A stretch of 64,000 bases of DNA, from the NCBI RefSeq assembly GCF_002736205.1, contig NZ_CP024091.1:4771555-4835554 (forward strand), in the 5' to 3' direction. The DNA comes from Pedobacter ginsengisoli (GTDB lineage Bacteria; Bacteroidota; Bacteroidia; Sphingobacteriales; Sphingobacteriaceae). The notes under the pieces are model-generated. The model saw nothing but the letters and a program-made list of their open reading frames with translations, searched no databases and was not told where the DNA came from. The position numbers were made by a program, and so were the translations under genes. Below are positions 1 through 64,000 of this stretch, in pieces (positions within the stretch are counted from its first letter, which is position 1; each line of letters opens with the position of its first letter).

Positions 1-275
1 TAATTGAAGATGCAAACCCCTCAAAAGGAGAGGCTCCTAGAACAGCCAGAATTACTTTTCAAAGAACTCCTGCCGCCTCATTTTTTAATCTATTATGGAA
101 AGGCGTTTTTGTAGGTATGAGGGAAACCGTTGGGTTAGGTATTGTACCTGTAAAAACACCGGAAGAAGCAATGGAAAAAGTAAAAGATAAAAAACAGGAG
201 CGACGTGAGAAAAGAGAAGAAAGAAGAAAAGAACGAGCCGAAAAAAGGGCAGAGAAAAAAAAGACTGACACCTAG
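1..275 (+). CDS. C-terminal end of an AsmA-like membrane-anchored protein (5' cut by window edge)
   Basis: The open frame starts before the window, enters in frame at base 3 and stops with TAG at 273-275, leaving about 90 residues. The end is very basic and charged (Lys/Arg/Glu runs, probably a helical tail). The stretch ASFFNLLWKGVFVGMRETVG aligns with ASFFSFIWKTLFQGIKHSVG near the end of the next gene, and both proteins finish with a similar Lys/Arg-rich tail, so the two are tandem paralogues. The function is unknown; by analogy with its neighbour it is probably an envelope protein of the AsmA/DUF748 type. An antisense reading frame over 59-271 is a shadow of this gene. Confidence 0.75.
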   Translation, partial: IEDANPSKGEAPRTARITFQRTPAASFFNLLWKGVFVGMRETVGLGIVPVKTPEEAMEKVKDKKQERREKREERRKERAEKRAEKKKTDT

Positions 276-320
276 CGCCTGATTAATAAATTCGTATATT
301 AGGTTAAACCACTAAGGCCT

Positions 321-2123
321 ATGATCAAAAAAGTCCGAAAGAGTTACAATACGCTTAAATGGGTTTCCGGGATCATGCTTTTCTTTATTTTATTGTTGGT
401 TGCTGCATCCAGGCATTTGAGTGTCAGGTTTCAACCGATAATCAAGGCACAAGTCAGAGACCTGGTTTTAAATGCTACTGACAGCTTGTATCGCATAGAA
501 TTTTCGGACGTAAGTACTAATTTTATTACCGGCAGAGCATCGTTATCTGATGTTAAAATTACTCCTGATACTAACATTCTAAAAAAAATGGTTGGACTGA
601 AACATGCTCCAAACAATATCTATTATATACAATTAAAAGAACTTGCTATAAAGAACTTTCACCCTTTTAATCTTCTGCGATATAAGAAAGTAAAAATTGA
701 TCTTCTGTTGTTTGATAATCCGGAAATTATAATGGTAAATAAACAATTGGAGTTTAATGAGCTTAAAAAACCATTTTCTGATAAATCACCCTACGATTAT
801 ATTTCTAAATTTGTTAAAGAGCTTAAAGTAAAAACTATCGACCTTAAAAATATCAGCTTTAAATATGTTAATAAAAACTTAGCTGTTCCCGAGGTTGATT
901 CTATTAAGAATTTAAATGTCACACTAAAAAATTGGTTGATCGATAAAAACTCTGTAAGAGATACCAGTCGATTTTACTTGCTTAAAGATGTTGTTATAAA
1001 TTTAAATAATTACTCTTTTGCAACGCCTGATAGTTTGTATCATATCAATCTTAATCAGTTAGATTTTAGGGCATCCTCCGGGAAACTCAATGTAAAGAGT
1101 TTTAGTGTTGTTCCTCGTTATACCGAAATGGATTTCGGAAGAACCGTAGGCTTTTCAAAAGACAGGTTCGATATTCAAATGAGCAATATTAGTTTAGAAG
1201 GGATTAACTTGCCCTTGTATGTTCGTAAACAAGAGCTTTATGCTACAGAGATGAATGTTGACAATGGTTCTATATCCGTTTTTAATAATAATGAACTCCC
1301 TAAAAAAACTGAAATAAAGATTGGAAAGTATCCTCACCAGCTGTTGCAAAAGTTTAAGGGCTTGCTTACCATTAAACAACTTAATTTAAGTAATGTTGAT
1401 TTAACTTATGCCGAGTTTGACCGGGCGAGTAAACAAAAGGGAAAGATTACTTTTGAAAAGACTTCGGGAAGTATAACTAACATAACCAACTCCGAAAAGA
1501 TCAAGAGTAAAAACCCTTATATGTTTGCCAATTTAACCAGCTATATGATGGGGCAGGGCAAACTAAACGTTAATTTCAGATTTGATCTTACTGCTAACGA
1601 TGGTGCTTTTTCTTATTCCGGAACTTTGGGTGAAATGGATGGAAGAACCCTCAACAGAATTACCAAACCACTGGGAATGGTTGAGGTTAAAAGCGGGCGT
1701 GTTAAGAAACTAGAATTTGATATCACGGCTAATGATAACCTTGCAGAAGGTAAAGTGAAATTTGCATTTAATGATCTTTCAGTAGCTTTACTGAAAAAAG
1801 AAGAAGGGCGTGATCATTTAGTTAAACAAGGATTAATGTCTTTTTTAGCAAATGCAATGATCATTAATTCGGATAATCCTAAGTCAGATGGCGTGCTTGT
1901 AGCAACTCCAATAAAATTTGAACGACAAAAAACAGCTTCTTTTTTTAGTTTTATCTGGAAAACCCTTTTTCAGGGGATAAAGCATAGTGTTGGTGTAACA
2001 CCTGAAAAGGAAAAGAAGATAAAAGAACAAATCGCAAAATTCGAGAAGATAAAGGTAGATCGTGAGAAACGTCGGATGATAAGGCTAAAAAGAAAGGCCA
2101 TTCGGGAAAAGAATGGCCTCTGA
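321..2123 (+). CDS. AsmA/DUF748-like membrane-anchored envelope protein
   Basis: This 600-residue protein has one N-terminal membrane segment (about residues 17-32) and then a long region of alternating beta strands with phrases such as SLYRIEFSDVSTNFITGRAS and YYIQLKELAIKNF. That pattern is typical of AsmA/YdbH/DUF748-type proteins, which form extended lipid-conducting beta grooves between membranes; the assignment here is by pattern only. The last 60 residues are a basic, probably helical tail. The gene follows its partial paralogue by 45 bp, probably in the same transcript. Its final codons also encode a hairpin that can terminate the convergent minus-strand genes. Confidence 0.6.
   Translation: MIKKVRKSYNTLKWVSGIMLFFILLLVAASRHLSVRFQPIIKAQVRDLVLNATDSLYRIEFSDVSTNFITGRASLSDVKITPDTNILKKMVGLKHAPNNIYYIQLKELAIKNFHPFNLLRYKKVKIDLLLFDNPEIIMVNKQLEFNELKKPFSDKSPYDYISKFVKELKVKTIDLKNISFKYVNKNLAVPEVDSIKNLNVTLKNWLIDKNSVRDTSRFYLLKDVVINLNNYSFATPDSLYHINLNQLDFRASSGKLNVKSFSVVPRYTEMDFGRTVGFSKDRFDIQMSNISLEGINLPLYVRKQELYATEMNVDNGSISVFNNNELPKKTEIKIGKYPHQLLQKFKGLLTIKQLNLSNVDLTYAEFDRASKQKGKITFEKTSGSITNITNSEKIKSKNPYMFANLTSYMMGQGKLNVNFRFDLTANDGAFSYSGTLGEMDGRTLNRITKPLGMVEVKSGRVKKLEFDITANDNLAEGKVKFAFNDLSVALLKKEEGRDHLVKQGLMSFLANAMIINSDNPKSDGVLVATPIKFERQKTASFFSFIWKTLFQGIKHSVGVTPEKEKKIKEQIAKFEKIKVDREKRRMIRLKRKAIREKNGL
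2095..2119 (-). terminator. Hairpin terminator for the minus-strand genes, inside the 3' end of the AsmA-like gene
   Basis: The perfect 9-bp arms AGGCCATTC (2095-2103) and GAATGGCCT (2111-2119) flank a 7-nt loop. Read on the minus strand the stem is followed by TTCTTTTT, which gives a good intrinsic terminator for the GH16/phytase-remnant transcript. On the plus strand the following sequence is less T-rich. Confidence 0.6.
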
Positions 2124-2127
2124 GACT

Positions 2128-2597
2128 TTAATTAATCTTTAGTATTTTACCTGCAATGTCTTCCCATCTGTAATACTGAAATGTCTTGTTATCGCTCATG
2201 GCGACAAAAATCCCATGCTTAAAATCATCGTTAAGTGGCTTTGAATAGATGTCGGAGCCGTCACTTTGATTGGTAGATACCTTAATGCTGGTAATGAGTT
2301 GGTGGTCATTTCTATTTTTAACACCTTCTCTGCTGTAAACTTTAAATTGGTTTGCACTTTGATCTGACACGAGAATATAACCTGTTGAGTCAGTTGTTTT
2401 ATAGATGCTGATGCCCTCGTTATCTTCAGTAAAACCCTCTTTGGCAAATCCCGGTACATCTCGCCTTGTTCTCCTTCATATACAGCAATCCCTCCATTAT
2501 CTAAAGGTTTCATATCAGGTAATGAATAGATGCGGAGTTTGTGTGTCATCCTCTCAGTCGTAACCGCAATGTCTGTTTTCTTGCCGCCCAACATCAA
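2128..2597 (-). pseudogene. Remnant of a beta-propeller phytase (truncated, internal deletion, frame change)
   Basis: Two overlapping minus-strand frames carry separate pieces of a beta-propeller (BPP) phytase. The upstream piece (about 2597-2470) has GGKKTDIAVTTER and LRIYSLPDMKP, an early blade. The downstream piece (about 2450-2128) has EGFTEDNEGISIY, then SDGSDIYSKPL, HGIFVAMSD and the end WEDIAGKIL, matching the family C terminus. Intact phytases of this type are about 350-380 residues. Here the N-terminal part is missing, about 100 residues between the two pieces are missing, and the junction near 2450-2475 changes frame. The remnant begins immediately after the GH16 stop codon. It should be non-functional. 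Confidence 0.75.
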
Positions 2598-2599
2598 GC

Positions 2600-3409
2600 T
2601 TAATCTAACTTGTAAACACGAACGTAATCAATAGAGAATTTCTGGGCGAATATAGAATCATCAATATCACCACCCCATGAGCCACCAATTGCAGTATTCA
2701 TTAAAAGGTATAATGGAGAAGTAAACGAATCTTTATAGGCAGTTGCAGGAGCCGCCATGCTGAAATAGTATTGGTTGTCCATAAAAACCTTTACGCTATC
2801 GCCTCTTCTTTCTAGTCCATAAACATGATATTTCTTATTAATATCATCAACTTTTATGTTAGAGCCATTGCTTTTATGGCCATTAGGATCTTTTAAACTG
2901 GTATCTGACCAATGTAAAGTTCCATAAATAGTTGAAGGCGTATGGCCTACAAATTCCATAATATCAAACTCTACACATTTGGGCCAGCCTATCTGTTTTA
3001 TGTTTGATCCCATCATCCAAAGGGCGGGCCATATGCCCTTTCCTGATGGGATCTTTGCTCTTATTTCAACTCTGATATCTCCGGCAAAATGTTGTTTGCC
3101 AAGTGTATTAATACTTGCCGAAGTATAATCAGCGTCCTTATATTTTTCCTTTAGCGATTTAATAACAAGCTTACCGCGTTTTACGTAACAGTTTTTCAGT
3201 CGTGCCCGTGTATAAAACTGTTTTTCATTGTTTCTTACAAATCCTTCTTCATAGTCCCATTTTGTAGAATCGGGAAGGCCTTTGTAATTGAATTCATCAC
3301 TCCATATCAAAGTTCCGCCTTTTTCTATGGCCCCGGATTTAGTTTGAGCAATACCAGACAAGGCAGACATTAACAGTACAGTTCCAATAAAACAGTTAAA
3401 TGCTTTCAT
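2600..3409 (-). CDS. Secreted glycoside hydrolase family 16 (beta-glucanase/laminarinase-like)
   Basis: The protein has 269 residues. A signal peptide (about residues 1-21, ending GIAQ) is followed by one GH16 jelly-roll domain. The family signature is seen as EFDIMEF, with nucleophile Glu147, Asp149 and acid/base Glu152. GKGIWPALWMMG before it and YVRVYKLD at the end are typical of the family. It probably hydrolyses beta-1,3- or mixed-linkage glucans in the periplasm or outside the cell; the exact substrate cannot be read. The gene lies directly upstream of the phytase remnant and 28 bp downstream of the DPP4-like gene, so it may be cotranscribed with the latter. Confidence 0.88.
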   Translation of the reverse strand: MKAFNCFIGTVLLMSALSGIAQTKSGAIEKGGTLIWSDEFNYKGLPDSTKWDYEEGFVRNNEKQFYTRARLKNCYVKRGKLVIKSLKEKYKDADYTSASINTLGKQHFAGDIRVEIRAKIPSGKGIWPALWMMGSNIKQIGWPKCVEFDIMEFVGHTPSTIYGTLHWSDTSLKDPNGHKSNGSNIKVDDINKKYHVYGLERRGDSVKVFMDNQYYFSMAAPATAYKDSFTSPLYLLMNTAIGGSWGGDIDDSIFAQKFSIDYVRVYKLD

Positions 3410-3437
3410 AATAACTAAAGATGATAAATATTTAGAT

Positions 3438-5555
3438 TTATTTAAGTAACTCTTCTGGTACAGGTTTGTTCAAGAGATTTTGGTAGTAAAAGCGAAAACG
3501 CTCAGCCTTATCATGAGCAGATTTAACGCCTCCCCATCCATGCCTTCCACCCGGATAGATCATTAATTCAAAATGTTTGTTCGCATTTTGAAGCTTATCT
3601 ATAAACTGTATTGTATTCTGCATATGAACATTGTCGTCCATATCACCATGCATAACTCTAAGCAGACCTTTGTAGTTATTTACATAAGTTAGTACCGATC
3701 CGTTTTTATAACCTTCAGGATTTTCCTGAGGAGTATCCATAAAGCGCTCAGTATAATGAGAATCATAAAGTTCCCAGCTGGTAACAGGTGCTCCGGCATA
3801 GCCGAAATCAAAATCATCAGCTCCTTTAGTCAATGCCAGGCAAGTCATATAGCCGCCATAGCTGTGGCCTGTAATTAGTAGTTTTTTGTTGTCAATCCAG
3901 GTTTGGGCTTTTAACCATTTTGCTGCGGTGGTATAATCTTTCATTTCCCATTTACCAAGGTTGCGGTGCATTAAAGCGACGCCTTCTTTACCAAATTGAC
4001 CTGATGCACGGTGATCTACAGAGATTTGTACAATTCCTTCATTGGCCCACCATTGTCCGCCAATTCCTTTCCAGGTATTAGTTACTGTACCTGCATTTGG
4101 TCCGCCATAAATACTCATCACTACGGGATATTTTTTGTTCTGATCAAAATCTGTCGGGTACGTTATTACGGCTGGTAAGTTATAGCCATCATCAGTAGGG
4201 ATGGTTATCATCTCGGTTTTGCCATAATTGAACTGTGCAAAGTCATCAGATTTACTGTCACCAAGTTCTTTAATAATCTTTCCTTTATTGTTTAACAATG
4301 TCCTTTTAGTAGGGGTAGAAACATTGGAATAATTAGTAATGAAATAGGAACCCTTAGGCGACATCATTACCTGATGGGAATAATCGCCAAATGATAAACG
4401 TTTTAAGTTCCTGCCATTATAGTCTACACTATAAAAGTCAGTTCTTGTCGAAGCTTCCTTGCGTGCCATAAAGTAAACAACTTTATTTTTCTCATCAACA
4501 TGAACAAGGTTAGTAACCTGCCATTTACCGGAGGTTAGCGGATTTACCAGTTTTCCATCTAAAGTGTATAAATAGAAATGTGCCCATCCCGTTTTATCAC
4601 TCTTAAGGATATAATGTTTTTTATCTTCAAGATACTCGATACGGCCATCATAATCTAAATCTACCCACGAAGGCTGTTTCTCATCATATATTTCTTTTTT
4701 AGAACCATTTGCAGGGTTTACCGAATAAAATTTTAAATTATCCTGTCCGCGGTTCATCCATTGCACCATTAAATTGCTTCCGTCAAAACTCCAGTAAGGG
4801 GTGCCAAAGTATTGATCGTCTTTTTCGTTAAAATCTGCCCATACTACAGAACCTCCGGCTACGGGAACAAACCCTACTTTAACTTCCGGATTCGGATCGC
4901 CTGCCTTTGGATAGCGCGTTTTTTCTGTATAACCATGCTGACCTGTTGATCCATTAATTGGAAACATAGGAACCTTGGTGTCATCAAAACGCATAAAAGC
5001 GATGTTCTTACTATCTGGCGACCACCAGAAGGCTTTATAATTTGTAGATCGGCCAAGAATCTCCTCGTAATAAACCCAGGATGACCAACCGTTGTAAATT
5101 ACATCAGTTCCATCATTAGTATACCTTACCTCTTTTCCTGTTTCAATATCAACCGAATAAAGATCATTATTTCTTGTAAATGCTACATGTTTACCGTCTG
5201 GCGATAATGTAGGGTTCTTCTCCTCATCTTTATCATTCGTTAGGCGTTTTGGTTCATCTTGGCCGTATTGTATGTAAATATCATTGTTTTTTACAGATAG
5301 GTTTACATTGCTCTTTGGTGGCGGAGTGTATGGGGTTCTTTCACCAGATTTAACATCTACAGCATATAAGTTACGGTCTTTGGTATCCATTTCAATGTAA
5401 TGATTGTCATCACTCCACCCGGTTACTATATTCATGGATTTTGTTAGCGATGGCTGACCACCGAATATTTGTTGTTGTGAAAGTTTTTTAAGCTGAGCCT
5501 CTGATCTGATAATAAATAACGACATAGCTAAACAAGTAAGTAATATTTTTTTCAT
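3438..5555 (-). CDS. Dipeptidyl-peptidase IV-like serine peptidase (S9B)
   Basis: The start was placed at 5555 because it gives a clean signal peptide (MKKILLTCLAMSLFIIRSEAQ). The frame stays open a further 33 codons upstream, but that part overlaps the ilvE terminator. The 705-residue product has an N-terminal DPPIV beta-propeller with the substrate-binding double Glu in VYYEEILG. A C-terminal alpha/beta-hydrolase carries the catalytic Ser in GHSYGGY, Asp in HGDMDDNVH and His in GGRHGWGG. It removes N-terminal dipeptides with Pro or Ala in second position, in the periplasm or on the cell surface. All catalytic residues are intact, unlike the S9 homologue at 58.4 kb. Confidence 0.92.
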   Translation of the reverse strand: MKKILLTCLAMSLFIIRSEAQLKKLSQQQIFGGQPSLTKSMNIVTGWSDDNHYIEMDTKDRNLYAVDVKSGERTPYTPPPKSNVNLSVKNNDIYIQYGQDEPKRLTNDKDEEKNPTLSPDGKHVAFTRNNDLYSVDIETGKEVRYTNDGTDVIYNGWSSWVYYEEILGRSTNYKAFWWSPDSKNIAFMRFDDTKVPMFPINGSTGQHGYTEKTRYPKAGDPNPEVKVGFVPVAGGSVVWADFNEKDDQYFGTPYWSFDGSNLMVQWMNRGQDNLKFYSVNPANGSKKEIYDEKQPSWVDLDYDGRIEYLEDKKHYILKSDKTGWAHFYLYTLDGKLVNPLTSGKWQVTNLVHVDEKNKVVYFMARKEASTRTDFYSVDYNGRNLKRLSFGDYSHQVMMSPKGSYFITNYSNVSTPTKRTLLNNKGKIIKELGDSKSDDFAQFNYGKTEMITIPTDDGYNLPAVITYPTDFDQNKKYPVVMSIYGGPNAGTVTNTWKGIGGQWWANEGIVQISVDHRASGQFGKEGVALMHRNLGKWEMKDYTTAAKWLKAQTWIDNKKLLITGHSYGGYMTCLALTKGADDFDFGYAGAPVTSWELYDSHYTERFMDTPQENPEGYKNGSVLTYVNNYKGLLRVMHGDMDDNVHMQNTIQFIDKLQNANKHFELMIYPGGRHGWGGVKSAHDKAERFRFYYQNLLNKPVPEELLK

Positions 5556-5624
5556 GCTATAGGTACTGTTGATTTTGATATTGCGCCTTGGCGTGGCGAA
5601 AATTACTAAAGTTTTTATAAAAAA

Positions 5625-5645
5625 GGCGTCCTTGAAAAGGACGCC
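5625..5645 (-). terminator. Intrinsic terminator of ilvE
   Basis: The perfect 7-bp stem GGCGTCC/GGACGCC has a 7-nt loop. On the minus strand it is followed by CTTTTTTAT, and it sits 29 bp after the ilvE stop codon. It supports the downstream start chosen for the DPP4-like gene. Confidence 0.8.
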
Positions 5646-5673
5646 CTGTAACATTATAAAGATAATCTAACGA

Positions 5674-6738
5674 TTATACAATCCAGTTCCAACCGAATTC
5701 ATCAGGAACTAATCCGTAACGAATATCGTTCAGTGTTTTAGCAATACCTGCTGAAACGGTACGTGTAGAAGGATCAGTTAATGTATAAACTTTACCTTGA
5801 TAGCCGATTTCTCCGATTGGAGTTACCGTTGCCGCAGTTCCTGCTGCAAAAGCATCAGTTAGTCTGCCATTTTCAATTCCTTCAATAACTTCTTTTACAC
5901 TGATACGTCTTTCTTCAACTTCAATACCTGCTTTTTTAGCAAGTGTGATGATTGTATCACGTGTTACGCCATCCAGAACTGTACTTCTTACTGAAGGAGT
6001 TACCAGTTTGCCATCGATTACGAAAATCAGGTTCGCTGTACCAGCTTCTTCAATAAACTCATGAGAAGCAGCATCAGTCCAGATTAACTGATCAAAGCCT
6101 TCTTTTTGAGCTTCAGCAAATGGATATAAAGAACGGGCATAATTGCCGGCAGTTTTAGCATAGCCAACACCACCATCATCAGCACGGGTAAATTCAGTTT
6201 CAATTTTAACTTTTAAAGCTTTGCTGTAGTATGGACCTGTTGGGGTAGTTAATAGAGCAAAAGTATACTTGTCTGATGCTTTAACACCTAAATAAGGGTC
6301 TGTAGCAAACATTACCGGACGAATGTATAGAGAATAGCCTTCCTGATTTGGGACCCAATTGTTATCAATCTCAATCAGTGCTGCAATTCCCTGCATAAAA
6401 ATATCCTGAGGGATGCTTGGCATAGCCATGCGTGTTGCTGATTTATTGAAACGCTCAAAGTTTTTCTCAGCTCTGAAAACACTGACTTTTCCGTCAGCTA
6501 AACGATAAGCTTTTAAACCTTCAAAAATTGCCTGACCGTAGTGAAGCGCAGAAATTGCAGGGCTCATAGGAATTGGGCCATAAGGTAATACCTGTAGGTT
6601 TGTCCACTCACCATTTTCGTATTCTGCAATAAACATGTGGTCGGAAAACACCTTTCCGAAAGGTAATTGAGAAAAATCTGTTACTGTTAATCTGGTCTGC
6701 TCAGTTTTGGTTACTGTTATATCCAATGTCTCGTTCAT
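5674..6738 (-). CDS. ilvE: Branched-chain amino acid aminotransferase
   Basis: The 354-residue protein is of the class IV PLP aminotransferase fold, about the usual length of the BCAT II type. The PLP lysine lies in GYAKTAGNYA, ALHYGQAIFEGLKAYR is the N-terminal family signature, and FIEEAGTANLIFVIDG and AAGTAATVTPIGEI are cofactor-loop motifs. It interconverts Leu, Ile and Val with their 2-oxo acids, the last step of their synthesis and the first of their breakdown. The gene stands alone, with its own promoter and terminator. Confidence 0.95.
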   Translation of the reverse strand: MNETLDITVTKTEQTRLTVTDFSQLPFGKVFSDHMFIAEYENGEWTNLQVLPYGPIPMSPAISALHYGQAIFEGLKAYRLADGKVSVFRAEKNFERFNKSATRMAMPSIPQDIFMQGIAALIEIDNNWVPNQEGYSLYIRPVMFATDPYLGVKASDKYTFALLTTPTGPYYSKALKVKIETEFTRADDGGVGYAKTAGNYARSLYPFAEAQKEGFDQLIWTDAASHEFIEEAGTANLIFVIDGKLVTPSVRSTVLDGVTRDTIITLAKKAGIEVEERRISVKEVIEGIENGRLTDAFAAGTAATVTPIGEIGYQGKVYTLTDPSTRTVSAGIAKTLNDIRYGLVPDEFGWNWIV

Positions 6739-6760
6739 TTTGACTTGTATTTTATTGCTG

Positions 6761-6768
6761 CAAATTTA
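6761..6768 (-). promoter_or_regulatory. Bacteroidota -7 promoter element for ilvE
   Basis: The minus strand reads TAAATTTG, an exact TAnnTTTG match, 22 bp before the ilvE ATG. This implies a short 5' leader of roughly 15-17 nt. Confidence 0.55.
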
Positions 6769-6817
6769 ATAAAAAAAAGCCTTGTTTGTTCCTTATTATT
6801 TTGCATTTTAATAATGC

Positions 6818-7783
6818 TTATGCCTCATTTTTAAGTGTTTTCAATACACTAAGCACCCAACCCTTACCCCATTCGTCCATTTGTTCTTCAGTCCACAGAA
6901 AGGGATAGAAAATTCTTTTCTGAAAGCGTGGAGGTAAATACTTCTGCCAGTTCGTGCCGCCGGTAGCCGCAATATCAACCGGATCTCTTTCCAGATATCT
7001 TACCGCCGATTTATAATGAGACAAAGGCCACTCCACATTAACATATAAATCGAGTTTTCTAAGTTCATCTGCCAAGGCAGAAACATCGTGTCCCTGCTCT
7101 AATAATTTATGATACAAAGCAGAAAAATTACTTTCCTTTCTATCTTTTACCAACTGTAAAAACTGAGTGGCATACTTCTGTATAAACTGTTTTAAAGTAA
7201 GGGTTTGTTTACCACTTGCCAGTTCTGTAGCTCCGAATTTCCAATAAATAAATTCAAATTGTTCTTCAACACTTTTATCTGCAAGTTCTTCTCTTTTGCT
7301 TTTATCAACCAGCCTGATAAAATCTGTTGCACAAATCTCTATCATTCGGTATTGGCCCGATTGGAAGCCACTTGCAGGTAATAATGACATTCTGAATTTC
7401 AGAAATTGATCTTTATCCATCCCGTTCACCATCACTTCAAATGAGGTAGTTAACGCATTAAAATAAGAATTAATGCGTTTTACCCTTTCAGTAAAGAACT
7501 GAACAGTTAATTTTTCATTATTGGCAATCTGTTTACATTCATGAAGTGTAAGTTTAAAATATAACTCAGTAATCTGATGGTACATGATAAAAATCTCTTC
7601 ATCAGGAAAAGGGGTTTTTGGATTTTGCAGGCTCAGTAAAGTATCCAGGTGGATATAATCCCAGTAAGTTAAGAAATCAGCATACAACAAACCATCCAGA
7701 TATGCCGACATATCCTGGCCCATTGCTGCATATTTCTCCTGCAGTTTATCCAGCTTTTCCTTTATCTGAGGTGTAAGTTCCAT
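6818..7783 (-). CDS. kynA: Tryptophan 2,3-dioxygenase
   Basis: The 321-residue protein is mostly helical. The motif FIMYHQITELYFKLTLHE includes the distal His and substrate-contact region of heme-dependent tryptophan 2,3-dioxygenases, and YADFLTYWDYIHLDTLLSLQ is the N-terminal family signature. It oxidises L-Trp to N-formylkynurenine, the first step of the kynurenine pathway. The gene starts one base after the stop of the phosphatase-ACT gene, so the two are almost certainly cotranscribed. No other kynurenine-pathway gene is in the window. Confidence 0.9.
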   Translation of the reverse strand: MELTPQIKEKLDKLQEKYAAMGQDMSAYLDGLLYADFLTYWDYIHLDTLLSLQNPKTPFPDEEIFIMYHQITELYFKLTLHECKQIANNEKLTVQFFTERVKRINSYFNALTTSFEVMVNGMDKDQFLKFRMSLLPASGFQSGQYRMIEICATDFIRLVDKSKREELADKSVEEQFEFIYWKFGATELASGKQTLTLKQFIQKYATQFLQLVKDRKESNFSALYHKLLEQGHDVSALADELRKLDLYVNVEWPLSHYKSAVRYLERDPVDIAATGGTNWQKYLPPRFQKRIFYPFLWTEEQMDEWGKGWVLSVLKTLKNEA

Positions 7784-7784
7784 C

Positions 7785-9083
7785 CTAATATAAAACCCTG
7801 AATTTTATAGTATGTTCAATCTTTTTTAATGATTTAAACAATTGCTTGTCATACTGAGCATTAATGTCTGTAATCACATAGCCAATTTCAGCATTAGTCA
7901 TCAGGAACTGACCTACAATGTTAATGTCATGTTTGGCAAAAACAGTATTAATTTTGGCCATAATACCCGGTACGTTTTTATGAATGTGTATTAGTCTGTG
8001 CGATTTCTCGATTCTTGGCAATTGCAGGTTCGGGAAATTGCTGCTCAGATAACTGGTGCCTGTGTTCATAAAATCTATCATCCTTTTTGGAATGAAATCG
8101 ATATTACGAGGATTATGTTTAGGATCATCAAAAACTACAATACCCTGTTCAGTACAGGTAGAAATGTCAACCTTATTTTTTGCGCTGCCCAGGTAACCAA
8201 TGGTTTTAAGCTTAACGGCTCTTTTTAATTTTTCAAGATCAATTTTTTCGCCATCGGCCAATAACATCATGTGTACATCAGGTACATACTTCTCTTCAAA
8301 AGTAGTTTTATGACGAACAGAAAAGCCATCTTTTTTAAGCAGCTCAATAGTTAATGGGTCTGCATCACCAATAATCAGGCACAGGATCCTGTTTTTAGGA
8401 TATGAAATTGCCCGTGGTAAATTGTTGACATATAAGAACTCATCAAAACTTGGGGTAATATGGTCGGCCTTTTTAACAATGCTTTCTCTCGAAATGTTCT
8501 CAGTAAACGCATAAAACTTCTTTATCAAACCACTTTCGCGAAGCTGAAAATCCGAATAGCCATCACCAATACCGTAAAGATCTCCCTCAAGGTTTAGCTG
8601 TTGCATTAGTTTAACCTTACCACCTTCTTCACTTAATGGGTTAGAGTGGTCGTAATCAATTATTTTTCCATCACCTGTAGTTACAAAAGTATTAGCGTAG
8701 ATGTTTTCTTTTTTAATGTGGAACTTACTTACTACCGGGGTAATGAATTCTTTAAAACCACCAGAAACGATCAAAACCTCATCAGCATGTTTTTTAAAGA
8801 ACTCGGCATTGCGCGAAAAAGAGGCAGAAACCTTTTTCTTTAAATGCGTAATTAGTTGTTTCAGGTGATCTTCATTAGCCTCAAGAAGTTTAACCCTTTG
8901 AGCCAAGCTCTCGCCAAATGAAAGTTTTCCTTCCATTGCAAGGTTGGTGTAGTCTTCAATCTTCTGAAAAATAGCATCTTTCTCTGGATGCTTTTTTAAA
9001 GAGATACGGGCTAGCTCATCTAATGCCTCAACCTGTGTAAAGGTGCTGTCAAAATCAATAATGTAAATATTTTTTTGCTTCAT
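7785..9083 (-). CDS. SerB-like HAD phosphatase fused to a core-deleted phosphoglycerate dehydrogenase relic with ACT domain
   Basis: There are three parts in 432 residues. Residues 1-215 are a HAD-IB phosphatase with DFDST (10-14), VSGG (106-109) and GIGDGYSD (171-178), as in phosphoserine phosphatases. Residues about 222-325 resemble the N-terminal lobe of SerA, including IGYLGSAKNKVDISTCTEQG and GIVVFDDP. Residues 330-432 match the SerA hinge and ACT domain (SYLSSNFPNLQLP, IHIHKNVPGIMAKIN, final KFRVLY). The NAD-binding domain of roughly 200 residues that should lie between them is absent, with the frame kept. Longer SerB-SerA fusions of about 630 residues are known in Bacteroidota, to my recollection. 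Phosphatase activity is likely and dehydrogenase activity impossible; serine or another amino acid may regulate it through the ACT domain. The gene lies between the epimerase and kynA genes, 1-2 bp from each. Confidence 0.8.
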   Translation of the reverse strand: MKQKNIYIIDFDSTFTQVEALDELARISLKKHPEKDAIFQKIEDYTNLAMEGKLSFGESLAQRVKLLEANEDHLKQLITHLKKKVSASFSRNAEFFKKHADEVLIVSGGFKEFITPVVSKFHIKKENIYANTFVTTGDGKIIDYDHSNPLSEEGGKVKLMQQLNLEGDLYGIGDGYSDFQLRESGLIKKFYAFTENISRESIVKKADHITPSFDEFLYVNNLPRAISYPKNRILCLIIGDADPLTIELLKKDGFSVRHKTTFEEKYVPDVHMMLLADGEKIDLEKLKRAVKLKTIGYLGSAKNKVDISTCTEQGIVVFDDPKHNPRNIDFIPKRMIDFMNTGTSYLSSNFPNLQLPRIEKSHRLIHIHKNVPGIMAKINTVFAKHDINIVGQFLMTNAEIGYVITDINAQYDKQLFKSLKKIEHTIKFRVLY

Positions 9084-9084
9084 T

Positions 9085-10052
9085 TTAGTTGTTCTTTAAC
9101 CCCCTGCAAACTTCTTCAATACTTTGCTTAAGCGGTTTAAATTGTATTCCGATTGTATGCTTTATTTTTTCGTTACTATATAAGCTTTCATTTAAGCTGC
9201 TTCTTGCCGCATCGCTTGTTAATGCTGCAGGTTTGCCGGTAAACAGAGATGCCAGCTTTGCTGCCCTCCATGCAATGCCAAGCATCCATGGCTTTGCTTC
9301 TTTTGAAGGTGCCTTTACATTAAAGCCCTGAGCAATTTCTCCAAAAAACTGTTGATAATGATAGTTCTCAGAAGATATGGTGTAGCGTTCGCCGGTTTCT
9401 TTACTGTTCATTAATGAAATCATGCTTTTTGCCACATCATGAACATCCACAATACCTGTTGCACCTTTGGTGTAATAAGAAAGGCCATCTTTTACCAGTT
9501 TAAATATTGCACCGCTGCCTTCAAAACCAGCCCCGGCCCAATAATTACAGATGGATTTACAATTACCGCATCTAAGCCTTCAGCAATTCCACGCCAAACC
9601 TCCATCTCGCCTTCATATTTAGAGATGGCGTATGAATGCGCTTTTGGATCATATTCCCAGAAATCCTTTTCGGTAATCAGTTGTCCTTTTTTTGCATTCC
9701 CTAAGGCTGCAACAGAACTTACATGAACCAGCCGTATATTATTTTCTGCACAAAGGTTAACAATGTTGCTGGTGCCCTCAATATTAACTTTAAGCAATTT
9801 TGCCTTATCCTTCGGGTCAAACGATATCATTGCCGCGCAGTGGTAAACCTGATCAACACCTTCAAAGGCATCCTCAAGCGAAGAAATGTCATTTATGTCC
9901 GCAACAAGCCACTCAATATTTGCGTTGTTGCTTATTGATTTGGGTATAACAGAGTGCTCGCGTTTTAATGCTTTTACCTTTACACCCGCCTCAGTTAATT
10001 GATTTATTAATTCTGCTCCTAAAAATCCAGTGGCGCCGGTAACTAATATCAT
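9085..10052 (-). pseudogene. NAD-dependent epimerase/dehydratase (extended SDR), one-base frameshift
   Basis: The N-terminal part starts at ATG 10052 and has the Rossmann motif ILVTGATGFLGAELI, the SDR Ser region VHVSSVAALG and the catalytic YAISK. The frame is then lost after VNPSVIIGPG. Restoring one base in the C-run at 9531-9534 (a G-run of the coding strand, 4 where 5 is needed) continues the protein as GAGFEGSGAIFKLVKDG and on into VDVHDVAKSM. The restored length is about 322 residues, normal for the family. The substrate is unknown; such proteins act on sugar nucleotides, flavonoid-like carbonyls or terpenoid alcohols. It is either a genuine frameshift mutation or a sequencing error. 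First gene of the kynA operon. Confidence 0.8.
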
Positions 10053-10088
10053 TTCATTTTTTTTAGGATGTTCATTAAAATATGCTCT

Positions 10089-10096
10089 CAAAAATA
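10089..10096 (-). promoter_or_regulatory. -7 promoter element for the epimerase/phosphatase-ACT/kynA operon
   Basis: The minus strand reads TATTTTTG, an exact TAnnTTTG match 36 bp before the epimerase ATG. Genes downstream have 1-2 bp gaps and no further promoter was seen, so this probably drives all three. Confidence 0.5.
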
Positions 10097-10127
10097 GATA
10101 TTTGATGGCATACATTTATAGTACTAT

Positions 10128-11309
10128 ATGTCTTTATCAGATTTTTTTTCACCTTTAAGTCCAGACAAATTCTCACCAAAAGCCGGATTTTATACCAGTC
10201 AGCTAGGTTTGAAGGCTACTTTTTATACCGATAAATTTCCTGACCTTGAAGAAAATGAATACGATATTGCCATTTTTGGAGTACAAGATGACCGTGCTTC
10301 TGTAAATAATGAGGGTTGCGGCCTGGCTCCCGACTATTTTCGCGCCCAGTTTTATAGCTTAAATGAAGGCGCTTATACCAGCAAAATTATAGACCTGGGG
10401 AATATAAAGGCAGGAGCTTCCATTTCTGATACTTATGTAGCAGTAAAAATGGTAGTATCTGAACTGATCAAGTTAAATATTGTACCTATAATTATTGGGG
10501 GTGGACAAGATCTTACTTATGCACAATACCTTGCTTACGAAAGCCTGGAGCAAAAAGTAGATTTGGTTGTGGTAGACAGTAAATTTGACCTTGATGAAGA
10601 AGATCAGGAAGGACTTGCAGCTAAATCAGATACCTATTTAAATAAAATATTACTTCACCAGCCAAATTACCTTTTCAATTTTAGTAATATCGGTTACCAG
10701 ACCTATTATGTTAATCAGGAAAGCCTAAAAGTAATGAGTAAGCTATATTTTGATGTACATCGTTTAGGCGAATTTGCAGATGATATTAGCTTAACTGAAC
10801 CAATTGTCCGCAATGCCAATATGCTCAGTTTCGATATTGGTGCTATTCGTTCATCGGATGCTGCCGCAAATGCAAATGCAGGGCCAAATGGCTTTTATGG
10901 TGAGCAGGCATGCCGTATTGCGAGGTATGCAGGAATGAGTGATAAACTTACCTCTATCGGTTTTTATGAATTTAACCCTGCTTTTGATACCAATGGGCAA
11001 ACTGCAATGTTACTGGCTCAAATGGTATGGTATTTCGTTGATGGTTATTATAATCGAAAAAAGGATTTTCCCCTTACTCCAAAATCGCAATACCTTATTT
11101 ACAGGGCCAGTTTAAATGATGGAACAGGCGAGATGTTGTTTGTGAAAAGTAAAAAGTCTGATAGGTGGTGGATGCAGGTCCCTTACCCAACAGGTATCTC
11201 CAAAAATGAGCGCTTTCATTTGGTGCCTTGTCGTTACGACGATTATACGACTGCTGTAAATGGCGAAATGCCCGATCTGTGGTGGCGTACATTCCAAAAA
11301 CTATTATAA
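10128..11309 (+). CDS. Arginase/formimidoylglutamase-fold protein with degenerate metal site
   Basis: The 393-residue protein follows the ureohydrolase plan: IIIGGGQDLTYAQYL, VVVDSKFDLDEE and MLSFDIGAIRSSDA stand where the family has GGDHS, DAHxD and SxDxDxxDP. Three of the usual Mn ligands are replaced (His to Gln, His to Lys, Asp to Gly), so binuclear-metal hydrolysis of guanidino or formimino groups is doubtful. A C-terminal extension of about 80 residues (from YLIYRASLNDGTGEML) is outside the catalytic fold. Homologues in Bacteroidota are usually labelled formimidoylglutamase; no other histidine-utilisation gene is near. It is transcribed divergently from the epimerase operon. Confidence 0.75.
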   Translation: MSLSDFFSPLSPDKFSPKAGFYTSQLGLKATFYTDKFPDLEENEYDIAIFGVQDDRASVNNEGCGLAPDYFRAQFYSLNEGAYTSKIIDLGNIKAGASISDTYVAVKMVVSELIKLNIVPIIIGGGQDLTYAQYLAYESLEQKVDLVVVDSKFDLDEEDQEGLAAKSDTYLNKILLHQPNYLFNFSNIGYQTYYVNQESLKVMSKLYFDVHRLGEFADDISLTEPIVRNANMLSFDIGAIRSSDAAANANAGPNGFYGEQACRIARYAGMSDKLTSIGFYEFNPAFDTNGQTAMLLAQMVWYFVDGYYNRKKDFPLTPKSQYLIYRASLNDGTGEMLFVKSKKSDRWWMQVPYPTGISKNERFHLVPCRYDDYTTAVNGEMPDLWWRTFQKLL

Positions 11310-11348
11310 TTTTACAATTTTTATAGCGTTATGTATGGGCTTGAATTT

Positions 11349-11356
11349 TATATTTG
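11349..11356 (+). promoter_or_regulatory. -7 promoter element for the thioredoxin-like gene
   Basis: TATATTTG, an exact TAnnTTTG match 50 bp before the ATG at 11406 and 39 bp after the preceding stop. It implies a leader of about 44 nt. Confidence 0.5.
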
Positions 11357-11405
11357 AGCTCGGGCATGCTATTGTATAAGTGTCTGTTAAATTAAAGAAC
11401 AAAAT

Positions 11406-12557
11406 ATGAGGAAATTATTAATTACTGCTGTTTGTTTATTGCCAGTTGCGGCCATTGCTCAGAGTAAATTTACAGTTCAGGCTAAGGTTGGAAATTTAAA
11501 TACTCCTGCCAAGGCATTTTTATACTATAAGGCAGGTGGTACACAAGTTGTTGATTCGGCGATTATTACAGCAGGTAAATTTTCGTTTACAGGTCCTCTT
11601 GAAGGAATAACGCAGGCAACAATAAGAATTGCTCATGATGATAAGGCTCCCGATGTGGCAAATCCTGAATCTGTTGATGTTTTTGGCTTTTACCTGGAGC
11701 CTAAAGTGGTGGCAATTAATTCAGCAACGGATTCTGTTAAAAATGCAATAGTGAAAGCATCGGCGGTAAACGATGATAATGTTAAATATAAAGCCATAAC
11801 AAAATCTGTAAAGGCTAAAAGCGCGGCCTTACTTGCTGAATATAAGGGTAAAACTGAAGAAGAGCGTAAGGATGAGAGCTATATGAAAACTGTTTATGAT
11901 CGTGATGAGGCAATTCAAAAAGAGTTTGCTGATATCAATAAACAGTTTTATCTGGCCAATCGTGATTCGTATGTTGCTTTAGTTGCGTTTGCAAGTACAT
12001 TGGGGCCTGATGTTAATGCTGCTGTTGCAGAACCTGATTTTAATAAATTCTCTGCTGAAGTTAAAGCTACTGAGCTGGGTAAAAACATTGCAAATCTACT
12101 TTCGGCTTCTAAACAAAATGCTATTGGCACATTGGCAATGGATTTTACTCAGAATGATGTAAACGATAAACCGGTTAAATTATCTGATTTTAGAGGCAAA
12201 TATGTATTGCTTGATTTCTGGGCTTCGTGGTGTGGACCTTGCAGAGGTGAAAACCCGAATGTGGTTAAGGCTTTTAACACTTATAAAGATAAAAACTTTA
12301 CTGTTCTTGGTGTTTCTTTAGATAAGCCTAAGGAAAAAGAGAAATGGTTGCAGGCTATTAAAGATGATGGTTTAACATGGACTCATGTATCAGATTTAAA
12401 GTTCTGGGATAATGCAGTTGCCAAGATGTATGGTATCCGTGGTATTCCGGCAAATTATCTGATTGACCCATCAGGAAAAATCATTGCAAAGAATGTAAGA
12501 GGAGAAGAGTTGCAAAGCAAGCTTGCTGAAGTTTTAGGACCTGCAAAAACAAAATAA
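11406..12557 (+). CDS. TlpA/ResA-like periplasmic thioredoxin with DUF4369-type N-terminal domain
   Basis: The 383-residue protein has a signal peptide (residues 1-18, ending AIAQ) and an N-terminal beta domain (about 20-115) of the DUF4369 kind common before thioredoxins in Bacteroidota. A charged helical linker (about 120-200) and a C-terminal AhpC/TSA-TlpA domain follow. The redox site is WASWCGPCRGENP and the cis-proline lies in GIRGIPANYLIDP. It probably reduces periplasmic disulfides, perhaps those of apocytochromes, although no cytochrome-maturation gene is adjacent. The gene is monocistronic, ending at a bidirectional terminator. Confidence 0.88.
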   Translation: MRKLLITAVCLLPVAAIAQSKFTVQAKVGNLNTPAKAFLYYKAGGTQVVDSAIITAGKFSFTGPLEGITQATIRIAHDDKAPDVANPESVDVFGFYLEPKVVAINSATDSVKNAIVKASAVNDDNVKYKAITKSVKAKSAALLAEYKGKTEEERKDESYMKTVYDRDEAIQKEFADINKQFYLANRDSYVALVAFASTLGPDVNAAVAEPDFNKFSAEVKATELGKNIANLLSASKQNAIGTLAMDFTQNDVNDKPVKLSDFRGKYVLLDFWASWCGPCRGENPNVVKAFNTYKDKNFTVLGVSLDKPKEKEKWLQAIKDDGLTWTHVSDLKFWDNAVAKMYGIRGIPANYLIDPSGKIIAKNVRGEELQSKLAEVLGPAKTK

Positions 12558-12612
12558 ATTCTGGTAAAATTTGTATTTGCTGATGCAGGAATTTTTGTGA
12601 GAAATTGGGGGG

Positions 12613-12681
12613 TTTAAACAATCGTTAAACAATGATTACCCAATCATCATACATTGCATATACAATTGCGGATTGTTTAAA
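12613..12681. repeat. Three copies of TTAAACAAT (two direct, one inverted) between convergent genes
   Basis: TTAAACAAT occurs at 12614-12622 and 12625-12633 in direct orientation, 11 bp apart. The 11-bp TTTAAACAATC (12613-12623) returns inverted as GATTGTTTAAA at 12671-12681, abutting the big terminator palindrome. The element lies in the 3' flanks of both genes, so an operator role is unlikely. It could be an RNA-processing structure or a decayed small repeat. Confidence 0.4.
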
Positions 12682-12725
12682 AAAAGTGGGGCGATATCAT
12701 GATCATGATATCGCCCCACTTTTTT
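12680..12725. terminator. Bidirectional intrinsic terminator, 46-bp perfect palindrome
   Basis: The two 23-nt halves are exact reverse complements centred at 12702/12703, with stem GTGGGGCGATATCATGA flanked by A6 and T6. It can terminate the thioredoxin gene from the left and purD from the right, since T-runs follow the stem on both strands. Confidence 0.92.
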
Positions 12726-12739
12726 GTATTTACCTTATA

Positions 12740-14011
12740 TTATACTAAATCAAAACCAATGTCTTCTCTGAAGTATTTACCATCAAAGTAAAGTCGCGCT
12801 GCATCAGCAGTTGCTGATTGCAATGCATCGAATTGAGTGTCTTGTAAACTACTAACAGCAATAACACGACCGCCGTTGGTTTTTATAACACCACCTTCAA
12901 GGACTGTTCCGGCATGGAACACTAAAGATTGGCGAACATTATCAATACCTGTTATGGTTTTTCCTTTTTCATATTCGCCAGGGTATCCACCGGCAACAAC
13001 CATTACAGTTGCCGCATTTTTTGGACTGATATTTAGTTTATAGCCTTTTAGTTTCTTTTTAGCTGTAGCAATAAAAAGCTCTACAAGGTCATTTTCGACT
13101 CTTGGAATTACACTTTCTGTTTCCGGATCGCCCATTCGACAGTTGTATTCTATTACAAAAGGTTTCTCGTTTACTTTAATTAAGCCAAAGAAAATAAAAC
13201 CGGTGTAGTTGATTTTGTCTTTCTTTAAACCGTTAATAGTTGGGATGATAATATCGCGTTCTACCTCATCTAAAAATGCTTTGCTGGCAAATGGAACGGG
13301 TGAAACTGAGCCCATACCGCCGGTGTTTAAACCAGTATCTGCTTGTCCGATACGTTTGTAGTCTTTCGCTTCAGGAAGTATTACATAATTTTCACCATCT
13401 GTAAGTACAAATACTGAAAGCTCAATGCCACTTAAAAACTGTTCAATTACTACAGTAGCTCCGGCTTCGCCAAATTTACCGCTTAGCATTAGCTTTAATT
13501 CTTCCTGTGCTTCGGCTGTGTTGTCAATAATTAAGACACCTTTTCCGGCTGCCAACCCATCGGCTTTTAATACAACCGGAAGGGGATGTGACTGCAGGTA
13601 AGTTAAACCTTCTTCTAAGGTCTTGCTGGTAAAAGAGCGTGAGCTGGCAGTAGGAATGCCATGACGCGCCATAAATTGTTTAGAGAAGTCTTTACTGCCT
13701 TCTAAAATTGCGCCTTCTTTTTTTGGTCCGATAACGGGGATTTTAGATAAGCTTTCATCCTCAGCAAAAAAGTCATGAATACCATTTACAAGAGGTTCTT
13801 CGGGGCCAACTACTACCAGTTCTATATTTTCTTTAAGAACTAATGCTTTTACAGCTTCAAAATTATTGATGTTAAGGTTTATGTTTTTGCCATAAGCTCC
13901 TGTACCACCATTACCAGGTGCGATAAATAATTGAGAGCAAAGGGGAGACTGGCTCATTTTCCAGGCAAAGGCACTTTCTCTTCCTCCTGATCCTAATAGT
14001 AAGATATTCAT
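12740..14011 (-). CDS. purD: Phosphoribosylamine-glycine ligase (GAR synthetase)
   Basis: The 423-residue protein is at family length. The N-terminal motif MNILLLGSGGRESAFAW, the ATP-grasp loops (VVLKADGLAAGKGVLI), GLNTGGMGSVSPVPF and the metal-binding VIEYNCRMGDPETE are all present. It joins glycine to 5-phosphoribosylamine using ATP, the second step of de novo purine synthesis in the cytoplasm. The gene stands alone between its promoter and the palindromic terminator, away from other pur genes. Confidence 0.96.
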   Translation of the reverse strand: MNILLLGSGGRESAFAWKMSQSPLCSQLFIAPGNGGTGAYGKNINLNINNFEAVKALVLKENIELVVVGPEEPLVNGIHDFFAEDESLSKIPVIGPKKEGAILEGSKDFSKQFMARHGIPTASSRSFTSKTLEEGLTYLQSHPLPVVLKADGLAAGKGVLIIDNTAEAQEELKLMLSGKFGEAGATVVIEQFLSGIELSVFVLTDGENYVILPEAKDYKRIGQADTGLNTGGMGSVSPVPFASKAFLDEVERDIIIPTINGLKKDKINYTGFIFFGLIKVNEKPFVIEYNCRMGDPETESVIPRVENDLVELFIATAKKKLKGYKLNISPKNAATVMVVAGGYPGEYEKGKTITGIDNVRQSLVFHAGTVLEGGVIKTNGGRVIAVSSLQDTQFDALQSATADAARLYFDGKYFREDIGFDLV

Positions 14012-14044
14012 CTATATATGATTTAATTGTTGGGTCTGTTTGGG

Positions 14045-14052
14045 CAAATATA
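14045..14052 (-). promoter_or_regulatory. -7 promoter element for purD
   Basis: The minus strand reads TATATTTG, an exact TAnnTTTG match 33 bp before the purD ATG, giving a leader of about 27 nt. Confidence 0.55.
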
Positions 14053-14153
14053 CCGCTTTAGCTAAATTATCACAGTTTAAGTTTTAATTAGGCATAAAAT
14101 ATGCTGAGAAAAGGTTGTTTGTCAATAGATTTCGGTTTGTAAAAGATTAAAAT

Positions 14154-14161
14154 TAGATTTG
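14154..14161 (+). promoter_or_regulatory. -7 promoter element for the small exported protein
   Basis: TAGATTTG, an exact TAnnTTTG match, ends 8 bp before ATG 14170. It supports expression of that small gene from a nearly leaderless transcript. Confidence 0.45.
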
Positions 14162-14169
14162 CCGCCAAC

Positions 14170-14472
14170 ATGAGACACATTGTTACTTTATCACTTGTAT
14201 TTTTTAGTCTTACCCATTTGGCCAAAGCTGAGCGGGTTGAGGGACTACGACTTATAACTGAAAAGTACTGTAATAAGCAGCAGGTGAGCACAGAACAGGC
14301 AACTGTTCGTTCAAGTCAGACTGACGATTCAAGGTATCCATTCTTTTTATCTTATAGCGCTTTAACAGCTATTGGAGTACTTCCAGAAATACATATCATA
14401 AAATATCGGGTTGAGGACCAAAGGATTTCAGAACTTGCAATAAGGGAGAAGCCCAAGAATAACAGCCCCTAG
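14170..14472 (+). CDS. Small exported protein of unknown function
   Basis: The 100-residue product begins with a plausible signal peptide (MRHIVTLSLVFFSLTHLAKA, cleavage about residue 20). The remaining 80 residues are polar with one Cys (EKYCNKQQ) and a hydrophobic patch (PFFLSYSALTAIGVLP). No family was recognised. The promoter-like TAGATTTG just before the ATG argues that it is real. It sits between the divergent purD and secA. Confidence 0.5.
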   Translation: MRHIVTLSLVFFSLTHLAKAERVEGLRLITEKYCNKQQVSTEQATVRSSQTDDSRYPFFLSYSALTAIGVLPEIHIIKYRVEDQRISELAIREKPKNNSP

Positions 14473-14583
14473 GTATTCGATATTCTTTCCTTTACAACTG
14501 ACATTCTGGCTTGCCGCTGGTAATGGCTTGGTTGTTGTAATTTTATCATTTTTAATATTAATAATAAACAAACACAAACATAC

Positions 14584-17500
14584 ATGTTAGGATTTTTAGC
14601 CAAGGTTTTTGGAAGCAAATCAGAAAGAGATATTAAGGCATTACAGCCTATAGTAGTCAAGATAAATGAAGAATACGCAAAACTATCTGCGATAAGCAAT
14701 GATGAGTTGCGTAATAAAACGGTTTATTTTAAAGATGTTATCGCTAAAGCGTTATCAGAAATAGACGGTAAAATAAGTGGGTTAAAGGCAGATGCTGAAA
14801 GCCAGGAATTGTCATTACCAGAGAAAACTGCTATATACGATCAGATTGATGCCTTAATCAAAGATCGTGATAAAGAATTAGAAGTAGTATTAACGGAAAT
14901 TTTGCCGGCTGCATTTGCAGTGGTAAAAGAAACATCGAGACGTTTCTCTGAAAATGAACAATTAGAAGTTACTGCTACTGAGTTTGACCGCAACTACGCT
15001 GCACGCAAAAAGAATGTGACCATACAGGGTGATAAAGCACTTTGGGCCAACAGATGGGATGCCGCAGGTACTGAGGTAGTGTGGAATATGGTACATTACG
15101 ATGTTCAATTGATTGGTGGTATGGTATTGCATAACGGTAAAATTGCTGAGATGGCTACTGGTGAGGGTAAAACCTTAGTAAGTACGCTGCCTGCTTACCT
15201 GAATGCGCTTGCCGGACAAGGGGTACACATTGTAACGGTGAATGATTACCTTGCCCGACGTGACTCGGAGTGGAATGGTCCTTTATTTGAGTTTCATGGT
15301 TTAAAGGTTGATTGTATTGATAAGCATGAGCCTAATTCTCAGGAACGCAGAGATGCTTATCTGGCAGATATAACATATGGTACCAATAATGAGTTTGGTT
15401 TTGATTATTTGCGTGACAATATGTCGCAAACTCCTGACCAGCTGGTACAACGCAAATTACATTTTGCAATGGTGGATGAGGTCGATTCAGTTTTAATTGA
15501 TGATGCCCGTACTCCATTAATTATATCAGGCCCTGTTCCTTTTGGGGATCAGCATGAGTTTCATGAATTAAAACCACGTATTGAGCGTTTGGTAACTGCA
15601 CAGAAAGAATATGTTACTAAAGCATTAAACGAGGCGAAAAAATTAATTAATGATGGTAAAGCTGGTACAGAAGAGGGCGAAGGTGGTTTAGCACTTTTAC
15701 GTGCACATCGTGGTTTGCCTAAAAACAAGGCATTGATTAAGTTTTTAAGTGAGGGTAGTGTAAAGCAAACCTTATTGAAAACTGAAAATCATTATATGGC
15801 AGATCAGTCTAAAAATATGCCTAAGGTTGATTCGGAATTGTTCTTCTATATTGATGAGAAAAATAATCAGGTTGAATTAACTGAGAAAGGTATTGAACTG
15901 ATCACCAAATCTGGAGAAGATCACAATTTCTTTGTATTGCCAGATGTAGGTACTGAGATTGCTGATATCGAAAAATCATCATTAACAAGCGAAGAAAAAA
16001 TAGCTCAGAAAGATGCTTTAATGCGTGATTATTCTATTAAAGCTGAACGTATCCACTCTGTAAATCAGTTGTTGAAAGCATATACTTTATTCGAGATTGA
16101 TGTTGAATATATCATTGATGAGGGTAAAATTAAAATTGTTGATGAGCAGACTGGTCGTATTATGGATGGCCGTCGTTACTCGGATGGTTTGCACCAGGCA
16201 ATTGAAGCAAAAGAAAATGTAAAAGTTGAAGATGCTTCTCAAACTTATGCTACTGTAACGTTGCAAAACTTTTTCCGTATGTATCACAAGCTTTGTGGTA
16301 TGACGGGTACAGCTACAACTGAAGCTGGAGAGTTTTGGTCTATCTATAAGCTTGATGTGGTAGAGATACCTACAAACAGGGTTATTTCAAGAAAAGATCA
16401 GCAGGATTATGTTTACCGTACTGTTCGTGAGAAATATAATGCCGTTGCCGAGGAGATTGTGAAATTAACTGAGGCTGGTCGTCCGGTATTGGTTGGTACA
16501 ACTTCGGTTGAGATTTCGGAATTACTTAGCCGTATGTTGAAATTGAGAGGTATTAAACATAATGTACTGAATGCAAAGATGCACCAGAAAGAGGCTGATA
16601 TTGTTGCTGAAGCAGGACAACCTGGTCAGGTTACAATTGCAACCAACATGGCTGGTCGTGGTACGGATATTAAATTAGGCCCAGGCGTTAAAGAAGCAGG
16701 TGGTTTGGCAATTGTTGGTACGGAGCGTCATGAGTCTCGTCGTGTAGACAGACAGTTACGCGGTCGTTCTGGTCGTCAGGGAGATCCGGGTTCGTCTCAA
16801 TTCTTCGTTTCTCTTGAGGATAACTTAATGAGGTTATTTGGTTCTGAAAGAATCTCTAACATCATGGTAAGAATGGGTATTGAAGATGGTGAAGTAATTC
16901 AGCATTCGATGATCACGAAGTCTATTGAACGTGCACAGAAAAAAGTAGAGGAAAATAACTTCGGTATTCGTAAGCGTTTGCTTGAGTATGATGATGTTAT
17001 GAACTCTCAGCGTTCTGTTATTTATGCAAAGCGTAAAAATGCGTTATTTGGTGAGCGTTTAGACGTTGATATGAGCAATATGGTGTTTGATGTTGCTGAA
17101 GATATTGTGTCAGAGTATAAAGAAGAAGGAAATTATGAAGGGTTTAAACTTGAAGTAATTAAAAACTTCTCTGCAGACACAACTATTGATGAAGCTGAAT
17201 TCAGCTCAAAAGGTGTTCATCATTTAACTGATAAATTGTTTGAAGAAGTAACTGCATTCTATACAAGAAAATCTGATGTAATTATTGCCCAGGCTATGCC
17301 GGTATTAACCCAGGTATATCAGGAGCGTGGTGAGCAGATTGAGCAGATTGTTGTTCCTTTTACTGATGGCATACGTAGCGTTCAGGTTCCTGTAGGTTTG
17401 AAAAAGGCAATTGATAATGGTGGCCGTGAGGTGACCAGATCTTTTGAAAAAACTATTGTACTTGCACTTATTGATGAGTCGTGGAAAGAGCATTTACGTG

Positions 17501-17898
17501 AAATGGATGAATTGAAACAATCTGTACAAAATGCTGTATACGAGCAGAAAGATCCATTGATTATTTATAAAATGGAGGCATTTAACTTATTTAAAAATAT
17601 GTTAAATGCGGTTAATAAAGAGGTGGTTAGTTTCTTGTATAAAGGTGGAATTCCGGTACATACGGATCCTAATGATGTAAGGGAAGCTCAGGCACCAAGA
17701 CAAGCGCCAAGCAGATTAAAAATGTCTAAACCTGAATTTTCTCAGGCAACGAGTTCGGCGGATGTGGCTCAAATGGACGACACCCGTGAGCATGTACCTC
17801 AGCAGCCTATCCGTAAGGATACTGTAATTGGAAGAAACGAACCATGCCCTTGTGGAAGTGGTAAGAAATACAAAAACTGTCACGGTGCAGGATTGTAA
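14584..17898 (+). CDS. secA: Preprotein translocase ATPase SecA
   Basis: The 1104-residue product is long for SecA, as usual in Bacteroidota, with an insertion in the preprotein-crosslinking/NBD1 region (about residues 340-430). Walker A is MATGEGKT (190-197), Walker B is [13 protein letters not shown], the helicase-type motifs include [15 protein letters not shown] and [13 protein letters not shown], and the C-terminal zinc/SecB-binding motif is [14 protein letters not shown]. It drives proteins through SecYEG using ATP, which fits the many signal peptides in this window. It appears monocistronic, followed by a strong terminator. Confidence 0.98.
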
Positions 17899-17913
17899 TT
17901 TGTAATAAAGATA

Positions 17914-17955
17914 AAGAATGCCGATTTTTGTAAAAAAAATCGGCATTCTTTTTTT
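17914..17955 (+). terminator. Intrinsic terminator of secA
   Basis: The 16-bp arms AAGAATGCCGATTTTT and AAAAATCGGCATTCTT (17914-17929, 17935-17950) form a perfect stem with a 5-nt loop followed by a T-run, 16 bp after the secA stop codon. Confidence 0.9.
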
Positions 17956-17967
17956 AAAGCCTTGTTC

Positions 17968-18420
17968 ATGAAACTACTATTTACTGCGTTATTCTGTTGT
18001 GCCTCTTTCGGTTTGTTTGCCCAGACAAAGGGTCAGGTTACCATAATTAAGGATCCGTTGATAGATAGTTTAATAGCAAAGCGCATAGAATTAAACACTA
18101 AGCCAGCTGGTTCAGGAGCTATAATTGCGAAACCAGGTCCGGTAGTATCGCAAATGGGATACAGAGTTCAGGTATTTTATGGCTCTGATAGAAGACAGGT
18201 TTTTAATGAACAATCGAAATTTAATTCACTTTACCCTGCAATTAATACATACATTACTTATAAGGAGCCAAACTACTATTTAAGGGTAGGAGATTTTCGG
18301 ACACGTCTGGAAGCTCAGCGGTTTATGAATGAACTAAGAAGTAATTTCCCTACACTATTTATATTCAGGGAAAAGATTAATGCACCTAATTTAGAATACA
18401 ACGATGATACAGAAAGATAA
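17968..18420 (+). CDS. Exported SPOR-domain-like protein
   Basis: ATG 17968 was chosen over the upstream TTG at 17962 because it directly begins a signal peptide (residues 1-19, ending GLFAQ). The 150-residue product ends in a SPOR-like module: YRVQVFYGSDRRQ, then YYLRVGDFRTRLEAQRFMNE and FPTLFIFREKI. SPOR domains bind denuded peptidoglycan glycan strands, often at division sites; that role is inferred here. The gene overlaps the following peptidase gene by 17 bp, indicating cotranscription. Confidence 0.75.
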   Translation: MKLLFTALFCCASFGLFAQTKGQVTIIKDPLIDSLIAKRIELNTKPAGSGAIIAKPGPVVSQMGYRVQVFYGSDRRQVFNEQSKFNSLYPAINTYITYKEPNYYLRVGDFRTRLEAQRFMNELRSNFPTLFIFREKINAPNLEYNDDTER

Positions 18421-19591
18421 GATCCAGGCACTTTCCAATAAGATATTTGATCAGGTTGTGGGCTATCGCCAGCACCTACATTCTAATCCGGAACTTTCAT
18501 TTAAGGAGTTCGAAACGTCAGCATTTATTAAAAAACTTTTAACAGATTGGGGTATCCCATTTTCTGATATGGCCAATACTGGTGTTGTTGGGGTTATTAA
18601 AGGAGATCTTCCTTCTGATAAAATCATTGCATTGCGTGCAGATATGGATGCTTTGCCTATTCTTGAAGCTAATAAAAAACCTTATGCGTCTAAAAATGCA
18701 GGGGTAATGCATGCTTGTGGGCATGATGTACATAGCTCTTCTTTATTAGGCAGTGCTTATATTTTGAATAGCTTGAAAGCCGAATTTGGAGGTACGATAA
18801 AATTGATATTTCAGCCGGGAGAAGAAGTTTTGCCGGGTGGCGCAAGTATTATGATAAAAGAAGGGGTGCTTGAAAGCCCTAAGCCACAATCGATAATAGG
18901 GCAGCATGTGATGCCTTTGATTGAGACAGGAAAAGTTGGTTTCCGCTCAGGTATTTATATGGCGTCTACTGATGAATTGTATGTAACGGTTCATGGAAAA
19001 GGCGGGCATGGTGCTCAGCCACATCAAAATATAGATCCTGTGTTGATTGCTTCGCATATTATTATTGCATTGCAGCAGATTGTAAGCAGAAATGCAGACC
19101 CAAGATTACCATCGGTACTTTCTTTTGGAAAGGTACAGGCTAATGGCGCAACAAATATTATCCCTAATGAGGTGAAAATTGAGGGTACCTTTAGAACATT
19201 AAATGAAGAATGGCGTAAAGAGGCAAAGCGTTTAATGAAGAAAATGGCTGAAGGAATTGCCGAAAGTATGGGTGGAAGCTGTGATTTTAGAATTATGGAT
19301 GGTTATCCGTATTTAATTAATGAAGAGAAACTAACCGCTAATGCACGTGGTTTTGCTGAAGATTATTTAGGCAAAGAGAATGTGGTTGATCTGGATATAT
19401 GGATGGCGGCTGAAGATTTTGCATACTACTCGCAAGTTACTGATGCTTGCTTTTACAGATTAGGAACCGGAAATAAGGACAAGGGGACCACCTATTCTGT
19501 TCATACGCCTAACTTTGATATTGATGAAGATGCGTTAAGAACATCTACCGGATTAATGGCTTATGTTGCGCTTAAGCAACTGGGTAATTAA
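18404..19591 (+). CDS. M20-family metal-dependent amidohydrolase (N-acyl-amino acid/hippurate hydrolase-like)
   Basis: The 395-residue protein has metal-binding motifs of the M20D group: MHACGHDVHSS, FQPGEEVLPGGA with the catalytic Glu pair, and the late His in YSVHTPNFDIDE. The dimerisation domain starts near ELYVTVHGKGGHGAQPH. It probably hydrolyses N-acyl amino acids or related amides in the cytoplasm, since no signal peptide is present. It overlaps the SPOR gene and is followed after 12 bp by an exported protein gene. Confidence 0.9.
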   Translation: MIQKDKIQALSNKIFDQVVGYRQHLHSNPELSFKEFETSAFIKKLLTDWGIPFSDMANTGVVGVIKGDLPSDKIIALRADMDALPILEANKKPYASKNAGVMHACGHDVHSSSLLGSAYILNSLKAEFGGTIKLIFQPGEEVLPGGASIMIKEGVLESPKPQSIIGQHVMPLIETGKVGFRSGIYMASTDELYVTVHGKGGHGAQPHQNIDPVLIASHIIIALQQIVSRNADPRLPSVLSFGKVQANGATNIIPNEVKIEGTFRTLNEEWRKEAKRLMKKMAEGIAESMGGSCDFRIMDGYPYLINEEKLTANARGFAEDYLGKENVVDLDIWMAAEDFAYYSQVTDACFYRLGTGNKDKGTTYSVHTPNFDIDEDALRTSTGLMAYVALKQLGN

Positions 19592-19603
19592 TAAACTGAA
19601 TAG

Positions 19604-20548
19604 ATGAAGAAAATACTTTTGCTAGCTGTACTAGCTGGGATTACTTTACAAGGGGCTGCTCAGGAAATTGATCGTTTTAATCCAGATACTATTAAAACTA
19701 TTCAGCTTGATTCGGCGGTAAATATTTCTGCCCAGAAATTTGGAGTGGAGACTTTTATTAATGCCATTATTACCGATGAAAGCTTTTATAAGGCTTTTAG
19801 AAATATGAAAAAGTATAATTTCATAGCAGAGAACAACATCTATACCTACAATAAGAAAAATAAGGTAGATGGCCGGATTTATCGCAAGATTAAACATACT
19901 AATGAAGGTCCTGAAAAGATGGTTTACCTTGCCAAACAGGATACCGGAAAGGTGTACAGGAAGAATGGTAAATACCAATTGTATACACTTGAAATGTTTG
20001 ATTATATTTTTTTGAAAGCTTACAAAACTGAGTTTTCTGAGGCAGATTCAAAAGGAGGTAAAGCAGAAGGCTCAAATGCAGGGTATAAGGATAAGTTGAA
20101 GACGCTGATCTTTGCGCCTGGAAAACCAATTAAGGGATTGCCTTTTATTGGCAGCAAAACAGAGATTTTTACTGCCAATATGAGACAGTATTATGATTAT
20201 AGTTATTATAGTGGAACTTATCTTGATTCGATTCCTGTATATCGGTTTAAAGTGACTGTAAAGAAAGACCTGAGTAATGGAACCAAGGAGGGATTGATGA
20301 TAAAGGAACTTACCACTATATTTGATAAACGTAATTTTGAAATCCTGGGCCGTTATGTAGATATGAAATACAGTAATATGCTGTTTGATTTTGATGTGCA
20401 AATGAACATTGAAACTAGCTATTTTGGTGAGGAAAAGCTGCCAACAAAAATATCCTATCAGGGGAATTGGGACTATCCGTTTAAAAAGGAAGAACGTGCT
20501 AGTTTTTTAATTGTCCATAAGGATTATCACCTTGGAAAAGGAAAGTAA
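19604..20548 (+). CDS. Exported protein of unknown function
   Basis: The 314-residue protein has a signal peptide (residues 1-19, ending GAAQ). The rest is rich in Tyr, Lys and beta-prone segments such as YYDYSYYSGTYLDSIPVYRF, and the C-terminal half reads like a small beta-barrel or beta-sandwich. I recognised no family with certainty; similar proteins occur widely in Bacteroidota as conserved hypotheticals. It probably belongs to the same transcript as the M20 gene (12 bp gap). Confidence 0.7.
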   Translation: MKKILLLAVLAGITLQGAAQEIDRFNPDTIKTIQLDSAVNISAQKFGVETFINAIITDESFYKAFRNMKKYNFIAENNIYTYNKKNKVDGRIYRKIKHTNEGPEKMVYLAKQDTGKVYRKNGKYQLYTLEMFDYIFLKAYKTEFSEADSKGGKAEGSNAGYKDKLKTLIFAPGKPIKGLPFIGSKTEIFTANMRQYYDYSYYSGTYLDSIPVYRFKVTVKKDLSNGTKEGLMIKELTTIFDKRNFEILGRYVDMKYSNMLFDFDVQMNIETSYFGEEKLPTKISYQGNWDYPFKKEERASFLIVHKDYHLGKGK

Positions 20549-20602
20549 TTTTTTAACTTCGTAATAAGCTCTTTAAGCTTTTATTTTTAAAAGATTATAA
20601 CA

Positions 20603-21268
20603 ATGAAAACTTACTTTAAATCACTGACATTGCTGTCTGCATTTCTGATAGTATTACTCTTTTCTGCGATGAACAATAAACCTAAAAAGATCATTTTCTT
20701 TGGAGACTCTATTACTCAGGCTGGTGTAGAGCCGGGTGGGTATGTTGATTTGATTAAAAAGGCTCTTGATCCAACAAAGTATGAAGTTATTGGTGCCGGT
20801 ATTGGGGGAAATAAAGTATATGATCTTTACCTGAGAATGGAAGAGGATGTGCTGAACAAAAAGCCTAACCTGGTGGTTATTTATATTGGGGTTAATGATG
20901 TATGGCATAAACAGTCGAGCAGAACAGGAACGGATTATGATAAGTTCATTAAGTTCTATCAGGCATTGATAAATAGAATCCAGGCAAATGGTGCTAAGAT
21001 CGTTCTTTGTACTCCTGCAGTAATTGGTGAGAAAAAAAATGGGACAAATGAGATGGATGGGGATTTGGATAAATATTCTGGAGCGATAAGGGAACTGGCA
21101 GCTAAGAATAACCTTCCGCTTTGTGACTTGAGAGCAATATTTAAAACATACAATACGGAACATAATACTGAGGACAAAGAAAAAGGAATTTTAACTTCTG
21201 ACGGTGTGCATTTGAATGAAAAGGGCAATCAGACTTTAGCAGAAAAGTTACTGCCGCTGGTAAATTAG
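20603..21268 (+). CDS. Exported SGNH/GDSL hydrolase
   Basis: The 221-residue protein has a hydrophobic N-terminal segment (about residues 9-22) that is a signal peptide or anchor. The four SGNH blocks follow in order: FFGDSITQ (nucleophile Ser), GAGIGGNKVYD, IYIGVNDVWH (oxyanion Asn) and SDGVHLNEKGN (catalytic Asp and His). It is probably an esterase or carbohydrate deacetylase acting in the periplasm. Confidence 0.88.
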   Translation: MKTYFKSLTLLSAFLIVLLFSAMNNKPKKIIFFGDSITQAGVEPGGYVDLIKKALDPTKYEVIGAGIGGNKVYDLYLRMEEDVLNKKPNLVVIYIGVNDVWHKQSSRTGTDYDKFIKFYQALINRIQANGAKIVLCTPAVIGEKKNGTNEMDGDLDKYSGAIRELAAKNNLPLCDLRAIFKTYNTEHNTEDKEKGILTSDGVHLNEKGNQTLAEKLLPLVN

Positions 21269-21316
21269 ATTTCAGCATTTTGCTGCATTTGGAAGAGAGA
21301 GGATAAATACTAGGGA

Positions 21317-23290
21317 ATGATTGATCAGGATACCATAAACAAGATTACAGAAACCGCTCGTATTGAGGAGGTAGTAGGTGATTTTGTAACTCTAAAAAAG
21401 CGTGGCTCAAGTTTAATAGGGAATTGTCCATTTCATAATGAGAAAACACCTTCGTTTCACGTATCGGTAGCAAAGGGAATCTATAAGTGTTTTGGATGTG
21501 GTAAAGGGGGCGATTCTGTTCACTTTATAATGGATCATGAAAAGTACTCCTATCCGGAAGCACTTAAATTCCTGGCCAATAAATATAATATTGAGGTAGA
21601 GGAAATTGTTCAGTCTCCTCAAAATATAGAAGCTCAAAATGCGCGCGAGAGCTTATACATAGTTTCTGAATATGCGGCAAATTACTTTGCCAATGAACTT
21701 TGGACCGGTGAAGACGGCAGGGCAATTGGTTTAAGCTATTTTAAGGAGCGTGGCTTTAGAGAGGATATCTTAAAGAAATTTCAACTTGGTTATTCGCCTG
21801 ATGCCTGGGATACTTTGATACAAAGTGCTGTAGGGGCAGGGCATAAGGAAGAATACCTGGAAAAAACAGGGCTTGCAATCAGAAATGATAAAGGAAGGCT
21901 CTATGACCGCTTTAGGGGCAGGGTGCTGTTTCCGATTCATAATTTTACCGGTAGGATAATTGGGTTTGGTGGAAGGACACTTAAAACCGATAAAAATGTT
22001 CCTAAGTATGTAAACTCACCGGAAAGTGATATTTACCATAAATCTAATGTGCTTTATGGTTTGTATCATGCAAAAAAAGCAATTAGGGATGCGGATAACT
22101 GTTATCTGGTTGAAGGCTATGCAGATGTGTTGGCTGTTCATCAGGCGGGAATTGAAAACGTAGTTGCATCGTCCGGAACTTCTTTGACCACAGAACAAAT
22201 AAGGCTGATTGGTAGATTCTCGGAGAATGTTACCATTTTATATGATGGTGATGCCGCGGGTATTAAGGCCTCATTGCGTGGTTTGGATATGATCCTTGAA
22301 GAGGGATTGAATGTTAAGGTTGTGCTTTTTCCGGATGGACATGACCCGGATTCTTATATGCATCATGTTGGCTCAGGAGAGTTTAAGAAGTATATTGAGA
22401 ATAACCGTAAAGATTTTATTTTGTATAAGGCTGGCATCCTGTTAAAGGAAGCTGGAACTGACCCGATAAAAAGGGCTGGTATTATCAGAGATATTGTAGA
22501 GAGCATAGCTAAAATACCTGATGATATTAAGGCTTCTGTTTTTATAAGAGAGTGCAGTGGTTTGTTGCAGGTTGAAGAAAGGATATTACTTTCTGAACTG
22601 AATAAAATAAGGGCAGCCAAATTCAAAAAAACAAGCGGAGGCAATCAACCGCAGACATCCCAATATCAGCAAAACCCATATCAGCAAGATGGACCACCAG
22701 ATAATCTATTTGAAAATCCGGGAGAAGTTGCTGCACCTGTAGAGCAGGTTGAAACTACAGATCATAATTTAATACAGGAACGAGAGATTATTAGGCTGCT
22801 TCTGGCATTTGGGCATGAGCTGGTAACCTGGGATAAGATAGATAATATGTATATCGGATCGTTCATTATACAGAATTTAGCTGATGTTACTTTTGAAGAT
22901 GAAATCTGTAAACTCATTATTGATACTTATAGGGAAGAGATAGAAAATGGGCACTTGCCTGTTGCCAGTCAGTTTATTAAAAATGAAGACAGGCGGATTG
23001 TTGATCTGGCAATAACACTATCAACTTCACCTTATTCGCTTAGTGAGAACTGGGAAAATAAGCACAATATTTATGTTAGGGATGAAAGCGTAAATTTAAA
23101 GGCAACGATTTTTGGTGGGTTATATCACCTTAAGAAAAACAAGATCGGAAAAATGCTTACTGATATAACTAAGGAGCTTGCCAGTGAAACAGATCCCGTA
23201 AATCAGGAGATTTTAATGCAACGACACATAATGATAAAGGGTGTTGAAAGAGATATCTCGAAATATCTGGGCACAGTTATATTAAAATAA
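21317..23290 (+). CDS. dnaG: DNA primase
   Basis: The 657-residue protein has a CHC2 zinc finger with Cys37, His40, Cys58 and Cys61 (CPFHNEKTPSFHV, then CFGCG). A TOPRIM domain follows with LVEGYADVLAVHQAG and the acidic ILYDGDAAGIKAS, then a Gln/Pro-rich linker (about 445-480) and a C-terminal helicase-interaction domain. It makes RNA primers at replication forks. Its stop codon overlaps the yraN start by one base (TAATG), so the two are coupled. Confidence 0.97.
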   Translation: MIDQDTINKITETARIEEVVGDFVTLKKRGSSLIGNCPFHNEKTPSFHVSVAKGIYKCFGCGKGGDSVHFIMDHEKYSYPEALKFLANKYNIEVEEIVQSPQNIEAQNARESLYIVSEYAANYFANELWTGEDGRAIGLSYFKERGFREDILKKFQLGYSPDAWDTLIQSAVGAGHKEEYLEKTGLAIRNDKGRLYDRFRGRVLFPIHNFTGRIIGFGGRTLKTDKNVPKYVNSPESDIYHKSNVLYGLYHAKKAIRDADNCYLVEGYADVLAVHQAGIENVVASSGTSLTTEQIRLIGRFSENVTILYDGDAAGIKASLRGLDMILEEGLNVKVVLFPDGHDPDSYMHHVGSGEFKKYIENNRKDFILYKAGILLKEAGTDPIKRAGIIRDIVESIAKIPDDIKASVFIRECSGLLQVEERILLSELNKIRAAKFKKTSGGNQPQTSQYQQNPYQQDGPPDNLFENPGEVAAPVEQVETTDHNLIQEREIIRLLLAFGHELVTWDKIDNMYIGSFIIQNLADVTFEDEICKLIIDTYREEIENGHLPVASQFIKNEDRRIVDLAITLSTSPYSLSENWENKHNIYVRDESVNLKATIFGGLYHLKKNKIGKMLTDITKELASETDPVNQEILMQRHIMIKGVERDISKYLGTVILK

Positions 23291-23652
23291 TGGCGAGTCA
23301 TAATGATTTAGGTAAACGAGGTGAAGATATAGCAAAAGAGTATCTGGAAAATCTAGGCTACCATATTTTAAAAATGAATTGGAGGTACGGAAGAGCAGAG
23401 GTTGACGTTATAGCTAATCAGGACGGAACAATAATTTTTGTTGAAGTAAAGACAAGGAGTTCGACAGATTATGGGGAACCTGAAGATTTTGTAAGCAGTA
23501 AGAAGGAGAAACAAGTGGAGTATGCTTCATCTGCCTACATAGAAATGAATAACCATGAAGGAGAAATTCGTTTCGATATTATTGCAATTGTTTTTGAAAA
23601 TAAACACCTTTATAAAATTAATCATATAGAAGATGCATTCTGGCCGAGTTAA
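23290..23652 (+). CDS. yraN: YraN/UPF0102 endonuclease-like protein
   Basis: The 120-residue protein is of the UPF0102 type. GKRGEDIAKEYLENLGYHIL, RYGRAEVDVIANQDG and IIFVEVKTR reproduce the Holliday-junction-resolvase-like nuclease core (E..D..ExK). Its biological role is not established. It is translationally coupled to dnaG and its own 3' end overlaps the next gene by 20 bp. Confidence 0.9.
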   Translation: MASHNDLGKRGEDIAKEYLENLGYHILKMNWRYGRAEVDVIANQDGTIIFVEVKTRSSTDYGEPEDFVSSKKEKQVEYASSAYIEMNNHEGEIRFDIIAIVFENKHLYKINHIEDAFWPS

Positions 23653-24739
23653 AAATAACACCAATTTCTTTAAAATAATACCATTCTTTTCTGTACTGTT
23701 TGCCGTTTTATTTATCATTTCATGTAAGAATGAGCCATCTGTTTCTGTAGTTGGGTTTAAAGCACCTGAGCAAGGGCAAATGTTTGGCTTAGGAGATGAG
23801 GTTAAAGTGGAACTTGATGTTCCAAAAGACAACCAAATTAAATCTGTTACTTACCTGGTAGATGGTAAAACTGTTGAAACAAAAAACGGTACTGAAGCTG
23901 TTAATATAAAAACAATGGGACTTGCTGTTGGGTATAAGATAATTACAGCAATAACTGATGATGGAAGTAAAAAGGATACTTCGACTATCAATATTGTACT
24001 ACGATCGGGATTAAATCCTGAGCTATTCACCTACAAAATTGTTAAAACTTATCCGCATGATACCTCATCTTACACTCAGGGATTGGAGTACCATAACGGC
24101 AGGTTATTGGAAAGTACCGGTGAGAACGGTTTTTCGACATTGAGATGGGTTGATTTAGCAACGGGTAAGGCTGTACAAAAGATAGATCTTGATAAGCAGT
24201 ATTTTGGAGAAGGGTCTACTCTTGTAGATGACAAAATTGTAATGTTAACCTATAAGGCGAATTCAGGATTTGTATATGATGCCAAGACCTTTAAACAACT
24301 GGGAACATTTCCTTATCAAACTAGTAGAGAAGGTTGGGGAGTATGTTATGATGGTAAGCAATTGATCATGTCTGACGGTACAAACCGACTTTATTTTATG
24401 AATAAGGATACCTATAAAGACGAACGTGTGATTGATGTTTATGATAACCTGGGCGCTGTAGATTCTATTAATGAGCTGGAATATATAGACGGAAAAATCT
24501 ATGCAAATATTTATCAGTATAATTATCTGGTGGTAATAGACCCTAATACTGGTATTGTGGAGAAGAAAATAGACTTGAGTGGATTATTGCCAAAGGGATA
24601 CTTTAAAACTGAAGACAGTATTTTAAATGATGTTTTGAATGGAATTGCCTGGGATAAGCAAGGTCAGCGTTTGTTTGTTACCGGAAAGAAATGGCCTAAA
24701 TTGTTTGAAATAGCGCTAGTTCCTGTTAAGAAGAACTAA
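23633..24739 (+). CDS. Lipoprotein glutaminyl-peptide cyclotransferase (plant/bacterial beta-propeller type)
   Basis: The 368-residue protein has a long basic N-terminal region and a lipobox FIISC, so it is probably an outer-membrane or periplasmic lipoprotein. An Ig-like domain (about residues 38-125) precedes the five-bladed glutamine cyclotransferase domain, with SYTQGLEYHNGRLLESTG, the catalytic-region GEGSTLVDDKI and NELEYIDGKIYANIYQ. It converts N-terminal Gln of peptides to pyroglutamate. The overlap with yraN suggests coupling. Confidence 0.88.
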   Translation: MHSGRVKNNTNFFKIIPFFSVLFAVLFIISCKNEPSVSVVGFKAPEQGQMFGLGDEVKVELDVPKDNQIKSVTYLVDGKTVETKNGTEAVNIKTMGLAVGYKIITAITDDGSKKDTSTINIVLRSGLNPELFTYKIVKTYPHDTSSYTQGLEYHNGRLLESTGENGFSTLRWVDLATGKAVQKIDLDKQYFGEGSTLVDDKIVMLTYKANSGFVYDAKTFKQLGTFPYQTSREGWGVCYDGKQLIMSDGTNRLYFMNKDTYKDERVIDVYDNLGAVDSINELEYIDGKIYANIYQYNYLVVIDPNTGIVEKKIDLSGLLPKGYFKTEDSILNDVLNGIAWDKQGQRLFVTGKKWPKLFEIALVPVKKN

Positions 24740-24744
24740 CGCTA
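24711..24744. terminator. Imperfect hairpin between convergent genes
   Basis: TAGCGCTAGTTC and GAACTAACGCTA form a stem with one mismatch and a 10-nt loop, spanning the stop codon of the cyclotransferase gene. The flanks are only modestly T-rich, so termination is plausible rather than certain. Confidence 0.4.
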
Positions 24745-24752
24745 TTCTTGAA

Positions 24753-25295
24753 TTATTTTGCCGGAGCACTATTAGATGGGGTAACAGGCTCGCTTATAAA
24801 GCCGTTAAAGGCAATGGCTTGTCTGTAGTTACTATTTACGTTAAGTACGGCATATCCTTTTTCTCCGACGCTTAAAGTAAGTGACTGTACATCTTTAGTG
24901 TCTTTTGGTCTGATAGTTATTATCCACCCACCTTTTTTCTTTTTCTCGGTTTTATAGGTGAAGTCTTTAGATTTAAATTTAATTCCTGAGTCATTAGAAC
25001 TAATATTTACACTATATGCCCTACCGTAATAAGGTAAATATGCTTCTACGCTATCTTTGGCTATTTTTAGCTGATACTGTGAACCGTTAAGCTGTATAGC
25101 ACCACCTTGTGCGCCGGGAAATCTCTGCATAACTTTATTGATGTCCATATTTGCCATTGGCAATGCTGTAGTGGCATTAAATACCAATGTTTGGGCTTCT
25201 ACAAGTTTCGTAGTGGTTTCTTTATCTGTTTGGGCAGATACCTGTACCGCGACGAACATAATAACCAGAAGTAATGTGTTTTTAAGCGTTTTCAT
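24753..25295 (-). CDS. Exported DUF4251 protein
   Basis: The 180-residue protein has a signal peptide (residues 1-21, ending VSAQ). DUF4251 features follow: QTLVFNATTALPM, YYGRAYSVNISSNDSGIKF and the strand-rich GGWIITIRPKDTKDVQSLTL before NYRQAIAFNGFI. It is a small periplasmic beta-rich domain of unknown function, common in Bacteroidota. It appears monocistronic. Confidence 0.85.
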   Translation of the reverse strand: MKTLKNTLLLVIMFVAVQVSAQTDKETTTKLVEAQTLVFNATTALPMANMDINKVMQRFPGAQGGAIQLNGSQYQLKIAKDSVEAYLPYYGRAYSVNISSNDSGIKFKSKDFTYKTEKKKKGGWIITIRPKDTKDVQSLTLSVGEKGYAVLNVNSNYRQAIAFNGFISEPVTPSNSAPAK

Positions 25296-25341
25296 GATGA
25301 TTTACTTTAAATGTTTAATATCTCAATTTACAAATAAAATA

Positions 25342-25422
25342 GCATTAAACCTTTTTTCGTTAAAAAAATGACTATGCTACTCTGTTGGGTTAGAACAAAT
25401 TAACATGCAAAAGGTTTAATGC
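25342..25422. repeat. 81-nt nested inverted-repeat element
   Basis: The outer arms GCATTAAACCTTTT (25342-25355) and AAAAGGTTTAATGC (25409-25422) are 14 bp and perfect. Inside them, GTTAA and TTAAC pair, and then TGTT/AACA. The element lies between the DUF4251 gene's 5' flank and the pgi 3' end, 33 bp beyond the pgi stop. It could be a pgi 3' structure, a small RNA or a decayed MITE. Confidence 0.5.
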
Positions 25423-25454
25423 GAAAACACCCGCTAGTGTCATATGTTTGACAG

Positions 25455-27104
25455 TTAGTTTCTCCAGGCCTTGTATTGATTGATCAATCCGTTTGTAGAT
25501 CCATCGTGAGATGAAACTTCATTATTATCATCAAGTTCAGGTAGAATACTTTTTGCTAATTGTTTACCTAGCTCAACGCCCCACTGATCAAAGCTGAAGA
25601 TGTTCCATATAATTCCTTGTACAAAAATTTTGTGCTCATATATGGCTATCAGACTTCCAAGGCTAAATGGTGTAACTTTTTTTAAGAGAATAGAGTTGGT
25701 TGGTCTGTTGCCTTCAAAAACTTTAAATGGTGCTAGTTTGCTAATCTCAGCGTCTGATTTACCTTCTTTTTTAAGTTCTTCAACTACCTGCTCTTTAGTC
25801 TTACCATTCATTAGTGCTTCAGTTTGAGCAAAGAAGTTCGATAAAAGAATTGGGTGATGATTGCCAATAGGGTTAAGACTTTGAGCAGGTGCAATGAAAT
25901 CGCAAGGAATTAAGCGTGTTCCCTGATGAATTAATTGATAAAAGGCATGTTGGCCATTAGTGCCGGGTTCGCCCCAAATGATTGGGCCGGTTTCATAGTT
26001 TACATCGTTCCCGTTGCGGTCTACATGTTTACCATTGCTTTCCATATCACCTTGCTGGAAATATGCGGCAAAGCGGTGCATATATTGATCGTAAGGTAAA
26101 ATAGCTTGTGTTTCAGCATTAAAAAAGTTGATGTACCAAACGCCTATAAGGCCTAGTAATACCGGAATGTTGATTTCAAATTCTGCAGTTTCAAAGTGCT
26201 GATCAGCAGCATGTGCACCCGCCAGGAGCTGTTTGAAATTGTCGAAACCTATGCTTAAGGAAATTGGCAATCCGATGGCGCTCCAAAGAGAATATCTTCC
26301 GCCAACCCAATCCCAGAATTCGAACATGTTTTCAGTATCGATTCCAAAGGCGGAAACATCTTTTGCATTGGTTGACAAAGCAGCAAAATGTTTGGCAATG
26401 TCATCTGCTTTTGCCCCATTTTCCAGAAACCAGCTCCTTGCGGTGTTTGCATTGGTCATGGTTTCCTGGGTTGTAAATGTTTTTGATGCAATCAGGAAAA
26501 GAGTAGTTTCAGGATTTACCTGTTTTAGCGTTTCGGCAATATGAGTGCCATCTATATTTGATACAAAATGCATGTTAAGATGATTTTTGTATGCTTTTAG
26601 TGCTTCGGTAACCATAACGGGACCTAAATCAGATCCCCCAATTCCTATATTAACGACATCGGTTATCGCTTTGCCAGTATAGCCTTTCCAGTTTCCTGAA
26701 ATGATGGCGTTACTGAATTTTTCCATTTTAGAAAGTACCTGATGTACATCATTAACTACATTTTTGCCATCTACTAAAATTTCGCCATCTGCAGGCTCAC
26801 GTAGTGCAACATGCAATACTTGTCTGCCCTCTGTTTGGTTGATTTTATCTCCATTAAACATTGCCTTTATTGCTTCATCTAATTTACATTCTCTGGCTAA
26901 TTGAATGAGCAGAGCGATAGTGGTGTCATCTATTCGGTTTTTCGAATAGTCGACTAGGATATCTTCAAATATTAATGAGAATTTCTCAAAGCGGCCTTCA
27001 TCTTCAGTAAATAGCTGTTTTAAGCTTTTTTCATTAATGTTAATGAAGTGATCGGCCAGGTATTTGTAAGCGGCTGTTTCTGTAAAGTTTATTGTTGGAA
27101 GCAT
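25455..27104 (-). CDS. pgi: Glucose-6-phosphate isomerase
   Basis: The 549-residue protein is of normal bacterial length. The motifs [42 protein letters not shown] (phosphate-binding) and [19 protein letters not shown], with the catalytic Glu and His, are all present. It interconverts glucose 6-phosphate and fructose 6-phosphate in glycolysis and gluconeogenesis. It is a single-gene unit. Confidence 0.97.
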
Positions 27105-27273
27105 AATAATTAGTGTTTTTGTAAATGTAACGGTTTATTTTATTTCACAAAATCTGATTGATGAGATTTAATATTTTAATGATAAACATAGTTTTACAGG
27201 AAGTTTATGCAAGAGAATTATTTTAGCTATATTTATATATAAACGGCAATGTATTGTCACAAAAAAACTAGCT

Positions 27274-27777
27274 ATGATTGAGAATTTAAAACAACTGGTA
27301 ACAGAAAATGTTCAGGACGCTATTGTAAATAATAGTGAAGTTCCGAATGAGCAGAATGAAGCAGCTATTGATGCTGCCTCGGGTTCTATCATTGATGCAC
27401 TTAAAGCTAAGCTGTCGTCGGGCGATATTGGAGGTTTAGTAGATACATTTAAAAACGGGGGTGCAGGCTCTGTAGTTGATGAGGCATCTTCGGGATTCAC
27501 GGAGAAACTTGCGGGGATGGGTATAAATCTTGATTCCGCAAAAAGTATTGCAGCTTCTATTATTCCTACAATAATGGAAAAGTTTGTAAATAAGACTAAT
27601 GATCCAAATGATAATTCTTTTAATATTAAAGATGTATTGGGCAATCTTGCCGGGCCGGATGGTAAATTCGACTTATCGGACATTACAGGGATGTTTACAG
27701 GAAATAACGACGGTACAGCTGGTGCAGAGGGTAAAGATGGTGGGATTATTGATAAATTAAAAGGACTTTTTAATTAG
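27274..27777 (+). CDS. Conserved cytoplasmic protein of unknown function, DUF937-like
   Basis: The 167-residue protein has no signal peptide or membrane segment. It is rich in Gly, Asp and Ala with short amphipathic helices (SIIDALKAKL, FTEKLAGMG) and ends in a glycine-rich tail before KLKGLFN. The layout recalls YidB/DUF937-type proteins, but the match is weak and no function can be assigned. It is followed by its own terminator. Confidence 0.65.
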   Translation: MIENLKQLVTENVQDAIVNNSEVPNEQNEAAIDAASGSIIDALKAKLSSGDIGGLVDTFKNGGAGSVVDEASSGFTEKLAGMGINLDSAKSIAASIIPTIMEKFVNKTNDPNDNSFNIKDVLGNLAGPDGKFDLSDITGMFTGNNDGTAGAEGKDGGIIDKLKGLFN

Positions 27778-27795
27778 TTGTAACAACTTTTAGTG

Positions 27796-27828
27796 AATGG
27801 CTATTTAAACATTGTTTAAGTAGCCATT
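27796..27828 (+). terminator. Intrinsic terminator after the DUF937-like gene
   Basis: AATGGCTA and TAGCCATT enclose an inner TTAAAC/GTTTAA stem separated by one mismatch, followed by TGTGTTTTATATT. It separates this gene from prfB. Confidence 0.75.
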
Positions 27829-27842
27829 TGTGTTTTATATTA

Positions 27843-27850
27843 TATATTTG
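27843..27850 (+). promoter_or_regulatory. -7 promoter element directly before prfB
   Basis: TATATTTG, an exact TAnnTTTG match, ends only 5 bp before the prfB ATG. The transcription start would fall at or next to the A of ATG, that is, a leaderless mRNA. Confidence 0.5.
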
Positions 27851-27855
27851 CGATT

Positions 27856-28930
27856 ATGACAAAAGAACAAATTCAAGATTTAAGGGACAGAGTAGCGTCG
27901 CTGAGGAGGTATCTTTGACGTTGAAAACCGTTTAGAAGATATCCGAATAGAGCAGGAACTTACCCTGCAACCAAATTTTTGGGATGACCCAAAGAAAGCA
28001 GAGAAACATATTGCTGAGATTAACTCCAAGAAGGTTTGGACTGATGGCTGGGAGCATGTAAATAGCCTTATGGAGGATACTCAGGTTCTTTTTGACTTTT
28101 GGCAAAGTGGAGATGCCACGGAAGCAGAAATGCAAGAGCAATTTGATCTCTGCGTAAATGCTATAGAAGATCTGGAATTGAAAAATATGCTCAAAACAAA
28201 AGAAGACCAATTGAATGCCGTAATGCAGATTACTGCTGGTGCGGGGGGGACTGAAAGTTGCGATTGGGCTTATATGTTAATGAGGATGTATTTAATGTGG
28301 GCGGAGAAAAACGGGTACAAAGTAAGCGAGCAAGACTATCAGGAAGGGGAGGTTGCAGGTGTTAAAACAGTTACAATTGAAATCTCCGGTGAATTTGCTT
28401 ATGGTTATTTAAAAGGAGAAAATGGTGTGCATCGTTTGGTTAGGATCTCACCATTTGATTCAAATGCCAGAAGGCATACGTCTTTCGCCTCTGTTTATGT
28501 ATATCCATTGGTAGATGATACAATAGAGATTGAAGTAAAAGATTCGGAAATTGAGTTTGAAACATTCAGATCAGGTGGTGCCGGTGGACAGAATGTAAAT
28601 AAGGTAGAAACCGCAGTTCGTTTATATCATAAACCTTCGGGAATTATTATTAAGAATCAGGAATCACGTTCACAACTTCAGAATAAAGAAAATGCTATTC
28701 GCTTGTTGAAATCGCAACTTTATGAAATTGAAATGCGTAAGCGAATGGAAGCTACAGCTTTGGTAGAAGGGAGTAAGAAAAAGATAGAGTGGGGTTCACA
28801 GATTAGAAGTTATGTGTTGGATGACCGGAGGGTGAAAGATCACCGAACGAATTACCAGACCTCAAATCCACAGGCTGTACTTGATGGAGATATCAACAAT
28901 TTTTTAAAGGCATATTTAATGGAATTTTAA
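27856..28930 (+). CDS. prfB: Peptide chain release factor 2, with programmed +1 frameshift
   Basis: Translation starts at ATG 27856 and meets in-frame TGA as codon 21 (27916-27918). After a +1 shift the frame continues to 28930, giving 357 residues. Release-factor motifs are present: [10 protein letters not shown] (catalytic GGQ) and RISPFDS, whose SPF tripeptide recognises UGA and UAA. RF2 releases peptides at UGA/UAA and controls its own level through the frameshift. An annotation that starts at a later ATG (28070) would lose the first 71 residues. The next gene begins 3 bp downstream. Confidence 0.97.
27904..27919 (+). promoter_or_regulatory. Programmed +1 frameshift site of prfB
   Basis: AGGAGG TAT CTT TGA C: a Shine-Dalgarno-like hexamer three bases before the slippery CTT codon, then the poorly terminating TGAC. 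This is the RF2 autoregulation cassette known from many bacteria; here the hexamer is AGGAGG. Confidence 0.95.
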
Positions 28931-28933
28931 AAG

Positions 28934-29848
28934 ATGAAATATTTTACCTCATTATTAATGATACTGATGTGTACAGCTAATTTGAATGCTCAGGAAATAG
29001 TTAAATTATATCCAGGTGTAATACCAGGATCAAAACCCGCGCCTGCTAATTTTAAGGAGATAGCGCCAGTTGGTGATGATGGAATTATACGAGTGAGCAA
29101 AGTATCTGAACCAACGCTTGCTGTGTTTTTGCCATCAAAGGAAAAAGCTACCGGAGCCGCGGTGATTATTTGTCCGGGAGGTGGCTATGGTATTTTGGCT
29201 ATTAACCATGAGGGGTATAATGTTGCAAAACGATTTAATGAGGTAGGTGTAGCTGCATTTGTGCTAAAATATCGTTTGCCTAGTGATGCAATAATGATTG
29301 ATAAATCATTTGGGCCATTGATGGATGCTGAACAGGCAATGTATATTGTAAGGGGACAAGCTAAGAAATGGAATGTGGATCCTGCTAAGGTAGGGATTAT
29401 GGGTTTTTCGGCAGGAGGTCACCTGGCTTCGACTTTGACGGTTCATTATGATGATGTGAAAATTGAAAATATAGAGAAAGTGAGCCTAAGACCAGATTTC
29501 TCTATCTTAATTTATCCGGTTATTTCTTTCATAGAATCTCCTCATACAGGATCTGCAAATAATTTGGCAGGTACTAATGCAACGCAGGCGCAGAAGGAGT
29601 ACTTTTCTAATGAACGACATGTAACACCGCAAACACCACCAACATTTTTAGTTCATGCTAATGATGACAATGGTGTGCCGGTACAGAATAGTATTCTTTT
29701 TAATCAGGCATTAGTGGCTAATAAGGTTAAGGCAGAAATGCATTTATACCAGGGTGGTGGGCATGGTTTTGGGTTGAATAACAAAACCACATCAGATGAT
29801 TGGTTTGAAAGACTGATGAACTGGATGAAGAGCAATAAGTTCCTTTAG
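28934..29848 (+). CDS. Exported alpha/beta-hydrolase (esterase, BD-FAE/xylan esterase-like)
   Basis: The 304-residue protein has a signal peptide (residues 1-19, ending NLNAQ). The oxyanion region is ICPGGGYGILAINHEG, the nucleophile elbow GFSAGGHLAS, the acid in HANDDNGVP and the catalytic His in GGGHGFG. It is probably a carbohydrate or lipid esterase in the periplasm. It lies 3 bp after prfB and is likely cotranscribed; its stop is one base from the convergent neighbour's stop. Confidence 0.88.
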   Translation: MKYFTSLLMILMCTANLNAQEIVKLYPGVIPGSKPAPANFKEIAPVGDDGIIRVSKVSEPTLAVFLPSKEKATGAAVIICPGGGYGILAINHEGYNVAKRFNEVGVAAFVLKYRLPSDAIMIDKSFGPLMDAEQAMYIVRGQAKKWNVDPAKVGIMGFSAGGHLASTLTVHYDDVKIENIEKVSLRPDFSILIYPVISFIESPHTGSANNLAGTNATQAQKEYFSNERHVTPQTPPTFLVHANDDNGVPVQNSILFNQALVANKVKAEMHLYQGGGHGFGLNNKTTSDDWFERLMNWMKSNKFL

Positions 29849-29849
29849 T

Positions 29850-30719
29850 TTAAAGTTCGGTGTTGACTAAGATCTCCTGTAATTCCTTAAGCTCTTCGAC
29901 CTTTTCTTTAGAACCCAGATTTTCATAAGCAGATATCAGGTTACGAATTACGCGCCTGATGATCTCTACATTGCTACAGGGGGCGTAAAATCCTGGAAGG
30001 GGGTCGAGGTTTAGCTGGCGGAGAAACTGATCTACATCGTGTTTGCCAAATATGGCGCCTTTGTTAAAGGCATTGATGTAAAAAAGCACTCCAAATTCTT
30101 GTTCTTCGCGCTTACTCTCATCTATATATCCTAAAATAAAGTGTTGAGGCAGATTTACGCCATAGACAGGAATATCGAGTTTTTGGGCAAGTGTAGAATA
30201 GATAATGGCAAGTGAGATCTGGTTGCCTTTTTTGCTTTCTAATACTTGATTTATATAAGAATTTTGGGGATCGTGATGGTTTTTTGTATTTCCACTAAAA
30301 CCGTATATGTTATAAAAGATATGGTTAATGAGTTTTATCTTTTCAATAGAACTCATTTCATATTGTAGCCCTAGCCAGATTTCTCTTTTGATTTCTTCAA
30401 TTTGTAGGATGACCTTGGCTTCGTCGAGATCGGGATATTGGTAACGATTAATTACTAAGGCTCCTTGTAATAAATCAAATGCTCCACTTTGATACCATAA
30501 ATTAAGGTCCTCTTTGACATTTGAGAATTGTATTTTATGCACAATGTTTTCGATTCTTTGCTGGAGCAAGGAATCTAATGAGTGTTCCCAGGCATTTTCA
30601 AGATAATCAATAACTTCATTTCCATACTCAAGTAATCGCCCCTCAACATGTTGGTAGATTTCCTGATCAGGATCATCAAGAAGTTTTACTAAAGCAGTTA
30701 TTTCTTTAATGTTTTCCAT
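29850..30719 (-). CDS. SirB1-type transglutaminase-like protein
   Basis: The 289-residue cytoplasmic protein has an N-terminal helical region and a central transglutaminase-like SirB1 domain. INHIFYNIYGFSGNTKNHHD, NSYINQVLESKKGNQISLAI and YGVNLPQHFILGYI match that family. In the family the motif normally contains a Cys before the Leu-Ala run (G.P.SL); here the segment is KKGNQISLAI, without Cys, so peptidase-like activity is doubtful. The role of the family is not established. It is divergent from the methyltransferase gene. Confidence 0.82.
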   Translation of the reverse strand: MENIKEITALVKLLDDPDQEIYQHVEGRLLEYGNEVIDYLENAWEHSLDSLLQQRIENIVHKIQFSNVKEDLNLWYQSGAFDLLQGALVINRYQYPDLDEAKVILQIEEIKREIWLGLQYEMSSIEKIKLINHIFYNIYGFSGNTKNHHDPQNSYINQVLESKKGNQISLAIIYSTLAQKLDIPVYGVNLPQHFILGYIDESKREEQEFGVLFYINAFNKGAIFGKHDVDQFLRQLNLDPLPGFYAPCSNVEIIRRVIRNLISAYENLGSKEKVEELKELQEILVNTEL

Positions 30720-30741
30720 TAAACATACAAATTTGAATGCC

Positions 30742-30749
30742 TATTTTTG
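30742..30749 (+). promoter_or_regulatory. -7 promoter element before the methyltransferase gene
   Basis: TATTTTTG, an exact TAnnTTTG match, ends 5 bp before ATG 30755, which favours that start over ATG 30737 and suggests a leaderless mRNA. The nearby palindrome CAAATTTG (30728-30735) may serve the divergent gene. Confidence 0.4.
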
Positions 30750-30754
30750 TGGCT

Positions 30755-31537
30755 ATGGTTTTTAACTTTATCAGTGATTATCTGAAGCATCGCTTTACTG
30801 CAAAAAGCAGACATGGTACCCATTCCCCATTTGTTTATAAACTTACGGATGAGGTAATTTACGATTTTAAGTCCAAAATTGAATATAAAAGTATTGAAGT
30901 GCAAAGAAAAAAACTTTTTAATGACGATTCTTTGGTTACAGTGACCGATTTGGGTGCCGGTTCTCATTTAAATAAGAACCGTACAAAGAAAGTAAGCCAG
31001 ATTGCAAAGAATGCATTGAAGAATCCTGCTTTGGCACAATTAATTTATAGGTTGGCAAAGGATAATAATCCTAAAAGCATTATTGAACTAGGTACTTGTT
31101 TGGGAATAACTACTGCTTATTTATCGAAAGCTCGTCCCGATGCTGAAGTTATTACCATAGAGGGGTGCCCAGAAACTGCAAAAGTTGCCTACAATAATTT
31201 TAAGGAGCTGGATTTAGAAAATGTTGAATTGCAGGTTGGAAATTTTGATGTTTTACTGCCGGAAATAATAGATAAAAGAGATAAGCTTGACTTTGTTTAC
31301 ATTGATGGTAATCATAGAAAGGAAGCTACTTTGAATTATTTTAATTGGTGTTTACCTAAGGTTCATGAAAACTCGCTACTCATATTTGATGATATATATT
31401 GGAGTAAGGGAATGAAGGAGGCCTGGGGGGAGATTAAGAATCATCCGGATGTTATTGTTACAATTGATTTGTTTTGGATTGGCTTAGTTTATTTTAGAAA
31501 AGGACAGGCAAAGGAGCATTTTAAAATCAGGTTTTAA
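30755..31537 (+). CDS. Class I SAM-dependent methyltransferase (Methyltransf_24-like)
   Basis: From ATG 30755 the product is 260 residues; an in-frame ATG at 30737 would add six. SIIELGTCLGITTAYLSK is the SAM-binding glycine motif, VITIEGCPE carries the acidic ribose-binding residue, and LDFVYIDGNHRKEATLNYF is typical of the O-methyltransferase-like Methyltransf_24 group. The Bacteroidota form has an N-terminal RHGTHSPFVYKL motif. The substrate is unknown. Confidence 0.85.
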   Translation: MVFNFISDYLKHRFTAKSRHGTHSPFVYKLTDEVIYDFKSKIEYKSIEVQRKKLFNDDSLVTVTDLGAGSHLNKNRTKKVSQIAKNALKNPALAQLIYRLAKDNNPKSIIELGTCLGITTAYLSKARPDAEVITIEGCPETAKVAYNNFKELDLENVELQVGNFDVLLPEIIDKRDKLDFVYIDGNHRKEATLNYFNWCLPKVHENSLLIFDDIYWSKGMKEAWGEIKNHPDVIVTIDLFWIGLVYFRKGQAKEHFKIRF

Positions 31538-31571
31538 TATTATTTAACTTATAGTCAGGTATTTAATCATT

Positions 31572-31591
31572 TAAACTGCTTGCGCAGTTTA
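31572..31591 (+). terminator. Short hairpin after the methyltransferase gene
   Basis: TAAACTGC/GCAGTTTA with loop TTGC gives an 8-bp stem 35 bp after the stop. The flanking T-run is poor, so this is a weak terminator or an mRNA-end stabiliser. Confidence 0.35.
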
Positions 31592-31604
31592 TTAACTTAA
31601 AAAA

Positions 31605-31632
31605 CAGTTGTAAAACTGAAACATAAGTTGTA
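31605..31632. promoter_or_regulatory. Candidate BlaI operator
   Basis: The dyad CAGTT-GTAA-AACTG (31605-31618) includes AGTTGTA, which is repeated directly at 31626-31632, exactly 20 bp (two helical turns) later and 10 bp before the blaI ATG. BlaI/MecI repressors bind TGTA-containing dyads upstream of their own operon, so this is the natural autoregulation site. Confidence 0.4.
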
Positions 31633-31642
31633 GCTTTAGGTT

Positions 31643-32008
31643 ATGGAAGAATTAACCAAAGCAGAAGAGCGTATTATGCAGATCATCTGGAAACTCCAGA
31701 AAGCATTTGTGAAAGATATCATAGAAGAAATGGACGAGGACCCCAAGCCTCCTTATAACACCATTTCATCAATAGTAAGGCTTTTAGAGAAAAAGGGTTA
31801 TCTGGGGTATAAAGCCTACGGTAAAACTTATGAGTACTTTCCTGCGATTAGCAAGGAAGAGTATGCAAAGACCACCTTCTCTAAATTATTCGCAGGATAT
31901 TTTGATAACTCTCCGGTTAGTTTGCTCTCTTTTATGGTAAAGGAACAATCCTTAAGCGAATCAGACATAGTTGAACTCAAATCGCTCATTGATAAAAACA
32001 CCAAATGA
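31643..32008 (+). CDS. BlaI/MecI-family transcriptional repressor
   Basis: The 121-residue protein has a winged-helix domain of the Penicillinase_R family: LTKAEERIMQIIWKL, the recognition helix in YNTISSIVRLLEKKGYL and the wing GKTYEYFPAISKEEY. A C-terminal dimerisation helix pair follows. In this family the repressor is cleaved when the partner M56 protease is triggered. The partner gene starts one base after its stop codon. Confidence 0.93.
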   Translation: MEELTKAEERIMQIIWKLQKAFVKDIIEEMDEDPKPPYNTISSIVRLLEKKGYLGYKAYGKTYEYFPAISKEEYAKTTFSKLFAGYFDNSPVSLLSFMVKEQSLSESDIVELKSLIDKNTK

Positions 32009-32009
32009 T

Positions 32010-33875
32010 ATGGAATGGCTGATTTACCTCTCTAAAGTAAGTGTTTGCATGGGGCTGTTTTATGCCTTTTATTACCTTTCTTTACAAAGACTTACCTTCT
32101 TTAATTTGAACAGATTTTATCTGCTCACTACACTTATTCTAAGCTTCGTGATCCCGATGCTACAGTTGCAGGTGCAAAGCTTAACAGAGGATTCCAGCAA
32201 GACTACACAGGCTTCAGCAATTTATACAAGTACCTTTACAGACCGCACTAATACAGGTGCCACCGTCCTTTCTTCCTTTCAGCAAACAGATGAGAGCTTA
32301 CTTGCTATCGACTGGCCACAAGTACTCTTTGTTTCCTATTTGCTTATTGCAATTCTTATGCTGTCAATATTTGCCTTTCAGGCCATTCAGATATTAAAGC
32401 ACACCAGACAGGTGCATCAAAAGATCGGTCGGCTTAAGGTTGTTTTTAAAGTAGAAGGTTTTACCAATTGTTCATTTTTAAATTATGTGTTTTTAAACCG
32501 ACAGGAGCTAAGTGATGAAGAGGTAGCTGTAATTCTGCACCACGAAAATGTGCACATTTCCAGATACCATTCTATTGATAAATTACTTATTACTATCTGT
32601 AAAGCACTGCTCTGGTTTAATCCGCTGGCTTACCTGTACGAAAGGGCCTTGGAGCAGGTTCATGAATACGAGGCGGATAAGGAAACCTCAGCAACTATAG
32701 GAAATACGCCTTATGCCAATATATTGTTAACGATGGCTGTTAGAAAGCGTAATCCTTCTTTAACACACAGCTTTGTCCGAAATGCTTTGAAGGGAAGGAT
32801 CAAAATGCTTTTTAACAATCAATCAAAAAATATGAAAAAGTTAATATATCTTCTATTGTTGCCGCTTGGACTCGTGCTTACATGGACATTTGCTGTGCAA
32901 GTTGTCTATGCAAATCCATCCGACTCAACATTAAAAGAAATAGAGGTCAAGCCTACTCAAATAGAGAAAACTCCTTTGAAGGCAGTGTCTTATAGAGAAT
33001 TAAAGACTACAAAGATTCTTACTCAAAAACCTCAGTCTGATACCTTGTGGATGATTGATTATCCTTTGCTGAGCAAATATACTGAAGTGATCATAGACGG
33101 AAAGTCTTATGACGCAGACATCCTCACTAAGATCAGCCCGCGCTGTATAAGTACAACGAGACGCAATAATGACAAGATTGAGATCACTACCCATAATAAC
33201 AAAATTGAATATGCCACCCAAATTGACAGAGAAAACGTTATTATTCGTAAAAAAGCCCTTGCTTTAGGTAAGGTATATACTCGCTACCCTCAGAAACATC
33301 AGGATGGTAGCCGCTATGAGGAGATCAGTATAAAGCAGAAAAGTGGTGTCGGAGGATCGGTAGGGCTAGACAAAGGTAAAAAGCTACTACTTCTTTACAA
33401 TGGTAAACAATATTCTGAAAGGGAATTTAAAGCTTTGGCCGCTGACCAGTTCAAAGATTGTAACATGAGTTTCAGGAGTGGCTTAGATAAAGGAACAAAA
33501 GCTAAATATGGTAAGGAATATGGCTCAATGATCGCAGTGTCGAAAATTGAAATTCCCTTAGAAGGAATAAAGAAAGCATTCAGAAATCTGGATAACAACG
33601 ATGAGGCGAATAGTAAAATTTCTTACACTGCAAGAGATTCTGTAGTGGTTGGTAAAGAAAAGCAAGTGTCACTTTTCGGAGAAGTGAGGCTAACACAAGC
33701 TCAGCTCAACATTACTGCAGATAAAGTAAAGTATGAAAACGCCAACCAGATTATTTATGCAAAAAATGTAAGTTTCACTAGTGAGCTATACCAGAATCCT
33801 ATTATAGAAAAATTTGTAAAATTTGATCTTAAGGAAGGAACTTATCAGATTTTAAGTAGTATATCAGGTTTATAA
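32010..33875 (+). CDS. M56/BlaR1-type membrane metallopeptidase with LptA/OstA-like C-terminal segment
   Basis: ATG 32010 was chosen because it starts a membrane-embedded N terminus one base after blaI; the frame is open 13 codons further upstream. The 621-residue product has four membrane segments. The zinc motif is HENVH in VILHHENVHISRYHSIDKLL, and the third zinc ligand region is VHEYEADKETS. After the last membrane segment (KKLIYLLLLPLGLVLTWTF) comes a periplasmic domain of about 340 residues. Near its end, NITADKVKYENANQIIYAKN resembles the beta-jellyroll repeats of LptA/OstA. It should sense an envelope signal and inactivate the BlaI-type repressor; no beta-lactamase is nearby. Confidence 0.88.
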   Translation: MEWLIYLSKVSVCMGLFYAFYYLSLQRLTFFNLNRFYLLTTLILSFVIPMLQLQVQSLTEDSSKTTQASAIYTSTFTDRTNTGATVLSSFQQTDESLLAIDWPQVLFVSYLLIAILMLSIFAFQAIQILKHTRQVHQKIGRLKVVFKVEGFTNCSFLNYVFLNRQELSDEEVAVILHHENVHISRYHSIDKLLITICKALLWFNPLAYLYERALEQVHEYEADKETSATIGNTPYANILLTMAVRKRNPSLTHSFVRNALKGRIKMLFNNQSKNMKKLIYLLLLPLGLVLTWTFAVQVVYANPSDSTLKEIEVKPTQIEKTPLKAVSYRELKTTKILTQKPQSDTLWMIDYPLLSKYTEVIIDGKSYDADILTKISPRCISTTRRNNDKIEITTHNNKIEYATQIDRENVIIRKKALALGKVYTRYPQKHQDGSRYEEISIKQKSGVGGSVGLDKGKKLLLLYNGKQYSEREFKALAADQFKDCNMSFRSGLDKGTKAKYGKEYGSMIAVSKIEIPLEGIKKAFRNLDNNDEANSKISYTARDSVVVGKEKQVSLFGEVRLTQAQLNITADKVKYENANQIIYAKNVSFTSELYQNPIIEKFVKFDLKEGTYQILSSISGL

Positions 33876-33885
33876 ATAAAATTTT

Positions 33886-35016
33886 TTAAAACGCCTCAGC
33901 CAAACTGATGTAAAAACCGGTTTGGCGTTTTTCATTGGGGCGTTTTTCGCCAATGCCATAATCTACACGTACACTTAATCCTTTTTCAGGATCGAAGAAA
34001 TATCGGCCGCCGGCACCATAAGAAGGTTTAAAGCTTTTCATCGATAGGTCGCCATTATCAAATACCTGTCCTGCACCGCCAAATATAACCGCCCCAAACC
34101 TGTTGTTGTAACGATAGCGTAGTTCTGCTTGTCCGGCAAGTAAGTTTCTTTCTCTGTATCTACCGGTATAATAGCCCCTCATCATTTCGTCATTCCCCAT
34201 CTGCTGTAATAAATAGAACGGGGTGTTTTTGCCTTGTACGGAATGGAATAATGCATTTACTCCAATAACAAATTTCGGTGATATGGACCAGAAATTACGA
34301 ACATTGGCCTTTATTAAGCTGCCGGTAAAATTCTCACCACCCCAGAAGTCAGGCGCATACTGATAGGTTACTTTTCCGTAAAAGCCTTTAGTAGTATAAT
34401 TATTAGAATTTCTGGTATCATAAGTTTGAGATATCCCTGCATAGAATACTGAGCCGCCTACCTTGTGAATTAATGTTTGATCGGTAGTGAAAATACCTCC
34501 AGCTTCTTTATCAGTAAAATGATAGTTTTCAAAGCCAAGAGATAAACCGGTGTACATATGAGGCAAGAGTAGTTTTTCGGCTTCCAGGCCAACTTTTACA
34601 TAGCCTTGGATAAGTCTGTCTTCATTAGCTTCAAGAGTTTCATTACCAACACCATAAAAATCGAATGGCATTCTTTTAAAGCGGACCTCAGAGATGTAAT
34701 GATGTGTATTTTGTTTAGTCCACACATCTCCTTTTAAGGAAATATTATACTGCCCTTTAGTGGAAGCAGAAAGTACAGTGGAAAAATTTGAACTGCGATT
34801 TGTAAGGTCTTTTCTGTCGAGATATGTTGAATAGAGTGCCCCAATGCCAAATTCAAGACCTATTTCTTGTGTGTATCTAAAAACTGGAACGGGCATAAAA
34901 CTCGCCCTACGGGAGGAATCTGTTTTATTGGATAGGTAGCGTTCTATAAGTTTCTTTTGCGCCATAGAGTTTATGGTAGCTAAAACTAATATTGTACACA
35001 AGGAAATTTTCTTCAT
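33886..35016 (-). CDS. BamA/TamA-family outer-membrane beta-barrel protein
   Basis: The 376-residue protein has a signal peptide (residues 1-19, ending NSMAQ) followed by alternating amphipathic strands (YNISLKGDVWTKQ, HHYISEVRFKRMPFDFYGVG). The surface-antigen signature SYDTRN is seen as ISQTYDTRNSNNYTTKGFYG, and the final residue is Phe as required for barrel assembly. No POTRA domain fits into the short N-terminal region, so it is a barrel-only member of unknown cargo. It is monocistronic. Confidence 0.82.
   Translation of the reverse strand: MKKISLCTILVLATINSMAQKKLIERYLSNKTDSSRRASFMPVPVFRYTQEIGLEFGIGALYSTYLDRKDLTNRSSNFSTVLSASTKGQYNISLKGDVWTKQNTHHYISEVRFKRMPFDFYGVGNETLEANEDRLIQGYVKVGLEAEKLLLPHMYTGLSLGFENYHFTDKEAGGIFTTDQTLIHKVGGSVFYAGISQTYDTRNSNNYTTKGFYGKVTYQYAPDFWGGENFTGSLIKANVRNFWSISPKFVIGVNALFHSVQGKNTPFYLLQQMGNDEMMRGYYTGRYRERNLLAGQAELRYRYNNRFGAVIFGGAGQVFDNGDLSMKSFKPSYGAGGRYFFDPEKGLSVRVDYGIGEKRPNEKRQTGFYISLAEAF
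33888..33931. terminator. Hairpin terminator shared by the convergent blaR1-like and outer-membrane protein genes
   Basis: AAAACGCC (33888-33895) pairs with GGCGTTTT (33924-33931), with an inner AAAC/GTTT pairing. On the plus strand T5 follows, and on the minus strand TTTTAAAAAAT follows. It lies within the last codons of the minus-strand gene. Confidence 0.6.
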
Positions 35017-35207
35017 CGGCCTAAAATAGTAGAAAAAATTAATTTTCAGTTCTGGTTATCAACTTTAAGGCCATTATTTATTCTAGCCAGAATTTTACAA
35101 GAGGATATTAGGGCGATTATGAAAGAAAAGAAGCTACAATATGGAGATTAGTTATATAGATTTTGAACCAGAGATGAAGTACAATTAGGGCATTAAGATT
35201 ATTTGCC

Positions 35208-35215
35208 TATTTTTG
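35208..35215 (+). promoter_or_regulatory. -7 promoter element for the deoxyhypusine-synthase-like gene
   Basis: TATTTTTG, an exact TAnnTTTG match 22 bp before ATG 35238. The 190 bp before it, back to the start of the outer-membrane protein gene, hold no gene that I can support. Confidence 0.55.
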
Positions 35216-35237
35216 CGGCAATAAATATAAAATCAAA

Positions 35238-36218
35238 ATGAGTACAACAAGAGGACCTATATCTCAATTTATGGAGAAAAATTATCTCCATTTTAATGCA
35301 GCCGCGATGATAGATGCTGCTAAAGGATATGAAACACATTTAGATGAAGGTGGTAAAATGATGATCACGCTTGCGGGTGCGATGAGTACCGCTGAGTTGG
35401 GAATTTCATTGGCTGAGATGATTCGTCAGGACAAAGTATCAATAATTTCATGTACAGGTGCGAATCTGGAAGAGGATATCATGAATCTTGTTGCGCACTC
35501 ACATTATAAAAGGGTACCAAATTATCGTGATTTAAGCCCTCAGGATGAATGGGATTTATTAGAGAACCACTACAATCGTGTAACTGACACTTGTATTCCT
35601 GAAGAAGAGGCATTTCGCAGATTGCAAAAACATATTTATAAAATCTGGAAAGACGCAGACAATGCGGGAGAACGTTTTTTCCCACATGAGTTTATGTATA
35701 AAATGCTGTTAAGCGGAGACTTGGAGCAATACTATGAAATTGATCCTAAGAATTCGTGGATGCTTGCAGCGGCAGAAAAGAATTTGCCAATTGTTGTGCC
35801 AGGATGGGAAGATTCTACAATGGGTAACATCTTCGCATCTTATGTGATGAAATCAGAAATTAAAGCAACAACCATGAAAAGCGGTATCGAATACATGGGA
35901 TGGTTAGCAGATTGGTATATCAAAAATAGCGAAGGCAAAGGAATTGGATTCTTTCAAATAGGAGGTGGTATAGCCGGTGATTTTCCTATATGCGTGGTTC
36001 CAATGTTGTATCAGGACATGGAAATGGAGAATATTCCTTTCTGGAGTTATTTCTGTCAGATCTCTGATTCGACAACTTCATATGGCTCATATTCAGGAGC
36101 AGTTCCTAATGAAAAAATTACCTGGGGTAAGTTGGATATAAATACACCAAAATTTATCGTAGAATCTGATGCGACCATAGTGGCACCACTGATCTTTGCG
36201 TGGTTATTAAAAATGTAA
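35238..36218 (+). CDS. Deoxyhypusine synthase-like protein
   Basis: The 326-residue protein is of the deoxyhypusine synthase fold. KMMITLAGAMSTAELGISLA and SIISCTGANLEEDI are NAD-binding segments, and ITWGKLD holds the family's active-site lysine (Lys298) that forms the enzyme-butylimine intermediate. Eukaryotic and archaeal enzymes modify eIF5A, which bacteria lack. Related enzymes make homospermidine or other polyamine conjugates, so a polyamine-transfer reaction is the likely role here, with unknown acceptor. It is monocistronic, with its own promoter and a hairpin after the stop. Confidence 0.88.
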   Translation: MSTTRGPISQFMEKNYLHFNAAAMIDAAKGYETHLDEGGKMMITLAGAMSTAELGISLAEMIRQDKVSIISCTGANLEEDIMNLVAHSHYKRVPNYRDLSPQDEWDLLENHYNRVTDTCIPEEEAFRRLQKHIYKIWKDADNAGERFFPHEFMYKMLLSGDLEQYYEIDPKNSWMLAAAEKNLPIVVPGWEDSTMGNIFASYVMKSEIKATTMKSGIEYMGWLADWYIKNSEGKGIGFFQIGGGIAGDFPICVVPMLYQDMEMENIPFWSYFCQISDSTTSYGSYSGAVPNEKITWGKLDINTPKFIVESDATIVAPLIFAWLLKM

Positions 36219-36229
36219 TTTAAATTAAC

Positions 36230-36254
36230 AAGTCCTGCTTTGAAAGTAGGACTT
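36230..36254 (+). terminator. Hairpin after the deoxyhypusine-synthase-like gene
   Basis: AAGTCCT/AGGACTT stem extended by CTT/AAG, 12 bp after the stop codon. No T-run follows on the plus strand, so it may stabilise the mRNA end rather than terminate. Confidence 0.5.
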
Positions 36255-36356
36255 AAAATGGAATCAATGATTTTTAAAAAATTGCTGATTTTCGTCGTTT
36301 AAAGCATAAAAAACGAACTATTTAGATTGATTATAAATTGTATTTACTGTCATTTA

Positions 36357-36390
36357 TTTGTCATTGGTAAGTTAATAAATTTTACTTTTG
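36357..36390 (+). promoter_or_regulatory. Promoter of the alternative complex III operon
   Basis: The exact -7 element TACTTTTG lies at 36383-36390. TTTG at 36357-36360 or TTG at 36364-36366 are candidate -33 elements. The implied leader to actA is about 75 nt. The rest of the 253-bp gap shows nothing but the hairpin at 36230 and A/T-rich sequence. Confidence 0.55.
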
Positions 36391-36471
36391 TGGACGTTTT
36401 GGTGAAGGACCTAAGTTTAAAAGCCAATTACGTTTATAAAGTTTTTTAAAAAATAGCATAAAATACTCATT

Positions 36472-37764
36472 ATGAGGGATATCTCATTGATCGTTAGAAG
36501 AGTTTGGAAGTCGGCATTCATGTTTACGGCTCTATCTGTTTTAATCGTTTCTGCAACACAGGCACAAGATGTAGTAGAGGGCCGCAAACTATTTAAGGAT
36601 AATTGTAATTCTTGTCACCAGTTAGATCGTAACAGTACTGGTCCTGCATTAACATCAAAACTTAATGAGCTTGATGAAGCTTTTGCAATCAAGTGGATCA
36701 GAAACTGGAAAGCGTTAGTTGATGCAGGAGACAAACAAGCTATCGAGGCTTCGAAGTTTTCAGCTGCGGAGATGACAACATTTCCACGTTTGACTGATGA
36801 TCAGATTAAGAACATTATAGCTTACGCTAAAGCAGGTGAGCCTAAGAAAGAAGGAGAGAAGGCAGCAGCAGAAGGAGTTTCTGAGGGCACCTCCAGTTTC
36901 TCAATTGCAGGGGTTGCTGCAATTATTCTTATATCTATTATTGTATTGATCGTTTTAGGTCGTGCAATAAAAATGTTGGAGCGCTTGATACTTCAAAAAC
37001 AAGGAGTTGCCCTTGCTGAGGAAGAAAACGTTTCTTTTGGTGCGGGTATTAAAGGATTATTTAAGAATAAGAAATTTGTATTCTTCTTTATTCTTTGTTT
37101 AATAATAACATTAGGGTCATTTGGCTGGATGGGAATGTGGAATACCGGTGTCCATACTGGTTACCAGCCGGTTCAACCAATTAAATTCTCGCATGAGCTA
37201 CATGCAGGTACCAATCAGATTGATTGTCAATATTGCCATGCTGGTGCGTTTAAATCAAAAAATTCAACTATTCCATCTTTGAATGTTTGTATGAACTGTC
37301 ACAAGTCGGTACAGGCAACAGAGAAATATGACGGAGAGATTTCGCCAGAGATTCAAAAAATCTACACTGCGCTTGGATATGATCCTGCAACTATGACTTA
37401 TGATCACTCAAAAGAAAAGCCAATTGAGTGGGTTCGAGTTCACAACCTTCCTGATTTTGCTTACTTCAACCACTCTCAACACGTAGTTGTAGGTGAGGAA
37501 GCGATCAGAAAAGAAAAAGGTTTAAAACCTAATGAGCCTGTTTGCTTTGCATGTCATGGTCCGGTTGACACAATGGAGGAGATTTATCAATACTCTCCAC
37601 TAACCATGAAATGGTGTGTGAACTGTCATAAAGATACCAAACTTGAAGTTAAAGGAAATGCATTCTACGATAAGATTATCGAAGCGCATGAGAAAATCAA
37701 GAAAGGTGAGAAAATCACACCAGCAGCTTTGGGTGGTTTAGAGTGTGGTAAGTGCCACTATTAA
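36472..37764 (+). CDS. actA: Alternative complex III subunit ActA, multiheme cytochrome c
   Basis: The 430-residue protein has a signal/anchor segment (about residues 15-33), a monoheme c domain (DNCNSCHQL, about 35-125), a membrane segment (SIAGVAAIILISIIVLIVLG) and a second one (FVFFFILCLIITLGSFGW). A periplasmic multiheme domain with CQYCH, CMNCH, CFACH, CVNCH and CGKCH follows. That makes six CXXCH sites in total: a pentaheme core plus a fused monoheme c module. ActA carries electrons from the iron-sulfur subunit to cytochrome c or the oxidase. It is first in the act operon. Confidence 0.95.
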   Translation: MRDISLIVRRVWKSAFMFTALSVLIVSATQAQDVVEGRKLFKDNCNSCHQLDRNSTGPALTSKLNELDEAFAIKWIRNWKALVDAGDKQAIEASKFSAAEMTTFPRLTDDQIKNIIAYAKAGEPKKEGEKAAAEGVSEGTSSFSIAGVAAIILISIIVLIVLGRAIKMLERLILQKQGVALAEEENVSFGAGIKGLFKNKKFVFFFILCLIITLGSFGWMGMWNTGVHTGYQPVQPIKFSHELHAGTNQIDCQYCHAGAFKSKNSTIPSLNVCMNCHKSVQATEKYDGEISPEIQKIYTALGYDPATMTYDHSKEKPIEWVRVHNLPDFAYFNHSQHVVVGEEAIRKEKGLKPNEPVCFACHGPVDTMEEIYQYSPLTMKWCVNCHKDTKLEVKGNAFYDKIIEAHEKIKKGEKITPAALGGLECGKCHY

Positions 37765-37811
37765 TTAGAGTTTAATAAAAAGAACGTTCGATAAACAGTA
37801 ATATAGCTTAA

Positions 37812-40800
37812 ATGGAAAGCAATAAAAAATACTGGAAAGGCTTAGAAGAGTATAAAAATACTCCGGATTTTGTTGAAAATAACAAAAACGAGTTTGCTGA
37901 GCCACTTCCAATAGAAGATGTTTTAAATGAAGCAGGGTTAAGTACAGTAACTCCACGCCGTGACTTTTTGAAAGCTTTGGGCTTTGGGTTAGGTGCGGTA
38001 ACACTGGCAGCTTGTCAAACTGCTCCTGTTCACAAATCAATTCCTTACCTGGTTAAACCTGAAGAGGTAGTTCCAGGTATACCGAACTATTATGTTTCAA
38101 GTTTTAACGGACAAAGTGTTTTAGTTAAAACAAGAGAGGGAAGACCGATTAAAATTGAACCAAATCCTAATGCAGGAACGTTTAATTGTGGTACTGATGC
38201 TCAAGCTCAGGCTTCTGTGTTAGATCTTTACGATGTTTCAAAGCTTAAAGCTCCTGTATTAAAAGATGCAGAGAGTAATTGGGCTGAGATTGATAAGTTT
38301 GTGCAGGCTGAGTTAAATAAAGCTCAGGCTTCAGGTAAGAAAATCCGTATTGTTTCATCTTCAGTAAGCAGCCCTTCTACTAAATCGGTTGTTGCTGATT
38401 TTACTACTGCTTATCCTACTACTAAGCATGTTCAGTATGATGCTGTATCTTATACAGGTATTATTAAAGCGAATGAAAATAGCTTTGGTAAAGCTGTAGT
38501 ACCTAAATATAATTTTGATAAAGCTGATCTGATTGTAAGTTTCGGAGCGGACTTTTTAGGTACATGGATTAGTGGAGAAGAATTTACTGCACAATACGTT
38601 TCTAACAGAGATCACAAATCTTTGAAAGCTGGTAAGATGTCTCGTCACTTCCAGTTCGAAGCGGGTATGAGCTTAACAGGAACAAATGCTGATACGCGCG
38701 TTCCGGTTAAATTATCAGAAGAAGGTCCTGCTTTAATTGCTTTGTACAATGCGATTACAGGAAGTGCTTTAGCTGGTGCTGCATTACCTAATAATGTTAC
38801 TGCTGATAAAGCACTTAAATTAATAGCTAAAGAATTATTACAAAATAAAGGAAAGTCACTTGTAGTTTCAGGGTCGAATGATGTATCTACTCAAATATTG
38901 GTAAATGCAATTAATTCGGCAATTGGTAGCTACGGTACTACTATAGATCTTGATAATCCTTGTAAACGTTACGCTGGTAATGATGCAGAATTTGCAGAAT
39001 TTATCAACGAGATGAACAGAGGTGAAGTTGCCGCAGTATTTTTCTTAGATAGCAACCCTGCTTATGATGTCGCAAATGCTAAAGGGTTTACTGACGGATT
39101 AGGTAAAGTTGGATTGAAAGTTTCTTTCTCTGACAGAAGAGATGAGACTTCGACATTGTGTGATGTTATTGCCATTAACCATAACTACTTAGAGTCATGG
39201 GGTGATGCTAACGCATATGAAGGATATTATTCAATTGTACAGCCAACTATCAACCCAGTATTTAACTCACGTCAGGCAGAGGAAAGTCTTTTAATCTGGT
39301 CTAATGGCCCGGTTAAAGAATATTATCAGTATGTACGTAATAACTGGGAGAAGAGTATTTTACCGGCATTAGGTAAAACATGGCAAGATGTATTGCAGAC
39401 TGGTGTTTTTGCCTCGGCATTGAAACCTGCGGGCACATATACATTTAGCTTGTCATTGGCTGCTGTAATACCTTCAATTGTAAATAATAGCAAAGCTTTA
39501 GCTAAGGATATCGAATTACAGGTTTACGAAAGTATTCCAATGAGAGACGGTAAACATGCTAACAATGCATTCTTACAAGAATTACCTGATCCTGTTTCTA
39601 AAGTAACCTGGGATAACTACATTGCTTTAGCACCGAAATTTGCTAAGGAACAAGGCTTTAAAGAATTTGATATCGTTTCAATAAAAGACGATAAAGGTTA
39701 TGAAATTGAGTTACCAGTGCTTATTCAGCCAGGACAAGCTCAGGGAACTGCTTCTATTGCTTTAGGTTACGGACGTACAAAAGTTGGTAAAGCAGGAGAT
39801 AACGTAGGTAAAAATGCTTACCCATTTGTAAGCTTTACTAATGGTACTTCTAAGTATGCAACTACTGTAAAGCTTTCGGGAACAGGAAAAACTGAAGAGT
39901 TAGCTCAAACACAAACTCACCACTCTTTTGAGGGTAGAAATATTATTCGTGAGGCTACTTTTACAGAATATAAAAAGAATCCTGCTGCTGGTTCAGGTAA
40001 TGACCATGCAAAACATAAAACTTACGATCTGTGGGATAAATATGAGAAACCAGGTAATAACTGGGTTATGGCAATCGACTTGAATGCTTGTACTGGTTGT
40101 GGTTCTTGTATAGTTGCTTGTAATGTGGAAAATAACATTCCTGTTGTAGGTAAAGTTGAAGTGCGCAGACGCAGAGAGATGCACTGGATTCGTATTGATC
40201 GTTATTACAGCTTTAATGTTGAAGAAGGTCATGCAGAAGAAGCTCATGCTCATGGTGAACATGGAAATGGTATTAATTCAGTAACTAAAGAGAAAGAGAT
40301 AGCTCATTTAGATAACCTGGATAATGTTTCTGTAGTGCATCAGCCAATGCTTTGTCAGCACTGTGACCATGCTCCATGTGAGACTGTTTGTCCAGTATTG
40401 GCAACTGTACACTCGTCAGATGGTTTGAACCATATGGCTTATAACCGTTGTGTAGGTACACGTTACTGTGCAAATAACTGCCCATATAAAGTACGTCGCT
40501 TTAATTGGTTTAACTACTGGAATGACTCACGTTTTGATAACTACCTGAATAATGAATTTACGCAGTTGGTTCTTAACCCTGATGTAACTACACGTTCAAG
40601 AGGTGTTATGGAGAAATGCTCTATGTGTATTCAGCGTATCCAAGCTGGTAAATTACAGGCTAAAATTGAAAAACGCCCATTGAAAGATGGTGATATCAAA
40701 ATGGCTTGTCAACAAGCTTGTTCTGCCAATGCAATCATCTTTGGAGATGGTAACGATCCTAACTCGGAAGTATCTAAAGCATTACGTAGTGAGCGTATTT

Positions 40801-40886
40801 ACTATGTTTTAGAAGAGATAAACGTACAACCGGGTATAGGTTATATGACAAAAATTAGAAATACAGATACAACAGTACAAGCGTAA
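37812..40886 (+). CDS. actB: Alternative complex III subunit ActB (molybdopterin-oxidoreductase-like/4Fe-4S fusion)
   Basis: The 1024-residue protein has a twin-arginine signal (PRRDFLKALG, Arg49-Arg50) ending in LAAC, which may be lipidated. An N-terminal MopB-like domain (about 75-720) is known in this family to lack molybdenum. The C-terminal ferredoxin domain (about 750-1000) has four Cys clusters: CTGCGSCIVAC, CQHCDHAPCETVCP, CVGTRYCANNCP and CSMCI with CQQAC, for one 3Fe-4S and three 4Fe-4S centres. A His/Glu-rich insert (EEAHAHGEHG) lies between the first two clusters. It relays electrons from quinol to ActA. Confidence 0.96.
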   Translation: MESNKKYWKGLEEYKNTPDFVENNKNEFAEPLPIEDVLNEAGLSTVTPRRDFLKALGFGLGAVTLAACQTAPVHKSIPYLVKPEEVVPGIPNYYVSSFNGQSVLVKTREGRPIKIEPNPNAGTFNCGTDAQAQASVLDLYDVSKLKAPVLKDAESNWAEIDKFVQAELNKAQASGKKIRIVSSSVSSPSTKSVVADFTTAYPTTKHVQYDAVSYTGIIKANENSFGKAVVPKYNFDKADLIVSFGADFLGTWISGEEFTAQYVSNRDHKSLKAGKMSRHFQFEAGMSLTGTNADTRVPVKLSEEGPALIALYNAITGSALAGAALPNNVTADKALKLIAKELLQNKGKSLVVSGSNDVSTQILVNAINSAIGSYGTTIDLDNPCKRYAGNDAEFAEFINEMNRGEVAAVFFLDSNPAYDVANAKGFTDGLGKVGLKVSFSDRRDETSTLCDVIAINHNYLESWGDANAYEGYYSIVQPTINPVFNSRQAEESLLIWSNGPVKEYYQYVRNNWEKSILPALGKTWQDVLQTGVFASALKPAGTYTFSLSLAAVIPSIVNNSKALAKDIELQVYESIPMRDGKHANNAFLQELPDPVSKVTWDNYIALAPKFAKEQGFKEFDIVSIKDDKGYEIELPVLIQPGQAQGTASIALGYGRTKVGKAGDNVGKNAYPFVSFTNGTSKYATTVKLSGTGKTEELAQTQTHHSFEGRNIIREATFTEYKKNPAAGSGNDHAKHKTYDLWDKYEKPGNNWVMAIDLNACTGCGSCIVACNVENNIPVVGKVEVRRRREMHWIRIDRYYSFNVEEGHAEEAHAHGEHGNGINSVTKEKEIAHLDNLDNVSVVHQPMLCQHCDHAPCETVCPVLATVHSSDGLNHMAYNRCVGTRYCANNCPYKVRRFNWFNYWNDSRFDNYLNNEFTQLVLNPDVTTRSRGVMEKCSMCIQRIQAGKLQAKIEKRPLKDGDIKMACQQACSANAIIFGDGNDPNSEVSKALRSERIYYVLEEINVQPGIGYMTKIRNTDTTVQA

Positions 40887-40909
40887 GCTGATATTAAAGA
40901 AAATAAATT

Positions 40910-42382
40910 ATGTCAGGACATAAGGAATCAATATTAAGAGAACCATTAATCACAGGCAAGAATATCACGTATGCAAAAATTACGGATGATATTTTAATGC
41001 CTGTAGAGAATAAGCCTAACAGGGCATGGTGGATTGGATTTATAATTGCACTTTGCGGTGCTACTCTTTGGGTGGTAGCCGTTGGTTATACCTTCTGGTT
41101 CGGTATCGGAGCATGGGGTTTAAATAAAACAGTAGGTTGGGCATGGGATATCACCGGTTTCGTATGGTGGGTAGGTATTGGTCACGCAGGGACGTTGATT
41201 TCGGCGGTACTATTACTCTTCCGTCAGAACTGGCGTAACTCTATTAACCGTTCTGCTGAGGCGATGACAATATTTGCCGTTATTTGTGCCGCTACATATG
41301 TTGTATCACACATGGGTAGACCATGGTTAGCTTATTGGGTACTTCCTCTGCCAAATCAGTTCGGATCACTTTGGGTTAACTTTAACTCCCCACTAGTTTG
41401 GGATATGTTTGCGATCTCTACTTATTTCTCAGTTTCACTTTTATTCTGGTATACAGGTCTTTTACCTGATATCGCAACTATTCGTGACCGCGCAACTGGA
41501 TTAAGACGTAAAGTTTATTCAATAATGTCATTTGGATGGGCAGGAAATGTTAAAACATGGCAACGATTTGAGGCTGTATCTTTGATCCTTGCGGGTATTT
41601 CTACACCTCTTGTACTTTCTGTACACACAATTGTATCAATGGACTTTGCAACTTCAGTAATTCCAGGATGGCATACCACAATCTTCCCTCCTTATTTCGT
41701 GGCAGGGGCGATTTTCTCAGGATTTGCGATGGTGTTAACCTTATTGTTGGTTGCACGTAAAGTATTAGGTTTGGAGAATTACATCACTATGTTCCACATT
41801 GAGTCGATGAATAAAATTATCATCTTAACAGGATCTATTGTAGGTGTTGCTTACTTAACAGAATTTTTTATTGCCTGGTATTCAGGTTCTGAATATGAGC
41901 AATATGCTTTCATCAACCGTTCAACAGGACCTTACTGGTGGGCATACTGGATGATGATGACATGTAACGTAATTTCTCCGCAGTTGTTATGGTTCAAAAA
42001 GATCCGTACCAGTATTGCAGCTACCTGGATTTTATCTATTGTAGTAAATATAGGTATGTGGTTTGAACGTTTCGTAATCATTGTAACTTCATTACACCGT
42101 GATTACCTGCCATCGAGCTGGGCTATGTTCTATCCATCTTGGGTTGATGTAAGTGTGTTCGTAGGATCAATAGGTGTGTTCTTTACATTGTTCTTATTGT
42201 TTTTAAGAGTATTACCTTCAATTGCTATTGCTGAAGTAAAATTGTTACTTAAGAGTGCAAGTGAGCAGGCTAAGTTAGAGCAGATTAAAGAAGGACATCT
42301 TGAAAAAGAACATGTAGCAGAATACATTGACTCTTTAGAGAAATTTGATAGTGTTAAACAAGAAGATTACGCAAAAATATAA
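40910..42382 (+). CDS. actC: Alternative complex III subunit ActC (NrfD/PsrC-like quinol-binding membrane subunit)
   Basis: The 490-residue protein has about ten membrane segments of the NrfD/PsrC family. TYAKITDDILMPVENKPNRA leads into the first helix, and GIGHAGTLISAVLLLFRQNW contains the His typical of the quinol-binding face. A charged, Glu/Lys-rich tail lies in the cytoplasm. It oxidises menaquinol together with ActF and passes electrons to the ActB clusters. It lies 23 bp after actB and 2 bp before actD. Confidence 0.96.
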   Translation: MSGHKESILREPLITGKNITYAKITDDILMPVENKPNRAWWIGFIIALCGATLWVVAVGYTFWFGIGAWGLNKTVGWAWDITGFVWWVGIGHAGTLISAVLLLFRQNWRNSINRSAEAMTIFAVICAATYVVSHMGRPWLAYWVLPLPNQFGSLWVNFNSPLVWDMFAISTYFSVSLLFWYTGLLPDIATIRDRATGLRRKVYSIMSFGWAGNVKTWQRFEAVSLILAGISTPLVLSVHTIVSMDFATSVIPGWHTTIFPPYFVAGAIFSGFAMVLTLLLVARKVLGLENYITMFHIESMNKIIILTGSIVGVAYLTEFFIAWYSGSEYEQYAFINRSTGPYWWAYWMMMTCNVISPQLLWFKKIRTSIAATWILSIVVNIGMWFERFVIIVTSLHRDYLPSSWAMFYPSWVDVSVFVGSIGVFFTLFLLFLRVLPSIAIAEVKLLLKSASEQAKLEQIKEGHLEKEHVAEYIDSLEKFDSVKQEDYAKI

Positions 42383-42384
42383 CA

Positions 42385-42921
42385 ATGAATAATATCAAAT
42401 ATATTTTAGGCAGTTTTGGTGATCCTGATGAAATGATGCATGGAATTCAAAAATTGCAGGATAATAACATTAAGATACATGATGTTTATACACCAATGCC
42501 AATCCACGGTATTGAGGCAAAGCTGGGTGTTAAACGTTCAAGGTTGGATATAGCAGCTTTCTTTTTTGGAATTACTGGTACAATTACCATGTTGTCATTT
42601 GTATACTTTGCAGCAGCATATGATTGGCCAATTAATATTGGTGGTAAACCGCATTTTGCATTACCGGATTTTATTCCAATTACATTTGAGCTTACCATCT
42701 TGTTTTGTGCTTTTGGTTTAGTTGGTTCTTATTATGCTTCAACCCATTTATTTCCGGGGAGAGCTCCAAGGGTAATGGACTTAAGAGCAACAAATGACAG
42801 GTTTATTATTGCTATTGATGCAAAAGAAAATGTTGAGCACAATAAGATAGATGATTTATTAAAAGAAGCTGGTGCTTTAGAAGTAAAGTATAATGAAAGG
42901 AAGTATGTTAGCTATGAATAG
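42385..42921 (+). CDS. actD: Alternative complex III subunit ActD (DUF3341)
   Basis: The 178-residue protein has a cytoplasmic N-terminal half with DPDEMMHGIQKL and DVYTPMPIHGIE, two membrane segments (about 60-80 and 100-122) and a C-terminal cytoplasmic strand region with HNKIDDLLKEAGALEV. This is the DUF3341 layout found in every ACIII operon. Its role is structural, anchoring the complex. It overlaps or abuts actE. Confidence 0.95.
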   Translation: MNNIKYILGSFGDPDEMMHGIQKLQDNNIKIHDVYTPMPIHGIEAKLGVKRSRLDIAAFFFGITGTITMLSFVYFAAAYDWPINIGGKPHFALPDFIPITFELTILFCAFGLVGSYYASTHLFPGRAPRVMDLRATNDRFIIAIDAKENVEHNKIDDLLKEAGALEVKYNERKYVSYE

Positions 42922-43522
42922 GAATAAAGTAGTTTTAACCTCGTTTTGTATTCTTGCCACTGCTGTTGTTTTTTCAGCATGCAGAGATAAAAGTAGTACG
43001 GGTTTAGAATACGCAAGGAATATGTATGACCCGATTGCACTTAATCCGGATCAACCTGTTTCTACCACAAATGACTTTTTAAAAAGTTTTAAAGGGCAGA
43101 CTGCTCAGACTCCTCCGGCACACACTAGTCCGGTTGGTTTTGTTGAGGAAGATGTTTATCCAAATACAAAAGAAGGTTATGAAGAAGCTGGTGTTAAATT
43201 GATAAACAGTTTGCCGGCAACAGAGCAGAATCTTTTACAAGGGCAGCATTTATTTAATGCATTTTGTTCACCTTGTCATGGTAAAGAAGGTGATGGTCAA
43301 GGTCACCTTGTTAAATTGGAAAAAATTAACGGAGTTCCATCATTTCATGATCCTGAAAAGACTTCTTCCAGAGGAGGTTTAATGAAAGATCTATCGGCAG
43401 GTAAGATTTATCATACAATTAAATATGGTGTTAACATGATGGGTTCATACGCATCACAATTATCGCCAGAAGAGAGATGGAAAGTAGTACTTTATGTACA
43501 ACAATTACAAAAAGCAAAATAG
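42914..43522 (+). CDS. actE: Alternative complex III subunit ActE, lipoprotein cytochrome c
   Basis: ATG 42914 was chosen: AAAGGAAG sits at a good distance and the signal peptide begins directly. An earlier in-frame ATG (42893) would place 21 extra bases inside actD. The 202-residue product has a lipobox (VVFSAC), a proline-rich linker and one heme c site in NAFCSPCHGKEGDGQG, with a Met-rich region near VNMMGSYASQLSPEER for the axial ligand. It is anchored by lipid on the periplasmic side of the complex. Confidence 0.93.
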   Translation: MNRNKVVLTSFCILATAVVFSACRDKSSTGLEYARNMYDPIALNPDQPVSTTNDFLKSFKGQTAQTPPAHTSPVGFVEEDVYPNTKEGYEEAGVKLINSLPATEQNLLQGQHLFNAFCSPCHGKEGDGQGHLVKLEKINGVPSFHDPEKTSSRGGLMKDLSAGKIYHTIKYGVNMMGSYASQLSPEERWKVVLYVQQLQKAK

Positions 43523-43536
43523 AAAAGAAGAAATAA

Positions 43537-44751
43537 ATGGGAACTCATAATTATAATTTAACTGAGCAGTTTGAGTTTACAGGTAAAGCAAAAACCTTAA
43601 GCATAATCGCTATTGTAATAGGATTATTGGCTATAGGATATGGCTTTTCGGCTAAGGAGCTTCATGAGCGTACTTTTGCTAACCTGTTACTAATGGCTTA
43701 TTACTTCGCTTGTGTTTGCATGTCGGGCGCATTCTTTTTAGCTGTTCAATTTGTAGCACAGGCAGGTTGGTCTGCTTCTATACTACGTGTACCTGAGGCA
43801 ATGGCAAAAGCACTACCAATTGCGGTGGTTATTTTAATTGCTGTAATGGCCGCAGGTTTATATACACATAATTTATATCATCACTGGAATGCTCCGGGAT
43901 TAACAGATCCTAATAGCGAAAACTTTGATAAATTAATACAAGGTAAATCAGCATTTTTAAATGTTCCATTCTTTATGGCTCGTCAGGTTATTTTCCTGGG
44001 GGTATATAGTTTTTTTGCATTATTACTTGCTAGATTGTCAAATAATGAAGATCTAGAAGGAGGATTAAATTCTTACAGAAAGAGCTTTAAATATTCTTGT
44101 GTATTTCTTGTAATTTACGGATTTACTACTCCAATATTTGCTTTTGACACAGTGATGTCACTTGAAGCTCACTGGTTTTCTACAATGTTTGGTTGGTACA
44201 ATTTTGCAGCGATGTGGGTTAGCAGTTTAGCTACCATAGCTATTATCTTGATTCTTTTAAGGAAATCAGGTTATATGGCTTGGGTAAATAACAGTCACTT
44301 ACATAACTTAGGTCAATTTATTTTTGGTTTCTCTATCTTCTGGACTTACGTATGGTTTGCTCAGTTCTTATTGATTTACTATGCAAATATGCCTGAGGAG
44401 ACTGTATATTTTTACAAAAGGTTTGATAATTATGAATTTTGGTTCTATCTGAATTTAATTTTAAACTTCCTTGCTCCATTATTGCTATTAATGGATAGAG
44501 ATAATAAAAGACAGGAGAATATTCTTCTAACAGTATCAATAATAGTATTATGTGGTCACTGGGTTGATTATTATCAAATGATTATGCCTGGAACAGTAGA
44601 GGAACATCATGGTTTTAGTATCATTGAAATTGGTACTGCAGTAGGTTTTGTGGGTTTGTTTACCTTTATAGTTTTAAATGGCTTAAGCAAGAAACCTTTA
44701 ATTGCAAAGAACCATCCATTTTTACAAGAAAGTTTAAATCACCATTTGTAA
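43537..44751 (+). CDS. actF: Alternative complex III subunit ActF (quinol:cytochrome c oxidoreductase membrane subunit)
   Basis: The 404-residue polytopic protein has about ten helices and is distantly similar to ActC/NrfD. Characteristic stretches are LYHHWNAPGLTDP, FDTVMSLEAHWFSTMFGWYN and GHWVDYYQMIMPGTVEEHHG. It is the last act gene. About 70 bp separate it from coxB, without a clear terminator, so the act and cox genes may be one transcript. Confidence 0.94.
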   Translation: MGTHNYNLTEQFEFTGKAKTLSIIAIVIGLLAIGYGFSAKELHERTFANLLLMAYYFACVCMSGAFFLAVQFVAQAGWSASILRVPEAMAKALPIAVVILIAVMAAGLYTHNLYHHWNAPGLTDPNSENFDKLIQGKSAFLNVPFFMARQVIFLGVYSFFALLLARLSNNEDLEGGLNSYRKSFKYSCVFLVIYGFTTPIFAFDTVMSLEAHWFSTMFGWYNFAAMWVSSLATIAIILILLRKSGYMAWVNNSHLHNLGQFIFGFSIFWTYVWFAQFLLIYYANMPEETVYFYKRFDNYEFWFYLNLILNFLAPLLLLMDRDNKRQENILLTVSIIVLCGHWVDYYQMIMPGTVEEHHGFSIIEIGTAVGFVGLFTFIVLNGLSKKPLIAKNHPFLQESLNHHL

Positions 44752-44819
44752 TAGGTGATCCGGATAGGATATAATAAATAATAGTATAATAGAAGTACAG
44801 TGTTACTACTTTTAAGGAA

Positions 44820-46052
44820 ATGAGTCTAAGAAAATTAATAAGTAATAAAACAATAGCGGCACTAGCAGTGATTTTAACTGCATTTGCAAATACGAGCGCC
44901 TTTGCACAGGCGGCCGCTGCAACCGCTGAGAAACCTGTTGATATGGGACCGGTTTATAAAACCGCAACGTTCTATGTTCTTGCATTTTTACTAGTTTGCT
45001 TATTTGTAGCAATAGTTGGTAAAGCAATAAAGGTTTATGAACTGACCCGTGAGGTTCAAGATAAACCAAAGGGAATTAACTGGGATGCAATAAACGGAGG
45101 TTTATTCGCCTTGTTCCTTATTGTAGGTTTATATGGTGTATATTGGGAATATACAGTTCATGGAAACATGATCTTACCTGAGGCCGCTTCTGAGCATGGT
45201 AAAAAGATAGATCAGATGTTCAATATTACATTGATCCTTACTACTATCGTTTTTATTGTTACACACATTCTTTTATTCACTTTCGCCTATTTCTATAAAC
45301 ATAGTGGAAAAAGAAAGGCTTATTACTACCCTCATAATAATACGATTGAGCGTATCTGGACAATTATTCCCGCTTTAGTATTAACGGTCCTTGTACTTAT
45401 GGGTTTCCTTACATGGAGATCTATATTTTATAAAGTTGAAGATCCTAATAATAAGCCTATCAGTATAGAGATTACTTCATCGCAATTTGCCTGGGCAATT
45501 CGCTATGCTGGTGCTGATGGCGTAGTTGGATTGAAAAATTATAAGTTAATTACTTCTGATAATGCATTAGGTATTGATTTTAAAGACAAAAAGACATTGG
45601 ATGATCAGCTTGCAGAAGTTATGGTTATTCCAGTTAATAAGCCTGTTCGTTTAATTCTTACCAGTAAGGATGTAATTCATAGTTTTTACATGCCACACTT
45701 TAGGGTTCAATTGAACACTGTACCGGGTATGACTTCGTATTTCGAATTTACTCCTACAATTACTACAGAGGAGATGAAGGCTAAAACAAATGATCCTAAA
45801 TTTAAATACCTGTTCTTATGTAATAAGATTTGTGGTGATGGTCACTACAAAATGCAGAGAGAAGTTAAAGTTGTTTCACAAGCTGAATATGATGCGTGGG
45901 TTGCTGAATTACCAACATATCTGACTGATGATTTAAGGAAGCAATTTAATTTGCCTGTAGCTTCGGCTCCTGCTACTGAAGCAGCGCCTGTTGACACAGC
46001 TGCAAAAGATACTTCTGCAGTTAAAACGAATCAAATAGCTTTAAAAAAATAA
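44820..46052 (+). CDS. coxB: Cytochrome c oxidase subunit II
   Basis: The 410-residue protein is longer than usual: a signal peptide (ending SAFAQ) and two extra membrane segments precede the normal two-helix hairpin (about residues 135-210). The C-terminal cupredoxin domain has IHSFYMPHFRVQLNTVPGM and the CuA site CNKICGDGHYKM; the Glu usual at the third position is Lys here, as in other Bacteroidota, to my recollection. No heme c motif is fused. An Ala/Thr-rich tail ends the protein. It receives electrons from ACIII and feeds subunit I. Confidence 0.95.
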   Translation: MSLRKLISNKTIAALAVILTAFANTSAFAQAAAATAEKPVDMGPVYKTATFYVLAFLLVCLFVAIVGKAIKVYELTREVQDKPKGINWDAINGGLFALFLIVGLYGVYWEYTVHGNMILPEAASEHGKKIDQMFNITLILTTIVFIVTHILLFTFAYFYKHSGKRKAYYYPHNNTIERIWTIIPALVLTVLVLMGFLTWRSIFYKVEDPNNKPISIEITSSQFAWAIRYAGADGVVGLKNYKLITSDNALGIDFKDKKTLDDQLAEVMVIPVNKPVRLILTSKDVIHSFYMPHFRVQLNTVPGMTSYFEFTPTITTEEMKAKTNDPKFKYLFLCNKICGDGHYKMQREVKVVSQAEYDAWVAELPTYLTDDLRKQFNLPVASAPATEAAPVDTAAKDTSAVKTNQIALKK

Positions 46053-46072
46053 CAATACTGGAATAGCACATT

Positions 46073-47962
46073 ATGTCAACTATATCATTACACGATACAC
46101 ATAACCACGATAGCCATGATGATCATGGTCATCACAAAGAGACTTTTTTTACAAAGTACGTCTTTAGTCAGGATCACAAGATGATCGCTAAGCAGTTTTT
46201 GATAACTGGTATTATCATGGCTGTTATAGCAATGGGCTTATCTATTTTGTTCCGTATACAATTAGCATGGCCAGATAAAAGTTTCCCTCTTTTAGAGACA
46301 TTTTTAGGTAAATGGGCTGAAGGTGGAAGGATAAAACCAGACTTTTATTTAGCCTTAGTTACAATACATGGTACCATTATGGTATTCTTTGTATTAACAG
46401 CTGGTTTAAGTGGTACCTTTAGTAACTTATTGATACCTCTTCAAATAGGAGCAAGAGATATGGCATCACCATTTCTTAATATGCTTTCATACTGGTTCTT
46501 TTTTACAGCTTGTGTAATCATGATGAGTTCATTCTTTATACAAACTGGTCCTGCAAGTGCTGGATGGACGGTTTATCCGCCTTTGTCTGCATTGCCAACT
46601 GCAATTAGTGGTTCTGGATTAGGAATGACTTTATGGTTAATTAGTATGGTACTATTCGTGGCATCATCATTAATGGGTGGTATCAACTACGTAAGTACTA
46701 TTTTAAACATGCGTACTAAAGGGATGGATTTATGGAAAATGCCATTAACAATATGGGCGTTTTTCTTAACGGCTATTTTAGGTATTCTATCTTTCCCTGT
46801 GTTAGTTGCAGGTGTTGTATTATTAGTATTTGACCGTAGTTTTGGAACGAGTTTCTACCTTTCTGATATCGTTATGGGTACTCAAGTATTGCCAAACGAA
46901 GGGGGATCACCGATTTTATGGCAACATTTATTCTGGTTCCTGGGGCACCCTGAGGTATATATTGTAATTATGCCTGCAATGGGATTGTCTTCAGAGATTA
47001 TGTCTGTAAATTCAAGAAAGCCGATTTTTGGTTACCACGCAATGATTTATTCATTGATCGGTATTACTATATTATCATTCATCGTTTGGGGTCACCACAT
47101 GTTTGTAACAGGTATGAACCCATTATTAGGTGGTGTGTTTATGATTACAACTTTGATCATTGCTGTTCCATCTGCAGTTAAGACATTTAACTGGTTAGCT
47201 ACATTATGGAGAGGTAATATTAGATTTACCCCTGCTATGTTGTTTGCTATAGGTATGGTGTCATTCTTTATCTCTGGTGGTTTAACTGGTATATTCTTGG
47301 GTAATGCATCATTAGATATTAACTTGCATGATACCTACTTTGTTATTGCTCACTTCCACCTTGTAATGGGATCGGCTGCAATATTTGGTATGCTTGCGGG
47401 TGTTTATCACTACTTCCCAAAAATGTTTGGAAGATTAATGAGTAGTAAGCTTGGTTATTTACACTTTTGGATCACATTTATCTGTGCTTATTTAGTGTTC
47501 TTCCCTCTACACTTTTTAGGACTTGATGGAGTTCCTCGACGTTACTATGCATTTACTGAATTTGAGTTTATGCAGAAATGGGTTACGGTAAATATTTTAG
47601 TTACCTGGTCTGCAATTATAGCGGCATTAGCTCAAGTTGCATTCTTGTTTAACTTCTTCTATTCTATCTTTAAAGGTAAAGTTTCATCGAGAAATCCATG
47701 GGGAGCAAATACACTAGAGTGGACTACTCCGGTTGAGCGTTTACATGGTAACTGGCCAGGTGAGATCCCAACTGTTTATCGTTGGCCGTATGACTATAGC
47801 AAGCCAGGAGCTGAAGAAGATTTTATTCCTCAAACTGTGCCTTTCTCTCAAACTATGAGTTCGAATATGCCTCATGATTTTGAAGGAAATGCGGAATCTG
47901 AACGCATACAGAGAGAGTGGGAAGAGAAAGAAGAAGCTGCAGGCAAAACAAAATTAGACTAG
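46073..47962 (+). CDS. coxA: Cytochrome c oxidase subunit I
   Basis: The 629-residue protein has about twelve helices. Heme and copper ligands lie in TIHGTIMVFF, WFLGHPEVYIVIMPAMG (His-Tyr cross-link), VWGHHMFVTGMNP and DTYFVIAHFHLVMG. The cytoplasmic N terminus is unusually His-rich (HDTHNHDSHDDHGHHKE). It reduces O2 to water and pumps protons at the heme a / heme a3-CuB centre. It lies 20 bp after coxB and is followed by a terminator. Confidence 0.97.
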   Translation: MSTISLHDTHNHDSHDDHGHHKETFFTKYVFSQDHKMIAKQFLITGIIMAVIAMGLSILFRIQLAWPDKSFPLLETFLGKWAEGGRIKPDFYLALVTIHGTIMVFFVLTAGLSGTFSNLLIPLQIGARDMASPFLNMLSYWFFFTACVIMMSSFFIQTGPASAGWTVYPPLSALPTAISGSGLGMTLWLISMVLFVASSLMGGINYVSTILNMRTKGMDLWKMPLTIWAFFLTAILGILSFPVLVAGVVLLVFDRSFGTSFYLSDIVMGTQVLPNEGGSPILWQHLFWFLGHPEVYIVIMPAMGLSSEIMSVNSRKPIFGYHAMIYSLIGITILSFIVWGHHMFVTGMNPLLGGVFMITTLIIAVPSAVKTFNWLATLWRGNIRFTPAMLFAIGMVSFFISGGLTGIFLGNASLDINLHDTYFVIAHFHLVMGSAAIFGMLAGVYHYFPKMFGRLMSSKLGYLHFWITFICAYLVFFPLHFLGLDGVPRRYYAFTEFEFMQKWVTVNILVTWSAIIAALAQVAFLFNFFYSIFKGKVSSRNPWGANTLEWTTPVERLHGNWPGEIPTVYRWPYDYSKPGAEEDFIPQTVPFSQTMSSNMPHDFEGNAESERIQREWEEKEEAAGKTKLD

Positions 47963-47980
47963 CATATAGTTTATAATATG

Positions 47981-48030
47981 ATGAGGTATCTGCAGTAGGT
48001 AAATACTTACAACAGATACCTCATTTTTTT
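47981..48030 (+). terminator. Intrinsic terminator after coxA
   Basis: The perfect 12-bp stem ATGAGGTATCTG/CAGATACCTCAT has a 20-nt loop and is followed by T7. It should end or attenuate the act-cox transcript, lowering expression of the downstream heme A and subunit III genes. Confidence 0.75.
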
Positions 48031-48047
48031 TAAATCTAATACACACC

Positions 48048-49111
48048 ATGGTTCCTAAATCTGAGAAGAGATTTATCAGGCTAAACCTTATAACGATAGT
48101 TGTAACCTTATTGCTGATTTTGGCAGGGGGATAGTACGTAGTACAGGTTCTGGTATGGGCTGTCCGGATTGGCCTAAGTGTTTTGATCAATATATACCTC
48201 CAACCTCGGCCGAACAATTGCCGGGTGATTACAAAGAAAAGTATGTAGCTGAACGTGTAGTAAAGAATGAACGTTTTGCTAAAACGCTTGATAAGTTGGG
48301 TAAGGGGCATCTTGCAGATAGTATAAGACACGATGAATCTATTTTACAACCTGAAACTTTTAATGTAGCTAAAACCTGGACCGAATATTTAAATCGGTTA
48401 ATGGGAGCTACAACTGGTTTTTTATTGGTTGGCTTGGTTGTTTATTCTTTTACTTATCGCAAAACTGCAAAGCGCATAGTTGTATTAAGTTGGCTTAATC
48501 TTATAGTGGTTGCTTTTCAGGCGTGGTTGGGATCTATAGTGGTTTCAACTAATCTGGTGCCATGGATTGTTACAGTTCACATGTTATTGGCTTTAGTAAT
48601 TTTGGCAATATTGGTTTATACCTATAATTATGCCCAACAAATGCATAAAGCAGCAACTATAGTTATGGCTAAGGTTTTATGGTTGAAGATTTTAATCTTT
48701 TTAGCTATAGTAGTAAGTGTATTGCAGATTGTATTGGGTACTGAAGTAAGAGAGGCGGTTGACGCAGTTTCAAAAGCATTAATGTATACTGATCGTGAAA
48801 GCTGGTTAATTAAGGTTGGAAAGATCTTTTCTTATCACAGGGATTCGGCCATAATTGTGCTTATTTTGAATATTTTTATATATAAGATTGTTAAAGACAG
48901 ATTCAACGGCAAAGCCACTGCATTGATGGTTGCTAATTCTATTGCTGTTGTATTAATTATTCAGATTGTAACGGGATTAATATTGTCGAACTTTGCATTA
49001 CCACCTTACGCTCAGGCCCTACATATTTTATTTTCAACTTTACTATTTAGTCTGCAATACTATTTGTACTTGCTGGTTTACAAAACTGATACTTACAATC
49101 AAGAGCATTAA
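48048..49111 (+). pseudogene. ctaA: Heme A synthase (CtaA/COX15), one-base frameshift
   Basis: Translation from ATG 48048 gives a basic N terminus and first helix up to LLLILAGG, then TAG. The G-run at 48126-48130 has five G where six would give AGGIVRSTGSGMGCPDWPKC and continue to 49111 (354 residues, normal length). The rest is intact: TWTEYLNRLMGATTGFLLVG carries a heme-ligand His-equivalent region and TVHMLLALVILA holds a conserved His. Heme A synthase converts heme O to heme A for the aa3 oxidase. Loss of it would disable coxA, so a sequencing error or a rescued frame is more likely than a dead gene. Confidence 0.85.
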
Positions 49112-49122
49112 TAATATATAAT

Positions 49123-50001
49123 TTGAAACAGTTTTTAACAGATTTTTCTAAGCTCATTAAATTCAGACTTACATTTCTGGTTGTATTTTCTGCGTCTGTT
49201 ACTTTTTTAATTGGATCTAAGGTAGAAATTAATGGAGTGATTCCAGGCATTGACTGGATGAAATGGCTTATTTTAATAGCTGGAGGTTTCCTGGTTACAT
49301 CTGCTGCCAATTGTTTCAATGAAGTAATTGAGGTTGATCTGGATAAGCTAATGACTCGCACTAAAGATCGTCCGATGCCTGCGGGTCATATGACCACGGG
49401 GCAGGGATTGGTTTCTGGACTTGTAATGGGGATGCTGGGGACATGGTTGCTCGGTAAGTTAAATATAGAGACAGGGTTATTATCTGTTTTCTCGATATTT
49501 TTGTATGCATTTGCTTATACTCCATTGAAGCGTAAATCGCCAGTAGCAGTATTTGTTGGAGCCATTCCAGGCGCTTTACCCCCTCTCATTGGTTATGTGG
49601 CTGCTCATGGAAAAATAGATGAAATTGCAGTAATACTTTTTTTAGTTCAGTTTGTATGGCAGTTTCCTCATTTCTGGTCTATTGCCTGGGTGCTTGATGA
49701 TGATTACAAAAAGGCAGGATTTAGATTGTTACCCACTACCAAAAGAGATAAAACGAGTGCGTTTATAACATTTGTCAGTACTTTAATATTAATTCCTGTT
49801 AGTTTATTGCCTACATTCTATGGATTTGGAGGCTATTATATTGCTGGAGTATCATTGATTTCGGGATTGGTATTTGCTTGGTTAGCATTTAAAATGTGGG
49901 TTAATATGGATTTGGTAAGTGCAAAGAAGGTAATGTTTTGCTCCTTCTTTTATCTTCCATTGGTTCAAGTGATTTTATTTTTTGATTTTATAGCTAAATA
50001 A
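49123..50001 (+). CDS. ctaB: Protoheme IX farnesyltransferase (heme O synthase)
   Basis: The start is TTG 49123 (no nearby ATG fits), giving 292 residues beginning MKQFLTDFSKLIKFRLTFLV, as in homologues. It is a UbiA-superfamily membrane protein. The first Asp-rich motif lies in NCFNEVIEVDLDKLMTRTKD, with RPMPAGHM following, and the second in DDDYKKAGFRLLP. It adds a farnesyl group to heme B to make heme O, the substrate of CtaA. It lies 11 bp after ctaA and 6 bp before the first subunit III gene. Confidence 0.95.
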   Translation: MKQFLTDFSKLIKFRLTFLVVFSASVTFLIGSKVEINGVIPGIDWMKWLILIAGGFLVTSAANCFNEVIEVDLDKLMTRTKDRPMPAGHMTTGQGLVSGLVMGMLGTWLLGKLNIETGLLSVFSIFLYAFAYTPLKRKSPVAVFVGAIPGALPPLIGYVAAHGKIDEIAVILFLVQFVWQFPHFWSIAWVLDDDYKKAGFRLLPTTKRDKTSAFITFVSTLILIPVSLLPTFYGFGGYYIAGVSLISGLVFAWLAFKMWVNMDLVSAKKVMFCSFFYLPLVQVILFFDFIAK

Positions 50002-50007
50002 TTTAAA

Positions 50008-50598
50008 ATGGTACACACATTAAATAAAGAGGATATGAACTCTGCAGCTCCAATAGATACTAAACCTAAAAAGTTTGTTATCTGGTTGTTTGTGGTTTCC
50101 TCGACTATTATGTTTGGAGGTTGGACAAGTTATTATATTGTTTTTGCTGCCTCTAAAGGCAAAGGACATGGCTTGGTACTACCTGATATTTTCATGTATA
50201 GTACGGCTGCATTAATAGGCAGTAGTATATGCTTATTTCTGGCGTCGAGAGCATTAAGAAACGGTCAGATTCAAAAGCAAAGACTGTTCCTGTGGTTTAC
50301 TATCGCTCTTGGATTGGCATTTGGTTATCTGCAGGTAGAAGCATGGTCGAGCCTATATCAAAGTGGAGCAGCAATGGTGAATAATAATGCTGCTATTTCT
50401 GTTATTTACGTAGTTTCAGGATTCCACCTATTGCATATTTTTGCAGGTTTATGTATTGTATTAAATGCCCTGATTGGGGCTTATAAAGAATTGCCAATAG
50501 AAACACGCAAGTACCGGATGGAAATTGCTTCTATATTTTGGCATTTTATAGATATATTATGGATATATCTTTATGTTTTTTTACTTTTGAACAGTTAG
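50008..50598 (+). CDS. Cytochrome c oxidase subunit III (first copy)
   Basis: The 196-residue protein has five membrane segments and belongs to the short subunit III group. SGFHLLHIFAGLCIVLNALI carries the conserved His pair and FWHFIDILWIYLYVFLLL the C-terminal family signature. An alternative start at 50035 would give MNSAAPIDTK. Subunit III stabilises subunit I and supports proton uptake. A second, divergent copy follows after 30 bp. Confidence 0.92.
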   Translation: MVHTLNKEDMNSAAPIDTKPKKFVIWLFVVSSTIMFGGWTSYYIVFAASKGKGHGLVLPDIFMYSTAALIGSSICLFLASRALRNGQIQKQRLFLWFTIALGLAFGYLQVEAWSSLYQSGAAMVNNNAAISVIYVVSGFHLLHIFAGLCIVLNALIGAYKELPIETRKYRMEIASIFWHFIDILWIYLYVFLLLNS

Positions 50599-50628
50599 AT
50601 TTTTTAACAAACTATTACTATTTACAAA

Positions 50629-51336
50629 ATGAGTTCATTATCACAATTAGATCAGGTAAAAACTACTCCATGGAGTGGGGGCCGCTCGCCGTGGTCAGTA
50701 GAGTACGGCAAAATAATGATGTGGTTTTTTCTGGTTTCTGATGCATTCACATTTTCGTCATTATTGATCTATTACGGAGCGCAGCGCTTCAGTAAATTTA
50801 CTTGGCCGGATCCTGATTTGGTTTTCCAATCTATCCCAGGCATAACTGATAGTGGTGCTCCACTGGTATTTGTGGGTATTATGACGTTTATTTTGATCAT
50901 GAGCTCTGTAACTATGGTACTTGCAGTAGAGGCTGGTCACAGACGCTCTAAAAAAGAAGTAGTATGGTGGATGATTGCTACTATAATTGGGGGCTTAATG
51001 TTCCTTGGTTGTCAGGCGGCTGAGTGGACACATTTGTTCCATGAAGGATTTGGTTGGGGTAAAATTCCCACAATGGAAACATTACATCATTTGTTTACTG
51101 GTGAGGTCTCAACTGTTTCTGCACTTCAGTTCTCTAACCTTTTCTTTACAATTACTGGATTCCACGGATTCCACGTATTTAGTGGTGTAATTATTAATAT
51201 CATCATTTTATGCATGACTATTAATGGTACATTTGAAAAGCGCGGACATTACTTAATGGTTGAAAAAGTTGGTTTATACTGGCACTTTGTAGACCTTGTT
51301 TGGGTATTCGTGTTTACATTCTTCTATTTGGTTTAA
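50629..51336 (+). CDS. coxC: Cytochrome c oxidase subunit III (second copy)
   Basis: The 235-residue protein is longer than its neighbour and has seven predicted helices. The motifs LGCQAAEWTHLF, FTITGFHGFHVFSGVIINII and YWHFVDLVWVFVFTFFYLV are typical of subunit III. The pairing of a short and a long copy recurs in Bacteroidota caa3 clusters. It is probably translated from the same mRNA as ctaB and the first copy. Confidence 0.93.
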   Translation: MSSLSQLDQVKTTPWSGGRSPWSVEYGKIMMWFFLVSDAFTFSSLLIYYGAQRFSKFTWPDPDLVFQSIPGITDSGAPLVFVGIMTFILIMSSVTMVLAVEAGHRRSKKEVVWWMIATIIGGLMFLGCQAAEWTHLFHEGFGWGKIPTMETLHHLFTGEVSTVSALQFSNLFFTITGFHGFHVFSGVIINIIILCMTINGTFEKRGHYLMVEKVGLYWHFVDLVWVFVFTFFYLV

Positions 51337-51356
51337 TTATTCTCAATTAAAATATT

Positions 51357-51716
51357 ATGTCAGAAATACATACAGATCACTCTCACGGCGAGCATGCACA
51401 TGGTGAGCATGCAGGGCTAGATAAAAAGAAAATTTGGCAGGTATTTGGTATCCTGCTTGCAATTACTGTAATTGAGTTTATCATCGCTTTGGTGCTTATT
51501 CCAGGCGGTCACATGTCTCAACACATTGGTAACTTCGTTTATATTGCATTAACTTTATTAAAAGCATTTTATATTGTTGCATATTTTATGCACCTTAAAT
51601 ATGAAAAGGTAGGACTTCAGCTTTCTTTAACTGTCGTTTTTGTTTTTATCTTTTACTTTATTGTTTTGATGTTAATTGAAGGAGGTTACTTACACTTACA
51701 TATGCCTTTAGTTTAA
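51357..51716 (+). CDS. coxD: Cytochrome c oxidase subunit IV (prokaryotic CyoD/COX4 type)
   Basis: The 119-residue protein has a His-rich N terminus (HTDHSHGEHAHGEHAG) followed by three membrane helices. KIWQVFGILLAITVIEFIIA and LLKAFYIVAYFMHLKYE are the family signature. It is a small accessory subunit of the oxidase. Its stop overlaps the ATG of the SCO-like gene (TAATG). Confidence 0.88.
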   Translation: MSEIHTDHSHGEHAHGEHAGLDKKKIWQVFGILLAITVIEFIIALVLIPGGHMSQHIGNFVYIALTLLKAFYIVAYFMHLKYEKVGLQLSLTVVFVFIFYFIVLMLIEGGYLHLHMPLV

Positions 51717-52423
51717 TGAAGGGTACTTCAATAAAAAAAGTATTAATCCTGGTCACCATATTAGCGGTACCAGGATTTTTGTATTATTTACTTCAGGAAA
51801 AGGGCAAAAACAGATACAGACCACTTCCTATTTTTGGCCACAAAGAAGTTGCTTCTACATTTCATTCAGTTAGAGGTAAACAGATTCCAGATACGATTTA
51901 CCATATAGTAAGCGATTTTAAACTGATTAATCAGAATGAAGATTCTGTTAGTTGGAGCAAATATGGGAGTAACATTGTAATATTAAATCTGTTCTATACA
52001 AAAGGAGATGCTAATGGTGGAGGAGCAGCAACAAAGGCGATGAAAGGTTTTAATGAAACCTATGAACACAATAAAGCTGTTAATTTTATAGGAATCAGTA
52101 TTGATCCTAAAACTGATAAGCCAGAGGTATTGGCTGATTATGCAAAAATACTTTCTGCGAAGGCGGGAAAATGGGACTTGTTAACCGGTGATAGCGTACA
52201 GTTATCTGGATTGATAAGAAATGGATTATCCTTAGATGCGCATCAAGAAAAGATTGGCACTGAGAACAAATTTATACATAGCAATATGCTTGTATTGCTT
52301 GATAGTCATCGTCGCATTAGAGGCTATTATGAGGCAACTAGTAAGGAGGCCTTATTAAAACTTGATGATGAGATTAAGGTTTTGCTGGCAGAGGAGTTGA
52401 GAAATTCCAGAGACGGAAGATAA
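51716..52423 (+). CDS. SCO1/SenC-family protein lacking all cysteines
   Basis: The 235-residue protein is anchored by an N-terminal helix (about residues 8-24) and has a thioredoxin-fold domain of the SCO family: DFKLINQNEDSVSWSKYGSN, NLFYTKGDANGG, FIGISIDPKTDKPEVLADYA, and FIHSNMLVLLDSHRRIRGYY, which retains the conserved His region. The copper-binding CxxxC that should lie in NLFYTKGDANGG is missing, and there is no Cys anywhere. It cannot bind copper as normal SCO does, so the role in CuA assembly is uncertain. It lies inside the oxidase cluster, overlapping coxD by one base. Confidence 0.82.
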   Translation: MKGTSIKKVLILVTILAVPGFLYYLLQEKGKNRYRPLPIFGHKEVASTFHSVRGKQIPDTIYHIVSDFKLINQNEDSVSWSKYGSNIVILNLFYTKGDANGGGAATKAMKGFNETYEHNKAVNFIGISIDPKTDKPEVLADYAKILSAKAGKWDLLTGDSVQLSGLIRNGLSLDAHQEKIGTENKFIHSNMLVLLDSHRRIRGYYEATSKEALLKLDDEIKVLLAEELRNSRDGR

Positions 52424-52444
52424 GAAGGTCTAAATAGATAGGAT

Positions 52445-53017
52445 ATGAATTTTAACGATAAATTTTTTTTAAGATTAATATGGATTGTAACTGTAGTCGT
52501 GTTACTTGTGGTTTTAGCATTAAAGTTAATGCCACCTCCGGAAACTAAACCCTCTTTCATATATCTATTTCCACACATAATAGGCGGTATTAATGCAACT
52601 TGTTCTGTTCTCCTTGTTGTATCTTTAATCTTTATAAAGAAAAAAAATATACAGGCTCACAAAGTAACTAATGTTATTACATTTATTCTTTCGGCAATTT
52701 TTCTTCTTTTTTATATTGTTTTTCATCTCTATGAAAAAGATACGAAATATGGTGATATTGATCATAATGGTGTGTTGTCGGCAGTAGAATTGGCCGCAGT
52801 TGAATCAACACGTTATATCTATTTCTTTATACTAGCTACACATATTATTCTTGCCATAGTAGTTTTACCTTTAATTTTAGTGAGTTTCTTAAGGGGATTT
52901 AATATGCAGGTAGAACGTCATAAAAAGATTGTTAGGTGGGCTTATCCGGTATGGCTTTATGTTGCTGTAACTGGTGTAATTGTATATCTGATGATATCAC
53001 CTTATTACAATTTTTAA
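52445..53017 (+). CDS. DUF420 membrane protein
   Basis: The 190-residue protein has five membrane segments. YLFPHIIGGINATCSVLLV, AHKVTNVITFILSAIFLLFY, FFILATHIILAIVVLPLILV and ERHKKIVRWAYPVWLYVAVT carry the spaced His residues of the DUF420/CtaM-like family. Members are linked genetically to heme-copper oxidase maturation. Position directly after the SCO-like gene agrees with this. Confidence 0.88.
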   Translation: MNFNDKFFLRLIWIVTVVVLLVVLALKLMPPPETKPSFIYLFPHIIGGINATCSVLLVVSLIFIKKKNIQAHKVTNVITFILSAIFLLFYIVFHLYEKDTKYGDIDHNGVLSAVELAAVESTRYIYFFILATHIILAIVVLPLILVSFLRGFNMQVERHKKIVRWAYPVWLYVAVTGVIVYLMISPYYNF

Positions 53018-53059
53018 ACTGGCCTGACTATTCTTGAAATGTGTTACGGTTTCTTTACT

Positions 53060-53067
53060 TATATTTG
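53060..53067 (+). promoter_or_regulatory. -7 promoter element before the small CxxC membrane protein
   Basis: TATATTTG, an exact TAnnTTTG match, ends 4 bp before ATG 53072. It favours that start over the in-frame ATG at 53039 and suggests a leaderless mRNA for the DUF983/DUF2461 group. Confidence 0.45.
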
Positions 53068-53071
53068 TAAT

Positions 53072-53326
53072 ATGAAAAAGGCTGCATTTATCTTCCTCTT
53101 TATGATCCTGTTGACAGTGTCATTTTCAAATAATGTGAATGCGCAATGTGCTATGTGTACTGTAAGTGCAGAGCAAAGTGTAAAGAATGGCAATACTCAA
53201 GGAAAAGGCTTAAACTCTGGTATTTTATATCTGTTAGCTATCCCTTATGTTTTAATATCAGGAATTGGTGTGTTGTGGTACTTAAAATATCGCAAAAGAA
53301 CCATGAGTTATGCAGAAAACCTCTAA
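53072..53326 (+). CDS. Small exported membrane protein with CxxC motif
   Basis: The 84-residue product has a signal peptide (residues 1-24, ending NVNAQ) directly followed by CAMC, a short Gly/Asn-rich stretch and one membrane helix (ILYLLAIPYVLISGIGVLWY) ending in basic residues. The CxxC would face the periplasm. No family name was recognised; the location between DUF420 and DUF983 suggests a role with copper or thiol handling in oxidase assembly. The start at 53039 was rejected because it would put 11 residues before the signal peptide. Confidence 0.75.
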   Translation: MKKAAFIFLFMILLTVSFSNNVNAQCAMCTVSAEQSVKNGNTQGKGLNSGILYLLAIPYVLISGIGVLWYLKYRKRTMSYAENL

Positions 53327-53708
53327 GCTATACGCACTTATGCACGGTAAATGTCCTCATTGCAGAAGAGGAGATATTTTTACCGGAAGCCTTTATGGTT
53401 TTAATGTACAGCAGACTAATACGATTTGTGGGCATTGCGGCCAACGCTTTGAAATAGAACCTGGTTATTTTTACGCAGCCATGTATGTAAGCTATGCAAT
53501 GAATTGTGCAGAAATGATTGCATTGGGTATTGCAACTTATGTATTGTCGGGAGGAAATCTTGAGTTCGAATCTTTATGGCTATATCTTACTGTAATCTTT
53601 ACGGGCTGTTTAATTTTGGCACCCTTTAATTATCGTTATTCCCGAGTGATTTTATTACATTGGCTTTCTCCAAAAATAAAGTACGATGCCAATTACGATA
53701 AGCCATGA
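53310..53708 (+). CDS. DUF983 protein
   Basis: The 132-residue protein has an N-terminal zinc ribbon (KCPHCRRGDIF, then ICGHCGQRFEIEPGYFYAAM) and two membrane helices. This layout is the DUF983 family, often found close to cytochrome oxidase genes. Its function is unknown. It overlaps the preceding gene by 17 bp and the next by 4 bp (ATGA). Confidence 0.9.
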   Translation: MQKTSKLYALMHGKCPHCRRGDIFTGSLYGFNVQQTNTICGHCGQRFEIEPGYFYAAMYVSYAMNCAEMIALGIATYVLSGGNLEFESLWLYLTVIFTGCLILAPFNYRYSRVILLHWLSPKIKYDANYDKP

Positions 53709-54367
53709 TTAAGCCAGAAACACTTACTTTTATAAAAGATGTAGCTCAAAATAACAACCGTGAATGGTTTGCAGAGAACAAGAGCAGATATGAGACAGCG
53801 AAAGCAGACGTATTGGTTTTTATTGATCAGCTAATACCGAAGTTAGCAGTCATAGATCCAGAATTTTCTATTGATACCCCAGCTAAAAAGTGTTTATTAC
53901 GAATTTATCGGGATGTTCGTTTTAGCAAAAATAAAGATCCATACAAAAATAATTTTGGCATTTCGTTTAACATTAAAGGAAGCAATATACATGGCCCTGG
54001 ATACTATCTTCATATCCAGCCCGGAGAGTGCTTTCTTGCTGCTGGATTTTGGATGCCAGAGGCTCAGGTTTTAAAAAGTCTAAGAGAAGAGATAGATTAC
54101 AACAGTTCTGAATTTTTGAGTATAGTTGATGATAAAAGTTTTAAAAGCATTTTTAATTTAAGCCAGGTGGATAAGCTAAAAAATGCTCCAAAGGGATATG
54201 ATACCGAACATCCTCAAATAGAGTTTTTAAAACTTAAAAGTTTTATTGCAGTTTGTCCTTTAAAGGATGATGAGTTTTTAAAACAAGGAATCGTTGATAA
54301 GTTGAAAACTGCTTTTGAAAGTGTTTATCCTTTTGTTCTATTTTTGAGAAACGCAGTAGCGCAATAA
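53705..54367 (+). CDS. DUF2461 (TIGR02453) family protein
   Basis: The 220-residue cytoplasmic protein has DVAQNNNREWFAENKSRYE near the N terminus, CLLRIYRDVRFSKNKDPYK and YYLHIQPGECFLAAGFWMPE, all hallmarks of DUF2461. The function is unknown. It is translationally coupled to the DUF983 gene and followed by a hairpin. Confidence 0.92.
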   Translation: MIKPETLTFIKDVAQNNNREWFAENKSRYETAKADVLVFIDQLIPKLAVIDPEFSIDTPAKKCLLRIYRDVRFSKNKDPYKNNFGISFNIKGSNIHGPGYYLHIQPGECFLAAGFWMPEAQVLKSLREEIDYNSSEFLSIVDDKSFKSIFNLSQVDKLKNAPKGYDTEHPQIEFLKLKSFIAVCPLKDDEFLKQGIVDKLKTAFESVYPFVLFLRNAVAQ

Positions 54368-54381
54368 ATTTTCAGGAAAAA

Positions 54382-54425
54382 CGTATAGTGTTAAAACTTT
54401 AATTGATGGGCTATACGGATTTTCT
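54382..54425 (+). terminator. Hairpin terminator after the DUF2461 gene
   Basis: CGTATAG (54382-54388) and CTATACG (54411-54417) form a 7-bp stem with a 22-nt loop, followed by GATTTTCTT. It ends the oxidase-accessory gene cluster. Confidence 0.45.
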
Positions 54426-54449
54426 TACTCACTAAATTATAACACATTA

Positions 54450-55292
54450 ATGAAAAAAATTAGCTTATTCCTATTCGTAGGGCTTCTTGCAAATGCATTT
54501 AGTTCCTGTGTTGTTCTATCACCCAAAAAATATAAATCATTATTAGCCACACAAGATTCTTTGAGGACAGGCTGGGGCGAATCACAATTAAAGAATGAAA
54601 ATCTGGAAAGTTTGATCGCAAGATTAAGAAAGGATACTACAGGCTTAAGTAGTGCATTAAATGATTTGAAGGGCAAGTACTCTGAAATGGATAGCAATTA
54701 TGCCAAGCTAAAGAATAATAGTTCTACTGAGATCAGCAAACTTTCTAATGATTTAAAAAAGCGAGAACAGCGCTTAAAAGAAGTTGAAGAAATCTTACGT
54801 AAACGTGATGAGGCTACAAACCAGTTAAAGGAAAAGCTGCAACAGGCACTTTTAGGATTTACTAAAAATGGATTAACTGTAGAGATTAGAAATGGTAAAG
54901 TATATGTTTCCCTTACTGATAAGCTGTTATTTCCTTCAGGAAGTATTATCATTGATGAGAAAGGTAAACAGGCCTTAAGTCAGCTTGCAGATGTATTGAA
55001 GCAGCAACCAGAAATAAATATTGCTGTTGAGGGACATACTGACTCTCAGAAAATTACGAACTTAGGACAAATTAAAGACAATTGGGACTTAAGTGTTTTG
55101 CGATCAACATCAGTAGTACGTTATTTGACAGAAGTAAGCAAAGTTGAGAGTGTACGTATGACGGCAACCGGAAAGGGAGAATTTCAACCTTTGAATGCCA
55201 ATACAACAGCAGAGGGAAGAAGTAAGAATCGAAGAATTGAGATTGTACTTTCCCCTAAATTGGACGAGTTGTATGATTTGATTAAACAATAG
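54450..55292 (+). CDS. OmpA-family peptidoglycan-binding lipoprotein with coiled coil
   Basis: The 280-residue protein has a lipobox (FSSC, about residue 20) and a coiled coil from about residue 45 to 130, rich in Leu, Lys and Glu. A C-terminal OmpA domain has INIAVEGHTDSQKI, NWDLSVLRSTSVVRYL, RMTATGKGEFQPL and GRSKNRRIEIVL, where Asp and Arg bind diaminopimelate. It tethers the outer membrane to peptidoglycan. It is a single-gene unit with a strong terminator. Confidence 0.93.
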   Translation: MKKISLFLFVGLLANAFSSCVVLSPKKYKSLLATQDSLRTGWGESQLKNENLESLIARLRKDTTGLSSALNDLKGKYSEMDSNYAKLKNNSSTEISKLSNDLKKREQRLKEVEEILRKRDEATNQLKEKLQQALLGFTKNGLTVEIRNGKVYVSLTDKLLFPSGSIIIDEKGKQALSQLADVLKQQPEINIAVEGHTDSQKITNLGQIKDNWDLSVLRSTSVVRYLTEVSKVESVRMTATGKGEFQPLNANTTAEGRSKNRRIEIVLSPKLDELYDLIKQ

Positions 55293-55310
55293 TGTTATAG
55301 ACTTTGAACC

Positions 55311-55345
55311 CAAAATGCCCTGTTAAATATTAACAGGGCATTTTG
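55311..55345. terminator. Intrinsic terminator after the OmpA lipoprotein gene
   Basis: The 16-bp arms CAAAATGCCCTGTTAA and TTAACAGGGCATTTTG pair perfectly around a 3-nt centre. It lies 18 bp after the stop codon and can act for the plus strand, and partly for the convergent rfbC. Confidence 0.88.
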
Positions 55346-55393
55346 TTGAAGCCAGATCCATAAGCTTAGGACCACTGAAGATCAAGAAAGCGT

Positions 55394-55948
55394 TTAAAAA
55401 GGATTATCGAAATCTTTGAAAGCTGGTAATACCAGATCTTTTTCAGAGAGCAAAAGTTCTTCCTCTGGAATGCTGCTATTCCAGTTGATGTCGATATCAG
55501 CGTCATTCCAGATTACTCCGATTTCGGAAGCTTTATCATAATAATTAGTTACTTTGTAAGTGAAAATTGTATCATTTTCTAGAGTTAAAAAGCCGTGTAA
55601 AAATCCTGGAGGAATCCATAATTGTTTATGGTTATCGCCACTCAGTTCCAAACTAAAATATTGGCCATAGGTGTCAGATTGCTTTCTAATATCAACTGCT
55701 ATATCTAAAACTTTTCCTTGTAAAACTCGCACCAATTTACCCTGTTCAAATGGGTTCCGTTGAGCGTGAAGTCCACGTAAAGCACCTTTTTGAGAAAAGG
55801 ATTGATTGTCTTGGACAAAGTTAGCATCGATGCCTGCTTCGGAAAACAACTTTGAATTGTAGCTTTCGTAAAAATATCCACGATTGTCTTTCCAAACCTT
55901 GGGCTCAATAACCAAAAGGCCGGCAATGGGGGTCTCTGTAATATTCAT
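55394..55948 (-). CDS. rfbC: dTDP-4-dehydrorhamnose 3,5-epimerase
   Basis: The 184-residue protein is at family length. DNRGYFYESYNSKLFSEAG and FVQDNQSFSQKGALRGLHAQ contain the substrate site, with the catalytic His in RGLH. VLDIAVDIRKQSDTYGQ and LWIPPGFLHGFLTLENDT complete the cupin. It epimerises dTDP-4-keto-6-deoxyglucose on the way to dTDP-rhamnose. No other rhamnose gene is adjacent; it follows the DUF4286 gene by 8 bp. Confidence 0.95.
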   Translation of the reverse strand: MNITETPIAGLLVIEPKVWKDNRGYFYESYNSKLFSEAGIDANFVQDNQSFSQKGALRGLHAQRNPFEQGKLVRVLQGKVLDIAVDIRKQSDTYGQYFSLELSGDNHKQLWIPPGFLHGFLTLENDTIFTYKVTNYYDKASEIGVIWNDADIDINWNSSIPEEELLLSEKDLVLPAFKDFDNPF

Positions 55949-55956
55949 AAATGGGG

Positions 55957-56259
55957 TTAAGCAATATATTCCATCAGGGAGGTAAATGATACCTGCTGAT
56001 TTTGAAAATTAATATTTACCTCAGCTATTAGAGCAGACGCAAATTTATTCTGATATTCTAAGAAATTATCCATGTCTTCGACAACATATTGTGAACAGTA
56101 TGTTACACCTTCATTTGGTGAGTCAACTACTTTTAGAAGCCGGTTTGAAATAAATAATCCGGTTTGCATTACTTGTGGGATATGGATTTCCTGCATCCAT
56201 TGAAGCCAGCGATCTGCTGAGCTATCCTCGATAATTGTGGTTACATTATATAATAACAT
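55957..56259 (-). CDS. DUF4286 protein
   Basis: The 100-residue cytoplasmic protein is of the DUF4286 family: MLLYNVTTIIEDSSADRWLQ, WMQEIHIPQVMQTGLF and YCSQYVVEDMDNFLEYQ. The fold is ferredoxin-like and the function unknown. It has its own promoter immediately after the TPR gene's stop and is cotranscribed with rfbC. Confidence 0.88.
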   Translation of the reverse strand: MLLYNVTTIIEDSSADRWLQWMQEIHIPQVMQTGLFISNRLLKVVDSPNEGVTYCSQYVVEDMDNFLEYQNKFASALIAEVNINFQNQQVSFTSLMEYIA

Positions 56260-56263
56260 GGTG

Positions 56264-56271
56264 CAAAGATA
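56264..56271 (-). promoter_or_regulatory. -7 promoter element for the DUF4286-rfbC operon
   Basis: The minus strand reads TATCTTTG, an exact TAnnTTTG match, ending 4 bp before the DUF4286 ATG and starting 3 bp after the TPR gene's stop. A leaderless transcript is implied. Confidence 0.45.
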
Positions 56272-56274
56272 AAA

Positions 56275-58083
56275 CTATGTACCAATATTATCTCCACGAA
56301 GTTTTCTAAAACGTTTACGTGCTTCCGTGGTAAACATACTGCCAGGGTAATCGCTAATTAGCTTCTGGTACAGGGTTTTAGCTTCCTCGTTATTCTTTAG
56401 GTTTTTCTCATATAGGTCTGCCAATGTAAATAGAGCATCATCAGCCCAGAGACTATTGCTTTGTTGGGCTATAAGTTCTTTAAGAACCTTAACAGCATTG
56501 TTTATATCATTGGTTTTAATGTATATTCTTGATTTTGCCATTAATATATCATCTGCTAAACCATTATCGGGAAATTTGATTGCAATGCTGTCCAGTTTTC
56601 CAAGAGCTTTTGTAGGAAGATTTCTAAATTGAAGCATCTCGGCGTCGGCATACATTTTTAGTGCATTGCTATCGATTTTAGACTGTAGATTATCTGAAAT
56701 CATTAAACTCAAATTCAATGCATCATTAGCAATTAATTGAGATGTTGATGCTTTTAAAACATCAGCCTGTGATTTAGCGTAGGCAAAATTACCTTGATAA
56801 AAGGAAAGTTTTGCTGAGCGGAAGTGAGCCTCATTTCCTACAGCCTGATTTTCAAATTGCTTAGCTACTTGTTCATAAATTAAAAAGGCTTCCCAAGGTT
56901 GCTGCGTCAAGATATAGATATCTCCAAGTTCAAGTTTCATTTGCCCAGTTTCTGTAGCTGATAGGCCAGAGATGGTTAATGCATCTTCTAAAGTTTTTTC
57001 GGCTGAGCTTAAATCATTAAGGAAGTATGCTTGTAAATTAGCTAGTTTCTTCATTGCAAAAACTGTTTGAACAGTTTTTCCATACTCAGAAATTATCTGA
57101 GTGTATTCTGTAGAAAGATCAGTAATTGCTTTTTTGTCATACTGTCCTGCAATTACCAACTGATACTTTGCATCTATCATTTCCACCTTTGCAGGCAAAA
57201 AGTATGGATTCCCCTTCCCTTTACTTATAAGATATTCAAAGGCTTTTATAGCAGTAGTATAGGCCTGATTGGCAACGAAAGTATTGGCCGCGTTGAACAG
57301 TATACCTCCATCATCTTTAATACGTTTATCCTGAGCTATTAATTGCCTTAATGCCAATTCATATTCTTGCTGCTGGAGATATTGCCAAATTAAAAGTTTG
57401 GTATAAATTTCAGTTTGAGGTTCTTTCTGTATTTTTTTTAGTAATGCAGACTGCAAAATGAGGTAATCGGCATTGTCTTCAAAAATTGTAGATAACACAC
57501 TTTCTGCCTGTGGCAATAATTCAGGCATTTGCCCAAGTGCATTTATATATTCCTGTACAAGCATATTCTTATCCTTTTTAAAGCGATATATACTTAAGAG
57601 TTCGTAAGTGAAAATCTTTTCATTATTCAAAACCTTCCTCCCTTGTAAGAAGGTAGATATGGCCAGGTCATAGGCCTGAAAACTATAAAATATATTAGCC
57701 ACCTCTCTGATTTTAAATTCATCAGCTGGTAGATTGTTCAACGTTTCTGCATATGCTTTATTTGCTGCATCTATTTGTCCCTTTTCCTGATAAACACGAG
57801 CAAGGGCCATGGTATAATGTAAGTTTTTTGGGTTTTGCTTAACTAGTCTCTTTGCTATCCTTTCAGCGTCTTCCAATTTTTTAAGCTTAATAAGGGAGGT
57901 ATACCAGAGATCAAAATAAGTATCATTCTTAGTTGAATTGAACAATTTTTCCAGTAAAACAGAGGCTTCGTGATACTGTCCCTGCTGGTAATATTGAAAT
58001 GCTAGTCCTTCATCAACATTGCCTTGAGCTAAAGAAAGAAAGCTAGAATAACAAAAGAATAAGATTAGGATTAACTTTCTCAT
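56275..58083 (-). CDS. Exported tetratricopeptide repeat protein
   Basis: The 602-residue protein has a signal peptide (residues 1-20, ending LSLAQG). The rest is helical repeats of about 34 residues with TPR spacing, for example AFQYYQQGQYHEASVLLEKL, LARVYQEKGQIDAANKAYAE and, near the end, LYQKLISDYPGSMFTTEARK. It is probably a periplasmic scaffold. TPR proteins of this kind occur in cell-envelope and secretion complexes; no specific partner can be read. Confidence 0.88.
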   Translation of the reverse strand: MRKLILILFFCYSSFLSLAQGNVDEGLAFQYYQQGQYHEASVLLEKLFNSTKNDTYFDLWYTSLIKLKKLEDAERIAKRLVKQNPKNLHYTMALARVYQEKGQIDAANKAYAETLNNLPADEFKIREVANIFYSFQAYDLAISTFLQGRKVLNNEKIFTYELLSIYRFKKDKNMLVQEYINALGQMPELLPQAESVLSTIFEDNADYLILQSALLKKIQKEPQTEIYTKLLIWQYLQQQEYELALRQLIAQDKRIKDDGGILFNAANTFVANQAYTTAIKAFEYLISKGKGNPYFLPAKVEMIDAKYQLVIAGQYDKKAITDLSTEYTQIISEYGKTVQTVFAMKKLANLQAYFLNDLSSAEKTLEDALTISGLSATETGQMKLELGDIYILTQQPWEAFLIYEQVAKQFENQAVGNEAHFRSAKLSFYQGNFAYAKSQADVLKASTSQLIANDALNLSLMISDNLQSKIDSNALKMYADAEMLQFRNLPTKALGKLDSIAIKFPDNGLADDILMAKSRIYIKTNDINNAVKVLKELIAQQSNSLWADDALFTLADLYEKNLKNNEEAKTLYQKLISDYPGSMFTTEARKRFRKLRGDNIGT

Positions 58084-58398
58084 TTGGGCTGGGTTATCAA
58101 AAGAGTCTCTAAAGTAGTGAATTGAATTCTAATTTCCTTTCCATATGTAAAAACATAAATGCGTATTTTAAATGTTACTCAGACAATATTTTCGATTGTT
58201 TAACATTTATTTTCTTTGGTTATGAGGTTATTATTGATTTCAGGACTTTAGAAGGTTGTTTCTAAGTAAATGATGGTTCATATTAGTTAAATATTTATTT
58301 TAACTTAAGCATATTGAAACGGCGTTTAAGGTAACAATATTGGTGTAAACTCATTTACACTGGCAGGGGTTCCGTAGCTTTGTAAGCAGAAAAATGAT
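58084..58398. other. Intergenic region between divergent TPR and S9-like genes
   Basis: The 315 bp hold no gene I can support; they are A/T-rich. Two signals lie at the right end: the dyad at 58343-58360 and the -7 element at 58375. No clear TAnnTTTG was found for the TPR gene on the minus strand. Confidence 0.7.
58343..58382 (+). promoter_or_regulatory. Promoter with overlapping operator-like dyad for the S9-like/two-component operon
   Basis: The exact -7 element TAGCTTTG (58375-58382) lies 16 bp before the ATG. Upstream, GTGTAAA-CTCA-TTTACAC (58343-58360) is a perfect 7-bp dyad covering the -33 region, where a regulator could bind. Confidence 0.5.
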
Positions 58399-60293
58399 AT
58401 GGTTGTATTTAGAAAGTGTTTTTTTCTTTTCTTATTATTCTTTACTCTAGCCTGTTCACAAAGGGAAGGAGTAAGAGTTATGCCTATCGACGATTTTTTT
58501 AAATCGCAAAATAGGATAGGCTATAGGATTTCACCGGATGCAAGAAATTTATCATATCTGAAATTAGAGGGGAGGAATCAAAATCTGTATGTTGAGGATA
58601 TTGAGACGGGTAAAGGAAAAAAGATAACCCAGTTAAAGGAGAAGAGCATTATCTTTTATTTTTGGGTAAGTAAAGATGAGTTGATTTATTATAAAGAAAC
58701 AGATCCTGCAAGAAGACTTTCTGATATATTCATTATTGATAAAGATGGAAATAATGAGCGGCAACTATCTAATAATAAAAAGAGTAGGATTAGGGTTTTG
58801 GATGATCAATTGATGGACGATAAATATCTACTGGTCTCATCTAACAGACGCGATTCAACAGTTTTTGATGTTTACCGTTTAAATGTTCGTAACGGGGAAA
58901 TGGAGATGGCTGCAAAAAATCCTGGAAATATTACGGATTGGACAACGGATTCTGAAGGTAAACTAAGATTGGCAACAAGCAGTGATGGTGTAAATGAGAC
59001 ATTACTATATAGAGAAAGCGAAAATGAGGCTTTTAAACCAATAGTAACTAATAACTTTAAAAATACGTTAAGACCTATAGCATTTGCAAAAAATAAGCTT
59101 AGCATTATTTACGCTATTTCTAATGTTAACCGTGATAAAGGAGCATTAGTGGAGATTGACTGCAAGACAGGGAAGGAGATTAAAGTATTGTTTGGAAGTG
59201 AAACTATAAATATTACCGATGCTCAATATTCCAGAAAAAAACAGAAAATGTCCTTCGTTGTATATGAAACCTGGAAAAAGGAAAAGCATTTTCTGGATGA
59301 TTCTGTAAAATTAATTTACAATAATCTTGATAAATTATTACCTAAAACAGAGACTAGAATAATTGACAGGGATAAAGCAGAAACCGTTTTCATAGTAAGA
59401 TCATTTACTGATCGTAACCCTGGATCGTACTATCTTTATTTTTCTGAGCCTAGAAAAATACGAAAGTTGAGTGATTTCAATTCAGCTATTAATGAAAAGG
59501 AAATGTGCGAGATGAAACCTATCAGCTTTATATCAAGGGATGGACTGAGAATACATGGGTATTTAACTTTGCCTTTATACAAAAAAGCAGAGGGTTTGCC
59601 TGTGGTAGTACTGCCTCATGATGGCCCGGTTGCGAGAAATATTTGGGGGTATAATCCCGAAGTACAGTTTCTTGCAAATAGAGGTTATGCCGTTTTTCAA
59701 GTGAATTACAGAGGATCTACCGGATATGGAAAGGCTTTTATGACCGCTGGATTTAAAGAATGGGGATGTAAAATACAACATGATATTAATGATGGTGTTA
59801 AATGGTTGATTAGCGAAAAAATTGCAGATCCTAAAAGGATTGGAATATATGGAAGTGGCTTTGGTGGATATATTGCACTTAATGGTTTGTACTCGGAGAA
59901 CAAGACTTATGCATGTGGTGCTTCAAATTCGGCGATCATTAATTTATTTGCTTATTTAAAATCAATACCGCCATTTTTAAAGCCGAAACTCCAAATGTAT
60001 TACGAAGTTATAGGTAATCCTTTAACTGATGTAGATAGAATGCGTCAGTCTCTTCGCCTTTGTTTCAGGTGGATAGGATAGAGAAACCCTTGTTTATTGC
60101 CCAAAACACTAAAGATCCGAATATAAATGCCCGTGAAACAATACAGTTCGTTAAAAACCTTCAAAAGCGGAATATAAACGTAACTTATTTGGAAAATGAT
60201 GGCGATCCATTCAATAGTAAAAATGACGAGGGTAGACAAAAACTCTATACTGCCCTTGAGTCATTTTTAGAAGTTAACCTAAAAAAGAAGTAA
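58399..60293 (+). pseudogene. S9-family (prolyl oligopeptidase-like) lipoprotein without catalytic Ser/His, one-base frameshift
   Basis: A lipobox (FFTLAC, Cys19) precedes a beta-propeller (about residues 25-350) and an alpha/beta-hydrolase domain. Normal relatives have YGGSYGGY; here it is YGSGFGGY, so the nucleophile Ser is Gly487. The His site EGHGF reads DGDPF; only the Asp region (NTKDPNIN) remains. Translation in the first frame ends at 60081. Restoring one G at 60048 (CAG TCT to CAG GTC TCT) continues as RQVSSPLFQVDRIEKPLFIA and on to 60293, about 631 residues. It is therefore a pseudo-peptidase by sequence, further affected by a frameshift that may be a sequencing error. The histidine kinase gene starts 10 bp later. 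Confidence 0.8.
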
Positions 60294-60303
60294 ATTCAAC
60301 CTC

Positions 60304-61971
60304 ATGTCTTCAGAGAAGAAAAGCGGTTATCGTAAGAATTTTCCCTTAATACTCACTTTCATCATCTTGATGCTAGTGCTGTTTATGTTGTCGCTTTTGT
60401 TAGCTTATAGGTTTAGCACAAAATATATTGAAAACCAATTTGTCTCTGAAAAAGTAAATGTGCTTGAACAAAGCATTAGGCCGTACAACGATTTCTTTCA
60501 AAAAAAACTACCCGAGGTTTCCTATTATAATGGTTATTTGGACTCTGCAACTGCATCCAATTTTGTTGATACTGTATTGCTGGAATATCCATTTGTTTCT
60601 AAGGTTGTATTTTATGATTCAGAAGTTAAAAACACTCCGGTAACAGATGGCCTAAATATCGGAAGGTTCTCATTCGGCCCCAAGAGTATTTACCAGTTCG
60701 GAAGTCTTGTTCCGATGGATTCCGTTAAGCTTTTTTCTAGGGATAATACTCATAATTTTATTGCAGGAGATGATTTTAATGCTCTTGCATTAAAACTGGT
60801 TACTTACATTGAAAGTTTGGATACCAGTAGGGTGCCCAGTCAGGATGAGTTGTTTAGTAACTTTAGCAATGTACGATCCAACAAGATCACCTACTTGAAT
60901 ATACCGAGGATGGATGATCTGAAAATGTACAAAACAATGATGAGAAGGGCTTTAAATCCGCAGCCAATTTATCAGCAGGATATGCTTTCCTTTCAATTGG
61001 ATCCATATAAGATTAAGATCATTAACTCAAGACCGTTACTTTATCAGTATATAAAAATTGAACCTTTAACCTACGATCCTCTTGAAACATCTTCATTATA
61101 TGTAACTACCGAGATAACATTGCCAGGACCATTTTCAGATTATAAACTTTATTTTATTTCTTCCAAGTCATTTATTGATAAAGAAATTCTTAGTTATTTT
61201 TTGCCAATAGCTTTAGGGGTCTTGTTGTTTTACAGCATATTAGTGTTGGTAGCGTTTCTTATCTACAGAAATCTAAACATTAATCAGAAGATGTTTAAAC
61301 TGCAGTATGATTTTATGAATAATCTTACCCATGAGTTTAAAACCCCGGTAAGTGTAATTAAGATTGCTGGAAATAATATTAAAAGTGCTTCAAATCTTAC
61401 AGATAGAGAATTAAAACTTTATGGGAAAATTCTTGATGAAGAGGCTGATAAACTGAATGGTTTAATGAATAAGCTACTCGCTTTTACCCAAATAGAGAAT
61501 AAGGCCATTCAATTAAACTCGGAGAAAGTTAATATTACTGATTTTATTGAAAGTACAGTTGAATCTCACCGACTAAAGCATCCAGATTTTGACTTTACTT
61601 TTGATGTGAGCGGATTCAAATCTTTTGTTACTGATCCGGTACTATTGGGGAGTTTGTTTGATAACCTGGCAGAAAATGCATATAAGTATTCGCCTATACA
61701 ACGGAAACGCCTTCACATTTCTGCCAGACTGATTAAAGGGAAAGTAGTTTTCAGATTTACAGATCAGGGGATAGGGATTCCTTCCTCAGAAATTAATAAT
61801 ATATTTAAAAAGTTTTTCCGCATACAAAACCAGTACAACCAAAATGGAAGCGTTGGTCTGGGTTTGGCTTTCTGTAAGGAACTTGTTAACTTTATGAGTG
61901 GCGAGATTACAGTAAAAAGTAAGGTTGATAAAGGAACAGAGTTTAAAATTGTATTGCCATATAATGATTAA
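60304..61971 (+). CDS. Membrane sensor histidine kinase
   Basis: The 555-residue protein has membrane segments at about 14-36 and 300-322, with a large periplasmic sensor region between them that I do not recognise. The cytoplasmic kinase has the phospho-acceptor His343 in NNLTHEFKTP, the N box SLFDNLAENAYKYSP, the G1 box FRFTDQGIGIPSSE and the G2 box GSVGLGLAFC. It autophosphorylates on signal and passes the phosphate to the response regulator encoded 44 bp downstream. A pseudo-peptidase lipoprotein gene precedes it by 10 bp. Confidence 0.94.
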   Translation: MSSEKKSGYRKNFPLILTFIILMLVLFMLSLLLAYRFSTKYIENQFVSEKVNVLEQSIRPYNDFFQKKLPEVSYYNGYLDSATASNFVDTVLLEYPFVSKVVFYDSEVKNTPVTDGLNIGRFSFGPKSIYQFGSLVPMDSVKLFSRDNTHNFIAGDDFNALALKLVTYIESLDTSRVPSQDELFSNFSNVRSNKITYLNIPRMDDLKMYKTMMRRALNPQPIYQQDMLSFQLDPYKIKIINSRPLLYQYIKIEPLTYDPLETSSLYVTTEITLPGPFSDYKLYFISSKSFIDKEILSYFLPIALGVLLFYSILVLVAFLIYRNLNINQKMFKLQYDFMNNLTHEFKTPVSVIKIAGNNIKSASNLTDRELKLYGKILDEEADKLNGLMNKLLAFTQIENKAIQLNSEKVNITDFIESTVESHRLKHPDFDFTFDVSGFKSFVTDPVLLGSLFDNLAENAYKYSPIQRKRLHISARLIKGKVVFRFTDQGIGIPSSEINNIFKKFFRIQNQYNQNGSVGLGLAFCKELVNFMSGEITVKSKVDKGTEFKIVLPYND

Positions 61972-62015
61972 TTTACATTATAGGATTGTACTTATATTGA
62001 AATAAATAAAAAATT

Positions 62016-62705
62016 ATGTCTAAGGGAATTAAAATACTGATTGTTGAAGATGATGAGAATTTGCGCTTTTTGGTGGTACATCGCTTAAAAGCCGAAGGCT
62101 ATGATGTTTTGGAGGTGGGCGATGGTTTAGCCGCCGAAAAGATGATATTAGAGGAGCAACCAGATATTGTTCTTTTAGATTGGATGTTGCCAGGTAAACA
62201 GGGAGCTGAGGTTTGTGAGGAAGTACGTAAACAAGGCTTTGAGAATCTAATTATTATGATGACTGCCAAAGCCCAGGATGTAGATAAAATTGATGCATAC
62301 AACTTTGGTGCTTCTGATTATGTAACTAAACCATTTAATATGGATGTATTGGTTGCAATGCTAGATAGTAAGGTTAAATATTTGCTTAATAATGACCGTT
62401 CAGAAGTTCATCGTTTTGGCAACATGGAACATCATCCTAATATCCATACACTATTTAGAAATGGGAAGAAAATAGAGCTTACAATTCTTGAAAACAGAAT
62501 TTTACTTTATTTCTTAAGAAATCCGAATAAAGTGATTAACAGAGATGAGCTTATGCTGGTTGTTTGGGGATACAACTCTGATGTGAACACCAGAACTCTT
62601 GATATGCACATTGTGCGCCTACGCAAAAAAATAGAGCTTAATCCGGATAACCCGCAGTTGCTTCAAACTGTAAGAGGTGTGGGATATCGCTTTAATCCTG
62701 CTTAG
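62016..62705 (+). CDS. OmpR/PhoB-family response regulator
   Basis: The 229-residue protein has a receiver domain with the acidic pocket EDDE (11-14), phospho-acceptor Asp55 in VLLDWMLPGK and Lys in YVTKPF. A C-terminal winged helix carries ENRILLYFLRNPNKVINRDE and DMHIVRLRKKIELNPDNPQL. It should be activated by the adjacent kinase and bind DNA; the dyad upstream of the S9-like gene is one possible target. Its stop codon directly touches the stop of the convergent UbiA-like gene. Confidence 0.96.
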   Translation: MSKGIKILIVEDDENLRFLVVHRLKAEGYDVLEVGDGLAAEKMILEEQPDIVLLDWMLPGKQGAEVCEEVRKQGFENLIIMMTAKAQDVDKIDAYNFGASDYVTKPFNMDVLVAMLDSKVKYLLNNDRSEVHRFGNMEHHPNIHTLFRNGKKIELTILENRILLYFLRNPNKVINRDELMLVVWGYNSDVNTRTLDMHIVRLRKKIELNPDNPQLLQTVRGVGYRFNPA

Positions 62706-63596
62706 TTACATTTGTAATGGGAACCAGGCAAATAATATTAAAGCCAGGTATTGTAACAGCATAGTTCCATCAAGGTAAAAGAAATAATAATATTCATTCT
62801 TCTTTATATTTGATTTAAAGATTAACCAACCTGTTAAGATTATTGTTAGGGTAAGTGCAAGGATGTCTCCAAGTGTAGCTTGTCTGAATAATATTAAAAG
62901 CAAAACATATAGGCCGAGTAGGAATTGACAAAAGATGTATGCCTTTTTCTCTCCAAGTATTACAGGGATTGTTTTAAGGGCGTAAAGCTTATCCTGGAAT
63001 AGATCACGGATGTCAAAGGGAACAGTTATAGCTGCAATAAATAGAAAGCGTTTGGCTACAAGCAAAAGTGTTTCCGCCGAAGAGATATTGATCTGATAGC
63101 TGCGTTCAAGTTCAACAATTGGTAATAGTACGCTGCTCACGGACCATACAAGAGCAATCAGAAAGAGCTTAATTCCGGGGATATTTCTTAGCCCAATTTG
63201 TTGCTTGTTGAGTGTCAAAAAGGGCACGTTATAGCCCACTGCCATTAATCCGGTAAAGGCCATAAGTAGTTTCGATTCGAAACTTAAATACCACAAACCA
63301 AGAGGAATTAGACACAAAATACAGATTAATGTAATTGAAATGATTAACCGATGGTGCGAAAATATCCACCTGACTCTAATATAGGGTGAATTCCCTGGAT
63401 CTTTAGGCTTAGCTAAAAGCATACTAAAGTTGTATAGGCCAACTGTAGCAAAGAATAAAAATGCAAGGATGTATTTATCGGCAGGAACATGCAAAAGATG
63501 GTAGGTCACCAATCCTTGGGCGGCGGCACAAATACCGATAAATAGATTGCTGAATAACAGGAAATCAAGAATAGAAAGAAGTATTCTTTTAATCAT
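62706..63596 (-). CDS. UbiA-like integral membrane protein
   Basis: The 296-residue protein has about nine membrane helices. The second Asp-rich motif of UbiA prenyltransferases is present as FDIRDLFQDKLYALKTIPVI followed by LGEKKAY. The first (NDxxDxxxD) is absent: the loop reads YNFSMLLAKPKDPGNSPY. Prenyl transfer is therefore uncertain. The gene lies 24 bp after the metallophosphoesterase gene and is probably cotranscribed with it. Confidence 0.72.
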   Translation of the reverse strand: MIKRILLSILDFLLFSNLFIGICAAAQGLVTYHLLHVPADKYILAFLFFATVGLYNFSMLLAKPKDPGNSPYIRVRWIFSHHRLIISITLICILCLIPLGLWYLSFESKLLMAFTGLMAVGYNVPFLTLNKQQIGLRNIPGIKLFLIALVWSVSSVLLPIVELERSYQINISSAETLLLVAKRFLFIAAITVPFDIRDLFQDKLYALKTIPVILGEKKAYIFCQFLLGLYVLLLILFRQATLGDILALTLTIILTGWLIFKSNIKKNEYYYFFYLDGTMLLQYLALILFAWFPLQM

Positions 63597-63620
63597 TTGT
63601 ACTGAAGAGGTTTAATTTAA

Positions 63621-64000
63621 TCAGGCCCGCTTCAATTCAAATATCGTTATTTCTGGTAAAATTCCAACTCTTCCAGGGTAACCCAGAAAACCATAGCCAA
63701 CATTTACATAAAGCTGTTGGTTTTGTTCTCTGTATAGTCCGGCCCATTCTTTGTATATATATTGTATTGGGCTCCATTGATAATGCTCAGTTCTTACACC
63801 AAATTGCATACCATGGGTATGTCCGCTAAACATGGCGTCTATTTGTTGATATTTTTTCAGTACCTCCTGTCTCCAGTGAGAAGGATCATGTGATAGTAAT
63901 AATTTTACAGGTAAATCAGCCGTATCTTTAGTCGCCAGATCCATCCTACCATATTTAGGAAAACGGCCCATACCCCAATTTTCAATTCCTAAGACTCCAA
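63621..64000 (-). CDS. C-terminal part of a metallophosphoesterase (5' end beyond the window)
   Basis: The reading frame is open to the window edge; the first visible residues are GVLGIENWGMGRFPKYG. Calcineurin-type motifs follow: ILLSHDPSHW (metal-binding His) and FSGHTHGMQFGV (the GHTH motif), then VNVGYGFLGYPGRVGILPEI. Related proteins have N-terminal membrane helices and act on unknown phosphoesters at the periplasmic face. About 126 residues are visible of a usual length of about 400. Confidence 0.9.
   Translation of the reverse strand, partial: GVLGIENWGMGRFPKYGRMDLATKDTADLPVKLLLSHDPSHWRQEVLKKYQQIDAMFSGHTHGMQFGVRTEHYQWSPIQYIYKEWAGLYREQNQQLYVNVGYGFLGYPGRVGILPEITIFELKRA

Follow-up and report, generated by a model that had tools for sequence, protein, structure and literature searches.

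A 432-aa protein that joins a SerB-like HAD phosphatase to a PGDH without its core is encoded in the window, the 64,000-nucleotide stretch of Pedobacter ginsengisoli DNA analysed here. Judging from sequence comparisons, we consider it fairly probable that this protein is the SerB of the serine pathway, that it derives from a fusion, and that L-serine controls it by feedback through a salvaged PGDH ACT domain. In Pedobacter and in nearly all sampled members of its family, control by serine would then probably fall on the final step of serine synthesis and no longer on the initial one. The gene, its segments and its neighbours are as follows.

7785..9083, minus strand: SerB-like HAD phosphatase with core-deleted PGDH and ACT domain, 432 aa (P0001)
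8439..9083, minus strand: residues 1-215, HAD-IB phosphoserine-phosphatase-like domain with D10, D12, E19, R63, S107, K156, D174 and D178 invariant
8388..8438, minus strand: residues 216-232, linker FLYVNNLPRAISYPKNR, the slowest evolving of five segments compared in the window's family, f1
8100..8387, minus strand: residues 233-328, front (N-terminal) section of the PGDH substrate-binding domain, which lacks the Arg60-equivalent site and evolves at roughly double the rate of HAD or ACT
8099..8100, minus strand: junction at residues 328/329, where ~193 residues of the intact fusion are absent, the whole NAD-binding domain among them
8004..8099, minus strand: residues 329-360, rear (C-terminal) section of the PGDH substrate-binding domain, with the hinge
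7788..8003, minus strand: residues 361-432, ACT domain with serine ligands H368, N370 and N388
9085..10115, minus strand: SDR/epimerase gene, conserved upstream neighbour, broken by a frameshift in the present assembly; outside the mechanism
6818..7783, minus strand: tryptophan 2,3-dioxygenase gene (kynA), loosely linked downstream neighbour; outside the mechanism

A sequence-only reading had described the open reading frame at 7785-9083 as a phosphatase fused to a PGDH that lost exactly its NAD-binding core, tightly spaced between kynA and an SDR gene. Its coordinates and its 432-aa product were borne out, and 1 bp separates it from each neighbouring ORF. Using Pfam, we found HAD at residues 9-181, the 2-Hacid_dh catalytic domain at 236-326 (profile positions 2-96 of 134) and ACT at 364-427; the NAD-binding domain PF02826 was absent from the protein in this search. 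Comparison with structures by phmmer leads to the same result. Residues 4-112 of PDB entry 2p9c, which we take to be the PGDH of E. coli, align to residues 226-328 (i-Evalue 0.033, weak alone) and residues 309-410 align to 332-432 (i-Evalue 4e-17), so ~196 PGDH residues are missing. In an intact fusion (L142 of genome G193, 634 aa), the stretch without a counterpart is residues 338-530 and PF02826 spans 343-519; the deletion thus takes out the NAD domain together with flanks of 5 residues in front and 11 behind. Since PF00389 spans 239-551 in the same fusion and surrounds PF02826, the NAD-binding domain sits inserted in the PGDH substrate-binding domain, and its removal rejoins two halves of one substrate-binding domain. 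The in-frame jump over this domain also stood; the second of the two anchors proposed for it was slightly off, with the actual junction lying a little earlier, at about 328/329, where NPRN is followed directly by IDFIPKR.

Assigning this protein from its best-matching parts would be misleading, as the tail reads SerA and the head reads SerB. The position equivalent to Arg60 of E. coli PGDH is replaced and those of Lys141, Arg240, Glu269 (presumably the catalytic Glu of E. coli PGDH) and His292 are deleted. Together with the absence of the NAD domain, these losses mean that, as judged from its residues, the protein cannot be a dehydrogenase. The roles of Arg60, Arg240 and His292 in the E. coli enzyme are given in parts of PMC6300728. 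This is a warning for annotation, since the dehydrogenase function that the tail suggests is impossible.

The core-deleted form is a real gene and is widely shared. It is present in one copy in the source genome, and we found it end to end in 36 of 36 genus genomes searched (the source genome included), the other 35 at 81-97% identity. Among sampled genomes of the order, 200 of 201, all in the one family f1 and spread over 15 genera, contain it as a single match; full-length fusions, in searches of this kind, give a pair of matches. Open frames at the best 150 places among these order-level matches are 430-530 residues long. Named carriers, among the best 80 of 143 confirmed loci, are mostly Pedobacter, with Nubsella and Daejeonella, and we therefore take f1 to be Sphingobacteriaceae. 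The sole exception of the 201 is G411, a 99% complete genome of the window's genus in which no copy was found (best E 0.026), reflecting either a real loss or an assembly gap. It had been considered that raw reads might expose a collapsed deletion of a full-length fusion, so that the 432-aa form would be an artefact of assembly or annotation. Only a frameshift in the neighbouring SDR gene of the same assembly speaks for such an artefact, and the recurrence of the deleted form across the genus, the order and the best 80 of the 143 named loci leaves it barely conceivable, and we rejected it. One of the loci, L069 (JASCOD010000001.1), comes from a record titled Flavobacteriaceae bacterium PS02338, yet its gene is of the Pedobacter type (86% identity) and its neighbours are the same; the organism label is probably wrong.

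The two neighbouring genes differ in how closely they follow the phosphatase gene. Of the best 80 of the 143 named loci, 77 have the SDR gene immediately upstream and in the same orientation, 2 more have it 1 kb off, and in 1 it is missing from the stretch. The kynA gene is downstream on the same strand within 150 bp in only 30 of these 80, at 151-700 bp in 16 and farther in 22, with an opposite-strand ORF (≥150 residues) intervening in 19 of the 22; in 12 it was not found in the stretch, some stretches ending at contig edges. Seven f1 loci outside the window's genus, with flanks of ~1.5 kb, have the SDR gene in three cases and kynA in none, and no relatives of either gene (E 1e-10) were found beside the fusions of other families, where flanks are mostly 1.5-2 kb. 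A functional partnership of the phosphatase with kynA, and with it a tryptophan/kynurenine tie, is rejected by this variable adjacency and by the finding of neither an SDR nor a kynA relative in the short flanks of other-family fusions. The kynA neighbour looks like incidental local synteny.

Two local features of these neighbourhoods were also observed. The SDR/epimerase gene (HpnA-like) of the window is split into ORFs of 207 and 121 aa, with one base missing relative to Pedobacter panaciterrae L031, while it is a single ORF of 320-364 aa in 79 of the best 80 of the 143 named loci; the split is either a strain pseudogene or a single-base assembly error. In Daejeonella oryzae a CrcB-family (PF02537) gene (L106:5295-5669) lies directly after the phosphatase gene and before kynA.

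Full-length SerB-SerA fusions occur in other families of the class. Our class-wide search matched 81 of 295 genomes, which we sorted by hand into 10 with the deleted form in f1, 3 with a deleted form in another family (f14), 43 with full-length fusions, 4 unfused and 21 with the ACT tail only. One of the f14 trio has an apparent frameshift and one is split over contigs. In the 4 unfused genomes, serB and serA lie close together on one strand. These four loci (L185-L188, from G091, G276, G249 and G324) have serB and an ACT-type serA and belong to genus g55 of f12; within that family, genus g12 carries the fusion, and the unfused arrangement of g55 is either the ancestral state or a fission. We aligned 52 proteins, comprising 41 full-length fusions (G216 and G314, whose fusions are apparently split over contigs, were left out), all 10 proteins from f1 and the f14 protein of G048. 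Defined by an arginine at each of the Arg60 and Arg240 sites, GxGxxG, Glu269 and His292, the dehydrogenase signature is intact in 36 of the 41 and lost in 5. The catalytic motifs are gone in three f11 proteins and in G077 (f42); in G059 (f25) the two substrate arginines are missing, with Glu and His kept. The f11 fusions (L190 and L137 of G275, L177 of G160 and L175 of G221) are 598-616 aa long and have all lost the catalytic motifs; that of G275 still matches the NAD-binding family by sequence. By their motifs, the f11 proteins are pseudo-dehydrogenases inside a serine-synthesis fusion.

Descent of the 432-aa protein from a bifunctional SerB-SerA fusion, as the sequence-only reading had suggested, is supported by these comparisons: domain order is shared, the alignment resumes at the junction without extra residues, and deleted forms fall beside full-length ones in trees. 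Other families whose fusions are intact, intermediates in which the dehydrogenase is mutated, and the tree all point to this origin. In an open-access literature search, with most subscription journals outside its scope, we found no paper describing Bacteroidetes SerB-SerA fusions or the core-deleted form.

We built unrooted trees from the HAD and ACT columns (326 columns, PGDH part excluded). Family f1 groups with f11 at support 94/92, and at 97/93 in a second tree from which the long rows G120 and G277 were dropped and to which two f14 fragments were added. The f14 deletion is placed apart from f1, with mostly intact fusions around it. A constraint uniting all deleted rows was rejected in both trees (AU p 0.0115 in the first and 0.023 in the second), and the f14 cut is ~7 residues larger than the f1 cut. 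These results make at least two separate deletions of the core probable. The rejection of a single origin is of moderate strength; long-branch effects are possible, as the f14 and f42 branches are long, and the evidence is good, not final. Since f11, the sister family of f1, has a decayed but undeleted dehydrogenase, the f1 line fits mutation first and excision later. The decays in f25 and f42 look like further, separate ones.

A second SerA, without an ACT domain, accompanies the loss. The sequence-only reading had proposed looking for a complete serA elsewhere in the genome, and one is present: directly beside serC lies a gene for a separate SerA of 317 residues, which has catalytic and NAD-binding domains and in which Pfam finds no ACT. 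It adjoins serC in 10 of 10 f1 genomes examined, and was not beside serC in f14 (G048, G129) or f42 (G077). Relatives of this SerA (E up to 1e-60) are found in each of the 18 genomes examined whose fusion is decayed or deleted (G092 has a partial frame only). Where the fusion is intact, 15 of 29 genomes have one, 6 of them matching at no more than 41-47% identity, and where serB and serA are unfused, none of 4 does. The survey covered 29 of the 36 intact fusions, with G089, G155, G159, G186, G190, G220 and G299 outside it. The association between a separate SerA and loss in the fusion has a Fisher p of 0.00025 by genome and is not significant by family (5/5 vs 6/10, p 0.23). This is the pattern expected if a second SerA permits decay, and is not independent proof of it. 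When the source genome was searched with the PGDH model PRK11790, only the 432-aa protein matched its ACT end, and we regard the ACT domain of this protein as the candidate serine sensor for this reason. Were the source genome typical of its family, the pathway there would have no other PGDH-type serine sensor.

Apart from the serC gene next to serA, the source genome has two further strong SerC-family aminotransferase matches (G000:C1:77589-78644 and 3316323-3317372). A TIGR01364-type SerC at E 1e-80 was not found in 11 of 28 genomes searched (G036, G049, G093, G130, G153, G162, G193, G223, G250, G302 and G325), all of which have an intact fusion and no separate SerA; the phosphoserine aminotransferase of these genomes must be another or a diverged one.

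The phosphatase domain is conserved at the residues expected of its class, and the HAD-IB motifs that had been called intact are so throughout. No variation was seen at D10, D12, T14, E19, R63, S107-G109, K156, G173-G175, D174 or D178 among 45 aligned core-deleted proteins (44 of the best-80 named loci plus the window protein); these positions include the HAD motifs DxDxT (with the nucleophile), SGG, Lys and GDGxxD. In the alignment of 52 fusions, D10, D12, T14, R63, S107, K156, D174 and D178 are kept in every member and E19 in 51, with Asp in the intact fusion G120. The HAD catalytic residues, as well as E19 and R63, align with their equivalents in human PSP, where the latter two correspond to E29 and R65, which we take to hold the serine part of the substrate. 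Best relatives of the front half among known structures are phosphoserine phosphatases or phosphatase-like (phmmer vs PDB). The score against the SerB model TIGR00338 is 66 bits for the protein and 70 in the genome search, below the cut-off of 144, so the substrate identity is not certified by this model; the HAD-IB subfamily model TIGR01488 gives 60 bits, above its cut-off of 45. In the source genome the 432-aa protein is the only strong match to TIGR00338. The remaining matches are partial at E 7e-6 or worse, the next-best in an 840-aa frame and most in frames of 673-856 residues (maybe P-type ATPases, at a guess). Because this search found no other convincing SerB-family protein in the genome, the best reading of these sequences is that the 432-aa protein is the pathway's phosphoserine phosphatase.

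The ACT domain retains the equivalents of known serine ligands. Parts of PMC6300728 describe His344, Asn346 and Asn364 as the L-serine ligands in E. coli PGDH. Their equivalents, H368, N370 and N388, are invariant in 45 of 45 core-deleted proteins, and the His/Asn/Asn set is unchanged in all 52 aligned fusions, 16 of which have a dehydrogenase that is decayed or deleted. By contrast the PGDH remnant has changed rapidly. Its mean amino-acid divergence relative to ACT is 1.95 in the deleted f1 and 2.09 in the decayed f11, compared with 0.66-1.35 in eight intact families with ≥2 members (f2, f4, f10, f12, f15, f49, f54 and f68, three with only two). The ratio of ACT to HAD divergence is 1.15 in f1 and 1.20 in f11, against 0.30-1.02 in the same eight families; a slightly faster ACT would fit either a partial loss of its role or a more constrained HAD. 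For 26 Pedobacter and Nubsella genes, non-synonymous difference is 0.191 in the remnant, 0.128 in the hinge, 0.075 in ACT, 0.065 in HAD and 0.020 in the linker, values used only relative to one another as synonymous sites are saturated. By these measures selection is relaxed mainly on the dehydrogenase part. The earlier suggestion of an ACT-regulated phosphatase gains from both observations, the kept serine ligands and a remnant that evolves far faster than ACT.

We propose that the 432-aa protein would perform the last step of Pedobacter serine synthesis as its phosphoserine phosphatase. The ACT-less SerA beside serC would have made the fused dehydrogenase redundant, its active site would have decayed first, and a clean excision of the NAD-binding domain, inserted in the discontinuous substrate-binding domain, would have come later. 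The PGDH ACT domain would have been kept for binding L-serine and making a dimer. Serine at the ACT-ACT interface may then move ACT and the remnant as a lever and lower phosphatase activity, so that end-product control would act on the last step where it once acted on the first. When E. coli PGDH binds serine, its substrate-binding and ACT domains turn as one unit relative to the nucleotide-binding domain (as described in parts of PMC6300728). In the 432-aa protein this unit is joined to HAD by a highly conserved linker, and a serine-driven motion could thus act on the phosphatase. We infer the order of events, the phosphatase activity, serine binding, ACT dimerisation and inhibition from these comparisons.

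Several other explanations share part of this evidence. The protein could be a SerB in which the remnant and ACT are a mere scaffold for dimerisation or stability and serine regulates nothing. The rapid evolution of the substrate-binding remnant and the raised ACT/HAD ratios in f1 and f11 both favour a scaffold, as does the dimer geometry of E. coli PGDH, for which parts of PMC6300728 describe two interfaces; the one at the nucleotide-binding domains has gone with the core and the one at ACT would remain. However, it is the serine-binding side chains and not just the fold that are unchanged in all 52 fusions, including the 16 decayed or deleted ones, and we regard an unregulated scaffold as unlikely. 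The remnant could also serve, besides a SerB role, as a regulatory subunit in trans that docks on the ACT-less SerA and confers serine sensitivity on it. Such a partner lacking ACT by Pfam is present wherever a decayed or deleted fusion was examined (18 of 18 genomes, G092 having only the partial frame), and part of the PGDH substrate-binding domain is retained. Docking is nonetheless quite improbable given that the PGDH interface at the nucleotide-binding domains is deleted, that serA is ~2.4 Mb away, and that the remnant evolves fast, unlike a partner-binding surface.

We give similarly little weight to a shift of the HAD domain to another phosphomonoester, such as histidinol phosphate or a kynurenine-pathway compound, which would make the link to serine a historical one. 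Some genes first annotated as phosphoserine phosphatases have been proposed as histidinol-phosphate phosphatases (in parts of PMC5764234), kynA adjoins the gene in the window, and the score is under the SerB cut-off. Against this, E19 and R63 are invariant in the 45 core-deleted proteins and align with identical residues of human PSP, the TIGR00338 search offers no other convincing SerB-family candidate in the genome, and the linkage to kynA is loose. In addition, Table 1 of PMC7311316 places Pedobacter sp. GW460-11-11-14-LB5 among 35 bacteria making all amino acids, and the one gap listed there for this strain is in lysine, not serine. Our preferred reading remains a pathway SerB controlled by serine through the salvaged ACT domain.

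A broader version of the serine-controlled SerB model has, we estimate, slightly less than an even chance of being correct: that at least two lineages independently moved serine feedback from the first enzyme to the last, with the ACT sensor and an emptied substrate-binding lever controlling the phosphatase, and with f11, f25 and f42 caught midway, decayed and undeleted. The fusion is found in four states, namely with both enzymes intact, with the dehydrogenase mutated, and with the core deleted in two different ways, and the regulatory residues are constant through all four. It therefore offers a natural experiment in the re-wiring of allosteric control, with the clear prediction that serine would inhibit the phosphatase through the PGDH ACT domain.

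Compared with known systems, the 432-aa protein resembles the full-length Bacteroidia fusions of HAD and type II PGDH in the order of its domains, in sequence (39-50% identity from the start to residue about 260-340 and 44-66% over ACT), and in its HAD motifs and ACT serine ligands, which are the same; it differs in lacking the whole NAD-binding domain that they keep. E. coli SerA, a type II PGDH (1psd, 1yba), aligns with it over ACT and both NAD-domain flanks and has the counterparts of its three serine ligands (His344, Asn346 and Asn364), whereas the NAD domain and the dehydrogenase active-site residues of SerA are absent. Human PSP and the PSP-like 3kd3 (presumably from Francisella) are stand-alone HAD phosphatases that share the HAD core and catalytic residues, but these chains of ~220 residues have no ACT and no PGDH part. 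In M. tuberculosis SerB2 (ACT-ACT-PSP), the ACT domains are N-terminal. SerB2 is likewise a phosphoserine phosphatase with ACT domains, and parts of PMC10564941 report its inhibition by L-serine from experiment and describe an arrangement of ACT1, ACT2 and PSP domain with serine contacts at E33, R103 and T136. The 432-aa protein instead has one PGDH-derived ACT domain, C-terminal and behind a PGDH remnant, and we infer that the two architectures are convergent.
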